A stretch of 64,000 nt of DNA from Methyloterricola oryzae (lineage in GTDB: Bacteria; Pseudomonadota; Gammaproteobacteria; Methylococcales; Methylococcaceae): the NCBI RefSeq assembly GCF_000934725.1, contig NZ_JYNS01000016.1, positions 1-64,000 on the forward strand, given 5' to 3'. The translations under genes were made by a program, and so were the position numbers. Positions 1-64,000 of this stretch are shown here, piece by piece. The number at the start of each line of letters is the position of its first letter. Position 1 is the stretch's first letter. The notes under the pieces are model-generated. The model saw nothing but the letters and a program-made list of their open reading frames with translations, was not told where the DNA came from and searched no databases.

Positions 1-126
1 GTAGCGATAGAAGGTGTCTCGCGACACCCCCATCACCTTGCAGGCCTTGGACACGTTGCCGAGTTCGGTTGCCAGGTTCAGCAGACCGATCTTGTGACGG
101 ATGACATTCTGATTGAGACTACTCAT
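1..126 (-). CDS. IS481-family transposase, N-terminal 42 residues only
   Basis: The reading frame starts at ATG 126-124 and runs off the left edge. The visible 42 residues contain a helix-turn-helix segment (VSKACKVMGVSRDTFYRY) of the kind that opens IS481 transposases and binds the terminal repeats. The DDE catalytic core would lie to the left of the window, so it is not known whether the enzyme is intact. The gene ends about 110 bp inside the proposed inverted repeat at 212-238, a normal arrangement. Confidence 0.8.
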   Translation of the reverse strand, partial: MSSLNQNVIRHKIGLLNLATELGNVSKACKVMGVSRDTFYRY

Positions 127-238
127 GGGGTTACTCCTGCGCTCACGCGCCGTTTCGATGAAGATTCGCACCTCTATCAAAACGGGTAACCCCACCTCGC
201 GGCAAGGAACTCTGTCAGATCAAGTCTGAACTTCTACA
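1..238 (-). mobile_element. IS481-type insertion sequence, left part outside the window
   Basis: The window opens inside an insertion sequence. A transposase N-terminus reads leftward from 126. Outside it, at 212-238, the + strand ends in a stretch whose reverse complement begins TGTAGAAGTTCAGACTTGAT; a TGT start followed by a GTTCAGAC core is, from memory, typical of IS481-family terminal inverted repeats. The element is therefore taken to end at 238. The other end and the target duplication cannot be checked because the left side is missing. Confidence 0.75.
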
Positions 239-332
239 TATGATAAGTGGCTCTAATGATGATCCCGAATCGCTCCCCTATCTTTTCGGCGGAGTAGGAT
301 GACCAACCCTCTGTAGGCTGCATCAAATTTCG

Positions 333-689
333 ATGACATGTTTATCAAGGCTGATAGTTGTTTGTCTGTTTGCTGTCTTAGAGGCAGGCTGTGCCTCATT
401 TCTTATTGAAAATCAAGGCGGTCAGTGGGTGGGGAAGTATAAGGACTGCCCAACCGTCTTTCAGCTGACCCGCCTGGAGATTGCGTCCCTGGAGTGGGCG
501 ATCATGGATGGTCTGATACCGTCGGATGCTTGTCTTCGTCACTACTACAAGAAAGCAGGCAAAGACGCCAGCTACATGACGAGTAATCGGGCGATGTCAC
601 CGCTGTTCGTGCTCAGTTTGCCTGTGGACCTGACATTGGACACCATTGTCCTTCCGTTCACCGTTTCAAGGGCGATAACAGCAGATTGA
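333..689 (+). CDS. YceK/YidQ-like small lipoprotein
   Basis: A 118-residue protein with a hydrophobic signal segment (residues 4-18) ending in a lipobox, LEAGC, so Cys20 should be lipid-modified and the protein membrane-anchored. The C-terminal part, with LPVDLTLDTIVLPFT, resembles the PLSxxxDTxLLP signature of the YceK/YidQ (DUF1375) lipoprotein family. Function is unknown in that family. The ATG at 333 has no clear Shine-Dalgarno sequence. The gene lies 95 bp outside the IS end and is isolated from other genes, consistent with accessory DNA. Confidence 0.65.
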   Translation: MTCLSRLIVVCLFAVLEAGCASFLIENQGGQWVGKYKDCPTVFQLTRLEIASLEWAIMDGLIPSDACLRHYYKKAGKDASYMTSNRAMSPLFVLSLPVDLTLDTIVLPFTVSRAITAD

Positions 690-1449
690 CGCTCCGGGTT
701 AGGAATTCCGCTAAATAAGGATTTACCTGCTCACGGGTGTTTCCATGCGAAGTCGATTGTCTTCGTCTGCTTGTAACACCATCCTCTGTCGCCGTATGGC
801 GGTTTATTTTCATCGTACTTAGCACCTGACAGTTTCCTCTTCGATGCCACTCATCTAGTTGAGCAACGGCATCCGGCCGCTACGTTAGTTCCTGAAGTCT
901 GCACGAGCAAACGCGCCTTTCAGTCGCGAATTTCCCATGTCTGCGTGTCAGCCAAAAGCCTCTCCCGGTCGACTGCCTTGCCTTGCTTGGCGCGCTCGCC
1001 AAGTCTGAGTGTAACGATGCAAAAGCAACGAATCCACCACGATATCAATATAGAGGCATACGTCACAATATTGTGACACTTATAAGACAAATAATTTATA
1101 GTTCTATATTTTTCTTTTAAATTCATAGGCTAAAGGGTTTTTTTGAAGTGCCACAATAATGTTACTTTTAACCAAAATGGGGCGTGAAAAGCTTGGTATT
1201 GCGCGAACTAAAAAATTAACTGATATTTTACTCGTCGGGTTGAACTTTTTAACGGAGACGCAGGATAGACTGGTGAGCATCTAAGCGTTTCCTCAATCTC
1301 GCAGTCTTGAGAATGGTTCGTAATGGACGTTTGAGAGTTTCGGTTTGGATAAAAAATATAGGTGTTTTTAGCTAGATAATGCCTTTCGGCAGTTCGTAAC
1401 GGGACTTTTGTTCTTGCCAGCTTATTTTGAATTAATTTAAGTCAGAGTC
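690..1449. other. Long intergenic stretch, A+T-rich on its right half
   Basis: No convincing gene lies in these 760 bp. The left part (690-1000) has ordinary composition. The right part (about 1040-1449) is clearly richer in A and T than the rest of the window. A short reverse-strand frame at 920-1126 has no family resemblance and no ribosome-binding site. A perfect palindrome lies at 1062-1077. Possible -10-like hexamers (GATAAT near 1375) lack good -35 partners, so no promoter is claimed. Confidence 0.6.
1062..1077. promoter_or_regulatory. 16-bp perfect palindrome, candidate operator
   Basis: The sequence GTCACAATATTGTGAC is a perfect 16-bp inverted repeat, a form typical of sites for dimeric helix-turn-helix regulators. 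It lies about 370 bp upstream of the secreted glycosidase-like gene and about 390 bp downstream of the lipoprotein gene. No regulator gene is next to it, so its role is only inferred. Confidence 0.35.
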
Positions 1450-3246
1450 ATGAATATTTTTATATTGAGGACTTTATTTTTATTGAATTTCTCTTTCATG
1501 GCTCTTTCAGTTAATACTTCTGAGGCAGCTGAAGCAGAACTTCTTCTCAGTATTTCACCCGAACGTACGTCTCCAACGATCCTCAACGGGGCTCTGATAA
1601 GTGGTAACGTCTACATCTATGTGGCGCCGTCTAAAGAGGTAACGCAGGCGAGCTTCTACTTGGATGATCCAAATATGATCAATCCACCGATACGGTCAGA
1701 GCGGCTTGATTCCTATGATTTTTCTGGTACAGATCAAAGTACCGGGAAGGCTTATCCGTTCGATACAGCAAGTCTGGAACCCGGCGATCACACGATTTCG
1801 AGCCAGATCGAGTTTCGCGATGGAAGCGTCGAAATTGCACAAGCAAGATTCAAATATTTCCCACCCGACGCACCACTCGCGCTGATTTCCAATGCGGAGT
1901 TGATGGTCAGTACGTTACCGGGTCGGCTAGATCCTACCGAACTGGACCAAAGCGCACTTAATGGGGACGCTTACATCTTTGTCGCGCAGGCTAGCGGCGT
2001 CAAGCAAGTAGCCTTTTACCTGGATGATCCGGACATGCTTCAGATTCCCGTGAAGGTCGAGCGATTTGAAGCGTACGACTTCGCCGGGACAAATGACACT
2101 ACGAAGACGGCCTATCCTTATGATTTATCGCAACTTATAGAGGGAGGGCATACCCTCGCTGCACGCATCGATTTTGTTGACGACAGTTTCCGTACCCTTC
2201 AAGCGGACTTTGTTCGCACTAAAGACCTCGTTCAAGTACCTATCGCGACGCCGTCGCCAGAGCCTTCTTCAGTGCCAGCGCCAAAGCCACCTGCGGCTCC
2301 TGGGCCTGTGCTAGGCTCGGCAAAAAAGTGGAATCCGGGGCATTACCTCAATGCGTATTGGGGAACAGACATGCCCGGATCCCTTAACAAAACAAAGCCG
2401 TACGCCTTCCTCAAAGGTGTTTCCGTGATTCATCAATGGCGTGAATTGGAACCGACCAAGGGCAGTTACAATTTCAGTAGAATTGAAAGTGAATTGGCCA
2501 TGGCGAAAGCCCAAGGCAAGCAACTCATGATCCAAATTAACGATAGGACCTTCTGGAAGAACTGGCCTGATTGTGTCCCCGACTATCTCATAAATGATCC
2601 AATCTACAAAGGCGGCCAGTCGCATATCGGGATTAAGTGTACTGCATTGCGGTGGGTACCGGCTGTGCAGGATCGCTTGATTGCACTCTACAGGGCTCTT
2701 GGACAGAAGTTCAACGGTGATCCCAATTTCGAAGCTATTTTTGTGGAAGAAGATGGAGTCGAGACGGCAGGTGATAATATGTCTCTATATTCATCAAGAG
2801 GATACACGGACCAAGAGAAAAGAGGGATGGATGCACTGGCCGCATCTTTTCCAAATACTCAGGTTTTCAAATTCCTGAGCTGGGGACCTAATGTCGGCGA
2901 GTTGTTTGCGTATGCCAAAAAACTTGGACTCGGGGTGGGAGGCCCTGATCTAGTTCCAGATAGTAAAACCTTTTCTACATCGTTTTATACTCAATATTCT
3001 GGGAAGATACCGTTACATATCTCTTCTCAGGATCCTCGGGTTAATCAGTATATTGAGCAGGGTGGCAGTGTAGAGCGGATGCTGGACTTCGCCATTTCGG
3101 ACCCCGCTGGATTGCATGTAAACTACATCATCTGGGACCAGCCGAATTACCCGAATTTTAGTTACAAGAGGGATATCCTGCCCCTCCTTGAAGCTCGACA
3201 GGGATATATCAACACGGGTTGTCCGACAAGCATTGTTTGCCAATAA
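1450..3246 (+). CDS. Secreted glycosidase-like protein with two repeated N-terminal domains
   Basis: A 598-residue exported protein. Residues 1-27 form a signal peptide (hydrophobic core, cleavage near SEA/AEA). Residues about 28-137 and 148-258 are two copies of one domain, each containing AxFYLDDPxM, a YDFxGT motif, YPxD and an I(D/E)FxD motif, probably beta-sandwich modules. A Pro/Ala-rich linker (about 262-290) leads to a C-terminal domain of about 300 residues that reads like a TIM-barrel glycoside hydrolase: WRELEPTKGSYNF, FVEEDGVET with candidate acidic residues, and IIWDQPNYP. The exact family is not recognised. The likely role is extracellular polysaccharide turnover or modification. 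It stands alone, convergent with mnmE, in lower-GC DNA. Confidence 0.55.
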   Translation: MNIFILRTLFLLNFSFMALSVNTSEAAEAELLLSISPERTSPTILNGALISGNVYIYVAPSKEVTQASFYLDDPNMINPPIRSERLDSYDFSGTDQSTGKAYPFDTASLEPGDHTISSQIEFRDGSVEIAQARFKYFPPDAPLALISNAELMVSTLPGRLDPTELDQSALNGDAYIFVAQASGVKQVAFYLDDPDMLQIPVKVERFEAYDFAGTNDTTKTAYPYDLSQLIEGGHTLAARIDFVDDSFRTLQADFVRTKDLVQVPIATPSPEPSSVPAPKPPAAPGPVLGSAKKWNPGHYLNAYWGTDMPGSLNKTKPYAFLKGVSVIHQWRELEPTKGSYNFSRIESELAMAKAQGKQLMIQINDRTFWKNWPDCVPDYLINDPIYKGGQSHIGIKCTALRWVPAVQDRLIALYRALGQKFNGDPNFEAIFVEEDGVETAGDNMSLYSSRGYTDQEKRGMDALAASFPNTQVFKFLSWGPNVGELFAYAKKLGLGVGGPDLVPDSKTFSTSFYTQYSGKIPLHISSQDPRVNQYIEQGGSVERMLDFAISDPAGLHVNYIIWDQPNYPNFSYKRDILPLLEARQGYINTGCPTSIVCQ

Positions 3247-3345
3247 ATCCAGGAACAACCAGCCGCCTTGTATTGGGTTAGTTCGGTTTCTGGCTAAGGT
3301 GTGAACGCTGCTCCGTCTATCAAACGTTTTGAATTCGTGTCTGCC

Positions 3346-4725
3346 TCACTTTCCAATGCAAAAGCTTGAAAATATGCTGCCCAGCAGGTCTTCTGTGGTG
3401 AATTCTCCCGTGATCTCACCTACGGAGGTTTGAGCCAACCGAAGTTCCTCGGCGACTAGTTCGGCGCCGCTTCCAGTCTGTAGGTGCAAGATTGCGGTGG
3501 TAACGGCAGTATGGGCACGTTCCAAAGCGTCCACATGACGGCGCCGTGCGGTAAAGACATGAGCGGAGTCGCTTTCGTACCCAGCCATTTTCTTAAGGTG
3601 CTCTTGAAGCAGTTTTATGCCGAGGCCTGTTTTGGCGGACAGGTGGACGACAACGCAGTTTTCGTTTTCGTCGATAGACGCTGAGCGCCCGCTCAGATCT
3701 ATCTTGTTGTAGACCTTTATCAAAGGGATCTCGGGTGGAAGTTGCGCAAGCAGGTCATCGTCGGCATCGTTTGTGCTGTCGTCCAAGATCAGGAGAGTGA
3801 GGTCGGCGCTGGCGATCGCGGTGTGCGCCCGTCGGATGCCTTCTTGTTCGATGGGATCTTCACTGTCGTGAATGCCTGCCGTGTCAACGATATGCAGTGG
3901 CATGCCGTCTATTTGTATGTATTCGCGCAGAGCATCTCGGGTAGTGCCGGCGATGTCGGTGACAATGGCTAGGTCTTTTTGAGCGAGGCGATTCAGGAGA
4001 CTGGATTTGCCGACATTGGGCCTGCCCGCTATGACGACTGTTAGGCCTTCTCGAAGTACGCTGCCTTTCCTGGCGGAACCCAGGATCTCTTCCAGGCGCG
4101 TCGATAGTGCTTGAAGTCGCTGAGCAGTGTTGCTTTCGGTCAGATAGTCGATTTCCTCATCGCTGAAGTCGATCGCTGCTTCCAGAAAGGAACGAATTCC
4201 TATTAGCGCGTCACGCAGCTCATGAATCAAGGTGGAGAATTCGCCTTGCAGAGAGCGTTGGGCCGAGCGTGCCGCAGTTTCAGTCGAGCTTTCAATCAGG
4301 TCAGCAATAGCTTCCGCCTGAATCAAATCGATCTTGCCATTGAGAAAAGCGCGTTCCGAAAATTCGCCAGGCCGCGCAAGTCTTATGCCCAGGCGCGTTA
4401 TGCGACGAAGAAGCAGATCCAGGAGCATGGGACTGCCGTGACAGTGTAGTTCCAGCACATGCTCCCCGGTAAAGGAATGGGGTTGAGGGAATAATAGGGC
4501 GACACCGGAATCCAGAATTGAATCATCGGTGTCATAGAAGGGAAGGAAATGCGCGTGTCGTGGGCGCAAATCTTGTCGGAGTACTTCGCGGCAGACGCGC
4601 TCCACCAATTCGCCGGAGATTCGCACGATTCCGATGCCGCCGCGTGCCGGCGGTGTCGCAATGGCGGCTATGGTATCCGTGGTCAGGGTGGCTAGTCTCC
4701 GGGTGCTCGCTGAAGCGGCTACCAC
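3346..4725 (-). CDS. mnmE: tRNA modification GTPase MnmE (TrmE)
   Basis: MnmE works with MnmG to put carboxymethylaminomethyl groups on wobble uridine 34 of certain tRNAs. The 459-residue protein has the N-terminal tetrahydrofolate-binding domain (IATPPARGGIGIVRISG, residues 22-38), a G domain inserted in a helical region (G1 GRPNVGKSS at 234-242, G3 DTAG at 281-284, a later NKID) and the invariant C-terminal CIGK at the very end. The start is GTG at 4725; there is no ATG nearby and no strong ribosome-binding site. The gene follows yidC by 39 bp, the usual rpmH-rnpA-yidD-yidC-mnmE order. mnmG is not adjacent downstream. Confidence 0.97.
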   Translation of the reverse strand: MVAASASTRRLATLTTDTIAAIATPPARGGIGIVRISGELVERVCREVLRQDLRPRHAHFLPFYDTDDSILDSGVALLFPQPHSFTGEHVLELHCHGSPMLLDLLLRRITRLGIRLARPGEFSERAFLNGKIDLIQAEAIADLIESSTETAARSAQRSLQGEFSTLIHELRDALIGIRSFLEAAIDFSDEEIDYLTESNTAQRLQALSTRLEEILGSARKGSVLREGLTVVIAGRPNVGKSSLLNRLAQKDLAIVTDIAGTTRDALREYIQIDGMPLHIVDTAGIHDSEDPIEQEGIRRAHTAIASADLTLLILDDSTNDADDDLLAQLPPEIPLIKVYNKIDLSGRSASIDENENCVVVHLSAKTGLGIKLLQEHLKKMAGYESDSAHVFTARRRHVDALERAHTAVTTAILHLQTGSGAELVAEELRLAQTSVGEITGEFTTEDLLGSIFSSFCIGK

Positions 4726-4764
4726 TGATGGGTAGCTGCTTCGGCGCGGAGTGAGCGGCTTAGC

Positions 4765-6423
4765 TTAGGCTCGCTTTTCGATCTGTCGTGTGATGAACCA
4801 CTGCTGCAAGATGGAAAGCAGGTTGTTCACGACCCAGTACAGCACCAGTCCGGAAGGGAAGAAAGCGAAGAAGAATCCGAACATCAGGGGCATGTAAAGC
4901 ATGACCTTGGCCTGGATAGGGTCTTGCGGCTGCGGGTTTAATTTCTGCTGGAAGAACATGGAAGCGGAGTAAATGACCGGCAGCACGAAATAGGGATCTT
5001 TGGCCGAGAGATCCTGGAGCCATAGCGCAAATGGGGCTTGTCTGAGTTCGACTGCCTCCACTAGCACCCAGTAGAGGGATATGAAGACGGGTATCTGCAC
5101 GAGTACCGGCAGGCACCCGCCGAGTGGATTCACTTTTTCCTTCCGGTAGAGTTCCATCATGGCGATGTTGAACTGCTGCTTGTCCTCTCCGTAGCGCTCC
5201 TTGAGTTCCTTCAGCTTGGGCTGCAGCTTCCGCATATTGGCCATGGAACGGTAGCTGGATTCAGATAGTTTGTAGAACAGCAGCTTGATGGTAATAGTGA
5301 CGAATATGATGGCCCATCCCCAATTGGCGAAGATGGCGTGGTATTTCTCCAGCAGCCAGAAAATTGGCTTGGCAATAAACGTCAGGTTTCCGAAATCGAC
5401 GGTAAGCTCGAGGCCGGGCGCGACGCTTTCCAGGGCGCGTTGCAATTTTGGTCCAGCAAACAGGCGTGAATGAAAGACCTGCTCCGCTCCGGCAGGGACT
5501 TCCTGCTGTGGCGAGACGGCGCCGATAAGGAAAAGCTGGTCACCCAGATCCTTGGTGTAGAAAGTGTCTACCTCACCCGCCTTGGGAATCCAGGCGGCCA
5601 CGAAGTAGTGTTGGATCATTGCGACCCAGCCGTTCTGTCCTTTCCGGTCGAGCTTTTGCTCCTGCATGTCATCGAAAGAGATCTTTTCGTATTTGTCCGC
5701 TTCGGTGTAGAGCACACCACCGACGTAGGCTCGATCCGCGGACGATGTGGAGAAAGCTGACCCCGGCTTTTTATCGGGCTGCTTGCGTTGCAATTGAACA
5801 TACGGACCGGTCTTCAGCGTTGCTCCGGACTGATTGGCGACCTTCTGCTCCATATCGATGAGGTAGCTACCTCTGCGAAACACGTAGGTTTTCGTGACGC
5901 TTATGCCTTTGTCGTTACGCCAGGTCAATGGAACGCTCAGGCTATCCGCACCAGGTGCAAGGCGGTACTCGGTCGACTCGACCTGCCACTGACTGTGGTG
6001 GGTAGGCGTCTGGTCGGCATCGGATAGCAGTCCGCTTTGGGTGATGAACAGTTCGGTGGGTTGATCGTTCAGCAGACGGACGACCGGCTCAGGCTGATCC
6101 TTGTTTTGTGGATACTTCGTGAGGTCCAGCACGCGAATGTCGCCGCCGCTGGAATCGATTTCCAAGTCAAGCAAATCGGTTACAACGCGGATGCGCTTCC
6201 CTTGCACGAGGCCTTCGGCGGAGGAAGCTGGGGCGTCCAGTTTTTCAGGTGACTGAGCTGGTTTCGCGGAGGCGGTGGTTCCGGGACTTCCCGATGGTAA
6301 GTCAGGCGATTGCGCGCTTGCTGTTGCTTCTGGTTTGGGCCCGTAGTCGAGCTGCCACTGCTGCCATATTTCATAACTTAGAAAAAGAAAGAAAACGAAA
6401 AGTACAAACCTCAAATTATCCAT
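4765..6423 (-). CDS. yidC: Membrane protein insertase YidC
   Basis: YidC inserts and folds inner-membrane proteins, alone or with SecYEG. The 552-residue protein has an N-terminal membrane anchor (NLRFVLFVFFLFLSYEIW), a Pro/Ala/Ser-rich linker, a large periplasmic domain, and the conserved C-terminal insertase core with several membrane helices (NPLGGCLPVLVQIPVFISLY, then FFFAFFPSGLVLYWVVNNLL). This is the long gammaproteobacterial form. ATG 6423 is chosen because it lies a few bases after a GGTGG motif and gives the typical MDNxR start; a GTG at 6435 is in frame. It overlaps the end of yidD by 8 nt, suggesting coupled translation. Confidence 0.96.
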   Translation of the reverse strand: MDNLRFVLFVFFLFLSYEIWQQWQLDYGPKPEATASAQSPDLPSGSPGTTASAKPAQSPEKLDAPASSAEGLVQGKRIRVVTDLLDLEIDSSGGDIRVLDLTKYPQNKDQPEPVVRLLNDQPTELFITQSGLLSDADQTPTHHSQWQVESTEYRLAPGADSLSVPLTWRNDKGISVTKTYVFRRGSYLIDMEQKVANQSGATLKTGPYVQLQRKQPDKKPGSAFSTSSADRAYVGGVLYTEADKYEKISFDDMQEQKLDRKGQNGWVAMIQHYFVAAWIPKAGEVDTFYTKDLGDQLFLIGAVSPQQEVPAGAEQVFHSRLFAGPKLQRALESVAPGLELTVDFGNLTFIAKPIFWLLEKYHAIFANWGWAIIFVTITIKLLFYKLSESSYRSMANMRKLQPKLKELKERYGEDKQQFNIAMMELYRKEKVNPLGGCLPVLVQIPVFISLYWVLVEAVELRQAPFALWLQDLSAKDPYFVLPVIYSASMFFQQKLNPQPQDPIQAKVMLYMPLMFGFFFAFFPSGLVLYWVVNNLLSILQQWFITRQIEKRA

Positions 6424-6649
6424 GTTTGCCACCAAGTTTTTCTGGGACTGGATCGATGCCGCCTTCGTGCCATGGGTGACACTTAGACAGTCTTTTTATG
6501 GTCAGATAGGCACCACGCAAGGAACCGAAACGTTCGATGGCGGTGATAGCGTAGCTTGAGCACGTGGGATGAAACCGGCAGTGATAGCCCACCCAAGGGC
6601 TTAGCACGACGCGGTACAACTTGATGAATTGCACCAGAACGTATTGCAT
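6416..6649 (-). CDS. yidD: Membrane protein insertion efficiency factor YidD
   Basis: A 77-residue basic protein of the YidD (DUF37) family, a membrane-associated accessory to YidC. The family signature is plain: IKLYRVVLSPWVGYHCRFHP, then TCSSYAITAIERFG and the KCHPWHEGGIDPVP end with its conserved cysteines. Length is normal. Its first 49 nt lie inside the 3' end of rnpA in another frame, and its last bases overlap the start of yidC, so rnpA-yidD-yidC is a tightly packed unit. Confidence 0.95.
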   Translation of the reverse strand: MQYVLVQFIKLYRVVLSPWVGYHCRFHPTCSSYAITAIERFGSLRGAYLTIKRLSKCHPWHEGGIDPVPEKLGGKHG

Positions 6650-6999
6650 TTTCTTATTAGAGTTTCCCAGTGCTTGTCTATCGAGCGTCGCAAGGCCGCC
6701 GTGTCCGCAGTGTTCACGGCGGACCGCGTCAGTACCACGATATCAAGATTGCCCAGACCATGGCGCCGGAGCCGGAAGCTTTCCCGAATCTGACGTTTGA
6801 TGCGATTTCTGTCTGCGGCGTGACGAACAGTCTTCTTTGAAATGGCTAAACCGAGGCGGGCGTGTCCCAGTTGATTGGGACGTGCCAGCACCGTTAGGTA
6901 CAAATCGGCCGATTTTTCGGCCTTTGCAAAGACATACTTGAAGTCGGCAGCCTTGACTAAGCGAAATTGTCGGGAAAATCCCCAGGTTGCCGGTGTCAA
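6601..6999 (-). CDS. rnpA: Ribonuclease P protein component
   Basis: The protein subunit of RNase P, which binds the catalytic RNA to mature tRNA 5' ends. The basic core is conserved: FSRQFRLVKAADFKYVF near the start, then GLAISKKTVRHAADRNRIKR, which holds the RNR motif, and IRESFRLRR. No ATG is available at the N-terminus. TTG at 6999 is preferred because it leaves a short family-like leader and starts just past the rpmH stop; GTG at 7035 is an alternative but would lie 32 nt inside rpmH. The last 16 or so residues (Cys/Ser-rich) are encoded by the segment shared with yidD and do not look conserved. Confidence 0.92.
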   Translation of the reverse strand: MTPATWGFSRQFRLVKAADFKYVFAKAEKSADLYLTVLARPNQLGHARLGLAISKKTVRHAADRNRIKRQIRESFRLRRHGLGNLDIVVLTRSAVNTADTAALRRSIDKHWETLIRKCNTFWCNSSSCTASC

Positions 7000-7003
7000 A
7001 CGG

Positions 7004-7138
7004 TTAAACGGCCAACTTCTTCCGGCCCTTGGCACGACGGGCGTTAATTACCGCGCGTCCGCCACGGGTCTTCATGCGGGCCCGGAAACCGTGGGTACGA
7101 ACTCGTTTGATTTTGCTGGGCTGATAGGTTCGCTTCAT
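7004..7138 (-). CDS. rpmH: 50S ribosomal protein L34
   Basis: A 44-residue, strongly basic ribosomal protein with the full L34 sequence pattern: it begins [18 protein letters not shown] and ends [12 protein letters not shown]. Start ATG 7138-7136, stop TAA 7006-7004. Located directly upstream of rnpA as in most bacteria and divergent from dnaA. A good sigma-70-type promoter lies 55 bp upstream of the start. Confidence 0.97.
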
Positions 7139-7192
7139 CTTCTTTCGCCTGTATGGGTAGAGGAACTACTTTCTTGATAAAAAAGGCCTGAA

Positions 7193-7221
7193 ATGCTAAG
7201 GCAGTGACGTCTTGATGTCAA
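7193..7221 (-). promoter_or_regulatory. Promoter of rpmH-rnpA
   Basis: Reading on the minus strand, TTGACA (7221-7216) is followed after exactly 17 nt by TAGCAT (7198-7193). The -35 is a perfect match and the -10 matches 4 of 6. It points at rpmH. A DnaA box sits immediately upstream of the -35, so DnaA could affect this promoter. Confidence 0.65.
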
Positions 7222-7224
7222 TGC

Positions 7225-7233
7225 TGTGGATAA
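7225..7233. promoter_or_regulatory. Consensus DnaA box in the rpmH-dnaA gap
   Basis: TGTGGATAA is the exact complement of the high-affinity DnaA box TTATCCACA. It lies in the 315-bp gap between rpmH and dnaA (7139-7453), a common place for oriC or dnaA autoregulation in gammaproteobacteria. No second good box, 13-mer array or GATC cluster was found in the gap. This supports dnaA autoregulation more than a complete origin. The rest of the gap, apart from the rpmH promoter, shows nothing recognisable. Confidence 0.6.
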
Positions 7234-7453
7234 CTATGGATTGGGGTATAGTAGATGTTTCGGGCCCTTTCTTACGCGATGTGCCGTGAAGGCTGTGCCT
7301 GAGTTCGAGAATGGAGCTTTAGGCAGGACTTTCCGAGCAACAGAGGCTTTCATCCGAAGTCTGCATGGGTCTCACCGTCCAATACCGTCGGGATCACGCG
7401 TACGCCACGATCCCGCAGGTTTCTCCTGTTTACTATTTAAGGAAATCGCCATA

Positions 7454-8785
7454 ATGAGTACGCTGTGGAGCGATTGCATCAGCAAGCTTGAAGGCGAGTT
7501 GCCGCCACAACAGTTCAATACGTGGATTCGTCCTCTTCAGGCCGTTGAAAATGGAGCTGAGCTCCGGCTTCTGGCGCCAAATCGCTTTGTGCTGGATTGG
7601 GTCAAGCAGCATTTTTTCGAAAAGATCGAAGAAGCTGTTTCGAACCAAAAGCTGCAACCGGCGCCTCACGTCGTGCTTGAGATCGGAAGTAAGGTCGAAA
7701 ATTCCTCTAAGTCTGAAAATAGGCTGCAAGTTCCCAAAAGGCCGGCGACGGTCCGCAAGAGCCAGCCGAACAATTTGAATTCCGCATTCACCTTTGAGTC
7801 CTTTGTCGAGGGGAAGTCGAACCAGCTGGCCAAAGCGGCTTCGGCTCAGGTAGCGCAAAGTGTGGGCCGGGCCTATAACCCTTTGTTCATTTACGGTGGC
7901 GTTGGATTGGGCAAAACGCACCTAATGCATGCCATAGGGAATGAGATTCTGAGGGGAAACCCATCTGCCAATATCGTCTATCTTCATTCGGAGCGATTTG
8001 TCTCGGACATGGTCAAGGCACTTCAGCATAACGCCATCAATGCATTCAAGGAGTTCTACCGTACGGTGGATGCCTTGTTGATCGACGACATTCAGTTCTT
8101 TGCGGGCAAGGAGCGCTCGCAGGAAGAGTTTTTCCACACCTTTAATACATTATTGGAGAACAAGCATCAGGTTGTGCTGACTTGTGATAGATATCCAAAG
8201 GAAATCAAAGGGTTGGAAGAACGGCTAAAGTCCCGCTTTGGATGGGGGCTTCCGGTTGCTGTGGAACCGCCGGATCTAGAGACGCGCGTGGCGATCCTGA
8301 TGACCAAGGCACAAAACGCGGGCGTTGATCTTTCACCGGAAGTGGCTTTTTTCATTGGCAAGCGCATCCGTTCCAATATTCGTGAACTTGAAGGGGCGCT
8401 GCGTCGTGTGATCGCCAATTCGCATTTCACCGGCAAGCCAATCACGCTGGACTTCGCCAAGGAGGCTCTGAGAGATCTCATCGCTCTGCAGGACCGCATG
8501 GTGAATGTGGATAACATCCAGAAGACGGTTGCGGAGTACTTTAAGATCCGCGTTGCGGATCTGCTTTCAAACAAGCGAACGCGCTCTGTGACACGGCCGA
8601 GGCAGATGGCCATGGCCCTTGCGAAGGAGCTTACCAATCACAGTCTACCCGAGATTGGTCAGATGTTCGGGGGACGCGACCACACCACGGTTTTGCACGC
8701 GACGCGTAAAGTTGCGGAATTGAAGGAAAGCGACAACAAGTTTCTGGAAGACTATTCGAATTTGATCCGTATCTTGTCCAACTGA
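7454..8785 (+). CDS. dnaA: Chromosomal replication initiator DnaA
   Basis: DnaA binds origin boxes and melts the DNA to start replication. The 443-residue protein has domain I ([21 protein letters not shown]), a short variable linker, the AAA+ domain with Walker [11 protein letters not shown] and Walker [10 protein letters not shown], and the C-terminal DNA-binding domain with the signature [14 protein letters not shown] 7454 is chosen because AAGGA lies 11 nt upstream and the N-terminus matches the family; the frame is open further upstream, but that extension has no resemblance to DnaA. It heads the dnaA-dnaN-recF-gyrB run. Confidence 0.98.
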
Positions 8786-8852
8786 CTCCGCTTGAGCCCC
8801 GGTAAGGACTTCTTTCGATGGATCCAATATTTTCTGGTTGGACGTGCCCCAT

Positions 8853-9953
8853 ATGAGATTTTCGATTTCCAGAGATAAGCTGCTGGCGCCCTTGCAGAAG
8901 GTCGTGAGTGTCGTAGAGCGTAAGCAGACCATGGCGATTCTCTCGAATGTTCTCCTGAGGCTTTCTGGAAATTGCCTGGAACTGACCGGCACCGACCTCG
9001 AGATTCAGTTGGTGACACAGGCGGATGTGGATACTGGAGACGAAGGTGAAATCACCATTCCAGCCCGTAAATTGCTCGATATCTGCAGGAGTCTCCCTGA
9101 AGGAGATACCATCAAGTTCGAAGCGATGCAGGACCGCTTGTCGATACAGTGTGGACGTAGCCGCTTCAGTCTGAATACGCTTCCGGCCGGAAATTATCCC
9201 GCATTTGACTTAAGCCCAGCGGAACTGACGGTAGAATTCAGTAGCGGCTTGTTGAAGAAGGCCATGGAAAAGACGCTCTATGCCATGGCACAGCAGGACG
9301 TCCGCTATTACCTGAACGGTTTGATGCTCGAACTTGCTTCGGGTTACATCCGCACGGTCGCATCTGACGGACATCGCTTGGCGCTTTATGAGGGCGTCCT
9401 CGATCATGAGTTCCCACAGGGACGGCAGATCATCATTCCACGTAAAGGCGTCATGGAGCTTTTCAGGCTGCTGGGTGAGGATGATTCGATAGTCAGCACC
9501 CATATTGCTGCCAACAACATTCGGATACGGGTGGGAAATCTCAATTTTTCCGCCAAGCTGATCGAGGGCCGCTTTCCGGACTTCCAGCGCGTCATGCCGA
9601 AGGAAATTGTCACGGTGGTTACGGCGGACAAGGCAATGTTGAAAGCTGCGCTTACTCGTGTTGCGATTTTGTCAAACGAGAAATTCAGGGGTATTAATGT
9701 GGATGTCAAGGATGGCATCATGACAATCGAGTCGCACAATAGCGAACAGGAAGAGGCTCGGGAAGAGGTGGAAGTGGATCTGGAAGGGCCTGGTGCGTCC
9801 GTCGGCTTCAATGCGACCTATCTGTTGGACGCGATTAACAACATCGATTCTGAAGGCGTCCGGCTTTCACTCACTGAAGCAGCCAACAGCGCACTGTTGG
9901 AAGATCTGGTCGATCAGAGCTACAAGTTTGTGGTAATGCCCTTAAAATTATAA
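8853..9953 (+). CDS. dnaN: DNA polymerase III beta sliding clamp
   Basis: The beta clamp forms a ring dimer that tethers polymerase III to DNA. The 366-residue length is standard, with the three-domain repeat; it begins MRFSISRDKLLAPLQKV, contains the conserved ASDGHRLA and ends in the clamp-type YKFVVMPLKL. ATG 8853 is used; an in-frame TTG at 8838 would add five residues. It follows dnaA by 67 bp without a terminator, so the two are probably co-transcribed. Confidence 0.98.
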   Translation: MRFSISRDKLLAPLQKVVSVVERKQTMAILSNVLLRLSGNCLELTGTDLEIQLVTQADVDTGDEGEITIPARKLLDICRSLPEGDTIKFEAMQDRLSIQCGRSRFSLNTLPAGNYPAFDLSPAELTVEFSSGLLKKAMEKTLYAMAQQDVRYYLNGLMLELASGYIRTVASDGHRLALYEGVLDHEFPQGRQIIIPRKGVMELFRLLGEDDSIVSTHIAANNIRIRVGNLNFSAKLIEGRFPDFQRVMPKEIVTVVTADKAMLKAALTRVAILSNEKFRGINVDVKDGIMTIESHNSEQEEAREEVEVDLEGPGASVGFNATYLLDAINNIDSEGVRLSLTEAANSALLEDLVDQSYKFVVMPLKL

Positions 9954-10014
9954 TTATGAAGTTTATGTGCCCGTCCGTGGGCAAAGTCTGCATAGATTTT
10001 TTCTCACCATCAAC

Positions 10015-13531
<3,517 letters not shown>

Positions 13532-13595
13532 AGTGGCCACGCACATCCATTGGCGATCGAATTAGATTCACGCACCACTCGTTTAAACCTGGCAA

Positions 13596-14399
13596 ATGAT
13601 CCACTATCCTGAAATTGATCCTGTCGCCATCAGCATTGGACCCATAAAGATCCACTGGTATGGACTGATGTATGTCGTGGGAATTGCCTCGGCATGGTGG
13701 CTTGCTCGGCGGCGCGCGGCGCGAGGTGAGACGGTACTCACTGTTCCACAAGTTGAAGACCTCATCTTTTATTGTGCGTTAGGTGTGGTCTTGGGGGGGC
13801 GTCTCGGATATACGATTTTCTACAACTTGCCTGCGTTCCTGAACGACCCAATCATGATCTTACGCCTTTGGGAAGGCGGAATGTCGTTCCACGGCGGAAT
13901 GCTTGGAGTCTTTGCTGCGATGTGGTGGTACGGGCGAAAACTAGGGACTGGGTTTTTTGTTCTGTCCGATTTCATTGCACCTTTGGTACCCATCGGACTC
14001 TTGGCGGGCCGAATCGGGAACTTTATCAATGGCGAACTCTGGGGCAAGCCGACTGATTTGCCATGGGGCATGATTTTTCCTCTGGCAGAACCTGTAGCGC
14101 GCCATCCCTCAATGCTATATGAGGCTTTGTTGGAAGGCCTCGTGCTGTTTCTGCTATTGAACTGGCTTCGGCTTAGACATCCGCCGCGTATGGCGATTTC
14201 GGGCTGGTTTATGCTGTTATACGGGTTGTTCCGATTTGCCGTCGAATTGGTGAGGCTGCCGGATGCTCATATTGGCTACTTGGCCTTTGGTTGGATCACC
14301 ATGGGGCACCTACTCAGTTTTCCGATGATAGCGGTGGGCGGGCTTCTGCTTTACCTGGCTTACCGGCGTAGTGCCTCTCTGGATTCGGAGGGCAGCTAA
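13596..14399 (+). CDS. lgt: Prolipoprotein diacylglyceryl transferase
   Basis: Lgt transfers diacylglycerol from phosphatidylglycerol to the lipobox cysteine of prelipoproteins in the inner membrane. The 267-residue protein has seven or so membrane segments, the essential HGG motif ([11 protein letters not shown]) and the Lgt signature [13 protein letters not shown]. It begins [19 protein letters not shown], typical of the family. It is followed by thyA after one base, a conserved lgt-thyA pairing. Lipoproteins elsewhere in the window (for example at 333, 32624 and 49879) would be its substrates. Confidence 0.97.
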
Positions 14400-14400
14400 A

Positions 14401-15198
14401 ATGCAGCAATATCTGGCACTGCTGGAGGAAATTCTCGAGCGTGGTGTGCGGAAGGAAGATCGAACGGGGACCGGCACACTCAGTGTGTTCGGTCGGCAGA
14501 TGCGGTTTGATCTAAGATCAGGCTTTCCCCTGCTCACTACCAAAAGGCTTCACCTACCATCCATCATTCATGAACTGCTCTGGTTTGTTTCCGGCAGTAC
14601 CAACGTGGCTTATTTGAGGGAAAATGGAGTAGGCATCTGGGATGAGTGGGCCGATTCTGATGGCGAATTGGGACCAGTTTATGGAAAGCAGTGGCGTATG
14701 TGGGAGGGACCACAGGGGTACACCGTTGACCAACTGTCGGACCTTGTGGAGCAGTTGCGCTGCAATCCGAACTCGCGCCGACTGCTGATCAGCGCTTGGA
14801 ACCCCGCGCAAGTCAAGTACATGGCTCTCCCACCCTGTCATTATTCCTTCCAGTTTCACGTGGAACAGGAGCGCCGACTATCCTGCTTGTTCAACATGCG
14901 CTCTGTCGACGTATTTCTTGGCCTGCCCTTTAATATCGCCAGCTACGCCTTGCTCACCCACATGCTCGCGCAGCAATGCGGCCTGGAGCCAAACGAATTG
15001 ATTTGGTCAGGCGGCGACACACATCTCTATCTGAATCATCTAGAGCAGGCCCGCGCCCAGCTCACGCGCAAACCTTACCCATTACCGAAGCTGCGGATCA
15101 CCCGACAGCCTCCTAGCCTTTTCGACTATCGGTTTGAGGACTTTCTCATTGAGGATTACCTGGCACATCCTCACATAAAAGCGCCCGTTGCTGTATGA
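14401..15198 (+). CDS. thyA: Thymidylate synthase
   Basis: Converts dUMP and methylene-tetrahydrofolate to dTMP and dihydrofolate. The 265-residue protein has the catalytic cysteine in [10 protein letters not shown] (Cys146, the same number as in E. coli), the [13 protein letters not shown]-terminal motif and the nucleotide-binding end [21 protein letters not shown] 14401 follows the lgt stop directly. It overlaps folA by four bases (ATGA), matching the functional pairing: FolA recycles the dihydrofolate that ThyA makes. Confidence 0.98.
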
Positions 15199-15707
15199 AG
15201 ATATCGCTGATTGTCGCCATGTCGGCGAACCGCGTCATCGGTGTCAACAATGGCCTACCGTGGCACTTGTCAGCTGACCTGCGTCGGTTCAAGACCCTCA
15301 CCATGGGAAAGCCCATCCTGATGGGGCGCAAGACGCATGAGTCTATTGGACGTGCGCTACCGGGCCGAAAAAATATTGTATTGAGCAGCAGGGCGGACTA
15401 TCGCGCAAATGACTGCGAAGTCGTCCATGATATCGACCAGGCCTTCGCGGTTGCAGGTTGGGCCGACGAACTGATGGTGATCGGAGGCAGTTGCCTTTAC
15501 CAAGCATTGTTACCCAGGGCTGACCGGATTTACCTCACCCATATAGACGCTGAATTTGAAGGCGATACCTTCTTTCCCGTGATCGAATCATCCCACTGGA
15601 ATGAGACTGCCAGCGAAATCATCGATGGCGACAACAGCGTTTCGTTTACATACCGGTTTCTTGTTCTGGACCGACTTGCAGTGACAGAGCCAACCCAACC
15701 GTCTTGA
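15195..15707 (+). CDS. folA: Dihydrofolate reductase
   Basis: Reduces dihydrofolate to tetrahydrofolate with NADPH. The 170-residue protein shows the DHFR pattern: [20 protein letters not shown], the [11 protein letters not shown] segment with catalytic Asp28, [18 protein letters not shown] and VIGGSCLYQ. It overlaps thyA by 4 nt, so translation is probably coupled. Slightly longer than the E. coli enzyme because of a short C-terminal tail. Confidence 0.97.
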
Positions 15708-15785
15708 ATCGCGCAGTCAGACCAAATGAAATCAGGCCTAGCTGCTGTACCATTCATTCAGTGTAATCTTAGGAGTGCCTCACTC

Positions 15786-16478
15786 ATGTTGAGCAGCAAT
15801 CGGCAGATGGCTTTATGGTTGATGGCTACCAGCCTGCCAGCTTGCGCCCTGGCAGAAGACCCTATAAGGACCTATGATCGCGTGGAATTTTCCGTTGTAG
15901 CAAGTTCAAGTGTCGCAACGGACACAGTCGTCGCCTATCTATCCAGGCAAATGGAAGGAGAAAATGCTGAGACCATAGCCGATCAAGTCAACAAGGCGGT
16001 AACGCAGTCGGTAAAGCAGATAAAGCAGATACCTGACATCAAAGTCGAGACAGCGGATTACCAGACGACGCCGCTTTACCAAGATGATCGATTAGTAGGC
16101 TGGAGAGTCCGCCAGTCCATCCGCTTGGAGTCTTCCAATCTCCCCAAACTCAGCGGCCTTCTGGGCGATCTGCAGCAGAATCTGAACCTTGATGGAATCA
16201 ATTACGGCGTGACGCCAGAATCCATGAAGCGGGCCGAGGATGCGCTCATCGAGCAGGCACTCGCGTCTTACCAACAACGCGCCGAGAGAGTCACGCACGG
16301 TCTAGGCCGAGCTCGTTACCGGATCGTAGCCTTGCAAATCACAAATAATGCAATGCCGGTCCACCCAGGTATGATGGCTGCCCGACCGATGGCGATGGCT
16401 GAAGGGCCGACCGTGGAACCCAGCGAGAGAAAGGTACAGATCAATGTGACGGGTACAATCGAAATGCTGACCGAGTGA
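15786..16478 (+). CDS. SIMPL-domain (DUF541) periplasmic protein
   Basis: A 230-residue exported protein. ATG 15786 is preferred because AGGAG lies ten bases upstream and it gives a clean signal peptide (residues about 1-22, ending ACALA). The mature part resembles SIMPL/DUF541 proteins, a family with some members linked to oxidative-stress defence: regularly spaced beta strands, a helix ending in ALASYQQRAERV, and a C-terminal EPSERKVQINVTGTIEML strand. It has a Met-rich stretch (PGMMAARPMAMAEG). It follows folA on the same strand but with its own ribosome-binding site. Precise function unknown. Confidence 0.75.
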   Translation: MLSSNRQMALWLMATSLPACALAEDPIRTYDRVEFSVVASSSVATDTVVAYLSRQMEGENAETIADQVNKAVTQSVKQIKQIPDIKVETADYQTTPLYQDDRLVGWRVRQSIRLESSNLPKLSGLLGDLQQNLNLDGINYGVTPESMKRAEDALIEQALASYQQRAERVTHGLGRARYRIVALQITNNAMPVHPGMMAARPMAMAEGPTVEPSERKVQINVTGTIEMLTE

Positions 16479-16508
16479 TAGAGATACCCCGTCACTTCCC
16501 GAGACCGG

Positions 16509-16943
16509 TTAGCGCAGCGGCGCTACACTGCCTTCTGACCTGAAGCGCAGATAGTCTTGCAAAACCAGCGCATGATCGAACGCCAGGGAAGATGGAATCG
16601 CGTCAATCTCAAAGACCTGGCAGTTTCGTGCATCGTCCGCTGCAGTTGGGGTCCCTTCCGCTCTCGCCACATAAACCGCCGTAACCGTGTGGCCCCGCGG
16701 ATCGCGTGCTGGGTTTGAATACAGGCCAAGCAGCGCAACCAGTATTACCCTGAGACAGACTTCTTCGTGAGCCTCTCGAACGGCAGCCTGCTCTACCGTT
16801 TCGCCAACATCCACGAATCCCCCGGGAATGGCCCACCCCAAGGGAGGAAAGGCGCGTTCGATCAAAACAATCGGGCGTCCCGGTCGGTCCGCGAGTTCGA
16901 TGATGGCATCGGCGGCAAGCAAGGGCGTTACGGGTCTTGGCAT
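16509..16943 (-). CDS. NUDIX hydrolase
   Basis: A 144-residue NUDIX-fold pyrophosphohydrolase that should act on a nucleoside diphosphate derivative; substrate unknown. The Nudix box is clear (GGFVDVGETVEQAAVREAHE followed by EVCL). The Gly that usually follows the second glutamate pair (EExG) is Cys here, while the metal-binding REAHEE residues are kept. ATG 16943 (MPRPVTP) is preferred over 16955. Downstream of yciH on the same strand, 54 bp away, so possibly in one transcript with cbbR-yciH. Confidence 0.9.
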   Translation of the reverse strand: MPRPVTPLLAADAIIELADRPGRPIVLIERAFPPLGWAIPGGFVDVGETVEQAAVREAHEEVCLRVILVALLGLYSNPARDPRGHTVTAVYVARAEGTPTAADDARNCQVFEIDAIPSSLAFDHALVLQDYLRFRSEGSVAPLR

Positions 16944-16997
16944 CTTGGATTCCAAACGGATTATGCTGCAACAGGGTAGAATCTAATCCGGTTCTCA

Positions 16998-17360
16998 TCA
17001 ACCCGAGAACTTGAATTTCCAGCCCCGCTTGGTGAGTTCCCCCGCAATCAGTTCACGGTGATCACCCTGCACCTCAATCTGACCATCCTTGACGGTACCC
17101 CCGCTACCGCAGCGTTGTTTAAGTTCTTTGCCAAACGCGAGAAATTCATCGGAATCCAGCGGGAGACCTGATATGACCGTAACGCCTTTACCTTTGCGAC
17201 CCTTCGTCTCCAGCCGGATGCGGGCGTATCCGTCTGAACTTGGCTTAAGGTTTACCTGACGACAAATACACTTGGCGATCGGTTGGGAACAGCCCGGACA
17301 CATCCGGCCTTGCGCGGTCGAATAGACGAGCCCGCCGGAATTACGCCTGCCATTAGTCAT
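16998..17360 (-). CDS. yciH: SUI1/YciH-type translation initiation factor
   Basis: A 120-residue protein of the SUI1/eIF1 family, whose bacterial member YciH affects start-codon selection. The C-terminal SUI1 fold is visible (RLETKGRKGKGVTVISGLPL, LKQRCGSGGTVKDGQIEVQG, ending in GWKFKFSG). The N-terminus carries a Cys cluster CPGCSQPIAKCIC that could bind a metal. It starts inside the stop of the cbbR-like gene (ATGA overlap, 4 nt), so the two are translationally coupled. Confidence 0.92.
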   Translation of the reverse strand: MTNGRRNSGGLVYSTAQGRMCPGCSQPIAKCICRQVNLKPSSDGYARIRLETKGRKGKGVTVISGLPLDSDEFLAFGKELKQRCGSGGTVKDGQIEVQGDHRELIAGELTKRGWKFKFSG

Positions 17361-18271
17361 TGTGGCCCCGCGCTGCTGACATAGCGTTTGGCTTCGGCAC
17401 GGACAAACTCCTCAAAGGCCTTGGCGACAACGGAGAGTCGCTTGCCATCCCGGTAGACCATGAACCACTTTCGCATGATGGGGAAGGACTCAACATCTAG
17501 CACCACCAAGCGCCCGTCTTCAAGCTCCCGCTCCACCGTATGCAGTGATACCACGCCCAACCCGAGCCCAACCTCCACTCCCTGCTTAATGGCGGTGTTG
17601 GTATTCATCTCCATGCTTCCAGAAATGTTGAAACCGTGCTCAGAGAAGAATCGTTCCACAGAGCTGCGGGTACCGGAACCCTGTTCGCGCATCAGGAACG
17701 TTTCATGCTTGAGCTGGGCCGGACTGATGCTCTTTGTCCTCGCTAGAGGATGAGCTCCTGGCGCGATAACTACCAGCGGGTTATCCATGAAGGGCTCGGC
17801 GACGAGATCCAACTCCTGTGGCGGCTGACCCATGAGAACAATGTCCGCCTCATTGTCATCCAACTGTTGCAGTAGCCCGCGTCGATTAGTCACCTTGAAA
17901 CTGACCTTTACCTTGGGATACCGACGGACAAAGTCAGCCAACAACCGAATGGCAAAATAATGCACGGTGCTAGCTACCGATACTGCCAACTTCCCGCCAT
18001 CAGTGCCCTTTAGCTCCTCGATGAGCTGTTCCGCCTCTTCCAATTGCTGGGAAATGGTTTTGCTAAGGCGGTAGAGTTCATCCCCAGCACGCGTTAGGTA
18101 GATCTTCTTGCCCAACCGCTCGAACAGTGGCAGACCGACCGTTTCCTCGAACTGTTTGATCTGCATCGAGACAGCCGGTTGTGTGAGAAAAAGCTCTTCG
18201 GCTGCCCGGGTAAAGCTGAGACGGTGCGCAACGCGTTCGAACACTTTGAGCTGGCGCAAGGTAATATTCAT
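17357..18271 (-). CDS. cbbR: LysR-family regulator, CbbR-like
   Basis: A 304-residue LysR-type transcription factor. The winged helix-turn-helix is at about residues 1-60 (RLSFTRAAEELFLTQPAVSM) and the effector domain follows (about 90-300). The N-terminus (MNITLRQLKVFERVAHRLSF) and the effector-domain segment HETFLMREQGSGTR match CbbR, activator of Calvin-cycle genes that senses metabolites such as NADPH or RuBP. The phosphoribulokinase gene is about 1.9 kb away on the other strand, supporting this reading, but no Rubisco gene is present in the window and cbbR is not directly divergent from a cbb gene. Confidence 0.8.
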   Translation of the reverse strand: MNITLRQLKVFERVAHRLSFTRAAEELFLTQPAVSMQIKQFEETVGLPLFERLGKKIYLTRAGDELYRLSKTISQQLEEAEQLIEELKGTDGGKLAVSVASTVHYFAIRLLADFVRRYPKVKVSFKVTNRRGLLQQLDDNEADIVLMGQPPQELDLVAEPFMDNPLVVIAPGAHPLARTKSISPAQLKHETFLMREQGSGTRSSVERFFSEHGFNISGSMEMNTNTAIKQGVEVGLGLGVVSLHTVERELEDGRLVVLDVESFPIMRKWFMVYRDGKRLSVVAKAFEEFVRAEAKRYVSSAGPQ

Positions 18272-18396
18272 GAATCAGGGCAACAGGCCGGTATCAATCC
18301 AGATCAATTTTGACGAAAACTGAATCGCCTTGGCTAGCGTCAAAGTCATCAGCGGTCGCCTTAACCGCAGCGCGCTCCGGCTTACCTTATGGCTGA

Positions 18397-18903
18397 TCAG
18401 AGTTTTTCCAGCATGGCCTCGGCGGTGGAGAGTTCCAGTTTGCCGGCCGCCTCGACGGTAATGTCCTTGACGACGCCATCGTCAACGATCATGGCGAAGC
18501 GCTGACAACGCAACCCGAAACCTTTGGCTGATAGGTCGAATTCCAGTCCCAGCCGAGCCGTGTACTCCGCGCTCCCATCCGCCATCATCCGAACTTTGCC
18601 GCCAACATGATTGCTCTGGCCCCACGCAGCCATGACAAAGCCGTCATTGACTGACATGCACCAGATCTCATCGACTCCCTTTGACTTGAATTGTTCGGCG
18701 GCAGCTATATACCCCGGCAGATGCTGCGCGGAGCAGGTCGGCGTAAATGCGCCGGGAACGCCGAACACTACAATTCTTTTTCCTTTCGTCAGGTCCGCGA
18801 CCGACAGCGCTTGTGGCTTGGTAGGGCAACCGGTGGCGGAATCAATATCCGTCGATTCGTAGAGCGTGCCTTCGGGCAGACGTTCGCCGGCTTGGATGGT
18901 CAT
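18397..18903 (-). CDS. Peroxiredoxin, Prx5 type
   Basis: A 168-residue thiol peroxidase that reduces H2O2 and organic hydroperoxides. The peroxidatic cysteine is Cys57 in GVPGAFTPTCSAQHLPGY, the hallmark of Prx5. Further cysteines (Cys26, and one in LRCQRFAMIVDDG) could act in resolution or be reduced by glutathione/glutaredoxin. Length is normal. It lies between the cbbR-like gene and a divergently placed oxidoreductase, with 155 bp to the latter. Confidence 0.93.
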   Translation of the reverse strand: MTIQAGERLPEGTLYESTDIDSATGCPTKPQALSVADLTKGKRIVVFGVPGAFTPTCSAQHLPGYIAAAEQFKSKGVDEIWCMSVNDGFVMAAWGQSNHVGGKVRMMADGSAEYTARLGLEFDLSAKGFGLRCQRFAMIVDDGVVKDITVEAAGKLELSTAEAMLEKL

Positions 18904-19058
18904 GAGTGTGCTCCTGAGCAGAGTTCAGTGTGAAGCGCCAGCATGGCTGAAGCGCGCGGCGAAGTCAAAATGCCAGAAAAACTCACCCGCGCGAGGCGGG
19001 ATGACAAATTTTTATCACAGCGACTATGATGGTGCCCCACCACGAAAAAGGCCATGTT

Positions 19059-20069
19059 ATGAACGACCAGATCAAACTTCGATGGGGCATCCTAGGCGCT
19101 GCGCGCGTCAATGAACGTTTGATGCCCGCCATTGCCTCGGCGAGCAACGCGCAGTTAGTCGCCTGTGCCAGCAGGCGCCCGGGCGCTGCGGAGGAAACCG
19201 TTCGGCGCTATGCCCCGGCTTGTTCCGGCGTGAAGACCTATGACAGTCTGGAACCGCTACTCGAAGACGAGCAGGTGCAGGCCGTCTATCTGCCGCTGGC
19301 AAATCACGAGCATGCCGAATGGACTGTCAATGCGATTCGCCACGGCAAGCATGTTCTCTGCGAGAAGCCCATGGCTCTCAACGTGGGAGACATTGACGCC
19401 ATCGAGGCAGAGGCCAGCAAACACGGAGTGACGGTCATGGAAGGTTTTATGTACCGTTTCCATCCGCAGCACGCGCGCGTTCTAGAGTTGATTCGGTCAG
19501 GAATTCTGGGCGAGATCCGGACTGTAAAGGCCAGTTTCTCGTTCATGATGCGACCGGCCCGCGTGTACCGGCTGGCGCAGTCGGTCGCCAACGGCGGTGG
19601 CGCCATGTGGGACATTGGTTGCTATGCCATCCACGCGTTAAGGATGTTTTTTGAGCACGACCCCCTCTGTGCGAACGCGATGGCAAAGTACGTGGACAGT
19701 GGTGCCGATGTCAGCAGCGCTGGTGTGCTCGACTACGGAGATGGTCGCTATGCACAATTCGACTTCAGTTTTGAGAGGGCGCGGCGCTGCGAATACGAAG
19801 TCATTGGCACCCAGGGCGGTGTCAAATGTCATGTCGTTTGGCAACTGCCGGGCGATGTGCCGGTGATTTCCTGGTGGACCGAGGACGGGCGTCAATGCGA
19901 GGAGCGTCTTCCAGTTGCTGACCATTTTCGCCTCGAGATCGAGCACTTCAGCCAGTGCGCGTTGTCAGGTTCGGCTCCGGCGCTGTCACTGCAAGACGCA
20001 AAATCCAACTGCAGGGTCATCAATGCGGCGGTGCAAGCCGCGGCAGAGAAGCGGATGATTTATCTATAA
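19059..20069 (+). CDS. Gfo/Idh/MocA-family oxidoreductase
   Basis: A 336-residue NAD(P)-dependent dehydrogenase. The Rossmann fold opens at WGILGAARVNERLM, and the family motif EKPMALN supplies the conserved Lys-Pro. A second domain carries GGGAMWDIGCYAIHALRMFF, which holds the usual Asp and His residues. Substrate is probably a sugar or sugar derivative, but this cannot be told from sequence. ATG 19059 gives the family N-terminus; an in-frame ATG lies at 19026. 74 bp upstream of phosphoribulokinase on the same strand, possibly the same transcript. Confidence 0.88.
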   Translation: MNDQIKLRWGILGAARVNERLMPAIASASNAQLVACASRRPGAAEETVRRYAPACSGVKTYDSLEPLLEDEQVQAVYLPLANHEHAEWTVNAIRHGKHVLCEKPMALNVGDIDAIEAEASKHGVTVMEGFMYRFHPQHARVLELIRSGILGEIRTVKASFSFMMRPARVYRLAQSVANGGGAMWDIGCYAIHALRMFFEHDPLCANAMAKYVDSGADVSSAGVLDYGDGRYAQFDFSFERARRCEYEVIGTQGGVKCHVVWQLPGDVPVISWWTEDGRQCEERLPVADHFRLEIEHFSQCALSGSAPALSLQDAKSNCRVINAAVQAAAEKRMIYL

Positions 20070-20143
20070 GGAAGGGCCAAAAAAGCCTGGGGCCGGTCAG
20101 ATCTCCAGCATAGAGCAAACATAACTACAACAAGGAGTCAGGC

Positions 20144-21022
20144 ATGTCGAAAATGCACCCCGTCATAGCCATTACCGGTTCCTCAGGGGCTGGAACCACC
20201 ACCGTCAAGCACGCCTTCGAGCACATTTTTTTCAGGCTGCAGGTGCGGCCGTTGGTCCTCGAGGGGGACAGTTTCCATCGGTACGACCGCGTCGCGATGG
20301 CGGAGCAGATCAACAAGGCGAATCAGGAAGGGCGACATTTCAGCCATTTTTCCCTGGGGGCCAACCTGCTGGATGAATTGGCGAACACGTTCAAGCAGTA
20401 CGGAGAGACGGGTACCGCGAAGCGCCGCTACTATGTCCACAGCGACGCCGAGGGTGCCGAACTCGGAGGCTACAAGTCGGGCACCTTCACGCCCTGGGAA
20501 GAAATTCCCAAGGGTACGGACCTGCTTTTCTATGAAGGGCTACATGGAGGAGTAAGAACGGACACGGTCGACGTGGCACGGTACACGGATCTCCTTATCG
20601 GCGTAGTTCCCATCGTGAATCTGGAGTGGATTCAAAAGATCCACCGCGATACCGCAGAACGGGGCTATAAGGCGGAGGACGTGACGGAAGTGATCCTAAG
20701 GCGCATGTTCGACTATGTGAAAGTCATCACCCCGCAGTTCACCCATACGGACATCAACTTCCAGCGGGTGCCGACGGTGGACACGTCCAATCCTTTCATC
20801 TCCCGTGACATCCCAACGGCGGATGAAAGTTTCGTGATCATCCGCTTCCGTGATCCACGCAAATTCGATATCGACTTCAAATACCTGCTGGCCATGCTGC
20901 ACGGCTCCTTCATGTCGCGCTACAACACGATCGTCATTCCCGGAGGCAAGACCGGACTGGCCATCGAAATCATTTTCCGGCCCATCGTTGAAAAGCTGAT
21001 CGCTGACAGCCGGAGCTTCTGA
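20144..21022 (+). CDS. prkB: Phosphoribulokinase
   Basis: Phosphorylates ribulose 5-phosphate to ribulose 1,5-bisphosphate, the substrate of Rubisco. The 292-residue protein is the proteobacterial (class I) form: P-loop GSSGAGTT at residues 12-19, then EGDSFHRYDR, FTPWEEIPKGTDLLFYEGLH and RDTAERGYKAEDV. An AAGGAG ribosome-binding site stands before ATG 20144. A CbbR-like regulator nearby fits control by carbon status. In methanotrophs a Calvin cycle can run beside other C1 pathways; Rubisco is not in the window. Confidence 0.95.
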   Translation: MSKMHPVIAITGSSGAGTTTVKHAFEHIFFRLQVRPLVLEGDSFHRYDRVAMAEQINKANQEGRHFSHFSLGANLLDELANTFKQYGETGTAKRRYYVHSDAEGAELGGYKSGTFTPWEEIPKGTDLLFYEGLHGGVRTDTVDVARYTDLLIGVVPIVNLEWIQKIHRDTAERGYKAEDVTEVILRRMFDYVKVITPQFTHTDINFQRVPTVDTSNPFISRDIPTADESFVIIRFRDPRKFDIDFKYLLAMLHGSFMSRYNTIVIPGGKTGLAIEIIFRPIVEKLIADSRSF

Positions 21023-21230
21023 ACGGCCGCCCCTCTATCACTATCAGCGGCATGCCAGGAGGACAGGCGTGTCGCTTGAAACTCGCGCGCGGAGGTGACG
21101 AAAACGGCGCTTGAGGAACTCTCGTGATTTTGTACTGTCACAAATGAGGCTTAAAGGCATGAACTGCCGCCGATAGCTGGCGGCCACGCCTTTGCTTGAC
21201 TGAGTCCATCAGCCAAACAGGAGCCTGAGA

Positions 21231-21764
21231 ATGATGTTCAAATTTCCCGATGGAATGCACGACGGCAGAAACCAGCCATGGGGCGGCGCGTCCGCGCACG
21301 GCCCGAGGTTTTGGTCTGTTCTCGGAGTGTTCCTGCTGTCGGTGGTTTTAGGTGCGGACCTAATCTGGAATCTGCTTACAGAGGGAGCAACTTTCCTTTG
21401 TGAGTACATCGCGGAGCAAATGGAAAGTTTTTTCCAGGCCCGCTTTGGTCTGGACCTTTATCACGCGCAGATGGCGACAGCCTATACCGGCGCGGTGATT
21501 CTGCTGCTCTCTGCCCTGTTTGGACTCCGCAAGCTGGCTCGATGGGGGAGTCATGTCAGAGCGGATGGGGAAGTCTGGTGGCGCCATCATCACGCACATT
21601 TGCGGCTGATGTTGGATCGGGAAAGAGACAGGGCGCTTATATGGTGGAAGGGGCTCGATCTATTGAATAAGTCCGCTGTCGTCATCGCACTTTTCGTAAT
21701 GGCTGTGCCGGTTGCTGTCCTGCTTTCTTATGGTCTTGGTATGGTGGTTGCCGAAATCTTGTGA
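21231..21764 (+). CDS. Unknown membrane protein with three predicted helices
   Basis: A 177-residue protein not assigned to a family. Hydrophobic segments are at about 27-49, 82-101 and 149-172. Between the second and third lies a charged, Trp/His-rich loop (GEVWWRHHHAHLRLMLDRER). AGGAG-like sequence (CAGGAG) precedes ATG 21231. It lies downstream of phosphoribulokinase on the same strand, after a 208-bp gap, and ends three bases before the convergent dienelactone hydrolase gene. The His cluster could bind a metal, but that is only a guess. Confidence 0.6.
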   Translation: MMFKFPDGMHDGRNQPWGGASAHGPRFWSVLGVFLLSVVLGADLIWNLLTEGATFLCEYIAEQMESFFQARFGLDLYHAQMATAYTGAVILLLSALFGLRKLARWGSHVRADGEVWWRHHHAHLRLMLDRERDRALIWWKGLDLLNKSAVVIALFVMAVPVAVLLSYGLGMVVAEIL

Positions 21765-21767
21765 TGC

Positions 21768-22553
21768 TCAACGCCCAAAGCTAGCAAGAAGTAATGCACG
21801 CATCGCCTGCCACGATTTTTGATCCGCCTCGGCGTTGTATGCCAGAGGAAGACCGTTAGCCTTTCCGTAATGGTCGGCGTCTGGATTGGTGAAGCTGTGC
21901 TTGGCGCCTGGATAGCTAACGAATTCATAATGTCCGCCGGCATTCCCCATTTCCTGCTTGAAAGCATCTATGCTCTGCGGTGTTATGAAACTGTCCTCGG
22001 CACCGCTGAGTACAAGAATCCGGGACTTGATCTGACCCTTCTTGGCTGGGACTGATGTGTTCAGGCTGCCATGAAAGCTGACCACGGCTTTGAGGTCTAC
22101 GCCCTGGCGCGCCATGTCCAGAACCGTGGCGCCGCCGAAACAATAACCTATGGCGGCTATCGCATCCGGGTCTACCGAGGGCTGCTTCTGTAACAGTGTC
22201 TTGGCGGCAAGAAAGCGTTCCCGCGCAACGTCCGCATGTTCCGCAACGCTGTTCATGAAGGCCGCAGCCTCCTTGGGATGTTCCGTTGTCTTGCCATCCC
22301 CATACATATCGACCGCCAGTGCCGTGTACCCCAACTCGGCCAGCATGCGGGCTCTTGTTTTGGCGTACTGGTTCAAGCCCCACCACTCATGAACCACGAG
22401 TATGCCCGGCTGCTTGTCTCCCTTACTAGCATCCCAGGCCAGATAGGCCTTCATGTGGGTGTCGCCGGCCTGGTAGTCGACGGTCTGCTCGCGCACTTCG
22501 GCATATACGCTGGCGCTGACGAGCACGCTGAGCAGCAGGAACAGTGGTTTCAC
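21768..22553 (-). CDS. Dienelactone hydrolase-family protein, exported
   Basis: An alpha/beta-hydrolase of the dienelactone hydrolase family with a signal peptide. The nucleophile elbow is GYCFGG (catalytic Cys), the oxyanion region VVHEWWGLN is conserved, and the late His lies in PGAKHSFTNPD. The frame is open to 22610, but GTG 22553 is preferred: it has GGGAG ten bases upstream and gives a compact signal peptide (KPLFLLLSVLVSASVYA). Real substrates of such periplasmic members are mostly unknown. Convergent with the unknown membrane protein gene. Confidence 0.85.
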   Translation of the reverse strand: MKPLFLLLSVLVSASVYAEVREQTVDYQAGDTHMKAYLAWDASKGDKQPGILVVHEWWGLNQYAKTRARMLAELGYTALAVDMYGDGKTTEHPKEAAAFMNSVAEHADVARERFLAAKTLLQKQPSVDPDAIAAIGYCFGGATVLDMARQGVDLKAVVSFHGSLNTSVPAKKGQIKSRILVLSGAEDSFITPQSIDAFKQEMGNAGGHYEFVSYPGAKHSFTNPDADHYGKANGLPLAYNAEADQKSWQAMRALLLASFGR

Positions 22554-22646
22554 GGACTTGTCGCTCCCAATCGGATTCAATAACGTGGGCAACTTGCGGC
22601 GGCCAATCATCGTCCGATAGACGATTTCATGGGAGGTCGTTTTCGA

Positions 22647-23156
22647 CTAGGAGGCTGGTTCGGCCAGCAACTTTTCAATCAGCTGGCGAGTCTTCTCCGC
22701 TTCGCCGGGTCGGAAACCCAGATGAACTCCCCGTATGACGCCCTTGCGATCGATCACGTAGGTCGACGGCATGGCATGAACGCCGAAATCCATTGGACAC
22801 TGACCGCCATTGTCTGCGACCACGGTGAAATGGGCGGGATGCGCGCTCAGAAAAGCCTTAGCTTCCTCCGGATCCTCATCGAGGTTCACTCCGAGTACCT
22901 GAAGGCCACGACCTGACAAATCCTGATGCAGCTTGCTCATAAAAGGGAATGATTGGGCACAAGGTCCACACCACGACGCCCAGAAATCGACATAGACCAC
23001 CTTGCCTCGGTACTGCGGCAAATTATGCACTGATTTCCCATCCAGCGTTGCTAGATGACAATGCGGTGCCGGTTGTCCGACCTCGGCTGCGTGAAGCGCG
23101 ACCGAAAAGGTCATGACGAAAGGGAAAGCGAGTAATGGACGGAGACTGAATGGCAT
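22647..23156 (-). CDS. TlpA/ResA-like thioredoxin, periplasmic
   Basis: A 169-residue thiol-disulfide oxidoreductase with an N-terminal signal peptide (residues about 1-24, ending LHAA). The redox centre is WCGPC (Cys63 and Cys66) in a thioredoxin fold of the TlpA/ResA type, with the cis-proline in AMPSTYVID. Such proteins reduce periplasmic thiols, for example in cytochrome c maturation; no partner gene is adjacent. ATG 23156 gives a normal signal peptide, so the longer open frame upstream is not used. Confidence 0.9.
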   Translation of the reverse strand: MPFSLRPLLAFPFVMTFSVALHAAEVGQPAPHCHLATLDGKSVHNLPQYRGKVVYVDFWASWCGPCAQSFPFMSKLHQDLSGRGLQVLGVNLDEDPEEAKAFLSAHPAHFTVVADNGGQCPMDFGVHAMPSTYVIDRKGVIRGVHLGFRPGEAEKTRQLIEKLLAEPAS

Positions 23157-23296
23157 GGTGCTAACCGATCTTACATGGGGAGGATTGCTTTTCAGAGGCA
23201 TGCAGGCACTTCGCCTGAGGCCCCAAACGTCCAATGTCTAAGTTTTCGGTCCGGACGTCAAGGCCTGGCGGGCCGTTGGCTGGCACGTATCCTGAC

Positions 23297-23779
23297 CTAA
23301 CTCACCGTGTCAGTGTCGGCGGTGCGTGCGGCCATGACAGCATCGATCAGCAGCATGCCGACCCCTACCGTGATGGCCGAATCGGCGATGTTAAACGCTG
23401 GCCAGTGCCAGTTTGCATAGTAGGCGTCGAAAAAGTCGATGACGTAGCCATACAAAATCCGGTCGATGAGATTCCCGATGGCGCCACCAAGAACCAGCGC
23501 CCAGGCGCAGGCCTCGAATCGGCGATCCTTGGGCAATCGTTTCAGCCAGATCGAAATGGCCACACTCGCAACTAGGGCCAGCGTGATGAAGAACCAGCGT
23601 TGCCAGCCACCGGCCTCACTCAGAAAACTGAAGGCTGCGCCTTGGTTGCGCAGGTAGGTCAACTGAAAGCAAGGGATCAGTTCGATGGTTTCATGCAGTT
23701 GCATGGATGCATCCACGACGCGCTTGCTGATCTGGTCCAGCAGCACCACCAAGCCGGAAAGCCACAGCCATTTCAGCAT
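23297..23779 (-). CDS. lspA: Lipoprotein signal peptidase (signal peptidase II)
   Basis: LspA cleaves the signal peptide of lipid-modified prolipoproteins in the inner membrane. The 160-residue protein has four membrane segments and both catalytic aspartates: GGAIGNLIDRILYGYVIDFF and PAFNIADSAI. It begins only 9 bp after ileS, giving the well-known ribF-ileS-lspA order. It acts after Lgt (13596) in lipoprotein maturation. Confidence 0.97.
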   Translation of the reverse strand: MLKWLWLSGLVVLLDQISKRVVDASMQLHETIELIPCFQLTYLRNQGAAFSFLSEAGGWQRWFFITLALVASVAISIWLKRLPKDRRFEACAWALVLGGAIGNLIDRILYGYVIDFFDAYYANWHWPAFNIADSAITVGVGMLLIDAVMAARTADTDTVS

Positions 23780-23788
23780 CGCGACACC

Positions 23789-26611
23789 TCAGACATAGCG
23801 GCGTGTTTCGCCGGGACCGTCCACGTTTTCTACGCAGCGGCCGCACAACTCCGGGTGACCGAGTTGGCTCCCTACATCCTCGCGGTGATGCCAGCAACGC
23901 ACGCACTTGGGCTTGTCACAGGCGACCACGCGCAGTTCCAAGCCGTCGATGGCAGTGGGCAAGGTGGCGACGCTGTTGTCGGCTGGCAAAGCGCGCGCAT
24001 AGGAAGTGATAAACACAAAGCGCAGTTCGTCTTGCAGTGGTTTGAGTCGTTCTAGTACGTCCGGGGCGCAGTGAAGTTCCACCTCAGCATCCAGAGACGA
24101 GCCAATCTCGTCGCGCACCCGCAGTACCTCAAGTTCCTTGCTGACCGCCTCGCGCACGGAAAGCACAAAGTCCCAGAAGGCACGGTTCATGGGGGCTTCG
24201 TCGGAGAGTGGGAACAGTCCTTCGTACCATGTGGCGAGAAAGACCGAGTCCATGCGCTCGCCGGGAAGATAACGCCAGATCTCGTCCGCGGTGAAACTGG
24301 TGATGGGAGCGAGCCAGCGCACCAGTGCCTCGGCGATGTGGTACATGGCGGTCTGCGCCGAGCGCCGCGGCAGGCTGTCGCCCTTGCAGGTGTACTGACG
24401 GTCCTTGGTCACATCCAGGTAGAAGCTGCCCAGGTCAACGGAGCAGAAGTGATGCACTTTCTGGTAGACCAGATGAAACTGATAGCTGTCGTAGGCCGCG
24501 ATCACTTCCTGTTGAAGTTCCCAGGCTCGGCCGACCGCCCACTGGTCCAGGGGCAACATGGAGTCGGCCGAAATCAGGTCCCTGGCCGGGTCAAAGTCGT
24601 TGAGATTGGCGAGCAGGTATCGCGCGGTATTGCGTAGCCGGCGGTAAACGTCAGAAGTCCGCTTGAGGATTTCGTCGGAAACACTCATCTCGGCGCGGTA
24701 GTCAGTGGCGGCTACCCAAAGCCTAAGGACGTCAGCACCCAGGGTCTTCATGACCTTCTGCGGCGCGACTACATTGCCCTTGGATTTGGACATTTTTTTG
24801 CCCTGCGCATCCACGGTGAAGCCGTGGGTCAGCACGGCACGGTAGGGCGCGGTATCATTGATCGCAACCGCCGCCAGCAGCGAGGATTGGAACCAGCCTC
24901 GGTGCTGGTCCGAGCCTTCCAGATACAGGTCGGCGGGACAGTGCAGGTTCTCGCGGCGATTTAGCACGCAATAGTGGGTGACGCCGGAATCGAACCAGAC
25001 GTCCAGCGTGTCGTTCATCTTGCCGTATTGTTCGGCTTCCTCCCCCAGCAGCTCTCTGGCGTCCAATTCAAACCAGGCATCGATGCCGCGCTGCTCTACG
25101 CGTTGCGCCACTTGCTCGATGAGCTCAAGGGTGTTGGGGTGAATTTCCCCCGTCTGCTTGTGCAGGAACAAGGCAATGGGTACGCCCCAATTGCGCTGCC
25201 TGGAGACACACCAGTCCGGCCGGTTGGCGACCATGCCTTCGATGCGCGCCTGACCCCAGTCCGGTATCCATTGGACTTCCGAAATAGCGTCAAGGGCGTC
25301 CCGGCGTAAGTCCTTCTTGTCCATGGCGATGAACCACTGCGGCGTCGCCCGAAAGATCACCGGCGTCTTGTGCCGCCAGCAGTGCGGGTAACTGTGCTCG
25401 ATACTGGTCTGGTGCAGCAGTCCGCCATGATCCTTGAGTACTTCCACGACCTGCGGGTTGGCGGTGATCACATGCTGTCCCGCGAAAAATGGCGTTCCAG
25501 GCAGGAACACACCGTCATCGCCGACGGGGTTGTCCACCGGAAGGTCATAACGCAATCCCACCGCGTAGTCTTCTTGGCCGTGGCCCGGCGCGGTGTGGAC
25601 AGCACCCGTGCCCGCCTCCAGGGTCACATGCTCGCCGAGGATGATCGGCACCTCCCGCTCGAGGAATGGGTGCTTGAGCATGAGGCCCTCCAGGGCTGCG
25701 CCTTTGCAGTAAGCCAAGACCCGGTAGTTCTCCACCCCAAGGCGGTGCATGGTATCTTTAAGTAGCGCGTCGGCCAGGATCAGCCGCTCGCCCGTGTCTT
25801 CCAGCAATGCCACCGCGTAATCCAACTCGGCGTTGAGCGCAACCGCTTGGTTGGCCGGGAGCGTCCACGGGGTGGTGGTCCAGATGACCACGGACAAGGG
25901 CCCATCGCCTTCGTGTCCCGGAACCGAGTGGCACTGGCGCAGAACGGCCGCAGGATCGAGGACCTTGAAGCGTACGTCAATGGCCAGGGAGCGCTTGTTC
26001 TCGTATTCCACCTCTGCTTCGGCCAGGGCCGAGCCACAATCCGTGCACCAATGCACGGGCTTGGCTCCCTTGATCAGGTGACCGTTGGCGCAAATCTTTC
26101 CCAGCGCCCGGATGATGTCCGCCTCGAAGCGGAAATCCATGCTCAGGTACGGATTGTCCCACTCGCCGAATACGCCTAGACGAATGAACTCCTGTTTTTG
26201 CAACTCGACCTGTTCTGCGGCATAGGTACGACAGGCGGCGCGGAACTCCGCCGGATTAACTTTGACGCCGGCTTTGCCGATCTTCTTCTCCACCATCAGC
26301 TCGATGGGCAGACCATGGCAATCCCAGCCCGGTACATATGGCGCATCGAAGCCAGCCAGACCCTTGGCCTTGATGATGATGTCCTTGAGCACCTTGTTGA
26401 CCGCGTGACCGATATGGATTTCTCCGTTCGCGTAGGGCGGGCCGTCATGTAGGATGAATTGGGGACGCCCGACAAAGGACTCGCGAATCTTGCGATAGAG
26501 ATCGCTATGCTGCCACTGCTGCAATTGTTCCGGCTCGCGCTGCGACAGGTTTCCCTTCATGGGGAAATCCGTGGTGGGAAGATTCAGCGTTGCTTTGTAA
26601 TCCGTGCTCAT
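23789..26611 (-). CDS. ileS: Isoleucyl-tRNA synthetase
   Basis: Charges tRNA-Ile. The 940-residue class I synthetase has HIGH at residues 66-69 ([10 protein letters not shown]), the CP1 editing domain, the KMSKS motif in [10 protein letters not shown] near residue 605, an anticodon-binding domain and a C-terminal zinc finger ([12 protein letters not shown]...CGRC). This is the bacterial type with a C-terminal zinc site. It follows ribF by 3 bp. Confidence 0.98.
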
Positions 26612-26614
26612 GAT

Positions 26615-27580
26615 TCAACTGACACTCATCGGGTCAAGATTTGCAAAATAATCCCGCGCCGCCTGGGCGTCCCGGGCGATCTGCGCGGCCAGGGCGTCGA
26701 CCGACTCGAAACGGCGCTCATCGCGAAGTTTCTGGTGAAAATGAACCTCCGCAAGGCGGCCATAGAGGTCGCCGGCGAAGTCGAACAAGTGGGTTTCCAA
26801 CTGGATGACCGCATCGCCTCGCACCGTGGGACGCGCGCCGACGTTGGCCACGCCGGTAAGCTGGCGGCCATTTATTCCACTCATTGTAACGGCAAACACC
26901 CCTTGCAACGGAGACTTTTTGCGCTGTAACGCTATGTTGGCGGTGGGAAAACCGATTTGCCGGCCTAGGCGGGCGCCTGCCCGTATGCGGCCGCAAATGG
27001 AATAGGGGCGCCCCAGCAGGCGGCGCGCGAGGTCAAGGTTCCCGTCGGCCAATGCCTCCCGGATCAAGGTGCTGCTGACGCGTTGACCGTCGACCTGTAC
27101 CGAAACGGTGTCGGCAACTTCATAGCCGGCGCGGCGGCCAAACTCCTGGAGCAATTCAAAATTGCCGAGGCGGTGGCGGCCGAAGCGGAAGTCGTCTCCC
27201 ACCACCAGGTAGCGCACCCGTAACCGTTCCACCAGAACCTTTTCAATGAACTGCTCGGCGGGGAGGTCGCCCAGCCGGGCGTCGAAGTGCAGCAGCAGAA
27301 CCCAATCGACTGGCAGCTCCGACAAGGCACGCAGTTTTTCCCGGAGCCGCGTGAGGCGGGACGGCGCCTGTTCGCGCTGAAAATATTCGCGTGGCTGGGG
27401 TTCGAACAGCACCACGACCACCGGGATGCCCAGGCGCTTTCCCTGTTCGGCCAGATTTTCAATGACGGCGCGGTGTCCAAGATGCACGCCATCAAAATTG
27501 CCGATGGTGGCGACGCAGCCGCTGGCGCATGGAGGGCATTGAAGTCCCCGAACCAGGCGAAGTTGACCACTCTCGGACAT
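26615..27580 (-). CDS. ribF: Bifunctional riboflavin kinase/FAD synthetase
   Basis: Makes FMN and then FAD from riboflavin. The 321-residue protein has an N-terminal nucleotidyltransferase domain with IGNFDGVHLGH and a C-terminal riboflavin kinase domain with RAGARLGRQIGFPTANI. ATG 27580 is chosen for its family-like N-terminus and close spacing (8 bp) to murJ; the frame is open further upstream inside murJ. Part of murJ-ribF-ileS-lspA. Confidence 0.97.
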   Translation of the reverse strand: MSESGQLRLVRGLQCPPCASGCVATIGNFDGVHLGHRAVIENLAEQGKRLGIPVVVVLFEPQPREYFQREQAPSRLTRLREKLRALSELPVDWVLLLHFDARLGDLPAEQFIEKVLVERLRVRYLVVGDDFRFGRHRLGNFELLQEFGRRAGYEVADTVSVQVDGQRVSSTLIREALADGNLDLARRLLGRPYSICGRIRAGARLGRQIGFPTANIALQRKKSPLQGVFAVTMSGINGRQLTGVANVGARPTVRGDAVIQLETHLFDFAGDLYGRLAEVHFHQKLRDERRFESVDALAAQIARDAQAARDYFANLDPMSVS

Positions 27581-27588
27581 GGACTTGC

Positions 27589-29115
27589 TCAACCCGCGGC
27601 CTGCAATGACAAATGCGGCGCACGCAGGCCGCTCAGCCAAAGCGTGGCAAAGTAGGCCAAAGTGCCGGCGCCGATCCAAAGGCCAAGGTGCAGTGCGCGC
27701 TCAAAATGCTGCCAGTGCTGCCAGGGCATTTCCCGCACATTGAACGCCAAAAGCATTGACATGACGAGCGTTGATCCGAGAACGCGTGTCAGGAACCAGG
27801 GCCAGCCAGCCTGAGGGCGGTAGATACGCGATTCAAGCAATTTTGTAACCAGGGCCGCAGCGTTCCACAGCGCTGCCAGTGCCGTTGCCAGGGCCAGACC
27901 GGCGTGGCCCCAGCCTTCTGGAGCGAGGACGATTCCGAGAACGACGCCAAGGGCCGCGTTGCCTGCCATGGAGTGCAGACCAAGGCGGAGAGGGGTTTTT
28001 AGATCGTGGCGCGCACTGAACCCTGGCGTCAGGACCTTCACTGCGACGAATCCGGGCAATCCCAAGGCGAAACAAGCAAGGCTGCGGCTGGCCATGGTCA
28101 CATCGTCGGCGCTGAATCGGTCAAACTGGAACAAGGTCGAGACGAGGGCGGGAGCTAGAAAAACCAATCCTGCTGTGGCGGGCAAGGCGATTAGCAGCAC
28201 CCATCGCAAGCCCCAGTCCAAAGCGTGCGAGAAGGCGGCGGGGTCCCTGCGCGCGTGGGTGCCCGACAAGTGCGGAAGAATGGCGGTTCCCAATGCGACA
28301 CCGAGCAGGCCCAAGGGAAATTCCACCAGGCGGTCCGAGTAGTAAAGCCAGGAGACGCTGCCGGAGGCCAAAAAGGATGCGGTGAGTGTGTCGATCAGGA
28401 GATTCACCTGGGTTGCAGAAACCCCGAGGATGGCTGGCCCCATGGACTTCAGGACCCGCACGACGCTCCGGTTCTTGAAATCGCAGCGAGGGGCCGCCAA
28501 AAGTCCGGCCTGCTTCAGGGCGAAAGACTGCAAAAGCAGTTGCAGCAGGCCTGCCGCAAGCACACCCCAGGCCAGTGCCGTGATGGGCTCCTCCAGACGC
28601 GGCGCCAGCCAAAGAGTCATGCCGATCATGGTCAGATTCAGCAGGGCCGGGGTTATCGCAGGAATGGCGAAACGGCCGACGCAGTTCAACGCAGCGGCTG
28701 CCATGGCTGTCAACACCACAAAAAACAGGTAGGGAAAGGTGATGCGCAGCATGTCGGCACTCAGGTCCCAGGTTTCGGCACTGGCTTGAAAGCCGGGAGC
28801 GAATGCCAAGATCAGCAAGGGTGCAGCGAACGAGCCGGCGAGGCTGACCATAAACAACAACAGTGCAAGCGTCCCTGACAGCGGAGCCAGGAGATTCCGA
28901 ATGGCCGGTGCGCCGGCGCTGAAAGCCGGAACGAAGGCTTGGGCGAAGGAGCCCTCGGCAAACAGTCGGCGAAGAAAATTCGGGATCCTGAAGGCAACGA
29001 AAAACGCGTCGGTAGCCGCATCGGCTCCAAAATAGCGGGCGATCAGAATGTCCCTGACGAAGCCCAGGAGTCGCGAGATCAAGGTCATCGTGCCGACGAT
29101 GGCCGTCGACCGCAT
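27589..29115 (-). CDS. murJ: Lipid II flippase MurJ
   Basis: Flips the peptidoglycan precursor lipid II across the inner membrane. The 508-residue protein has about 14 membrane segments and the MurJ/MviN signature at the start: SRLLGFVRDILIARYFGA and FFVAFRIPNFLRRLFAEGSF. It is the first gene of murJ-ribF-ileS-lspA and is divergent from rpsT across 161 bp, another common gammaproteobacterial arrangement. Confidence 0.97.
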   Translation of the reverse strand: MRSTAIVGTMTLISRLLGFVRDILIARYFGADAATDAFFVAFRIPNFLRRLFAEGSFAQAFVPAFSAGAPAIRNLLAPLSGTLALLLFMVSLAGSFAAPLLILAFAPGFQASAETWDLSADMLRITFPYLFFVVLTAMAAAALNCVGRFAIPAITPALLNLTMIGMTLWLAPRLEEPITALAWGVLAAGLLQLLLQSFALKQAGLLAAPRCDFKNRSVVRVLKSMGPAILGVSATQVNLLIDTLTASFLASGSVSWLYYSDRLVEFPLGLLGVALGTAILPHLSGTHARRDPAAFSHALDWGLRWVLLIALPATAGLVFLAPALVSTLFQFDRFSADDVTMASRSLACFALGLPGFVAVKVLTPGFSARHDLKTPLRLGLHSMAGNAALGVVLGIVLAPEGWGHAGLALATALAALWNAAALVTKLLESRIYRPQAGWPWFLTRVLGSTLVMSMLLAFNVREMPWQHWQHFERALHLGLWIGAGTLAYFATLWLSGLRAPHLSLQAAG

Positions 29116-29206
29116 GAGATGCCCGCTCAGTTCCTCACCCCGTTGTTGAAAAAGCGCTTAGTATAAAGTGCCGGCAGGGTTGCGCATAGGCGCATCGGGC
29201 GTGTGG

Positions 29207-29236
29207 TTGACAATGTCCAGCCGAATGGACGAAAAT
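29207..29236 (+). promoter_or_regulatory. Promoter of rpsT
   Basis: TTGACA (29207-29212) is followed after 18 nt by GAAAAT (29231-29236). The -35 is perfect and the -10 matches 4 of 6. Transcription would begin near 29243, about 35 nt before the TTG start of rpsT. Confidence 0.55.
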
Positions 29237-29276
29237 ACAGAGCTCAAAATCGAATTCGTCGTTCAGGGGTTTTATC

Positions 29277-29552
29277 TTGGCCAACATCGCTTCAGCAAAA
29301 AAACGTGCCCGCCAGGCAGAAAAGAACCGCGCGCACAACGCCGCAGCGCGCAGTCGGCTGCGCACTTTCATCAAGAAGGTTCTGCTCGCCGTTGCAGGCG
29401 GGGATATCGACAAAGCACAGGCCGCGTTCCGCGAGGCCGTGCCGGTGATCGATTCTTCCGTCAATAAGGGTTTGATTCACCGCAATAAGGCCGCGCGCAG
29501 CAAGAGCAGGCTCAGTGCCCGCATCAAGGCGCTGTCGCTGAAATCCGCGTAA
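29277..29552 (+). CDS. rpsT: 30S ribosomal protein S20, TTG start
   Basis: A 91-residue basic ribosomal protein with the S20 pattern: it begins with [20 protein letters not shown] and ends [10 protein letters not shown]. The start codon is TTG (29277-29279), preceded by CAGGGG. E. coli rpsT also uses UUG, where the weak start is part of S20 autoregulation, so the same control is likely here. It is divergent from murJ and convergent with proB. Confidence 0.96.
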
Positions 29553-29564
29553 TTCTAAAGGTTT

Positions 29565-29597
29565 CCCTGAGCCGGGCGGGATGGGTCCGGCTCAGGG
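29565..29597. terminator. Hairpin between rpsT and proB
   Basis: CCCTGAGCCGG (29565-29575) pairs perfectly with CCGGCTCAGGG (29587-29597), an 11-bp stem with an 11-nt loop, 13 bp after the rpsT stop and 18 bp before the proB stop. There is no clear run of T on either side, so it may end transcription weakly from both directions or protect mRNA ends. Confidence 0.6.
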
Positions 29598-29614
29598 GGC
29601 TTTGCGGCTCCAGT

Positions 29615-32088
<2,474 letters not shown>

Positions 32089-32103
32089 GAGAATCTCCGA
32101 TGC

Positions 32104-32415
32104 TTAACCCGAAATGCCAGTGATCTGGATTTCGGTATAATTCTGGCGGTGCCCTTGGCGCTTCATGTGGTGCTTGCGCCGCCTGAACTTGATGATGTTG
32201 ACTTTCTTGTGCCGACCGTGGGACTTGATCGTTGCGGTAACCTTGCCTCCCGCAACGAATGGCTGACCGACCTTGACCCCGGAATCGGACTGGATCAGCA
32301 GAACCTTGTCGAACTCAATCTGCTGACCGGCCTCTGCGACAAGAGTCTCGACCTTCAGGGTCTCGCCTTCCTTGACCCGGTATTGCTTGCCGCCCGTTTG
32401 GATTACCGCATACAT
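32104..32415 (-). CDS. rplU: 50S ribosomal protein L21
   Basis: A 103-residue ribosomal protein that binds 23S rRNA. It begins [18 protein letters not shown] and contains the C-terminal L21 signature ([19 protein letters not shown]). First gene of the rplU-rpmA unit, with a strong promoter 43 bp upstream. Confidence 0.98.
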
Positions 32416-32457
32416 GTTGAAAAGCTCCGCGAAGCAAAATTTCTTTTAGAATTGCGT

Positions 32458-32486
32458 ATTTTCTATCGATCGGCGGCTCATGTCAA
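32458..32486 (-). promoter_or_regulatory. Promoter of rplU-rpmA
   Basis: On the minus strand TTGACA (32486-32481) is followed after 17 nt by GAAAAT (32463-32458). The same two hexamers make up the proposed rpsT promoter, with one base difference in spacing. Confidence 0.65.
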
Positions 32487-32524
32487 ATGGCGATGGCGGC
32501 GCGGCTTGCTGTCCAAGTCGACTC

Positions 32525-32553
32525 TTGCATTTTGCTCCGATCTTATTTATAAA
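32525..32553 (+). promoter_or_regulatory. Promoter of the 40-residue lipoprotein gene
   Basis: TTGCAT (32525-32530), 17 nt, TATAAA (32548-32553): a near-consensus sigma-70 promoter pointing at the small lipoprotein gene 71 nt further on. A small hairpin (GTGCT GTTA AGCAC) follows in the leader. Confidence 0.65.
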
Positions 32554-32623
32554 AAGCCCGTGCTGTTAAGCACTCCCAAACAAGTAGAAGCATATTTTTA
32601 GTGTTCAACATGAGGAGGAATTT

Positions 32624-32746
32624 ATGAAGAAGCTAGTTCTGTGCGTTATCAGCGTTGCAATGCTGTCTGTCGCCATGGTTGGTTGTGGCAATTCCCCTGA
32701 CGGCGACAAGCAGAAAGTGAGCGCTGCCGTCTCCCCGAGCCTCTAA
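32624..32746 (+). CDS. Small lipoprotein, 40 residues
   Basis: A short gene with all the signals of a real one: near-consensus promoter, GAGGAGG ribosome-binding site eight bases before ATG 32624, and a strong terminator 100 nt past the stop. The product has a signal peptide (KKLVLCVISVAMLSVAMVGC) with a lipobox ending at Cys21, leaving a mature lipoprotein of only about 20 residues, GNSPDGDKQKVSAAVSPSL after the cysteine. Size and form recall entericidin-like peptides, but no family match is claimed. Lies divergent from rplU. Confidence 0.7.
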   Translation: MKKLVLCVISVAMLSVAMVGCGNSPDGDKQKVSAAVSPSL

Positions 32747-32847
32747 GCATTTCTACCTCGGCGCGGGGCGACCTGATATATCGCGGCACACACGTGTCGT
32801 AGCAGGAAATAAGAAGATAAGGTTTCCGCTGCTGGGGAGCATTCTGT

Positions 32848-32880
32848 AAAGCCCGGTCCTTTAAGGACCGGGCTTTTTTT
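32848..32880 (+). terminator. Strong intrinsic terminator
   Basis: AAAGCCCGGTCCTT (32848-32861) pairs with AAGGACCGGGCTTT (32863-32876), closing a tight loop, and is followed by T to 32880. It ends the small-lipoprotein transcript. The roughly 100 nt between the stop codon and this hairpin hold no recognisable gene. Confidence 0.92.
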
Positions 32881-32950
32881 GTCTTTGAACCTGGTGCGCG
32901 TAAGTGGTTTTGGCTTAAGCCTTTAAAGACCAGCACACGAGTACTTTCGC

Positions 32951-32978
32951 TTGACAGTCGGAGCGCACGCGGTAAGAT
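32951..32978 (+). promoter_or_regulatory. Promoter of the 42-residue membrane peptide gene
   Basis: TTGACA (32951-32956), 16 nt, TAAGAT (32973-32978). The -35 is perfect and the -10 matches 4 of 6. Transcription would start near 32985, leaving about 75 nt of leader before ATG 33059. Confidence 0.65.
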
Positions 32979-33058
32979 AGGCGACGCAATAGCAGTCAGA
33001 GCAATTCTGCACTCTATTTATAGATCACCTTTTACAAACAGATAAGGTAGGGCAAGAA

Positions 33059-33187
33059 ATGGGAGCCATCCTCGATTTAGTTGAAAAAATGAGATCCCCC
33101 ATGGGTATCGTTGTCACCATCGCGATCATCGCTGCTGGTGTATTCTTTATCCGTTGGGTCTTCGCCGACGATCAAGAAAAACAATAA
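33059..33187 (+). CDS. Single-span membrane peptide, 42 residues
   Basis: A short gene with its own promoter and terminator. It begins MGAILDLVEKMRSPMG, continues with one hydrophobic helix (IVVTIAIIAAGVFFIRWVF, residues about 17-35) and ends in a charged tail DDQEKQ. AAGG and GGG stand upstream of the ATG. No family is recognised. The amphipathic N-terminal segment followed by a membrane helix suggests a small inner-membrane peptide, perhaps a regulator or subunit of a larger complex; this is inference. Confidence 0.65.
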   Translation: MGAILDLVEKMRSPMGIVVTIAIIAAGVFFIRWVFADDQEKQ

Positions 33188-33198
33188 GGCTCTGAGAA

Positions 33199-33250
33199 GT
33201 GGCAAGCATAGGGCGGAAATAGCTCAAGCGAACGATCCTATACTTGCCAC
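33199..33250 (+). repeat. Long imperfect hairpin in the 3' part of the small-peptide transcript
   Basis: GTGGCAAGCATAGG (33199-33212) and CCTATACTTGCCAC (33237-33250) pair at 13 of 14 positions around a 24-nt loop. It begins 12 nt after the 42-residue gene and lies before the terminator at 33287. It has no T run after it, so it is more likely an RNA structural element than a terminator. It could belong to a small RNA processed from this 3' region. Confidence 0.6.
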
Positions 33251-33286
33251 ATCCGATCTAAGCCAGGACCAGAAGTGCCACTCAAG

Positions 33287-33310
33287 GAGCCCGTAAGGGC
33301 TCTTTTCGTT
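33287..33310 (+). terminator. Intrinsic terminator of the small-peptide transcript
   Basis: GAGCCC (33287-33292), loop GTAA, GGGCTC (33297-33302), followed by TTTTCGTTTT. It closes a transcript of roughly 320 nt from the promoter at 32951. Confidence 0.8.
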
Positions 33311-33345
33311 TTCGTGTCTGGATCTCGCTTTCCGCTACACCATTT

Positions 33346-34338
33346 CTAACGCCCGTCCCCTTCCACGGCAATCATGCCAGCTGCTTGCTGGTCCGCATGG
33401 TAGGATGAGCGCACTAGAGGCGCGCTGGCGACCTGGCTGAATCCCAGATCGCGCGCCAGTCTTGCGTAGTCGTTGAACTCCTCAGGCGTTACATAGTCGA
33501 CCACTGGTAAGTGGTCCCGGCTGGGCTGCAAATATTGGCCAAGGGTCAGCATGTCGCAGCCGTGCTCGCGCAAGTCGCCGAGGGTGGCCAGCACCTGATC
33601 CCGCGTTTCGCCCAATCCAAGCATCAGACCGGACTTGGTGGGAATGTCTGGATGGCGGAATTTGAAGCGCCGCAGCAGTTCCAAGGAGCCCTGGTAGTCC
33701 GCGCCGGGCCTGGCCTGTTTGTAAAGTGCAGGCACCGTTTCGAGATTGTGATTGAAGACGTCGGGCGGCGAAGCAGCCAGCGCATCCAGGGCTTTCTCGA
33801 CCCGGCCGCGGAAGTCAGGCACCAACACTTCGATGCGGGTTCGCGGTGATTCGCGGCGAATCGCCGTTATGCACGCCGCGAAGTGCGCGCCGCCGCCGTC
33901 GCGCAAGTCATCGCGGTCCACGGACGTGACGACGACATAGCGCAAACCCAGCTTGGCGATCGCTTGCGCCAGGCGCTCGGGCTCCAGGGAATCCAAGGGC
34001 TGGGGACGGCCATGTGCGACGTCGCAGAATGGGCAGCGCCGCGTGCAGATGTCGCCCATGATCATGAATGTGGCCGTACCCTGTCCGAAACATTCGCCCA
34101 GGTTGGGACATGCGGCCTCCTCGCACACGGTGTGCAGGCCCTGTTCGCGGAGCAGCCGCTTCACCCGCAGCGTCTCGTTCGAGTCGCCGGCGCGAACCCG
34201 GATCCAAGCGGGCTTTCGGATCGGGGCTTCGCTTGGAATTACCTTCACCGGAATGCGCGACAGCTTGTCTGCTTTGCGCTGGTGGGTTTCCGGCGTTAGC
34301 CGCGAGGGTGCCTGGAAATTCTGCCGATCTTGAGACAT
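33346..34338 (-). CDS. lipA: Lipoyl synthase
   Basis: A radical-SAM enzyme that inserts two sulfur atoms into octanoyl chains to make lipoyl cofactors. From ATG 34338 (330 residues) it has the auxiliary-cluster cysteines Cys72, Cys77 and Cys83 ([12 protein letters not shown]), the radical-SAM motif CTRRCPFC (Cys98, Cys102, Cys105) and the C-terminal RSSYHA serine. An in-frame TTG at 34353 is less likely. It follows lipB by four bases; LipB supplies the octanoylated substrate. Confidence 0.97.
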
Positions 34339-34342
34339 GGTT

Positions 34343-34966
34343 TCATCGTTCAATGTGTGTGTAGCCGAATTCTTGCATGATGCGGGCCGTCAGCGAAACC
34401 CCGACTTCGGCAAGGGTGACGCGCACGCCAAGCGCTTCCAGGCTGGTGACTTCCAGTCCCTGATAACCGCAGGGATTGATTTGCCGGAACGGCCTCAGGT
34501 CGGCATCGACATTGAGACTGACGCCGTGGTAGCTGCAGCCCTTGCGGATACGCAATCCCAAGGACGCGATTTTCCTGCTGTCCACATAGACGCCGGGTGC
34601 GTCGGCGCGCGCCTGGGCGCGGATGCCGTATTGGCTGAGGGTGCCGATGATGGCGGCTTCGAGGTGTCGGACCAGTCCCCGAGGCCCCATCTGGCGGCGC
34701 TGCAAGTCGAACATGGCGTAGGCCACCAGTTGGCCCGGGCCATGATAGGTTACCTGCCCGCCGCGGTCCGACTGGACTATCGGAATATCGCCGGACGCCA
34801 GGATATGCGCGCGGTCGCCGTTACGGCCAAGGGTGAATACCGGCGGGTGCTCGGTCAGCCACAGTTCGTCCGCAGATTCACGCTCCCGTGTGTCCGTGAA
34901 CTGCCGCATCCTATCCCAGACGTCCACGTAGTCGCGTAGCCCTAAATTGCGCAGGCGCAGCAGCAT
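34343..34966 (-). CDS. lipB: Octanoyltransferase
   Basis: Transfers octanoyl groups from acyl carrier protein to lipoyl domains. The 207-residue protein has the catalytic pair Lys132 ([10 protein letters not shown]) and Cys166 ([12 protein letters not shown]) and the conserved [19 protein letters not shown] 34966 gives the family N-terminus; the open frame continues upstream into mgtE. It starts 4 bp after the mgtE stop, so mgtE-lipB-lipA look co-transcribed. Confidence 0.96.
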
Positions 34967-34970
34967 CGGC

Positions 34971-36410
34971 TTACAGCAAGAACAGGGTAGCGAGTCCCAG
35001 GAAGATGAAGAAGCCCATGCTGTCGGTGATCGCCGTGAGCAGGACACTAGTGCCAACGGCGGGGTCCAGCCGCAACCGGTAACGCAGGAGCGGGATGGCC
35101 AAGCCCATCATGGCGGCCACCAGCAGATTCAGCATCATGGCGATGGACATGACCACGCCCAGTTGCCCGTCGTGATAAATCAGATAGGCCACCAGGCCGA
35201 TCAGGGAGCCCCAGACCGTTCCGTTGAGCAGGGCGATGAGGAGTTCCTTGACGAGCAGCTTGCGCACGTTGGCACCGCTGATCAAATCGAGCGCCAGCGA
35301 ACGTACGATCAGGGTGCTGGTCTGTGTCCCTGTGTTGCCGCCGATGCCGGCGACGATGGGCATCAGCGAGGCCAGGGCGACGATATGCGCGATGGTGCTT
35401 TCGAACAAGCCGATGACGCGGGTGCTCAGAAAGGCCGTGATCAGGTTGATTCCCAACCAAAACCAGCGGTTCTTGAGACTTTTCCAGATGCCGGAGAAAA
35501 GGTCTTCTTCTTCCAGCAGACCCGCCTGAGTCAGCATGTCCTCGGCGGACTGCTGTCGGATGTAGTCGACGATGGCGTCCACACGCAGACGCCCTTGAAG
35601 CTTGCCCTCATCGTCTACAACCGGGGCGGTCAGCAGATCGTAACGCTCGAAGGCGCGGGCGGCGTCGCCGGCCTCGTCGCGCAGGCGGAAGCTGACCACT
35701 TCCTTGGCCATGACGTCGTTGACGCGGTACTCCGGGCTATTGACCAGCAAGCGCTTCAGCGGCAGAACACCCTTGAGAATATTGCGCTCGTCCACCACGA
35801 ACAGCTTGTCGGTGTGCTCCGGCAGGTCGCCGCGCCGGCGCAGATAGCGCAGGACGACTCCCAGGGAAATGTCGTCGCGGATGGTCACCATGCTGAAATC
35901 CATGAGGGCGGCAACCGTATCTTCCTCATGGGCCAGGACCGACTCGAGCTGTGCCCTGCCCTGATCATTGAGGGATTCCAGAATCTCCTGGAGTACTTCC
36001 TCGGGCAGGTCCGGCGCGAGGTCGGCAATCTCGTCGGTGTCCAGCTGCTCGGTGGCGGTCAGCAGCTCCTCGGTGTCCATGTCCGAAATGAGCGTCTGGC
36101 GCACCGCATCGGAAACGTCCAGCAGGATCTGGCCATCCAGCTCGGATTTGACCAGATTCCACACGGTCAGGCGCGGTTCGAGCGGCAGTGCCTCGAGGAT
36201 GTATGCCACGTCCGCCGCATGGAGATCGTCCAGCTTTTGCTTGAGCGCCACCTGGTGGCGCTTGTGCAGGAGGGTTTCGACCAGGTCCTGCCTCGGCATG
36301 GACTGCTGGTGTACGATGGTTTCCTCAAGCTTTTGCTTGTTCAGCAGCTCGACCACCTCGTCGAGGTGTTGCCTGAGCAGATCTTCGGTAGGCGTGGTGT
36401 TCTGGTCCAT
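34971..36410 (-). CDS. mgtE: Magnesium transporter MgtE
   Basis: A Mg2+ channel/transporter of the inner membrane. The 479-residue protein has the N-terminal superhelical domain (about 1-140), a pair of CBS domains that sense cytoplasmic Mg2+ (about 145-270), a connecting helix and five membrane helices with the pore motif [20 protein letters not shown]. Length is normal. It sits between ybeD and lipB, which are neighbours in E. coli; this is an insertion into the dacA-ybeD-lipB-lipA group. Confidence 0.96.
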
Positions 36411-36560
36411 GGGGCCGGCTTGAGGGTGATGGCGCTGCTGAGCGGCGGTATCGTGTCCAATGATGCCAGTCTAGCGCAGGTGGCTTAACGGCAGCTTAAG
36501 ATGACCGTGCGGGTTCTCCTCCCTTTGGCGGTCGGCGTGACCGGATTGGCTTTTGCGTTG

Positions 36561-36833
36561 TCATAACACCATGACGATATCCGGACTTGAACTCAGCTCC
36601 CGGTAGATGGCGTCGAGCTGTTCCTGGCTGCGAGCGTGCAGGTTCACGGTCACCGCCAGATATCGTCCACCCTTGCTGGAACGGCTCGCTACCGCCGTGT
36701 CGGGCAGGTCCGGCGCATGCCGCCGCACGATCGCCGCCACCCGTTGTGCAAAGTCTTCGCTTCCGCTACCGAAGACTTTGATGGGAAACTCGCAGGGAAA
36801 TTCCAGCAGTGGCCGTCCGCTCTCCTTGGTCAT
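36561..36833 (-). CDS. ybeD: YbeD-family protein (DUF493)
   Basis: A 90-residue protein with the DUF493 pattern: LLEFPCEFPIKVFGSGSEDF, the segment SRSSKGGRYLAVTVN and the C-terminal YRELSSSPDIVMVL. Its ferredoxin-like fold suggests a small regulatory role, and its place near lipB-lipA has linked it to lipoate metabolism, but its function is not established. It overlaps the end of the aminotransferase gene by 4 nt (ATGA). Confidence 0.95.
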   Translation of the reverse strand: MTKESGRPLLEFPCEFPIKVFGSGSEDFAQRVAAIVRRHAPDLPDTAVASRSSKGGRYLAVTVNLHARSQEQLDAIYRELSSSPDIVMVL

Positions 36834-37672
36834 AGGCCCTGGCGCAGACGCAGCTTGTGTTCCTGGTAGAGGCTGTTCATGCGCTGCCAGACAGGCCCAG
36901 GCGCGCCGTCGCCCACGGGGCTCTGGTCGAGCATGACCACGGGCAGGATTTCGCGGGTGGAACTGGTTACCCAGACCTCGCTGGCGGCCCGGAGTTCATT
37001 CAGTGATATGGGCCTTTCCTCGCAGGGAATACCATTTGCGTGGGCAATTTCCACGGTTAGGTCGCGGGTGATGCCGGGCAAGATGTCGTTGCCCTTGGGT
37101 GGGGTGACGATAGTGCCGCCGGAAACCACGAACAAATTGCTGGCCGCACCTTCTATCGCCTGGCCGTCGCGCACCAGGATGGCTTCCGCGCAGCCGGCAT
37201 CCACCGCCTGTTGCCGCTGTAGCACGTTCGCCAACAGCGTGATCGCCTTGATGTGACACCACTGCCAGCGTATGTCCGGCACGGTAATGGCGCAGACCCC
37301 GGAGGCTGGAATAGGCGCGATGGGCGTGCACATGGCGAACACGGTCGGCGGCGTGTTCTTGGGAAATGCGTGATCGCGCTTCGGCGGCGCGCCCCGGGTT
37401 ACCTGCAGATAGATCGACTGGTCCTCGGTGCCGTCGACCAGACGGGCAAAGATTGCCTCCCAGTCCGAGGTCGCCAGGGGGGATTCCATGCGTATGCCTT
37501 CCAGGCTGTTCTCCAGCCGCTGCAGATGTTCCGCCAGGCGAAAGGGTTTGCCCCCGTAGACCGGGATGACTTCGTACACGCCGTCACCAAACAGGAAGCC
37601 GCGGTCGAGCACCGAAATCTTTGCTGACTCGATGGGAAGGAAATCGCCGTTGAGGTAGACAATCTGGGTCAT
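36830..37672 (-). CDS. dat: Class IV aminotransferase, D-amino acid transaminase type
   Basis: A 280-residue PLP enzyme of fold type IV. The PLP lysine is Lys142 in HIKAITLLANVLQRQQA, and the start YLNGDFLPIESAKISVLDRG plus GDGVYEVIPVYGGKPF match D-alanine aminotransferases, which make D-glutamate or D-alanine for peptidoglycan. Branched-chain aminotransferase or aminodeoxychorismate lyase are the nearest alternatives but fit less well. It starts 6 bp after dacA, a D-Ala-D-Ala carboxypeptidase, which supports a D-amino acid role. Confidence 0.88.
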   Translation of the reverse strand: MTQIVYLNGDFLPIESAKISVLDRGFLFGDGVYEVIPVYGGKPFRLAEHLQRLENSLEGIRMESPLATSDWEAIFARLVDGTEDQSIYLQVTRGAPPKRDHAFPKNTPPTVFAMCTPIAPIPASGVCAITVPDIRWQWCHIKAITLLANVLQRQQAVDAGCAEAILVRDGQAIEGAASNLFVVSGGTIVTPPKGNDILPGITRDLTVEIAHANGIPCEERPISLNELRAASEVWVTSSTREILPVVMLDQSPVGDGAPGPVWQRMNSLYQEHKLRLRQGL

Positions 37673-37678
37673 GGTGTC

Positions 37679-38821
37679 TTATTTGAAGTACAGGCGGACG
37701 GAATCGATGGCTCGCCGGAAAATGCCGCCTTCGCCAACCGCTTGCATGGCGACCAGGTCGGTTTCGGCCACGGGCTGGTCGTTGAGGGCGACCTTGATCT
37801 GGCCCAGCTTCGCGCCTTTTTCCACCGGCGCGGTGACGGAATTACCGATCTCCATGGAGGCCTTGAGGTTCTGGTATTGGCCGCGCGGATAGGTCACGTA
37901 GAAATCGCGGGTCAAGCCCAGCGGGAGTTCGGTGATTTCCCCCTTCCACACCCGCGCTTCCGCCAGCTTCTCATTGGCCTTGTAAAGCGGGCGTGTTTCA
38001 AAGAAGCGGAACCCGTAATTGAGCAAGGCCTGATTGGCGTTCGCTCTTTCGTTGTCGCTATTGGTGCCCAGCACCACGGAGATCAGGCGCATGTTGTCGC
38101 GCAGCGCCGAGGTGACCAGGCAGAAGCCGGCGGTCGAGGTGTGGCCGGTCTTGACTCCGTCGACGGTCGGGTCACGCCACAGCAGCCGGTTACGGTTCAC
38201 CTGCTTGATGTTGTTGTACAGGAACTCCTTGATGGAATGCCATTTGTAATACTCGGGAAACTCCTCGATCATGGTCCGGGTCAGCACCGCCAGGTCGCGC
38301 GCTGTGGTGTAGTGCTCCGGATCGGGCAGGCCCATGCTGTTCTTGTAATGGGTGTTCTTCATCCCCAGGCGTTCGGCATTTTGATTCATCATCTGCGCGA
38401 ACACGGCCTCATCGCCCGCCACGTGCTCGGCCAGGGCCACGCTGGCATCATTGCCCGACTGCACGATCATGCCTTTGAGCAGACTCTCGACCGGAATCTG
38501 CGCGCCCACCTGTGCGAACATCCGCGAACCTTCGGTACGCCAGGCCTTTTCGCTCACGGTCACCATGTCGTCCAGCTTGAGATTGCCCTTGGCCAGTTCA
38601 GTAAACACCACGTAGGCGGTCATGATCTTGGTCAGGCTGGCCGGCTCCAGACGCTGGTCGGCATCCTTCTCCGCCAGGACGCGGCCACTGTTGAAGTCCA
38701 TCAGCAGGTAGGCCTTGGCTCCCACTTCCGGGGGAGCGGGAATCTGGATCGGATCGGCGGAATGGGTGGGGCGGGCAAGGGTGAGCAGGGTGAAGAGCAG
38801 TACGGGAACAAATGAGCGCAT
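37679..38821 (-). CDS. dacA: D-alanyl-D-alanine carboxypeptidase (PBP5/6 type)
   Basis: Trims the terminal D-Ala from peptidoglycan stems in the periplasm. From ATG 38821 (380 residues) it has a signal peptide ending HSA, the catalytic SLTK (Ser62-Lys65), QSGNDASVA and VDGVKTGHTS, then a C-terminal beta domain and an amphipathic membrane-binding helix (FRRAIDSVRLYFK). An in-frame upstream start exists but would hide the signal peptide. First gene of the dacA-dat-ybeD run. Confidence 0.96.
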   Translation of the reverse strand: MRSFVPVLLFTLLTLARPTHSADPIQIPAPPEVGAKAYLLMDFNSGRVLAEKDADQRLEPASLTKIMTAYVVFTELAKGNLKLDDMVTVSEKAWRTEGSRMFAQVGAQIPVESLLKGMIVQSGNDASVALAEHVAGDEAVFAQMMNQNAERLGMKNTHYKNSMGLPDPEHYTTARDLAVLTRTMIEEFPEYYKWHSIKEFLYNNIKQVNRNRLLWRDPTVDGVKTGHTSTAGFCLVTSALRDNMRLISVVLGTNSDNERANANQALLNYGFRFFETRPLYKANEKLAEARVWKGEITELPLGLTRDFYVTYPRGQYQNLKASMEIGNSVTAPVEKGAKLGQIKVALNDQPVAETDLVAMQAVGEGGIFRRAIDSVRLYFK

Positions 38822-39089
38822 CCGGTCAATCCTCTCAGGCTGTTCGCTATCGTTCGTTCGATGGGGTAGCGGCGCCATTGTAGCATGCTGGGACCGCCAC
38901 GTTCGCGGGTCCTGCCTGCCGGGACGGCATCAGCGCCAGTTTGACGCACACCCCGGCCGGAGGCGGCCAGGGAGTGCGTTGAGTGCCCACTTGCTTCGGG
39001 AATTCTGTGGCTAGGCACTACCCCTGGGTCAGCGTGAAGCTTCAGGCTTGCCGCCAGTTGGCATCGGCGGCATCGGTCGATGGGCCACG

Positions 39090-40637
39090 TTAACGCAGAA
39101 CGTTGGTGGTTTCCTGGGCGACAGCCCGAAAACGCTTCGGTTTTCTGGAGCCTGCCACCTGTGCCGTAAAGGTCACCTGGACTTTGTTGCGATAGACGCC
39201 CTGCTTGCGCGCGGTGAGCTTGATCTCCACTGTCCACGTGTTTCCGGCTGCGAGGCTGTCCAGCTTGCACACCACTTTGGTTTTCCCTTTGCAGGCGCCC
39301 TGGCTGGCCACAACGGATTCCAGCCGGGCTTTCGCGGACAGGACGTCGGTCAGCTTGACCTTATTGGCTTGAGTGGCGCCTTTATTGGTGAAGCTCAGGG
39401 TGTAGGTATAGCTTTGGCCCACCAAGACCGGATCCTGGGATTCGGACTGGCTTAGACCCTCGGCGGCGATGGGACCCTGAGGCTTGCCGGGTGTTGCGGT
39501 TCTGGAAGGCAAACCAACGGCGAAGGATTTGGCGAAGTAGATCAGGGGGCCTTGTCCAGTGTCAGCGAAATTGCTGAGCAAGCTGCGCGCCCCGGTGGCC
39601 GGATCGATGGCCTGGATGCCGCCCAATCCCGCCGTGTTGGCATTACCGTCGTCCAGGACCAATAGCCTGCCGTCCTGGGCCCAAACCTGGGCACGGGGCA
39701 TGCCAAGCACAGGCCCCTGGGATGTGGCACCGAAATCGCTCAGCAGGCGGCGTTCGCCGGTTTCCGTATTCACCGTGTCGAGGTTGAAACGCAGCTGGTC
39801 TACATTGAATTGATCGGAGCAAAAGAGCAGATTGGAAGCGCCTTTCAAGCCGCCCTCCGCAAACTCGGGGCCGGCCCCGCACCCCAAGGCGTTGTTCGGA
39901 ACCACAGTCCCGGCAGGCACCTGAGAGACGATGGAACGGCGCCCCGTCTCGGGATTGATCTCCAGCAGGGACGCGCTGGCCGAGACACCCGTTTCGGTGG
40001 CGAAAAGGCCGCCTTGCGGGTCAAGTCCCAGGAAATAGGTGAATGCAGGGCCTTGATTCGAGTCGGACGGATCGCTGAAAAGGCTTCTCTTGCCGCTTAT
40101 CGGGTCTATGGCGATGATGACGCCACCCGCCGAGTTTTCGTGGATCAGGAGGCGTCCCCCTGGCGTGGCCACAAGGCGCGTAAATGAGGTGCCTCGGCCG
40201 CCGATTGTCGGCCCGAATGAGGGGTCGGCTAATGGGCTGAGCAGCTGCCGGTCGCCAGTGGCCGGGTCAATGCTGTAGAGCGATTCCCGTAGTACAGGGT
40301 CGGGATGCTCTGCCGCCATGACATAGATCGTGCCAGCCGCAGACACGGCGACACCGTTCCAAAACGTGCCGCCACGGTTGCGTGATTCTGCCGACTGGGC
40401 ATTGCCGGCTAAGGCGTCGCGTTGTGCATCCGCCTCGCTATAGGCGCTGAGCAGGGTCCGTTGTCCGGTGGCGAGATCCACCCGAAACGCCGCATCGCAC
40501 GCCGGGCCAACGGATCCGTCGCACCAGGAACCGATGACGATGGCTTCTTCAGCCATGCATGTGGCCGCGCCCGTCGCGAGCAGCGCCGTGGCCAGGCCGG
40601 CGATCATGGTGGTGTTGCAGCGGTTGTGTGTTGTCAT
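39090..40637 (-). CDS. Secreted repeat protein with C-terminal DUF11-like domain
   Basis: A 515-residue exported protein. AAAGGAGG stands before ATG 40637 and a signal peptide follows (residues about 10-29, ending TCMAEE). Residues about 35-390 carry six copies of a short motif of the form (I/V)(D/N)xxTGxRxLLS, for example IDPATGDRQLLS and IDPATGARSLLS, spaced about 40-80 residues apart, suggesting a beta-propeller. Residues about 410-515 resemble a DUF11 domain (YTYTLSFTNKGATQANKVKL, then AGNTWTVEIKLTAR). It has paired cysteines. Function unknown; likely extracellular or outer-surface. Transcribed alone, with a GGACAC/GTGTCC hairpin (40659-40674) in the leader. Confidence 0.7.
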   Translation of the reverse strand: MTTHNRCNTTMIAGLATALLATGAATCMAEEAIVIGSWCDGSVGPACDAAFRVDLATGQRTLLSAYSEADAQRDALAGNAQSAESRNRGGTFWNGVAVSAAGTIYVMAAEHPDPVLRESLYSIDPATGDRQLLSPLADPSFGPTIGGRGTSFTRLVATPGGRLLIHENSAGGVIIAIDPISGKRSLFSDPSDSNQGPAFTYFLGLDPQGGLFATETGVSASASLLEINPETGRRSIVSQVPAGTVVPNNALGCGAGPEFAEGGLKGASNLLFCSDQFNVDQLRFNLDTVNTETGERRLLSDFGATSQGPVLGMPRAQVWAQDGRLLVLDDGNANTAGLGGIQAIDPATGARSLLSNFADTGQGPLIYFAKSFAVGLPSRTATPGKPQGPIAAEGLSQSESQDPVLVGQSYTYTLSFTNKGATQANKVKLTDVLSAKARLESVVASQGACKGKTKVVCKLDSLAAGNTWTVEIKLTARKQGVYRNKVQVTFTAQVAGSRKPKRFRAVAQETTNVLR

Positions 40638-40788
40638 CGAAACCTCCTTTGGAATCGTGGACACGGGGGTGTCCGCGCTTGGCAAAAGTTCCGACTCTAC
40701 CATGGGAGGCCGGTGTGGTCGTTCGAGTTTGTCTTACGCGCGCCGATTAACGGCAGGGAGAGCGATGCTGCGGAAGCCGCCGCCGGAC

Positions 40789-41919
40789 TCACGAAGCCAG
40801 CAGCCTGCGGTGGGTCTGGATGGACATCAGCATGCCGAAGCCGGCCATTAGGGTCACCATGGACGTTCCGCCGTAGCTGACCAGCGGCAAAGGCACGCCG
40901 ACCACCGGCAGGATGCCGATCACCATGCCCGTGTTCACAAACACGTAGATGAAGAAGGTGATGGTCATGGCCCCGGCCAGGATGCGGCAGAACTTGTCCT
41001 GGGCCTGCACCGCGATGTAGAAGCAGCGCGCCAGGATGAACAGGTAGATGGCCAGCAAGCCCAGGCATCCCAACAGACCGAACTCTTCGGCGAACACGGC
41101 GAATATGAAGTCCGTGGAGCGTTCCGGCAGGAATTCCAGATGGGATTGAGTTCCGTGCAGCCAGCCCTTGCCATAGATCCCTCCGGAACCGATGGCGATC
41201 TTGGACTGGATGATGTGGTAGCCGCGTCCCAGGGGGTCCGCCTCTGGATTCAGGAACATGAGCACCCGATCGCGTTGGTAGTCGTGCATGAAATGCCACA
41301 TGACCGGCAGCAGGCTGCCTCCCAGCGCGGCGATGGCGACGATGTAGCTCCACTGGATGCCGGCAAAGAACAGCACGGCGGCGCCCGATACACCGACGAG
41401 GAAGGCGGTGCCCAGGTCCGGTTGCTTGGCGATCATGGCCGTGGGCAGCAGAATCAGGATGCCGGCGATGGCCACCTCCGAAAACCGGGGCGGCGTAGGC
41501 CGGGAAGCAAGGAACCATGCCAGCATCAGCGGCGTGGAGAGTTTGGTCAATTCCGAAGGCTGGAAGCGGATGACGCCGAGATCCAGCCACCGCCTGGCGC
41601 CCAGCGACACCTCGCCGAACAGCATGACGGCCAGCAAAAGCATGATTCCAAGCAGGTACAGCGCCGGGCTGTAAAGAATAAGGTAACGGGGATGGATCTG
41701 GGCGACGACCAGCATCACGCCGAGTGCGAGCCCGAGGCGGGCCGCCTGACGCAGCACCACGCCCAGGTCCTGGCCGCCGGAACTGTACAGGATGATAAAC
41801 GCGGCACCGGCCAGCACCATGAGGCCACCAAGCAGGGGCAGGTCGATGTGAAGCTTCTGCAACCAACCCTGGGAGGCTTGTTGGTGGCTGCTGAAGGAAA
41901 TGAACGGCTCTTCCGCCAT
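40789..41919 (-). CDS. rodA: Rod-shape SEDS glycosyltransferase RodA
   Basis: RodA polymerises glycan strands during cell elongation, working with PBP2. The 376-residue protein has about ten membrane segments and the SEDS signatures GEVSLGARRWLDLGVIRFQP, AKQPDLGTAFLV and VVGVPLPLVSYGGTSM. ATG 41919 shares one base with the mrdA stop (TGATG), so translation is coupled. This completes mreB-mreC-mreD-mrdA-rodA. Confidence 0.96.
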   Translation of the reverse strand: MAEEPFISFSSHQQASQGWLQKLHIDLPLLGGLMVLAGAAFIILYSSGGQDLGVVLRQAARLGLALGVMLVVAQIHPRYLILYSPALYLLGIMLLLAVMLFGEVSLGARRWLDLGVIRFQPSELTKLSTPLMLAWFLASRPTPPRFSEVAIAGILILLPTAMIAKQPDLGTAFLVGVSGAAVLFFAGIQWSYIVAIAALGGSLLPVMWHFMHDYQRDRVLMFLNPEADPLGRGYHIIQSKIAIGSGGIYGKGWLHGTQSHLEFLPERSTDFIFAVFAEEFGLLGCLGLLAIYLFILARCFYIAVQAQDKFCRILAGAMTITFFIYVFVNTGMVIGILPVVGVPLPLVSYGGTSMVTLMAGFGMLMSIQTHRRLLAS

Positions 41920-43760
41920 CAGGGACTGCCTTTCAGGTACTGTTCGATGACGGCCCTGGCGATGGGCGCCGCCACCGAGCCGCCATGTCCCCCGTTTTCC
42001 GCCAGTACCGCAACGGCGATGCGCGGATCCTCGGCGGGCGCAAAGGCAATAAACCAAGCATGGTCCTTGAGGGTTTCCTTCACGTGCATCTTCTTGTAAT
42101 CCTGATCCTGGCGCACCGTGAATACCTGTGCCGTGCCGGTCTTGCCGGCGACGTGATAGCTCAGTCCCGGGGCGATGCCTTTGGCCGTCCCGGCCTGACT
42201 GTGAACCACATCGACCATGGCGTCCACCACCGTGCGCCAGTGCGCCGGATCGATGGAAATCCTTTCCGCGGCACCGCGTGGATAGGGGCTGGCGTCGTTC
42301 GTGGGAGATTTGATCGTCCCAACGACCCGCGGCTGCACCACCCTGCCCTTGCTGGCCAGTGTGGCCACCGCGCGCGCCAGTTGCACCGGCGTAACCTGGA
42401 CATAGCCCTGGCCGATGCCGGCGATCAAGGTTTCACCGGGAAACCAGGGTTGGCGGCGGTGGCGTTTTTTCCACTCCAGGGAGGGATACAAGCCGTTGCG
42501 TTCTCCGTCCAGATCGATGCCGGTTTTCTGCCCGAAACCAAACTGCGTCATGTAGTCGTGCATGCGCTCGATCCCCAGGTGCTGCGCCAGGTCGTAGAAA
42601 TACACATCGCAGGATTGCACGATGGCGTAGCGCATATCCACCGTGCCGTGACCGCCCTTGCGCCAGTCGCGGTACTTGTGTTCAGAGCCGGACAGGCGGT
42701 AGAAGCCCGGACAATAGACATGATGTCCAGGGCTGAACTGGCCCAGGGTCAGGCCGGCCAGCGCCATGAAGGGCTTAACCGTGGAGCCCGGCGGATAGAC
42801 GCCACGCAGGGCGCGGTTGTAGAGCGGCCGGCTGGGCGAGGATTGCAGCGCCTCGTAGGCGTCGCGCTTGATGCCCTGGACGAAGGGGTTGGGATCGAAG
42901 CTGGGCTTGCTGGCCAAAACCAGCACATTGCCGGTGTCGGGCTCGATGGCTACCACCGAGCCGTTGAAGTCCTGCAGCGCATCGAAGGCGGTCTTCTGCA
43001 GCTTGATATCCAGTGTCAGGTGCAGATCAGCTCCGGACAGCGGCTCATTCTGGCCGATGACGTTGATCGACCGTCCCTGCACATTGGTTTCCAGTTCTTC
43101 GTAACCGGTCTTGCCATGCAGCAGGGACTCGTAGGTTTTCTCCACCCCGTTCTTGCCGATGTGGAAGGTACCGCTGTAGACGGATGGGTCCAGGGTCTGC
43201 AGTTCGGCCTCGCTGATGCGGCCCACATAGCCCACCACGTGCGCCGTGAGTTCGCCGTAAGGGTAGGCGCGCAACAGCCGGGCATGGATCTCCACGCCAG
43301 GGAAATAGGGCATTTTCACCGCAAAACGGGCGATTTCCTCTTCGCTCAGTTGCAGGCGGAGCGGCACGCCTTCGAAAATCTTGTGGCGCGTGCGCAGGGA
43401 GTTGAAGCGGGCGATTTCTTCGTCCGTGATGTTCAGCAGCTTTTTCAGCTCGGCCAGGGTCGCGCCCATGTCGGGCACCTGCTCGGGGATCAGCTCCAAG
43501 CTATAGGTCGGGTAGTTGTCCGCCAGCACCTCGCCATTACGGTCGAAGATCATGCCTCGTGTGGGCGGCAGGGGCGAAATTTTCACCCGGTTGTCCCGCG
43601 ACAGCGTGGCGTAGTATTCATGTCCGACCACCTGCAGATAGATCAGCCTGACGGTCAGGGCCGCCGTCGCCACGGCGATGAAAAGGGCGCTGGCAACGAT
43701 GCGATTGAGGAATAGCCGCTGCTCGCGGAAGCGGTCCTTGATGGTGAATTCCTGGATCAT
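41919..43760 (-). CDS. mrdA: Penicillin-binding protein 2 (transpeptidase)
   Basis: The class B transpeptidase for cell elongation, partner of RodA. The 613-residue protein has an N-terminal membrane helix (about 22-45), a pedestal/dimerisation domain, and the transpeptidase domain with Ser326 in YPPGSTVKP, the SCD motif in VQSCDVYFYD and KTGTAQ. Length and order match the E. coli enzyme closely. It lies between mreD and rodA. Confidence 0.97.
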   Translation of the reverse strand: MIQEFTIKDRFREQRLFLNRIVASALFIAVATAALTVRLIYLQVVGHEYYATLSRDNRVKISPLPPTRGMIFDRNGEVLADNYPTYSLELIPEQVPDMGATLAELKKLLNITDEEIARFNSLRTRHKIFEGVPLRLQLSEEEIARFAVKMPYFPGVEIHARLLRAYPYGELTAHVVGYVGRISEAELQTLDPSVYSGTFHIGKNGVEKTYESLLHGKTGYEELETNVQGRSINVIGQNEPLSGADLHLTLDIKLQKTAFDALQDFNGSVVAIEPDTGNVLVLASKPSFDPNPFVQGIKRDAYEALQSSPSRPLYNRALRGVYPPGSTVKPFMALAGLTLGQFSPGHHVYCPGFYRLSGSEHKYRDWRKGGHGTVDMRYAIVQSCDVYFYDLAQHLGIERMHDYMTQFGFGQKTGIDLDGERNGLYPSLEWKKRHRRQPWFPGETLIAGIGQGYVQVTPVQLARAVATLASKGRVVQPRVVGTIKSPTNDASPYPRGAAERISIDPAHWRTVVDAMVDVVHSQAGTAKGIAPGLSYHVAGKTGTAQVFTVRQDQDYKKMHVKETLKDHAWFIAFAPAEDPRIAVAVLAENGGHGGSVAAPIARAVIEQYLKGSP

Positions 43761-43802
43761 TGCCGAATGTCCGGCATGTGTGCGCTGTTGGCCCGGGCGC
43801 GG

Positions 43803-44291
43803 TCAGAAGATGTGGAAACTGCGCCGTACATGCCGGAGAGCCACGAAAATGGCGGGCCACAGGGCCGCGCCAGTCAGGGATGGCAGCCAATAAGCGAGGC
43901 TGAGGCTGTTGGCGCCCTTGTGATTCTGCGACCAGAGCACCAGGAGCTGGCTCGCCAGCAGCAGCGGCAGGGTAGCCACCGCCTGCTGATACAGGGGGTA
44001 CAGCCGCAGCTGCCGGTGCAGATGCAGGCAGCAATAAGCGACCACGGCGTAGGCCAGGGCGTGCTGCCCGAGCAGCCGTCCGGTCAGCACATCGGTGATC
44101 AGCCCCGTGAACCAGGCCGTGCCCACCCCGACCCGGTCCGGGAGTGCCAGATTCCAATAGATCAGGAACAACAGTACCCAATCCGGATTGTAGATGGACA
44201 GCCCGTGGGGGAGCGCGACGATCCTCATGGCCATCGCCAGGATCAGGCTGAAGGCCACGACCAGCGTGGCGATCGGATTATTGGCGGGCAT
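43803..44291 (-). CDS. mreD: Rod-shape protein MreD
   Basis: A 162-residue inner-membrane protein with about five hydrophobic segments. The MreD pattern is visible: PDWVLLFLIYWNLALPDRVG, followed by GLITDVLTGRLLGQHALAY. It partners MreC in the elongation complex. Its start overlaps the 3' end of mreC by 14 nt. Confidence 0.94.
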   Translation of the reverse strand: MPANNPIATLVVAFSLILAMAMRIVALPHGLSIYNPDWVLLFLIYWNLALPDRVGVGTAWFTGLITDVLTGRLLGQHALAYAVVAYCCLHLHRQLRLYPLYQQAVATLPLLLASQLLVLWSQNHKGANSLSLAYWLPSLTGAALWPAIFVALRHVRRSFHIF

Positions 44292-45216
44292 GGGGCGCTC
44301 CCCGGGCCTTGCCCCGGATCGCGGGGTTCGGCGTCGGCGCGGCTGAGGGCGCCGGCGTTTCCGGCGCCTGCTCAGCGGGCGGCGGAATGCGCGGGATCGG
44401 GTCCTGTTTGCTCCATACCATCAGCAATTCGCGGCTTCGGTCCAGCTTGGCCAGGGGCACGGCCGTGACCTTGGCAAAGGGGCTGGTCTGCGTGGAAAGG
44501 GTGGTCACGGTCGCCACGGGGTAACCTTGCGGGAAAACCCCGCCCATGCCCGATGTCACCAGCAGGTCGCCGGGCTTGATATCCGCATTGCTGGTCAGAT
44601 AGGGCAGGTAGAGTTTGTCGATTTGTCCGGAGCCTAGGGCGATGGTGCGCAGGCCATTGCGGTTTACTTGAACCGGAATCGCGTGGTTTGGATCGGTGAT
44701 GAGCATCACCTGGGCGTTGTAGGGCGTGACTCTCAGGACTTGTCCAACCACGCCGCTGGCGTCTACCACCGGCTGCCCCGGATAGATGCCGAAGCGGCTG
44801 CCCTTGTTGACCATGACCACGTGCTCGTAGGGGACCAGGTTGACTTCCAGCAGTTCGGCGATGAGCACCTGCTCGCCCAGCTTGAACGAGGTTTCCAGCA
44901 GGCCGCGCAGGCGGATGTTCTCCTGTTGCAGGGAATCGAACTTGAGCAGCTGCGATTTGAGCCGAATCTGCTCCTCATGCAGGCGCTGGTTGTCTTTCAG
45001 CAGTTCCTCGCGACTGGACAAGCTTTCGGACAAGTTGCGCCACCCGTTGATCGGCGAACTCACCAGTTGCTGCAGCGGATACACCAGCACCGCAAGGCTG
45101 GTGCGCAATGGATTCAGCATGCCGCGTTGCTCGGCGGCCAAGAGGGCGAAGGAGGCCAGGACACAAGCAAGCAGCCTGAGATTGAGCGAAGGTCCCTTGG
45201 TAAAGATCGGTTTGAT
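44278..45216 (-). CDS. mreC: Rod-shape protein MreC, apparent ATC start codon
   Basis: A periplasmic scaffold of the elongation complex: one N-terminal membrane helix, a coiled coil (about residues 65-105), two beta domains (GQPVVDASGVVGQV, DLLVTSGMGGVFPQGYPVA) and a Pro/Ala-rich tail. The first canonical-type start in frame, TTG 45141, would delete the membrane-anchor region. The frame stays open and MreC-like back to 45216, reading IKPIFTKGPSLNLRL, which aligns with E. coli MKPIFSRGPSLQIRL; ATC stands where Met should be. The frame is closed by TAG at 45220-45222, and AGGGAG lies 7 nt before the ATC. So translation probably starts at ATC 45216-45214 (312 residues). Confidence 0.88.
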   Translation of the reverse strand: MKPIFTKGPSLNLRLLACVLASFALLAAEQRGMLNPLRTSLAVLVYPLQQLVSSPINGWRNLSESLSSREELLKDNQRLHEEQIRLKSQLLKFDSLQQENIRLRGLLETSFKLGEQVLIAELLEVNLVPYEHVVMVNKGSRFGIYPGQPVVDASGVVGQVLRVTPYNAQVMLITDPNHAIPVQVNRNGLRTIALGSGQIDKLYLPYLTSNADIKPGDLLVTSGMGGVFPQGYPVATVTTLSTQTSPFAKVTAVPLAKLDRSRELLMVWSKQDPIPRIPPPAEQAPETPAPSAAPTPNPAIRGKARGAPHARQ

Positions 45217-45260
45217 GAACTATCTCCCTGCCGAGGCGTGCGCCGCACGCAGCGGCGGCG

Positions 45261-46400
<1,140 letters not shown>

Positions 46401-46541
46401 TCACCGGACCGGCCCTCGAGCCGACCGACGGACGCGGTGCAGGGAGGCGCAGAGGCGTTTCTCGGCCGCTTGCGGGGCTTGTCCGCGTTCATGATGATGG
46501 GCCACACACAGACCAAATCGAAATGACCTCAAGGGGATCGC

Positions 46542-46829
46542 ATGTCTCTAACCGCTGCAGATGTGAACAAAATTGCCTGGCTGGGACGGCTCGCCATCGA
46601 CGCCGACAAGGTGGATGCCTACGCCCGCGACCTGTCAGGCATCCTGGATTTCGTCGAGCAGATGAGTACCGTGGATACTTCCAACGTGCCGCCCATGGCC
46701 CATCCCCTGGATATGGCCCAGAGGCTGCGGGCCGATAGCGTGACCGAGCAGGATCAGCGCGAGCAGTTCCAGGCGCATGCGCCGCTGGTGGAAGCAGGCC
46801 TGTATTTGGTGCCCAAAGTGATCGAATAA
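46542..46829 (+). CDS. gatC: Asp/Glu-tRNA amidotransferase subunit C
   Basis: A 95-residue subunit that stabilises GatA in the GatCAB complex, which converts Glu-tRNA(Gln) and/or Asp-tRNA(Asn) to the amide form. It begins [19 protein letters not shown] after Met and carries [17 protein letters not shown], both typical. AGGGGA precedes ATG 46542. First gene of gatCAB, divergent from mreB. Confidence 0.96.
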
Positions 46830-46929
46830 GCCCCGCCCAGATTCCGTCCGCGGCTCGCGTATTCAGGTCCGAGCCCATTCCGAACCCGGAGCCCGCAGGC
46901 CCCGACCATTCGAACCCGAGAAATTACCG

Positions 46930-48384
46930 ATGCACGACAAGACCATCGTGGAGCTGGCCAAAGGCCTGCGCAACAAAGATTTCAGCAGCACCGAGCTGAC
47001 GCGAACCTACCTGGACCGCATTGCAGCGATCAACCCGACGCTCAATGCCTTCGTCACCGTCACCGGCGAGCAGGCACTCAATCAGGCCGAGGCCGCGGAC
47101 CGGCGCCTGGCCGCAGGCGATGCGGGCCCCTTGACCGGCGTTCCCATCGCCCAGAAAGACATCTTCTGCACCCAAGGTGTCCGCACCAGCTGCGGCTCCA
47201 GGATGCTGGATAACTTCATCGCATCCTACAACGCCACCGTCGTCGAGCATTTTCAGCAGGCCGGCGCGGTGATGCTGGGCAAGCTGAACATGGACGAGTT
47301 CGCCATGGGCTCCTCCAACGAAACCAGCCACTACGGACCGGTGCGCAATCCCTGGGATACCGAGACCGTGCCGGGCGGCTCTTCCGGCGGGTCGGCCGCG
47401 GCGGTCGCCGCGCGCCTGGCACCCGGCGCTACCGGCACAGACACCGGCGGCTCCATCCGCCAGCCGGCCTCGTTCTGCGGCATCACCGGGCTTAAGCCCA
47501 CTTACGGTCTGGTGTCCCGCTATGGCATGATCGCTTTTGCCTCGAGTCTGGACCAGGGCGGTCCCATGGCTCGCACCGCGGAAGACTGCGCCCTGATGCT
47601 GCAGGTCATGGCCGGCTTCGATCCGAAGGATTCCACCAGCGTGGACCGCCCGGTACCCGACTATGCCGCCGGATTGAACCAGAGCCTGGAAGGCCTGCGC
47701 ATCGGTTTGCCCAAGGAGTTCTTCGGCGAAGGGCTCGACGCCGATATCGCGCGCCTGATCGATGAGGCCGTGGGCGAGTACCAGAAGCTCGGCGCGACGG
47801 TAAAGGAAGTCGCGCTGCCCAATATGAACCTGTCCGCGCCGGCCTACTACGTGGTGGCGCCCGCCGAGTGCTCTTCCAATCTGGCTCGCTTCGACGGGGT
47901 GCGCTTCGGCTACCGTTGCGAGAGTCCGAAGGACCTGGCGGACCTGTATACCCGTTCGCGGGGCGAGGGCTTTGGCGCGGAGGTCAAGCGCCGCATCCTG
48001 ATCGGCACCTATGTGCTGTCCGCCGGTTACTACGATGCCTATTACCTGAAGGCGCAAAAGATCCGCCGCCTGATCAGCGAGGACTTCAGGCAGGCCTTCG
48101 AGGAGGTGGACGTGATCATGGGACCCACCTCGCCTTCGGTGGCTTTCCGCTTCGGTGAAAAAAGCGCCGATCCCATCGCCATGTATCTGTCCGATATCTA
48201 CACCATCGCCGTGAACCTGGCGGGCCTGCCCGGTATGTCGGTGCCGGTGGGCTTCTCCAAGGGGCTGCCGGTGGGCATGCAGATCATCGGCAATTATTTC
48301 TCCGAGAGCCGGCTGCTCAATGTCGCTCACCGCTACCAGCAGGTGACGGACTGGCACGCCCAGGCTCCCAAAGCATTCGCATGA
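46930..48384 (+). CDS. gatA: Asp/Glu-tRNA amidotransferase subunit A
   Basis: The glutaminase subunit that releases ammonia from glutamine for the amidation. The 484-residue amidase-signature protein has the catalytic Lys in [10 protein letters not shown], and the Ser-cisSer pair in [20 protein letters not shown] and [16 protein letters not shown]. Length is normal. It lies 100 bp after gatC and 12 bp before gatB. Confidence 0.98.
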
Positions 48385-48396
48385 GAGGTTAAAAAG

Positions 48397-49830
48397 ATGG
48401 AGTGGGAAACCGTCATCGGGCTGGAAGTGCATGCCCAGCTTGCCACCAAGTCCAAGATTTTTTCCGGGGCCGCCACCGCCTATGGTGCGGTGCCCAATAC
48501 CCAGGCCTGCGCCGTGGATCTGGGACTGCCGGGCGTTTTGCCGGTCTTGAACCGGGAAGCCGTGCGCATGGCCGTCAAGTTTGGCCTGGCCATCGGCGCC
48601 CACATCGCGCCGCGCTCGGTGTTCGCGCGCAAGAACTACTTCTACCCGGATCTGCCCAAGGGCTACCAGATCAGCCAGTACGATCTGCCGGTGGTGGGCA
48701 ACGGCCACCTCAATATCCTGGCGGACGGCGAGGAGAGGACCATCGGCATCACCCGCGCCCATCTGGAGGAGGACGCCGGCAAGTCGCTGCATGAGGACTT
48801 CCACGGCTACAGCGGGATCGACTTGAATCGCGCCGGCACACCCTTGCTGGAAATCGTGTCCGAGCCGGACCTGCGCTCCGCCAAGGAAGCTGTAGCCTAC
48901 CTCAAGAAACTGCACGCCCTGGTGCGTTACCTGGAAATCTGCGATGGCAACATGCAGGAGGGCTCCTTCCGCTGCGACGCCAATGTCTCGGTGCGGCCCA
49001 AGGGCCAGGCGAAATTCGGCACCCGCGCCGAGATCAAGAACCTCAATTCCTTCCGCTTCGTCGAGAAGGCCATCAACTTCGAGATCGAGCGTCAGATCGA
49101 GCTGATCGAGGGTGGCGGCGAGGTGGTGCAGGAGACCCGGCTATACGATTCGGCCAAGGACGAGACTCGCTCAATGCGCAGCAAGGAAGAGGCCAACGAC
49201 TACCGTTACTTCCCCGATCCCGACTTGTTGCCCCTGGAGATCGAGCCCGGCTTCATCGAGGAGGTCAAGCAGACCTTGCCGGAATTGCCCGACGAGAAGC
49301 GCGACCGCTTCAAGAGCGAATATGGCCTGAACGACTACGACGCCATCGTGCTGACCGCCACCCGCGAACTGGCGGATTACTACGAGGCGGTGGTGAAGGC
49401 GGCCGGTTGCGACGCCAAACTCTGCGCCAACTGGGTGATGGGTGAGCTGGCCGGGGCTTTGAACAAGGCGGGACTTGAAATCGAGGAGAGCCCGGTGGAA
49501 GCAGCGCGCCTGGCGGGGCTGGTGCAGCGCATTGCCGACGAGACCATTTCCGGCAAGATCGCCAAGCAGGTCTTCGAGGCCTTGTGGGAAAGCAAGGCGA
49601 CGGCAGATGAGGTCATCGAGCAGCAAGGTCTCAAGCAGATCACCGATACCGGCGCCATCGAGGCCATCATCGACAAGATCATCGCGGACAACCCGGCCCA
49701 GGTGGAGCAGTACCGCTCGGGCAAGGACAAGCTGTTCGGCTTCTTCGTGGGGCAGGCCATGAAGGCCACCGGCGGCAAGGCCAACCCGCAGCAGCTCAAT
49801 GACCTGCTGAAGTCCAAGCTGGCGGGTTGA
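48397..49830 (+). CDS. gatB: Asp/Glu-tRNA amidotransferase subunit B
   Basis: The subunit that activates the mischarged aminoacyl-tRNA and receives ammonia from GatA. The 477-residue protein has [20 protein letters not shown] at the start, the [14 protein letters not shown] segment and [17 protein letters not shown], and the C-terminal YqeY-like helical domain (LNDLLKSKL end). AGAGGT precedes ATG 48397. Last gene of gatCAB. Confidence 0.98.
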
Positions 49831-49878
49831 ATCGATGGGGCGGGCCGCCGGCGCGGCTCGCCTCCAACCGGCGCTGGG

Positions 49879-50091
49879 CTAGAACAACCGCTCCATTGAG
49901 ACGACCTCGCCGGAATCGTCCATTTTGATCAACGAGAATTCGCCGTAGGTGCTCTTGGCCAGGTAGGTGTGATCGCCGAGATAGATGACGTGGGCGTCGG
50001 GCACCAGTTCATGCACCGCCCGCACCTCCACGTCCGAACCGCTGCAGGCAGCCAGCAGGAAGGCCAGGCCGGCGATGGTGAGTACTTTCAT
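49879..50091 (-). CDS. Small lipoprotein, 70 residues
   Basis: A short protein with a lipoprotein signal (MKVLTIAGLAFLLAAC, Cys16) and a mature part of about 55 residues rich in beta-prone stretches (AHVIYLGDHTYLAKST, GEFSLIKMDDSGEV). GGAA stands upstream of the ATG. No family is recognised. It starts 38 bp after the yicC stop on the same strand and could share its transcript. Convergent with gatB. Confidence 0.65.
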   Translation of the reverse strand: MKVLTIAGLAFLLAACSGSDVEVRAVHELVPDAHVIYLGDHTYLAKSTYGEFSLIKMDDSGEVVSMERLF

Positions 50092-50129
50092 ACCGTTCGA
50101 TTTCCGTTACGCGCCATGGCCAGCAGGCT

Positions 50130-51002
50130 TCATTCCACGTTTTGGACCTGCTCGCGAATCTGTTCTATGAGCACCTTCAGTTCCACGGAGGCGCGCGTGG
50201 TTTCCGTGTCCGCCGATTTGGAGCCCAAGGTGTTGGCTTCCCGGTTCATTTCCTGCATCAAGAAATCCAGCCGACGGCCTGCCGCATCCCGTTGCTCGAT
50301 GGCGCGTTCCACTTCGGTGAGATGGGATTCCAGACGGTCCAGTTCCTCGGCCACATCCCATTTTTGCGCCAGGTAGACCATTTCCTGCTCGAGCCGGTCT
50401 TCGTCCGGCTTGGCCGCCAGTTCCGTGACGCGCAGCCTGAGCTTTTCGCGCATGGCGGCCAGCACCTCCGGCAGACGCAGGCGAACGCCCGCCACGATTT
50501 CCCGCATCTGGCTGCAGCGGCTGGCGATCAAGAGCGCCAATTGCCGGCCCTCGGTTTCGCGCACCCGAACCAGCCCTGCCAAGGCCTCATCCAGCAGGTC
50601 AAGCAGGCCGGGAGCCAGGGTTTCCCGGTCCACTTCCGCCTCATTGAGCACGCCCGGCCAGCGGAGCACGTCAAGGGCAGAAAAGCTTGCGAGTTCGCGT
50701 CCGCTCAAGGTCTCGATGCGGGAGGCTGCGGCGAGCAGGCTGCCCGCCAGTTCCAGATTGACGGGCAGGCCTTCCGCTTGAGCTTCCCTCCGCTTCAGGA
50801 CCAGGGTGGCCTCGACGCGGCCGCGCTTCAGCAAAGCTGCGATGCGCGTGCGCGCATCGCCTTCCACGAAGCGGAAGGAATCCGGCAGGCGCAAGGCCGT
50901 GTCCAGGTAACGGTGATTGACCGAGCGGAGTTCCCAGGTGAATACCCAGGCACCGATTTCGCGTTCCGCCAGTGCGAACGCGGTCATACTTCGTAGAGTC
51001 AT
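50130..51002 (-). CDS. yicC: YicC/YloC-family endoribonuclease
   Basis: A 290-residue protein of the YicC family, reported elsewhere as an endoribonuclease involved in small-RNA turnover. The N-terminal signature MTLRSMTAFALAEREIGAW, the segment ELRSVNHRYLDTALRLP and the C-terminal RLDFLMQEMNREANTLGSK are plain. ATG 51002 is used; the open frame beyond it overlaps the divergent kinase gene. gmk and rpoZ, frequent partners, are not adjacent here. Confidence 0.95.
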   Translation of the reverse strand: MTLRSMTAFALAEREIGAWVFTWELRSVNHRYLDTALRLPDSFRFVEGDARTRIAALLKRGRVEATLVLKRREAQAEGLPVNLELAGSLLAAASRIETLSGRELASFSALDVLRWPGVLNEAEVDRETLAPGLLDLLDEALAGLVRVRETEGRQLALLIASRCSQMREIVAGVRLRLPEVLAAMREKLRLRVTELAAKPDEDRLEQEMVYLAQKWDVAEELDRLESHLTEVERAIEQRDAAGRRLDFLMQEMNREANTLGSKSADTETTRASVELKVLIEQIREQVQNVE

Positions 51003-51044
51003 TTCTTGTTTATACTGGAGCGGCGGCAACGAAAGCGGCATGTT

Positions 51045-52001
51045 ATGCCGAATCCCCAAACCTGGAAACCCTGCGTGACCGCCATGGGAACCCCCTTCAA
51101 TCCACGTGACTATCCGGAGTCCTGGTATTTTCTGCAGCCCGGCACCGTGGTGGATCAATATATCATCGAGCGCGCCTTGGCTGGCGGGGGGTTTAGTTCA
51201 GTCTACCTGGCCCGGCAACGCGCCGATCAGCACCAGGTCGCCATCAAGGAATACCTGCCGCGGCGTCTCGCGCACCGAACCTGGCAGAACCAGGTGGTTC
51301 CGAACGACGATGCCGCCCGGCCGATGTTCATCAAGGGGCGCAAGCGCTTTCTGGAAGAAGCCAAGGTGCTTGCCACGCTGCACCACCCCAACGTAGTGGA
51401 AGTGCGCAATTTCTTCCAGGCCAATGCCACGGTCTATCTTGTGATGACCTATGAATACGGCAAGATTCTGGGTGACTATCTCAAGGAAAAGGCGGGCAGT
51501 CTCAGCGAGCAGTTCCTCATGACGGTGTTTCCGGCCTTGCTTGAGGCGCTCAAGGCCATCCATGCCCGTGGCCTGCTGCATCTGGACGTAAAGCCCCACA
51601 ATATCCTGATTCGCGTCGGCGGTGACCCCATTCTGCTCGACTTCGGTGCGGTCCAGCCCTATCCCTTCACCGGCGAGGCAAAGACCGGCAAGGTGTTGAC
51701 CAATGGTTTTTCCCCTGTCGAGCAATATGCGGATGACGGTCGCTTGGGACCCTGGAGCGATATCTATGCGGTGGGCGCAACCATGCGCATGTGCCTGGAT
51801 GGCCAACCTCCCCCGCAGGCTCTGGAGCGCCGTGAGAAGGATCGCCTGATTCCCGCGTCCAAAGCTTTCCAGCGCAAATACCCGGCCTATTTGCTCGCCG
51901 CCATCGATGCCGCCATGAGCGTGGAGCCACAGGATCGGCCGCAAAGCGCCGATGACTTGCTGGCTGCCCTCGGCCCTGCGCGTCGTTCAGACGCTGAATA
52001 G
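51045..52001 (+). CDS. Hanks-type serine/threonine protein kinase, non-RD
   Basis: A 318-residue cytoplasmic kinase with no membrane segment. Visible motifs: Gly-rich loop LAGGGFSSVYLA (45-56), Lys68 in VAIKEY, Glu in FLEEAKVL, catalytic loop HLDVKPHN (179-186) and DFG at 199-201. The Arg of HRD is Leu180, so this is a non-RD kinase, which usually means activity is not switched by activation-loop phosphorylation. No phosphatase or forkhead-domain gene is next to it. It is divergent from yicC and convergent with the acylase gene. Confidence 0.9.
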   Translation: MPNPQTWKPCVTAMGTPFNPRDYPESWYFLQPGTVVDQYIIERALAGGGFSSVYLARQRADQHQVAIKEYLPRRLAHRTWQNQVVPNDDAARPMFIKGRKRFLEEAKVLATLHHPNVVEVRNFFQANATVYLVMTYEYGKILGDYLKEKAGSLSEQFLMTVFPALLEALKAIHARGLLHLDVKPHNILIRVGGDPILLDFGAVQPYPFTGEAKTGKVLTNGFSPVEQYADDGRLGPWSDIYAVGATMRMCLDGQPPPQALERREKDRLIPASKAFQRKYPAYLLAAIDAAMSVEPQDRPQSADDLLAALGPARRSDAE

Positions 52002-52020
52002 ACTTCTTCGCTCGTTCTTC

Positions 52021-54372
52021 TCAGGGAGCCAGTTCCAACCGGTGCACCTTCGTGCCGGCTAGGAAAGGCAGTGGAAATCCGAATTGCCATGCCGCCTGCT
52101 GGTCGCCGTAATTGGGCGAAAGCGGATGTCCCGACTGGCCGCCGGGCATATGCAACAGCGCGCTGCCCGGGTCGGATGGCGATACCACAAGGCGTTCGCT
52201 GGCGCCGTGGCCATTGCCGAGGATGCGAACGCAGGCGGTGGCGCAACCCGATGATTCCGCCGCTGGCATGTCCAGCAGCCAAGAGAGCCAGGGAGCCGCG
52301 TTGCTGATCGGGTGGCGCACGGCGATGCGGTTGATTTTCCCCCATGGCAGTTCCATCAGGGTCGTGACGCCATGCTCCAGTTTGAGGTCTGCGACACTGG
52401 CCTTCAGCACAGAACGTAACAGCTCACTCCAGTCATTGTAGGTTGAGCTAGGCAGGGTTTCCGGGGCACGGCGGTCCAGCATGGCGCGTAGGGGCGTTTC
52501 CATCTCGCGCCAGGCATAGCCGAAGTCTGGATCCAGTGTGCGGCACCGGGCCACCACCGGGGCGAAGACCGCTTCAGCCATTTGCTGGCGGAAGCGCACC
52601 AGCAGGCCAATGCCCAGGCTGCCGGCATCCATTTTCCCGTCCCATGCCTCGATGGCCTGCTCCGCATCCCGCAAGGCCGGATCGTTTCGGCCCTGCTCGC
52701 CCGTGACGCGCAAAGCCAGGTCGCGCCAATAGTCATAAAACTCGCTACGGGTATCCAATTGCACGTCCAGCAAGCTGAGTTCGGTGGCGCTGCTCAGTGC
52801 GCGCAGGCGCTGGCTGATGCGGTAGGCTCGGTAGCCATGGGCGTAGTTGTGTCCGATGACATGGGGATAGTCGCGGCCGAGGGTGCGGTTGTTGGCGGTG
52901 GCCAGAAAGCCCTCGGCCGGGTCGGTCAGTCGGGGCAATTCCTCGGGAGGCAGGTAACCGTCCCAGCCCAGTTTACCGTCACTCCACGGGCGGCTGACCG
53001 CACCATCGAAGCCGCGACGCGCGGGAAACCGTCCCATGTAGGTCCAGGCGATGCGTCCCTGGCGGTCGGCCAGAAGCACATTTTGGTGTGGCCCACCCGA
53101 GCGGGTCAGCACGGAAATCCCATCAATCACGCTCCGGACTCGATCCATGTCCATAAGGCCGAGGTCCACGCCCGCCGGGTCCAGCGCCACCCAGCGGATT
53201 GCCACGGTACTGCCCAGCAGGGGCTTGGGCGATACCGGTCCCCATAGGGTCGAGCGCAGGTCTTGCGCCACGACGCTGCCGTTTTTGACCTGGATGGTTT
53301 CGGTGTGGTGCTCGAAACGGCGCCAGCCCCAGGGCGTGAGGTACTGATCCGGGTCATCCGGCTTAATCTCCAGTTTCACCAAATCCAGCACGTCGGCATC
53401 GATGTTGGTGAATCCCCAGGCCACGTCGCCATTGCTGCCTGCCACCAGCATGGGCACCCCCGGCAGGGTCAATCCCACCAGGCTGTGTCCGTCGTAGTTC
53501 AGGGCGGCACGGTACCAAATGTTGGGAATCCCCAGGCTCAGATGCATGTCGTTGGCGAGGATGGCACGCCCGTCCCCGGTCTTGGACCCCGCCACCGCCC
53601 AGTTGTTGGACCCGGCAATGATGGCTTCGGAATCCACCCCGCCGGCTATCTGCAACGGCGCCGGTGACAACGCCGCCAGCGCCTGGGCGGGAACTGGCCG
53701 GGGTGGACGCTGGGAGTCCTTCCCGCCCAGCAGGGGCACTGCGTATTCGTCGCTGTCCGGGGTCAGGAACGCCACGACTTCGGGCGGCAGCGCCTGTTCC
53801 ATCACGCTCAGCATGCGCTCGTCTTTTTCCTCGCCACTGAGGGTCTGAAACATACCCAGGGCGACCAGCAGGCTGTCCTCTTCCCGCCAGGGTTCTGGCC
53901 GCGTGCCCAGGGCGAGGAACTCGGGAGGTGGTTCCGCACCGCCTTGAATGATCGCATTGACGCCTGCCACATAGGCTTTCAGCGTGGCCCTCTGTGCCTC
54001 GGGCAAGGCCTGAACGATGGCATGGGCGGCGGTTTCGAAGCGGTAGGCGCGTTGTTGCAGGTCCAGCGGCAGGGCCTTTTCTCCGAACAATTCGGCCAGA
54101 CGGCCGGCGGTCTTGCGCCGCATCAATTCCATTTGGAACAGGCGGTCGCGCGCATGCAAAAAGCCCAGGACGCGAAAGGCATCCTGCCGCCCGCTCGCCT
54201 CCACGCTGGGGATGCCGAGACGGTCGGCGATCACGACGGCAGGTTGTGTGAGGGCTGGCAGACGGTATCGTCCGTCCTGCTCGGGGAGTGAAGCGGCAAG
54301 TTTCAAGGCTAGCCAGGCTCCAGTGCCCAGCGCCAGGACAAGTGTCAGATAAATCGAGAATTTTAGGCGCAT
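52021..54372 (-). CDS. Penicillin acylase-family protein
   Basis: A 783-residue Ntn-hydrolase precursor for the periplasm. A single N-terminal hydrophobic segment (about 4-26) is an export signal or anchor. The A-chain-like part ([34 protein letters not shown]) is followed by the autocleavage site, where Ser in [13 protein letters not shown] becomes the N-terminal nucleophile; the later [17 protein letters not shown] is also typical. Natural substrates of many such proteins are N-acyl homoserine lactones or unknown amides. ATG 54372 or 54378 may be used. Divergent from rph across 83 bp. Confidence 0.9.
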
Positions 54373-54455
54373 GTCCATTTCCGCATCGCGTCCCGCCACC
54401 ATCCGAAACAAGCAATTCAGGTATACTGCCTAATTTGCTTGAGGCGAACAAGGCG

Positions 54456-55184
54456 ATGAGACCCAGCGGACGCAATGCGGATGAACTGAGAAAGATCGTT
54501 CTGACCTGCAACTACACCAAACATGCGGAAGGCTCGGTGCTCGTCGAATTCGGGGACACCCGCGTCATCTGCACCGCCAGCGTGGAAGAGCGGGTTCCAC
54601 CCTTCCTGAAGGGCAAGGGCAGTGGCTGGATCACCGCCGAATACGGCATGCTGCCGCGCTCAACCCACGAGCGCATGGGGCGCGAAGCGTCCAAGGGCAA
54701 GCAGGGCGGCCGGACCATGGAGATCCAGCGCCTCATTGGCCGATCCCTGCGCGCGGCGCTCAATCTTGAAGCGCTTGGCGAGCGCACCATCACCATCGAC
54801 TGCGACGTCATCCAGGCCGATGGCGGCACGCGTACCGCTTCCATCACCGGTGGTTTCGTGGCGTTGTCGCTGGCGGTGAGGCGGCTGCAAAAGCAGAGAA
54901 AACTGAAGGCCGATCCGGTGCATGGCCAGATCGCCTCGGTATCGGTGGGCATCTACAAGGGCGTGCCGGTCCTGGACCTGGACTACCGGGAGGATTGCGA
55001 GGCGGAGACCGACATGAACGTGGTCATGAACGATGCCGGCGCCTTCGTGGAGGTGCAGGGTACGGCGGAGGGACATGCCTTCCGCCGCGACGAACTGGAT
55101 GCCATGCTCGATCTGGCGGACAGCGGCATCAAGAATCTGCTGCAACACCAGCGTGAAGCCCTGGAACGCTGCGAGGCGGTGTGA
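54456..55184 (+). CDS. rph: Ribonuclease PH
   Basis: A phosphate-dependent exoribonuclease that trims tRNA 3' ends. The 242-residue protein begins [14 protein letters not shown] and has [40 protein letters not shown] and [19 protein letters not shown], all RNase PH hallmarks. AAGGCG precedes ATG 54456. In related bacteria rph and rdgB are often neighbours; here a dead carbonic anhydrase gene lies between them. Confidence 0.97.
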
Positions 55185-55251
55185 GTGGAAAGGCCCGCGG
55201 AACGGCTGAACGGTCCCGGGGTGTGATTCCGCGCGAATGGCGCGAGGACGC

Positions 55252-55747
55252 TTAGACCGCGCGTCCGGCGGCCATGGCTTCCGGCACTTCGATCGGCGTG
55301 CCGCTATTGATGTCGTAGACGAATCCGTAGATGTGGGGATGTTCTTCTCCCACCAGCACATGGCCGAGGGTACGCTTCACGTCTTCCAGTACCCTGTCCG
55401 CCTGGTTCTTGATGCTCAGCCAGTTGATGTAACGCCCTTCGTCGGAGCCGGAACCCTGGCCCACGTCATGCCAGCCGCTGGCGTCGATGTTGGCAGTCTG
55501 CAGGCGCCTGTTCAGCAGGTCGGCATGGCCTCGTTGCTGAAGGTCTCCATGCCGCAGTCAGTGTGCCGGATGACGAACCATGCCCGCGCACCCAGGCGCT
55601 TGTGGGAGATCACCAGGGGACGGATCGCGTCATCCCTGGCGCGGCCTCCGGCATCGCGAATCACATGAGCATCGGCCGATGGCCCTTGTCGAAACTGGAC
55701 GCAAAGTCTTGGTTGGCGTAAAGCACTTCTTGAATAATCTGACTCAT
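55252..55747 (-). pseudogene. Beta-carbonic anhydrase pseudogene
   Basis: Three pieces of one beta-carbonic anhydrase lie in order on the minus strand. Piece 1 (55747 to about 55674) begins [17 protein letters not shown]. Piece 2 (about 55673 to 55524) reads [20 protein letters not shown] and, later, [14 protein letters not shown]. Piece 3 (about 55523 to 55252) reads [20 protein letters not shown] and ends EVPEAMAAGRAV. Between pieces 1 and 2 about 25-30 codons, including the zinc and catalytic CxDxR motif, are missing and the frame changes. Between 2 and 3 an indel near CATGCCGACC shifts the frame again. The enzyme cannot be active. Confidence 0.85.
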
Positions 55748-55855
55748 GGAATGGTCTTCTCTCGGCCTCGTGGCTATAGTTCTGCCAGGACTGCCGCAGA
55801 CGGCAGCGGATGGAATACACACCAGATCTAAAGTCGCAATTTTTCTGAGTATTGC

Positions 55856-56467
55856 ATGGGGAATTCATTCGTCCTCGCCAGTTCGAATCCAGGAAAACTC
55901 CGCGAGTTCCAGGCGCTTCTGGCGCCTATGGGGGCGGAAATCGCGGCGCTTTCGGCATTTACCGCCACCCAGGCCGATGAGACCGGTGCCACCTTCCTGG
56001 AAAATGCTCTGATCAAGGCTCGCCATGCGGCCCTTTGCAGCGGTTTGCCGGCCATCGCCGACGATTCGGGGCTGGAGGTGGACGCCCTGGCCGGCGCTCC
56101 CGGAGTGCGTTCGGCTCGGTTCGCAGGTCCCGATGCGGACGATGCGGCCAACAATGCCAAGTTGCTGCAGGCGCTGTCGTGCGTCCCCGAAGCGCAGCGT
56201 CTTGCCCGTTTTCGCTGTGTGCTGGTGTTTCTGCGGCACGCGGACGATGCCAGCCCCGTGATCGCTCAAGGCGTTTGGGTGGGTCGGATTGCTTTGTCTC
56301 CAGGGGGACGGGGCGGTTTCGGTTACGACCCGCTTTTCTTCTTGCCGGAATTGGGCTGCACGGCTGCGGAGTTGGAATCTGAGATCAAGAACCGGCTCAG
56401 TCACCGGGGCCAGGCGGTCAGAGCGCTGCTGGCGCAGTTGCGCGAGGTGCTGGGCATCTTGGAGTGA
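55856..56467 (+). CDS. rdgB: dITP/XTP pyrophosphatase (RdgB/HAM1)
   Basis: Removes non-canonical purine triphosphates (ITP, dITP, XTP) by hydrolysis to the monophosphate. The 203-residue protein has [18 protein letters not shown], the [20 protein letters not shown] signature and [13 protein letters not shown]. Length and motifs are normal. Downstream of rph and the carbonic anhydrase remnant. Confidence 0.97.
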
Positions 56468-56678
56468 GCCAAACCCGCGGTTCAGGCGCGCCTTATCGGC
56501 ATCAAAAGGCCATGCAGTACAAGTTTCGCCCATTACCTGCCATAATTTCCCAGGCATCCTGCGGAACCCGGTTCATGGGGCGGCGGTCGGAATAGCGGGC
56601 AGGGCCGCAAATCTGAGATGCCCCCCACAACCGTTGACGACGGTTACTCCTTGCACCACCAAAGCCTGGAAGGCAGTC

Positions 56679-57392
56679 ATGATTGAAGATCTCAAAGGCG
56701 ACGAATCCTGGCGCATGTTCAGGATCATCAGCGAGTTCACGGAAGGGTTCGAAAAGCTCTCCGACACCACGTTCGCCATCTCAATCTTCGGGTCCGCCCG
56801 CATCAAGCCGGAATCGCCTTACTACCAGGTGACACAGACCATTGCGGAATTGCTGGCGAGCCACGGCTTTTCCATCATCAGCGGCGGCGGCCCCGGGATC
56901 ATGGAGGCCGCCAACAAGGGCGCCTGGATGAAGAATGCCCCGTCCATCGGCCTGAACATCCAACTACCGAGCGAGCAGCGGCCCAACGATTTCCAGAACG
57001 TGGCGCTGGAGTTCCGCTATTTCTTCGCGCGCAAGGTGATGTTTGTCAAGTATTCCATCGGCTATGTCTGTCTGCCCGGCGGGTTTGGAACCCTGGACGA
57101 GTTTTTCGAAGCGCTCACCCTGATGCAGACCCATAAGATCCATCCCATGCCGCTGGTCCTCTTCGGATCGGAATATTGGGCCGGCCTGTTGGAATGGATA
57201 CGCAACACCGTGCTGGCGCATGGGTTGATCGAGGAAAGTGAGTTGAATTACATCTCGGTGACGGATGATCCGCTCGAAGTAGTGGACATCATGAACCGGC
57301 ACCGCGAGTGGAAGCTGAAGAAGATCCTCGAGGCGAGCACGAACAAGGGCAAGAAAAAGAACAAGGTTTCGGCGCCGCGCGACTGTCTCTAG
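56679..57392 (+). CDS. LOG-family protein (TIGR00730 Rossmann fold)
   Basis: A 237-residue protein with both LOG motifs, GGGPGIMEAANKGA and PGGFGTLDEFFE. Characterised LOG proteins cleave ribose-5-phosphate from nucleoside 5'-monophosphates; many bacterial members were once labelled lysine decarboxylase. ATG 56679 has AAGG upstream and starts the conserved part; the frame is open further left inside and past rdgB. Its C-terminus is Lys-rich (KGKKKNK). It is the first of four same-strand genes ending in ppdK. The 211-bp gap before it holds only a small hairpin (AACCGT/ACGGTT near 56628-56644). Confidence 0.88.
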   Translation: MIEDLKGDESWRMFRIISEFTEGFEKLSDTTFAISIFGSARIKPESPYYQVTQTIAELLASHGFSIISGGGPGIMEAANKGAWMKNAPSIGLNIQLPSEQRPNDFQNVALEFRYFFARKVMFVKYSIGYVCLPGGFGTLDEFFEALTLMQTHKIHPMPLVLFGSEYWAGLLEWIRNTVLAHGLIEESELNYISVTDDPLEVVDIMNRHREWKLKKILEASTNKGKKKNKVSAPRDCL

Positions 57393-57429
57393 CAGCGGCC
57401 AGCTTCCCGCATCCCAGGAGTCCATCTAC

Positions 57430-58155
57430 ATGCACAGATCCGACCCGCTGACCTTTCTCCAGACCCTGCTGACCAAGGACTATGAAGTGGAAAAGTACGC
57501 CGCCGGGCGGAAAAAGCCACAGGAGCGCGAACCGCTGGTCATCACGCTTTCGCGGGATTATGGAGCCCTCGGTGAGGAAATCGCGAAGCGTCTGGCGGAG
57601 TGCCTGGGCATTCCCCTCTACGACCAGGAAATCCTGGATCTGGTGGCCAAGCACGCCAAGACCGACAAGTTTCATTACCAGCGCCACGATGAACAGGTGA
57701 ACGCCTCGGTTACGACCTTTCTCTACAGTCTGGTAAGCGGCACCACGGCGACCCTGGAGAACTACCGGCGCTACCTTTACGACGTGGTTCTGCAATTGGC
57801 GCGCAACGACTGCGTGATTGTGGGTCGCGGCGCCCATTTGATCCTTTCGGAAAAACGCGTCTTCCGGGTGCGCGTGGTCGGCAGCCGGCAGGTGTGCGCC
57901 GAACGCATCGCCGCCGAGCAGGGGGTTTCCCTCGCTGAGGCGCAAAACAAGGTGCTTGATATCAACGTCATGCGGCACAAGTCCATCGCCAGCTTGTTTG
58001 GCGATCACTTCGAGCATTGTTCCCTGGAACATGCCACCAATTTCGATCTGGTCATCAATACCGACCACATTCCGGCCGAGGGCGCGATGCCGGTCATCCT
58101 GCTTGCCCTGCAGCAAGCGGGGTACAACATCCAGTCTCAGGGACAGAAAGCATGA
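57430..58155 (+). CDS. Cytidylate kinase-like family protein
   Basis: A 241-residue protein resembling the cytidylate-kinase-like family (Cytidylate_kin2): [20 protein letters not shown], then [20 protein letters not shown] and [11 protein letters not shown]. The phosphate loop, usually SRQxGSGG, reads SRDYGALG here, so nucleotide binding may be altered. Substrate is unknown. The N-terminus ([23 protein letters not shown]) is an extra leader. It overlaps the AtpC-like gene by four bases (ATGA), so the two proteins are made together. Confidence 0.8.
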
Positions 58156-58601
58156 GCAGCGCGTCACCTTTATGGCTGCAGGTCGAGATCGCGGACGTCA
58201 GTCAGCAGATCTTCTCGGGCCCCTGTTACTCGGTGGTCGCACCCGCCGCTCTGGGCGAGGTTTGCATCCTGCCCCGCCATGCCCCCTTCCTGACGCGACT
58301 GTTGCCCGGGGAAATCCGGCTGCAGACGGACCAGGACGAGACCCTTCGTTTCTATGTGTCCGGAGGCTACATGGAGGCCCAGCGGACTTCAGTGACAGTC
58401 CTGGCCGATCAGATGCTGCGTTCCAACGAGATCGATCGCGAGGCCGCCCTGGAAGCCAAGCGCCGCGCGGAAGAAGTGCTGAAGAAGAGTCATCTGTTTA
58501 CCGATCGTGACCAAGCCAAGATCGAACTGGTCAAGGCCCTGGCGCAACTGCGCGTGCTGGAGCATGTCGATATCAAGAAATTGCAGAAGCGCCACCGCTG
58601 A
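58152..58601 (+). CDS. Stand-alone ATP synthase epsilon (AtpC)-like protein
   Basis: A 149-residue protein with the AtpC fold: N-terminal beta-sandwich ([56 protein letters not shown]) and a C-terminal helical hairpin ([32 protein letters not shown]). No other ATP synthase genes are near. It is translationally coupled to the kinase-like gene and followed by ppdK after 60 bp. Either the normal epsilon gene has moved, or this is a paralogue with a regulatory role; only the rest of the genome can tell. Confidence 0.8.
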
Positions 58602-58661
58602 AGTCGGCGCAAGCCAAAAACTTACCGGACTACGAACCGGACAGGCAACAGGAGATACGCC

Positions 58662-61382
58662 ATGAATAAAAAATACGTCTATTCCTTCATGGAAGGCGAC
58701 GGCAAGAACAAGCACCTTTTGGGCGGCAAGGGCGCCAATCTGTGCGAGATGACGCAGATCGGCCTCAACGTCCCCCCCGGTTTTGTCATCAGCACGGAAG
58801 CCTGCCTCGAATATCTGGACCGCAAGGATCTGCCGGGAGGATTGCTGGAGGAAGTCCACCAGCACATCACCCAACTGGAAGCCAGGACCGGCAAGAAATT
58901 CGGTGACGAGCGCAATCCGCTGCTGGTGTCCGTGCGCTCCGGTTCCGCCATGTCCATGCCGGGTATGATGGACACCATCCTCAACCTGGGGTTGAACAGC
59001 AAGACCCTGCTCGGTCTCATCGAGCAGACCCGGAACGAGCGCTTCGGCTACGACGCCTACCGGCGTTTCATTCAGTTGTTCGGCAAGGTGGCGTTGGGTG
59101 TGCCGGACAGCCTGTTCGACGAGCAGTTCGATGAAATCAAGCACCAGGCTGGCGTCAAGGCCGACGTGGGCCTCAGTGCGGCGCACCTGAAGGAAGTCAG
59201 CGAGCGATTCCTGAGGGTGGTGCAGACTCATACTGGCAGAGCCTTCCCCGAAGACGTTTACGAGCAGCTCGGCATTGCCATCAAGGCCGTGTTCAATTCC
59301 TGGATGGGCAAGCGCGCCATCGATTACCGCCGCGAGTTCAACATCACACCCGCCATGGCTAACGGCACCGCCGTCAACGTGGTCACCATGGTATTCGGCA
59401 ATATGGGCAATGACTGCGCCACGGGCGTCGGCTTCACCCGCAATCCGGGTACCGGCGAGAACGAAATGTTCGGCGAGTACCTGGTCAATGCCCAGGGTGA
59501 GGATGTGGTGGCGGGTATCCGCACACCCAAGCCGGTGCACGAAATGATGGTGGAAATGCCGGACCTCTACCGGCAACTGGTGGATCTGCGCGACAAGCTG
59601 GAAGGCCACTATCACGAGGTGCAGGACTACGAGTACACCATCGAGAAGGGCACCCTCTATTGCCTGCAGACCCGCAACGGCAAGATGAATGCCACTGCCA
59701 TGGTGCGCAGTTCGGTGGAGATGTTCGGCGAAGGTCTCATCAGCAAGGAGCAGGCCCTGTTGCGGGTCAAGCCCGACGACCTTGAGCAGTTGCTGCATCC
59801 TTGCCTGGACCCCAGTCATGACCACAAGCCTCTGGCGCAAGGCCTGCCCGCCTCTCCCGGCGCTGCCAGCGGACGCTGTGTGTTCGACGCCGACCAGGCT
59901 GAAATCCTGGGCCGGTCCGGGCAGAAGGTGATTCTGGTGCGTGAGGAGACCAAGCCCGAGGATATCCACGGTTTCTTTGCATCCCAGGGCATCCTGACCA
60001 GCCGTGGCGGCAAGACCTCCCATGCCGCCGTGGTGGCGCGGGGCATGGGCAAGGCCTGCGTGGCGGGTGCCGAAGGCATCAAGGTGGACAGCCGGGCGCG
60101 CCTGGCGACGGTGGGCGACGTGACCCTGAAAGAGGGTGACGTGATAACTATCGATGGCAGTAACGGGAACGTCTACCTGGGCGAGATCCCGACCATCGAG
60201 CCGAAGTTTTCCGAAGAGCTTAAAACCCTGCTGTCTTGGGCGGACGAAATGGCCGAGATCAAGGTCATGGCCAACGCCGACACCCCCAGTGCCGCGCAAC
60301 TGGCGCTGGAATTTGGCGCCATGGGCATTGGCCTGTGCCGCACCGAACGCATGTTCAATGCCACGGACCGCTTGCCCATCGTGGTGGAGATGATTCTGGC
60401 TCATTCCCTGGAAGAGCGGCAGGCGGCGCTGGACAAGCTCATGCCCATCCAGCGCGAGGACTTCAAGGAGATCTTTAAGATAATGGCGCCGCGTCCGGTG
60501 ACGGTGCGGCTGCTGGACCCGCCCATGCACGAGTTCCTGCCAAGCGAACACCAACTGGAAGACGAACTGCGCGCCCTGGACGAGTACCGCATGGTAGTGC
60601 GTGGGCGGACCGCCGCCTTGGTCGCGCTGAACATGGGCGCCGATAATGTCACCGAGGACCAGGTGAACGCGGTGATTGCCCGCAAGGAACAGATGCTGCG
60701 CAAGGTGCGCGAGCTGTACGAGGTCAATCCCATGCTCGGCCACCGGGGCGTGCGCCTGGGGCTGACCTATCCCGAGATCTACGAGATGCAGATTCGCGCC
60801 ATCCTGGAAGCGGCAGCCCAGTGCCAGAAGGAAGGTTCGCAGGTCACGCCGGAAATCATGGTGCCGCAGGTCATCACCTCCGAGGAGCTGCGGCGGGTCA
60901 AGGCCACCGTGGACCGTGTCCAGCAGGAGATCGAGGGCGCTTATGGCGTCACGCTGCATTTCAAGTTCGGCAGCATGGTCGAGACCGTCCGCGCGTGCAC
61001 CCGTGCCGCGCAACTGGCGGAGGTGGCCGAGTTCTTCTCATTTGGCACCAACGACCTGACCCAGGCTACGTTCTCGTTTTCGCGCGAGGATGCCGAGAAC
61101 AAGTTCCTGCCGCTCTATACCGAGCACGGCATTCTGGAGGACAACCCCTTCGAAGTGCTGGATGTCAACGGCGTCGGCACTCTGATGCAGATGACCGTAG
61201 AGCGGGGCCGCAAGACCAAGCCCGACCTGAAAGTTGGCATCTGCGGTGAGCAGGGCGGGCATCCGGCCTCCATCCGCTTCTGTCACGGTATCGGGCTGAA
61301 TTACGTCTCCTGTTCCGCCCCGCGCGTGCCTGTGGCGCGCATGGCCGCCGCGCACGCCCGGCTGGTTCCCGCCACCAGATAA
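58662..61382 (+). CDS. ppdK: Pyruvate, phosphate dikinase
   Basis: Interconverts pyruvate + ATP + Pi and PEP + AMP + PPi. The 906-residue protein has the N-terminal nucleotide-binding domain (GGKGANLCEM, SVRSGSAMSMPGMMDTILNL), the central domain with phospho-carrier His454 in GGKTSHAAVVARGMG, and the C-terminal PEP/pyruvate barrel (GIGLCRTERMF and SFGTNDLTQATFSFSREDAE). Length is standard. CAGGAGA precedes the ATG. In methanotrophs PPi-linked glycolytic steps are common, so it probably joins C1 assimilation to the lower glycolytic pathway. Confidence 0.98.
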   Translation: MNKKYVYSFMEGDGKNKHLLGGKGANLCEMTQIGLNVPPGFVISTEACLEYLDRKDLPGGLLEEVHQHITQLEARTGKKFGDERNPLLVSVRSGSAMSMPGMMDTILNLGLNSKTLLGLIEQTRNERFGYDAYRRFIQLFGKVALGVPDSLFDEQFDEIKHQAGVKADVGLSAAHLKEVSERFLRVVQTHTGRAFPEDVYEQLGIAIKAVFNSWMGKRAIDYRREFNITPAMANGTAVNVVTMVFGNMGNDCATGVGFTRNPGTGENEMFGEYLVNAQGEDVVAGIRTPKPVHEMMVEMPDLYRQLVDLRDKLEGHYHEVQDYEYTIEKGTLYCLQTRNGKMNATAMVRSSVEMFGEGLISKEQALLRVKPDDLEQLLHPCLDPSHDHKPLAQGLPASPGAASGRCVFDADQAEILGRSGQKVILVREETKPEDIHGFFASQGILTSRGGKTSHAAVVARGMGKACVAGAEGIKVDSRARLATVGDVTLKEGDVITIDGSNGNVYLGEIPTIEPKFSEELKTLLSWADEMAEIKVMANADTPSAAQLALEFGAMGIGLCRTERMFNATDRLPIVVEMILAHSLEERQAALDKLMPIQREDFKEIFKIMAPRPVTVRLLDPPMHEFLPSEHQLEDELRALDEYRMVVRGRTAALVALNMGADNVTEDQVNAVIARKEQMLRKVRELYEVNPMLGHRGVRLGLTYPEIYEMQIRAILEAAAQCQKEGSQVTPEIMVPQVITSEELRRVKATVDRVQQEIEGAYGVTLHFKFGSMVETVRACTRAAQLAEVAEFFSFGTNDLTQATFSFSREDAENKFLPLYTEHGILEDNPFEVLDVNGVGTLMQMTVERGRKTKPDLKVGICGEQGGHPASIRFCHGIGLNYVSCSAPRVPVARMAAAHARLVPATR

Positions 61383-61542
61383 GGCAGATCCCGTCAACGC
61401 CCTAGGGCCCCCGTGCCCTGGGGCGCCCTCCGCCCGCCTCCGTAGCCCCACGCTTCCACATCGCGCCGCAATAGCGGAAAATGCGCGGTGCCGGTCGCGC
61501 CCGGTCTCCCTTCGCCTAGAGAAAAATAACGAGGATTTACCG

Positions 61543-62460
61543 ATGGAAAAAGTATTCGTCCTGCACATGTTCACGCCTGAAAAGAACCTGAGCCCTTTCG
61601 ACGTGAACATGGCGCTGGATGCCGGTTGGATTTCGACCGTGCCATATACCCAGCTCGACAGCAATGAAATCCCGGCCCTGGTGCAGGATGTCATCTTTTC
61701 CCGCAGCCCCAGCGGCGTGAAGCGCACGGGCATCTTCATCGGCGGACGCGATGTCAAGACGGCGCTGGACATGCTGAATAGCGCCAAGCAGAACATGATT
61801 CCGCCGTTCGAGGTGTCGGCTTTCGCCGATCCCAGCGGAGCCTTCACCACCGCCGCGGCCATGGTCGCTATGGTCGAGCGTGAGCTGGAAAAGAATCATG
61901 GGGCCGGATTGCAAGGCATGAATGTGCTGGCACTGGGCGGAACCGGGCCGGTGGGTCAGATCGCTGCGGTGCTCTCGGCCCAGGCCGGCGCCAACGTGAA
62001 GATCATTGGGCGCCAGTTGGAGAAGGCCCAGAATGTGGCGGCCTTGTGCAATGCCGAATACGGTGGGGGCAAGACCAACATCGCGGGTGATGCGGATGCC
62101 AACAAGGCGGAACTGATCCAGACCGCCGACGTGGTGTTCGCTACCGCGGCCGCCGGCATTCAAGTGCTGAGTGCGGAACTAGTGGCGGCGGCTCCACGGC
62201 TCAAGGCCGCGGCGGATGTGAATGCAGTGCCGCCGTCGGGAATCGCCGGCCTGGACGCGCACCACAAAGGCACGCCCATCGATGGCAGCCGCAGCGGGGC
62301 CGTGGGTATCGGCGCACTGGCCATCGGCAACGTCAAATACCAAACTCAGCACAAGCTGCTCAATATGATGCGCTTCCAGACCCGCAAAGGGGACAAGCCG
62401 GTGTTCCTGCACTACGAGCATGCTTTCGAAGTGGCACGCGAGTTTGCCAAGAAGCTGTAA
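61543..62460 (+). CDS. mtdB: Methylene-tetrahydromethanopterin dehydrogenase, MtdB type, copy 1
   Basis: Oxidises methylene-H4MPT to methenyl-H4MPT with NAD(P) in formaldehyde oxidation. The 305-residue protein has LSPFDVNMALDAGW, RTGIFIGGRDVKTALDML, FEVSAFADPSGAFTTAAAMV, the nucleotide loop ALGGTGPVGQIA and AVGIGALAIGNVKYQ. These features fit MtdB better than MtdA. GAGG precedes the ATG. Its C-terminus (YEHAFEVAREFAKKL) differs from the copy that follows, 99 bp downstream. Confidence 0.88.
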   Translation: MEKVFVLHMFTPEKNLSPFDVNMALDAGWISTVPYTQLDSNEIPALVQDVIFSRSPSGVKRTGIFIGGRDVKTALDMLNSAKQNMIPPFEVSAFADPSGAFTTAAAMVAMVERELEKNHGAGLQGMNVLALGGTGPVGQIAAVLSAQAGANVKIIGRQLEKAQNVAALCNAEYGGGKTNIAGDADANKAELIQTADVVFATAAAGIQVLSAELVAAAPRLKAAADVNAVPPSGIAGLDAHHKGTPIDGSRSGAVGIGALAIGNVKYQTQHKLLNMMRFQTRKGDKPVFLHYEHAFEVAREFAKKL

Positions 62461-62559
62461 TCGGCCGCGGTTTTCAAGCGGGGTCGGCTGGCGGGCGCTT
62501 TCGCCGTTCACGCCGGCCCTGGCTTTCGAATAAACCTGATTCCACAGGAGACTGATCCA

Positions 62560-63465
62560 ATGGAAAAACGTTCCATCATCCACATGTTCGATCCCATGCC
62601 GCATAACAGCCCGTTCGATTTGAACATGGCGGCCGACGCCGGGTTCGATGTGCTGCTGCCCTATAGCAATGTCAAGCTGGAGGAGGTCAACGGGCTCGTG
62701 CAGGACGCCATTTTCTCCCGGGGCCCTGCAGGCGTGAAGCGCACCGGCATCTTTGTTGGGGGGCGCGATATCGGCATGGCCATGGATATGCTGGAGGGAG
62801 CCAGAAAGGCGATGGTGCCTCCCTTTGAAGTCTCGGTTTTTGCCGATCCCAGCGGCGCCTTCACTACCGCCGCGGCTTTGGTGGCCTGTGTGGAAAAGCA
62901 GTTGAAGGACAAGCATGGCCTGGAGCTGAAGGATCAGCGGGCAGTGGTCTTTGGCGGTACCGGGCCGGTGGGACTGGCCACTGGCGTCATCGCATCGCTC
63001 GCGGGCGCCGACACCACTATCGTGGACCATTTGTCCATCGACACGGCTCTGGAAAAGGCCGCGGAATACAATGGCCGCTGCGGGAGCGCACTCAAGGGAA
63101 CTTATGCGAGTTCCGAGGCGGACAAGGCGCGTCTAATCGCTAATGCCGATATTGTGTTCTGTACCGCCAAGGCTGGAGTGCAGGTGCTCAGCGCTTCCGT
63201 ACTCGCCGATGCCAAGCAGCTCAAGGTGGCCGGCGACGTCAACGCGGTGCCGCCTTTGGGTGTTGAGGGTGTCAAGCTGAAGGACAATGGCGCCCCGTTA
63301 CTTTGCGCCACCAACAGCCGCGGCGCTGTGGGCATAGGAGCACTGGCGGTGGGTAATGTGAAGTACCAGCTGCAAAACCGGCTGCTGAGCCTCATGTTGG
63401 AAACGGACAAACCAGTCTATCTGGATTTCCGTGATGCCTTTCTGCGTGCCCGCGAGCTGGTCTGA
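62560..63465 (+). CDS. mtdB: Methylene-tetrahydromethanopterin dehydrogenase, MtdB type, copy 2
   Basis: A 301-residue paralogue of the preceding gene with NSPFDLNMAADAGF, RTGIFVGGRDIGMAMDML, FADPSGAFTTAAALV, FGGTGPVGLATGV and AVGIGALAVGNVKYQLQ; its C-terminus (PVYLDFRDAFLRARELV) is closer to characterised MtdB (LDFRDAY). CAGGAG precedes ATG 62560. The copies share all core motifs but differ in many other places, so the duplication is old. They may differ in NAD versus NADP preference. Confidence 0.88.
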   Translation: MEKRSIIHMFDPMPHNSPFDLNMAADAGFDVLLPYSNVKLEEVNGLVQDAIFSRGPAGVKRTGIFVGGRDIGMAMDMLEGARKAMVPPFEVSVFADPSGAFTTAAALVACVEKQLKDKHGLELKDQRAVVFGGTGPVGLATGVIASLAGADTTIVDHLSIDTALEKAAEYNGRCGSALKGTYASSEADKARLIANADIVFCTAKAGVQVLSASVLADAKQLKVAGDVNAVPPLGVEGVKLKDNGAPLLCATNSRGAVGIGALAVGNVKYQLQNRLLSLMLETDKPVYLDFRDAFLRARELV

Positions 63466-63506
63466 TAGGCCCTGCGTGGCGAGCGTCTCGGGATCGCTGG
63501 ACGGCG

Positions 63507-63547
63507 GACAACAAAAACGGCAGCGCGATCGGTAGATCAGGCTGCCG
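63507..63547 (-). terminator. Terminator of the small secreted protein gene
   Basis: CGGCAGC (63518-63524) pairs with GCTGCCG (63541-63547), with an inner GATC/GATC pair. Read on the minus strand the stem is followed by TTTTTGTT. It lies between the convergent mtdB copy 2 and the gene at 63633. Confidence 0.7.
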
Positions 63548-63632
63548 CTCCGTTCTGGTCGAAGCCTCGTGCCCGCGCCAGCCGGATCATTAACACCGGA
63601 GCGGCACGGGCCTAGGCGCTAGACCGAACGCC

Positions 63633-64000
63633 TTATTTGATGTTGGCCTGGATCTTTTCCATGGATGCCACAACCTCGGCCAGGATCGCAGCACCGGCAG
63701 CGGCACCGCCTTCCTTTTCGCACTCAGCCTGAGCTTCCTTCATACGCTTCATGGCATCCTGCAGGGGCTTGCCAGCCGCGTCGCCGGTGATTTCCTTGTA
63801 GTGCTGCTTGGCCTGCTTGATGCTGGCCAGGCAGCCGCTTTCGTTGCCAGCCTTGGCTGCTTCCATCGCTTCCTTGGTGGTCTTGACGGTCATGTCCATG
63901 TGCTCTTTGACGCCAGCAGCATTTTCAGCGGCATTGGCGGCAACGCCACCCAGAGCAAAAACGCCGCCGACGATCATGGCGCCCAGGGTTTTTGCAAATT
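63633..64000 (-). CDS. Small exported helical protein, SmbP-like, start outside the window
   Basis: The frame runs to the right edge; at least 122 residues are seen, reading FAKTLGAMIVGGVFALGGVA at the signal peptide (cleavage near ANA/AEN). An ATG at 63977 exists but would cut the signal peptide, so the true start is probably just beyond 64000. The mature part is helical, Lys/Glu/Ala-rich, with HMDMTVKTTKEAMEAAKAGN and QAKQHYKEITGDAAGKPLQD, and two cysteines. It recalls small metal-binding proteins of the SmbP type, with fewer histidines. Assignment is tentative. Confidence 0.55.
   Translation of the reverse strand, partial: FAKTLGAMIVGGVFALGGVAANAAENAAGVKEHMDMTVKTTKEAMEAAKAGNESGCLASIKQAKQHYKEITGDAAGKPLQDAMKRMKEAQAECEKEGGAAAGAAILAEVVASMEKIQANIK

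Follow-up and report, generated by a model that had tools for sequence, protein, structure and literature searches.

What do a kinase-like protein and a stand-alone relative of the ATP synthase epsilon subunit do directly upstream of pyruvate phosphate dikinase (PPDK) in Methyloterricola oryzae? Epsilon is a built-in brake of ATP synthase, and DUF299 is the textbook PPDK regulator in bacteria. A preliminary description of the locus had proposed that four genes form a regulatory module in which the epsilon-like protein senses ATP and, with its kinase-like partner, controls PPDK; as a whole this interpretation is partly supported, and its core holds. The window, by which we mean the whole 64,000-nucleotide stretch analysed, is taken from contig NZ_JYNS01000016.1 and includes the following genes:

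56679..57392, + strand: LOG-like protein (TIGR00730 / PF03641), an optional neighbour of CK2
57430..58155, + strand: CK2, cytidylate kinase-like protein (PF13189, CMP-kinase-like fold)
58152..58601, + strand: EPS, stand-alone AtpC-like (F1 epsilon) paralogue (PF02823+PF00401, TIGR01216)
58662..61382, + strand: PPDK, pyruvate phosphate dikinase, 906 aa (TIGR01828)
61543..62460, + strand: methylene-H4MPT dehydrogenase-type protein, tandem copy 1 (PF09176)
62560..63465, + strand: methylene-H4MPT dehydrogenase-type protein, tandem copy 2 (PF09176)

The run from LOG to PPDK is real. All four open reading frames were confirmed on the + strand, with the short spacing originally described: 37 bp separate LOG from CK2 and 60 bp EPS from PPDK, and the CK2 stop overlaps the EPS start as ATGA (58152-58155). 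No promoter-like site was found in 56300-61700, where shuffled sequences lead one to expect 1.4, nor any terminator-like site on the + strand between the four genes; both are weak evidence. PPDK is full length (TIGR01828, 1293 bits against a cut-off of 843, profile positions 1-865 of 865), EPS scores 100 bits with TIGR01216 (cut-off 67), and CK2 matches the whole of PF13189 (139.2 bits, cut-off 28, positions 1-176 of 176). A plasmid search gave no match.

Among 38 Methylococcaceae genomes CK2 is present in 27 and EPS in 26, and in 26/26 of the latter EPS adjoins CK2, with gaps of -14 to +40 bp at the 25 loci measured. The pairing of the AtpC-like protein with its kinase-like neighbour is thereby borne out: the usual partner of EPS is CK2, and the two appear to form a two-gene module. 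PPDK lies directly downstream in 21 of the 27 CK2 genomes, 20 with the order CK2-EPS-PPDK, so that the order first seen in M. oryzae is indeed kept in relatives, and one with CK2-PPDK and no EPS; G014 has CK2 and PPDK and lacks EPS, and in another relative (G017) CK2 has a 37-residue in-frame gap, with EPS and PPDK both kept. In the other 6/27 the pair lies away from PPDK, yet its members are still together in all six; at the four of these six loci that were read by eye, no glycolytic operon partner was recognised. LOG fared otherwise. Taken initially as a core member, it adjoins CK2 at only 8/27 loci, being broken in one of them (L041), and was rejected as part of the module; the contig of L044 ends too early for its LOG neighbour to be judged. 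Beyond the window, genes were called mechanically as ORFs and judged by eye, except where family searches confirmed them; in high-G+C loci some of the ORFs so called are false. A peptide-pattern scan of the genome contigs with one protein gave no confirmed match.

Outside the family, CK2 and EPS are adjacent at L094, L105, G225, G231, G361 and G420, and no glycolytic neighbour was recognised at these six loci. Elsewhere one or the other member keeps such company. In G455 a phosphofructokinase (PFK) gene overlaps EPS; this PFK passes the cut-off of an ATP-dependent subfamily model and none of those of the PPi models, and PPi dependence was rejected for it. G250 has the order PFK-POR genes-redox gene-EPS. 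In the cluster of G115, EPS stands between class I aldolase and PEP synthase, and POR genes and then CK2 come after. Two loci lack EPS: G463, with phosphoglycerate mutase (PGM)-PfkB-CK2, and L145, with CK2-enoyl-CoA hydratase type-PPDK, in which one gene separates CK2 from PPDK. The pair, or one of its members, thus lies repeatedly among genes whose products catalyse ATP/PPi-dependent steps of glycolysis and gluconeogenesis, among them PPDK, phosphofructokinases and phosphoglycerate mutase, and the link to PEP/pyruvate and phosphofructokinase metabolism, judged from gene order, recurs in other lineages, the neighbours having been picked out after the fact. CK2 and PPDK also co-occur in the class sample minus the family (6/13 vs 43/354, Fisher P 0.0035, kinship ignored). 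At the phylum level none of 29 CK2 loci (L228-L256, the best 29 of more than 100 matches, with flanks of about 1.5 kb) has EPS.

The CK2-EPS pairing, together with its usual place beside PPDK, suggests an as yet unrecognised control unit of energy metabolism. The reading that we prefer, tentatively and at somewhat less than even chances, is that CK2 and EPS are a regulatory pair for the phosphofructokinase and PEP-pyruvate steps. CK2 would bind nucleotide and report the adenylate/PPi state, EPS would dock to CK2 through its beta-sandwich and C-terminal helices, and together they would adjust the PEP-pyruvate (PPDK) or the phosphofructokinase step. A wider version, in which EPS-type paralogues kept separate from ATP synthase in several Gammaproteobacteria-class lineages would form, with their PF13189 partner, a switch coupling ATP synthase or adenylate state directly to the PPi/ATP-dependent glycolytic and gluconeogenic steps (PPDK, PFK, PEP synthase), seems possible, with roughly one chance in three.

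EPS itself is an extra copy. The preliminary description had noted that no other atp genes accompany it, which is so among its neighbours in the window, and had allowed that it might be simply the displaced normal subunit. The M. oryzae genome has two further AtpC-type genes, one behind atpD on another contig (C5) and one with an alternate-type ATPase (C7); since a canonical atpD-atpC pair thus exists on C5, displacement was rejected. EPS is 53% identical to the canonical AtpC of C5. Its predicted structure (pLDDT 86.7) has the epsilon beta-sandwich and C-terminal helices, corresponding to PF02823 and PF00401, and its best match is E. coli epsilon (1aqt, TM 0.86/0.95). In the tree, from which the canonical AtpC of G007 and a G463 fragment were left out, 33 rows form an EPS clade on one side of a 99/91 branch, with the 23 canonical AtpC rows opposite (midpoint root); 31 of the 33 lie beside CK2 and the other two with phosphofructokinase. 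EPS dN/dS ratios of 0.07-0.24 over 11 pairs, several with dS over 1, indicate purifying selection. We found nothing relevant in the open literature on stand-alone or additional AtpC/epsilon copies.

An epsilon fold kept so well raises the main rival to the regulatory pair: that EPS takes the place of canonical epsilon in F1Fo whenever its own operon is expressed, altering inhibition of ATP hydrolysis while ATP is supplied at substrate level (by PPDK or carbamate kinase), CK2 assisting or modifying EPS. EPS shares with canonical AtpC (TIGR01216; PF02823+PF00401) its fold, length and most glycines; in the 26 family orthologues E31, H38, G30, G48, D81 and R85 are kept in 100% and L42 in 96%, E31 being, as we assume, the residue with a role at the c-ring, and S10 and H38 presumably lying near gamma. 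In the 16 stand-alone copies from beyond the family, retention is 62% for S10 and E12 and 94% for Q72 and P73. Some settings also fit an exchange: at L213 a stand-alone AtpC follows arginine deiminase, ornithine carbamoyltransferase and carbamate kinase, and at L094 and L105 the pair precedes a NarQ/NarX-like sensor kinase (match below curated cut-offs). The family clade, however, departs from the canonical protein. Where 100% of the 23 canonical rows have V9-S10-A11-E12, it mostly reads A-D-V-[GAC]; P73 has disappeared, R stands in place of E91 in 73%, and new invariant charges are seen in the C-terminal helix. Residues specific to EPS are C20, R114 and R129 (100% of the 26 orthologues) and D10, D115 and K123 (96%). 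Unlike canonical AtpC, which adjoins atpD, EPS was found without a neighbouring atp gene in all 26 family genomes, and the same holds for the seven remaining members of the clade. These data point to EPS as an old paralogue of F1 epsilon, outside the ATP synthase operon, with its fold retained and its surfaces remodelled; we regard exchange as rather unlikely, at a little under one chance in three. Should either reading be true, bacteria would exchange the epsilon brake with metabolic mode, or would have recruited the epsilon fold to regulate central carbon enzymes.

The broader distribution of such copies was sampled through PF02823, of which 42/369 class-sample genomes have at least two matches. 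Six of these are CK2-EPS genomes, that of the window included; the other 36 were searched again, and 20 regions from 18 of them, chosen for their stronger second matches, were read: 10 have atpD and 10 do not. Because only 18 of the 36 genomes were covered, stand-alone AtpC may be more frequent than the counts given here, which are lower bounds. Nine further stand-alone AtpC proteins, those of G115, G231, G255, G270, G378, G409, G145, G168 and G382, group with canonical AtpC in the tree, and a single origin for all stand-alone AtpC was therefore rejected; six of the nine have no metabolic neighbour of the glycolytic kind described above.

It could also be that the CK2-EPS pair has no specific link to PPDK, serving instead, for example, in nucleotide salvage or as a stress sensor, and has stayed upstream of PPDK since an ancestor by inertia or shared expression. 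The pair is, after all, intact in the six genomes in which it does not adjoin PPDK; PPDK keeps its methylene-H4MPT-dehydrogenase-type neighbours in two genomes (G001, G015) in which CK2-EPS lies elsewhere; and the neighbours of CK2 relatives in other groups are varied. Against this, linkage to CK2 is found on either side of the PPDK tree's midpoint root (the broken PPDK of G028 dropped); starred branches mark at least six losses or relocations, yet the linkage is kept in 21/33 rows, 20 of them with EPS. Recurrence of metabolic neighbours in other lineages and the co-occurrence of CK2 with PPDK outside the family likewise speak against this reading, which we consider improbable, at between one chance in four and one in five.

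For the regulatory pair, PPDK is a candidate target, though not one strictly bound to it. PPDK is present in 34/38 family genomes (not 35, since the match in G022 is only PEP-synthase-like), and the pair is absent from 8 of the 34; together with the six genomes in which it lies apart, this shows that PPDK does not depend strictly on the pair. One review states that all bacteria with PPDK have DUF299 (PMC8100219), whereas in Methylococcaceae we detected it in only 7/34 PPDK-bearing genomes and did not find it in 27/34. CK2-EPS could thus fill the role of DUF299 (PF03618, PpsR), control of PPDK by energy state, and is a candidate regulator where DUF299 was not found. The two are not complementary in distribution, a pattern we rejected: CK2 occurs in 20/27 PPDK genomes without DUF299 and in 6/7 with it. 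None of the four window proteins matches PF03618 at E 0.01; M. oryzae does have a PF03618 protein that passes the PpsR cut-off, its gene lying beside that for PEP synthase on C5, not beside PPDK. The locus has in common with PPi-linked glycolysis in methanotrophs the presence of a PPDK gene in a methanotroph.

CK2 has a fold of the small-molecule-kinase type: structure comparison places it nearest to 3hdt ('putative kinase') and 3fdi ('uncharacterized protein'), both solved members of Cytidylate_kin2, then to CMP kinases. Its glycine loop reads G-[AS]-x-G. At the position of the Walker lysine, which comes next, the window protein has Glu, and 27/27 family rows have E, D or G. The lysine is present in 7/70 other PF13189 rows. 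The GALG loop, at first thought a special trait, proved to be ordinary variation, its third position being G in 13, L in 9, R in 3, Q in 1 and E in 1 of the 27 orthologues, and was rejected as a hallmark. What does set the Methylococcaceae branch apart, besides its coupling to EPS, is an Asn in the LID-like segment in 27/27 rows, where 36/70 others have Asp (five rows, two duplicate and three partial, were dropped from the CK2 tree). The sources consulted gave no established function for PF13189 (Cytidylate_kin2), and literature searches on CK2 found nothing related; pairing with EPS is a first functional lead for the domain.

The notion that EPS senses ATP lacks sequence support. Epsilon subunits of the Bacillus PS3 type bind ATP through what we take to be the motif I/L-D-x-x-R-A; window EPS reads I-D-R-E-A-A, and the Arg position is Ala in 77% and Arg in 12% of the 26 orthologues, the canonical AtpC of M. 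oryzae having Ala too. The model as first drawn, EPS sensing ATP and CK2 as a kinase modifying PPDK like the plant PPDK regulatory protein, is therefore very improbable: the operon structure, the T-S-H segment (presumably of the active site) kept in PPDK and the scarcity of DUF299 agree with it, but this motif, the small-molecule-kinase fold of CK2 and its substituted Walker lysine do not.

Profile searches of the window place the products of the four genes at 56679-61382 (+ strand) in TIGR00730 (LOG-like), PF13189 (cytidylate kinase-like; CK2), PF02823/PF00401 with TIGR01216 (the stand-alone AtpC-like protein, EPS) and TIGR01828 (pyruvate phosphate dikinase, PPDK); the run, including the ATGA overlap of CK2 and EPS, is as the preliminary description had it. 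The same genome carries an AtpC gene directly behind atpD on contig C5, the separate canonical copy for which a search had been advised, and another on contig C7 as part of an alternate-type ATPase; EPS, 53% identical to the C5 protein, is therefore an additional copy. The C7 gene (178686-178919) and its neighbours (L003, L060) make up a second F1Fo ATPase gene cluster, of the alternate type. Behind PPDK the window also holds a tandem pair of PF09176 methylene-H4MPT dehydrogenase-type genes (61543-63465); such genes again follow PPDK in several relatives, and also in G001 and G015, where CK2-EPS lies elsewhere.

CK2 and EPS form a conserved two-gene pair. Of 101 genomes searched, 27 contain CK2, and all 27 fall among the 38 of the family Methylococcaceae; 26 of the 38 have an EPS-type match scoring above every canonical one (every CK2 genome except G014), and in all 26 it adjoins CK2. 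PPDK lies downstream on the same strand at 21 of the 27 CK2 loci, one of them the EPS-less G014, so that the gene order, whose recurrence in relatives had been left to be checked, is found there. The CK2-EPS gap is -14 to +40 bp (25 loci measured) and the EPS-PPDK gap 1 to 77 bp (19 loci), start-codon choice affecting both values. CK2 and EPS are together in all six genomes where the pair is not beside PPDK (G001, G007, G015, G020, G022, G028; four read by eye). PPDK itself is found in 34 of the 38, over cut-off in 32 and as contig-broken pieces in two; the four that lack it are three members of genus g15, also devoid of CK2, and G022, which is 72% complete and has CK2. Eight PPDK genomes of the family have neither CK2 nor EPS. 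On a PPDK tree of 33 rows the linked label requires 7 changes, at least 6 of them forced by starred branches, and the midpoint root has linked rows on either side, yet the label is clustered (8 of 500 shuffles gave a count no higher); by this pattern the linkage appears ancient, with several losses or relocations since. In G017, CK2 (L058, 8321-8932) lacks 37 residues in frame, the GRGAH segment included, while EPS and PPDK match at full length; in G033 it is the LOG-like gene preceding CK2 that is broken (L041, 9412-9634), CK2, EPS and PPDK all matching whole.

Judged by its sequence, EPS is a family of its own. In a 65-row tree 33 stand-alone AtpC-like proteins (orphans) form one side of a branch with support 99/91: the 26 family EPS, L094, L105, G225, G420, G361, G250 and G455. 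Placement of L094 and L105 is less sure, because an earlier 53-row tree, which left out nine orphans and three canonical rows of the larger set, put both on the canonical side. Of these 33 genes, 31 adjoin CK2. A phosphofructokinase (PFK) gene overlaps EPS in G455, and in G250 EPS is the last gene of a run starting with PFK and pyruvate:ferredoxin oxidoreductase subunits; neither genome is among the 15 with CK2 (E 1e-10) in our class sample of 369, in which PPDK occurs in 51 (E 1e-150). As G361, G250 and G455 belong to one common family, the neighbour switches between CK2 and PFK within one EPS lineage. Stand-alone AtpC genes also occur on the canonical side of the tree. That of G115 (C51; L203, L227), which by its grouping is a separate derivation, stands in a one-strand cluster in the order class I aldolase, AtpC-like, PEP synthase, 2-oxoacid:ferredoxin oxidoreductase-type genes, CK2 (some 7 kb from the AtpC-like gene) and Mnh-type antiporter genes (read by eye); that of G231 adjoins CK2. 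CK2/EPS genes are repeatedly neighbours of PEP/pyruvate and PFK genes. In G270 (C57; L213, 4952-5389) the AtpC-like gene follows those for arginine deiminase, ornithine carbamoyltransferase and carbamate kinase on one strand; beside those of G145, G168, G255, G378, G382 and G409 there is no metabolic neighbour of this kind. G402 (C23, 169756-170730) has two AtpC-type matches on one strand, separated by about 500 bases, possibly a tandem atpC.

We tentatively regard CK2-EPS as a pair regulating metabolism: CK2 would bind nucleotide and form a complex with EPS, and together they would control PPDK or PFK. That EPS is instead an exchangeable epsilon is rather doubtful. Its structure model has the entire epsilon fold (pLDDT 86.7; 1aqt TM 0.86/0.95), and the 26 family orphans, compared with 23 canonical rows (E. 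coli numbering without Met), all keep G30, E31, H38, G48, G67, E70, L79, D81 and R85; with E31, H38, D81 and R85 retained, F1 binding is possible. However, V9-S10-A11-E12, present in 100% of canonical rows, has mostly become A-D-V-[GAC], P73 is lost (Q72 is Q or K), E91 is R in 73%, C20, R114 and R129 are newly invariant and D115 and K123 nearly so, and these changes at positions 9-12 and in the helix charges speak for a changed partner. Among the 16 orphans from other families, seven of which belong to the clade of 33, the canonical segment is retained more often. EPS, as an epsilon paralogue, evolves under constraints of its own, with dN/dS of 0.07-0.24 (11 pairs), against 0.04-0.41 for CK2 (11 pairs) and 0.03-0.15 for PPDK (nine pairs), some dS values being above 1. 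Foldseek also matched 9a4b_B, the epsilon-like chain of a PDB integrative model titled ABRB-ATPE, which, going by its title, may be an earlier example of an epsilon protein with a role away from ATP synthase.

Among solved proteins CK2 (model pLDDT 82.8) is nearest to 3hdt and 3fdi, followed by CMP kinases. The Walker lysine position is E in 22, D in 4 and G in 1 of the 27 family rows, and Lys in 7 of 70 others; GRGAH is kept in 25 of the 27, the others having a gap and GRGGH. Outside the family, a single gene separates CK2 from PPDK in the deltaproteobacterial locus L145 (response regulator, CK2, enoyl-CoA hydratase type, PPDK); CK2 is about 1.4 kb upstream of PPDK, with other genes between, in L096, and behind PGM (phosphoglycerate mutase) and PfkB in G463. 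A LOG-like gene precedes CK2 in L100, L103 and L149. With two family members removed from the class sample, PPDK is found in 6 of 13 CK2 genomes (10 families, five of these with PPDK) versus 43 of the 354 that lack CK2 (P 0.0035, with no correction for kinship). It is unlikely that CK2-EPS has no specific link to PPDK. At phylum level 46 of 398 genomes have CK2, often more than one copy each, and 45 of the 46 lie outside the class; EPS was beside CK2 in none of the 29 loci read, the best 29 of more than 100 matches. EPS-linked rows from outside the family are not one group in the CK2 tree, which implies more than one gain or loss of the pairing. Many of the phylum genomes outside the class have several PF13189 genes, some as tandem pairs, some with frames of about 400 residues (e.g. 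L228, L235, L239, L243). The model first proposed, with EPS as ATP sensor, CK2 as kinase and PPDK as the protein modified, is very improbable: the ATP-binding motif Arg is absent from the window EPS and likewise from its canonical paralogue, so ATP sensing lacks sequence support.

All parts of the module are known families; neither the stand-alone epsilon clade nor its pairing with PF13189 was met in the open literature searched, which covers only a minority of subscription journals and no bioRxiv preprints. For PPDK control, a passage of one review gives a DUF299 (PF03618, PpsR) homologue to all PPDK bacteria, acting by reversible phosphorylation, as shown in Listeria (PMC8100219). Our family genomes differ from that passage: PF03618 is detected in 11 of the 38 and in only 7 of the 34 with PPDK, and CK2 is present in 20 of the 27 PPDK genomes where the search found none. 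CK2 is also present in 6 of the 7 with both PPDK and DUF299, which shows no avoidance between the two; CK2-EPS can accordingly be called a candidate substitute for DUF299, but not a proven one. In the window's genome a PF03618 protein passes the PpsR cut-off, and its gene adjoins that of PEP synthase; the latter (C5; L074, 7322-10645) reads as one uninterrupted frame encoding 1107 residues, in which a TIGR01459 HAD-type hydrolase domain precedes the synthase.
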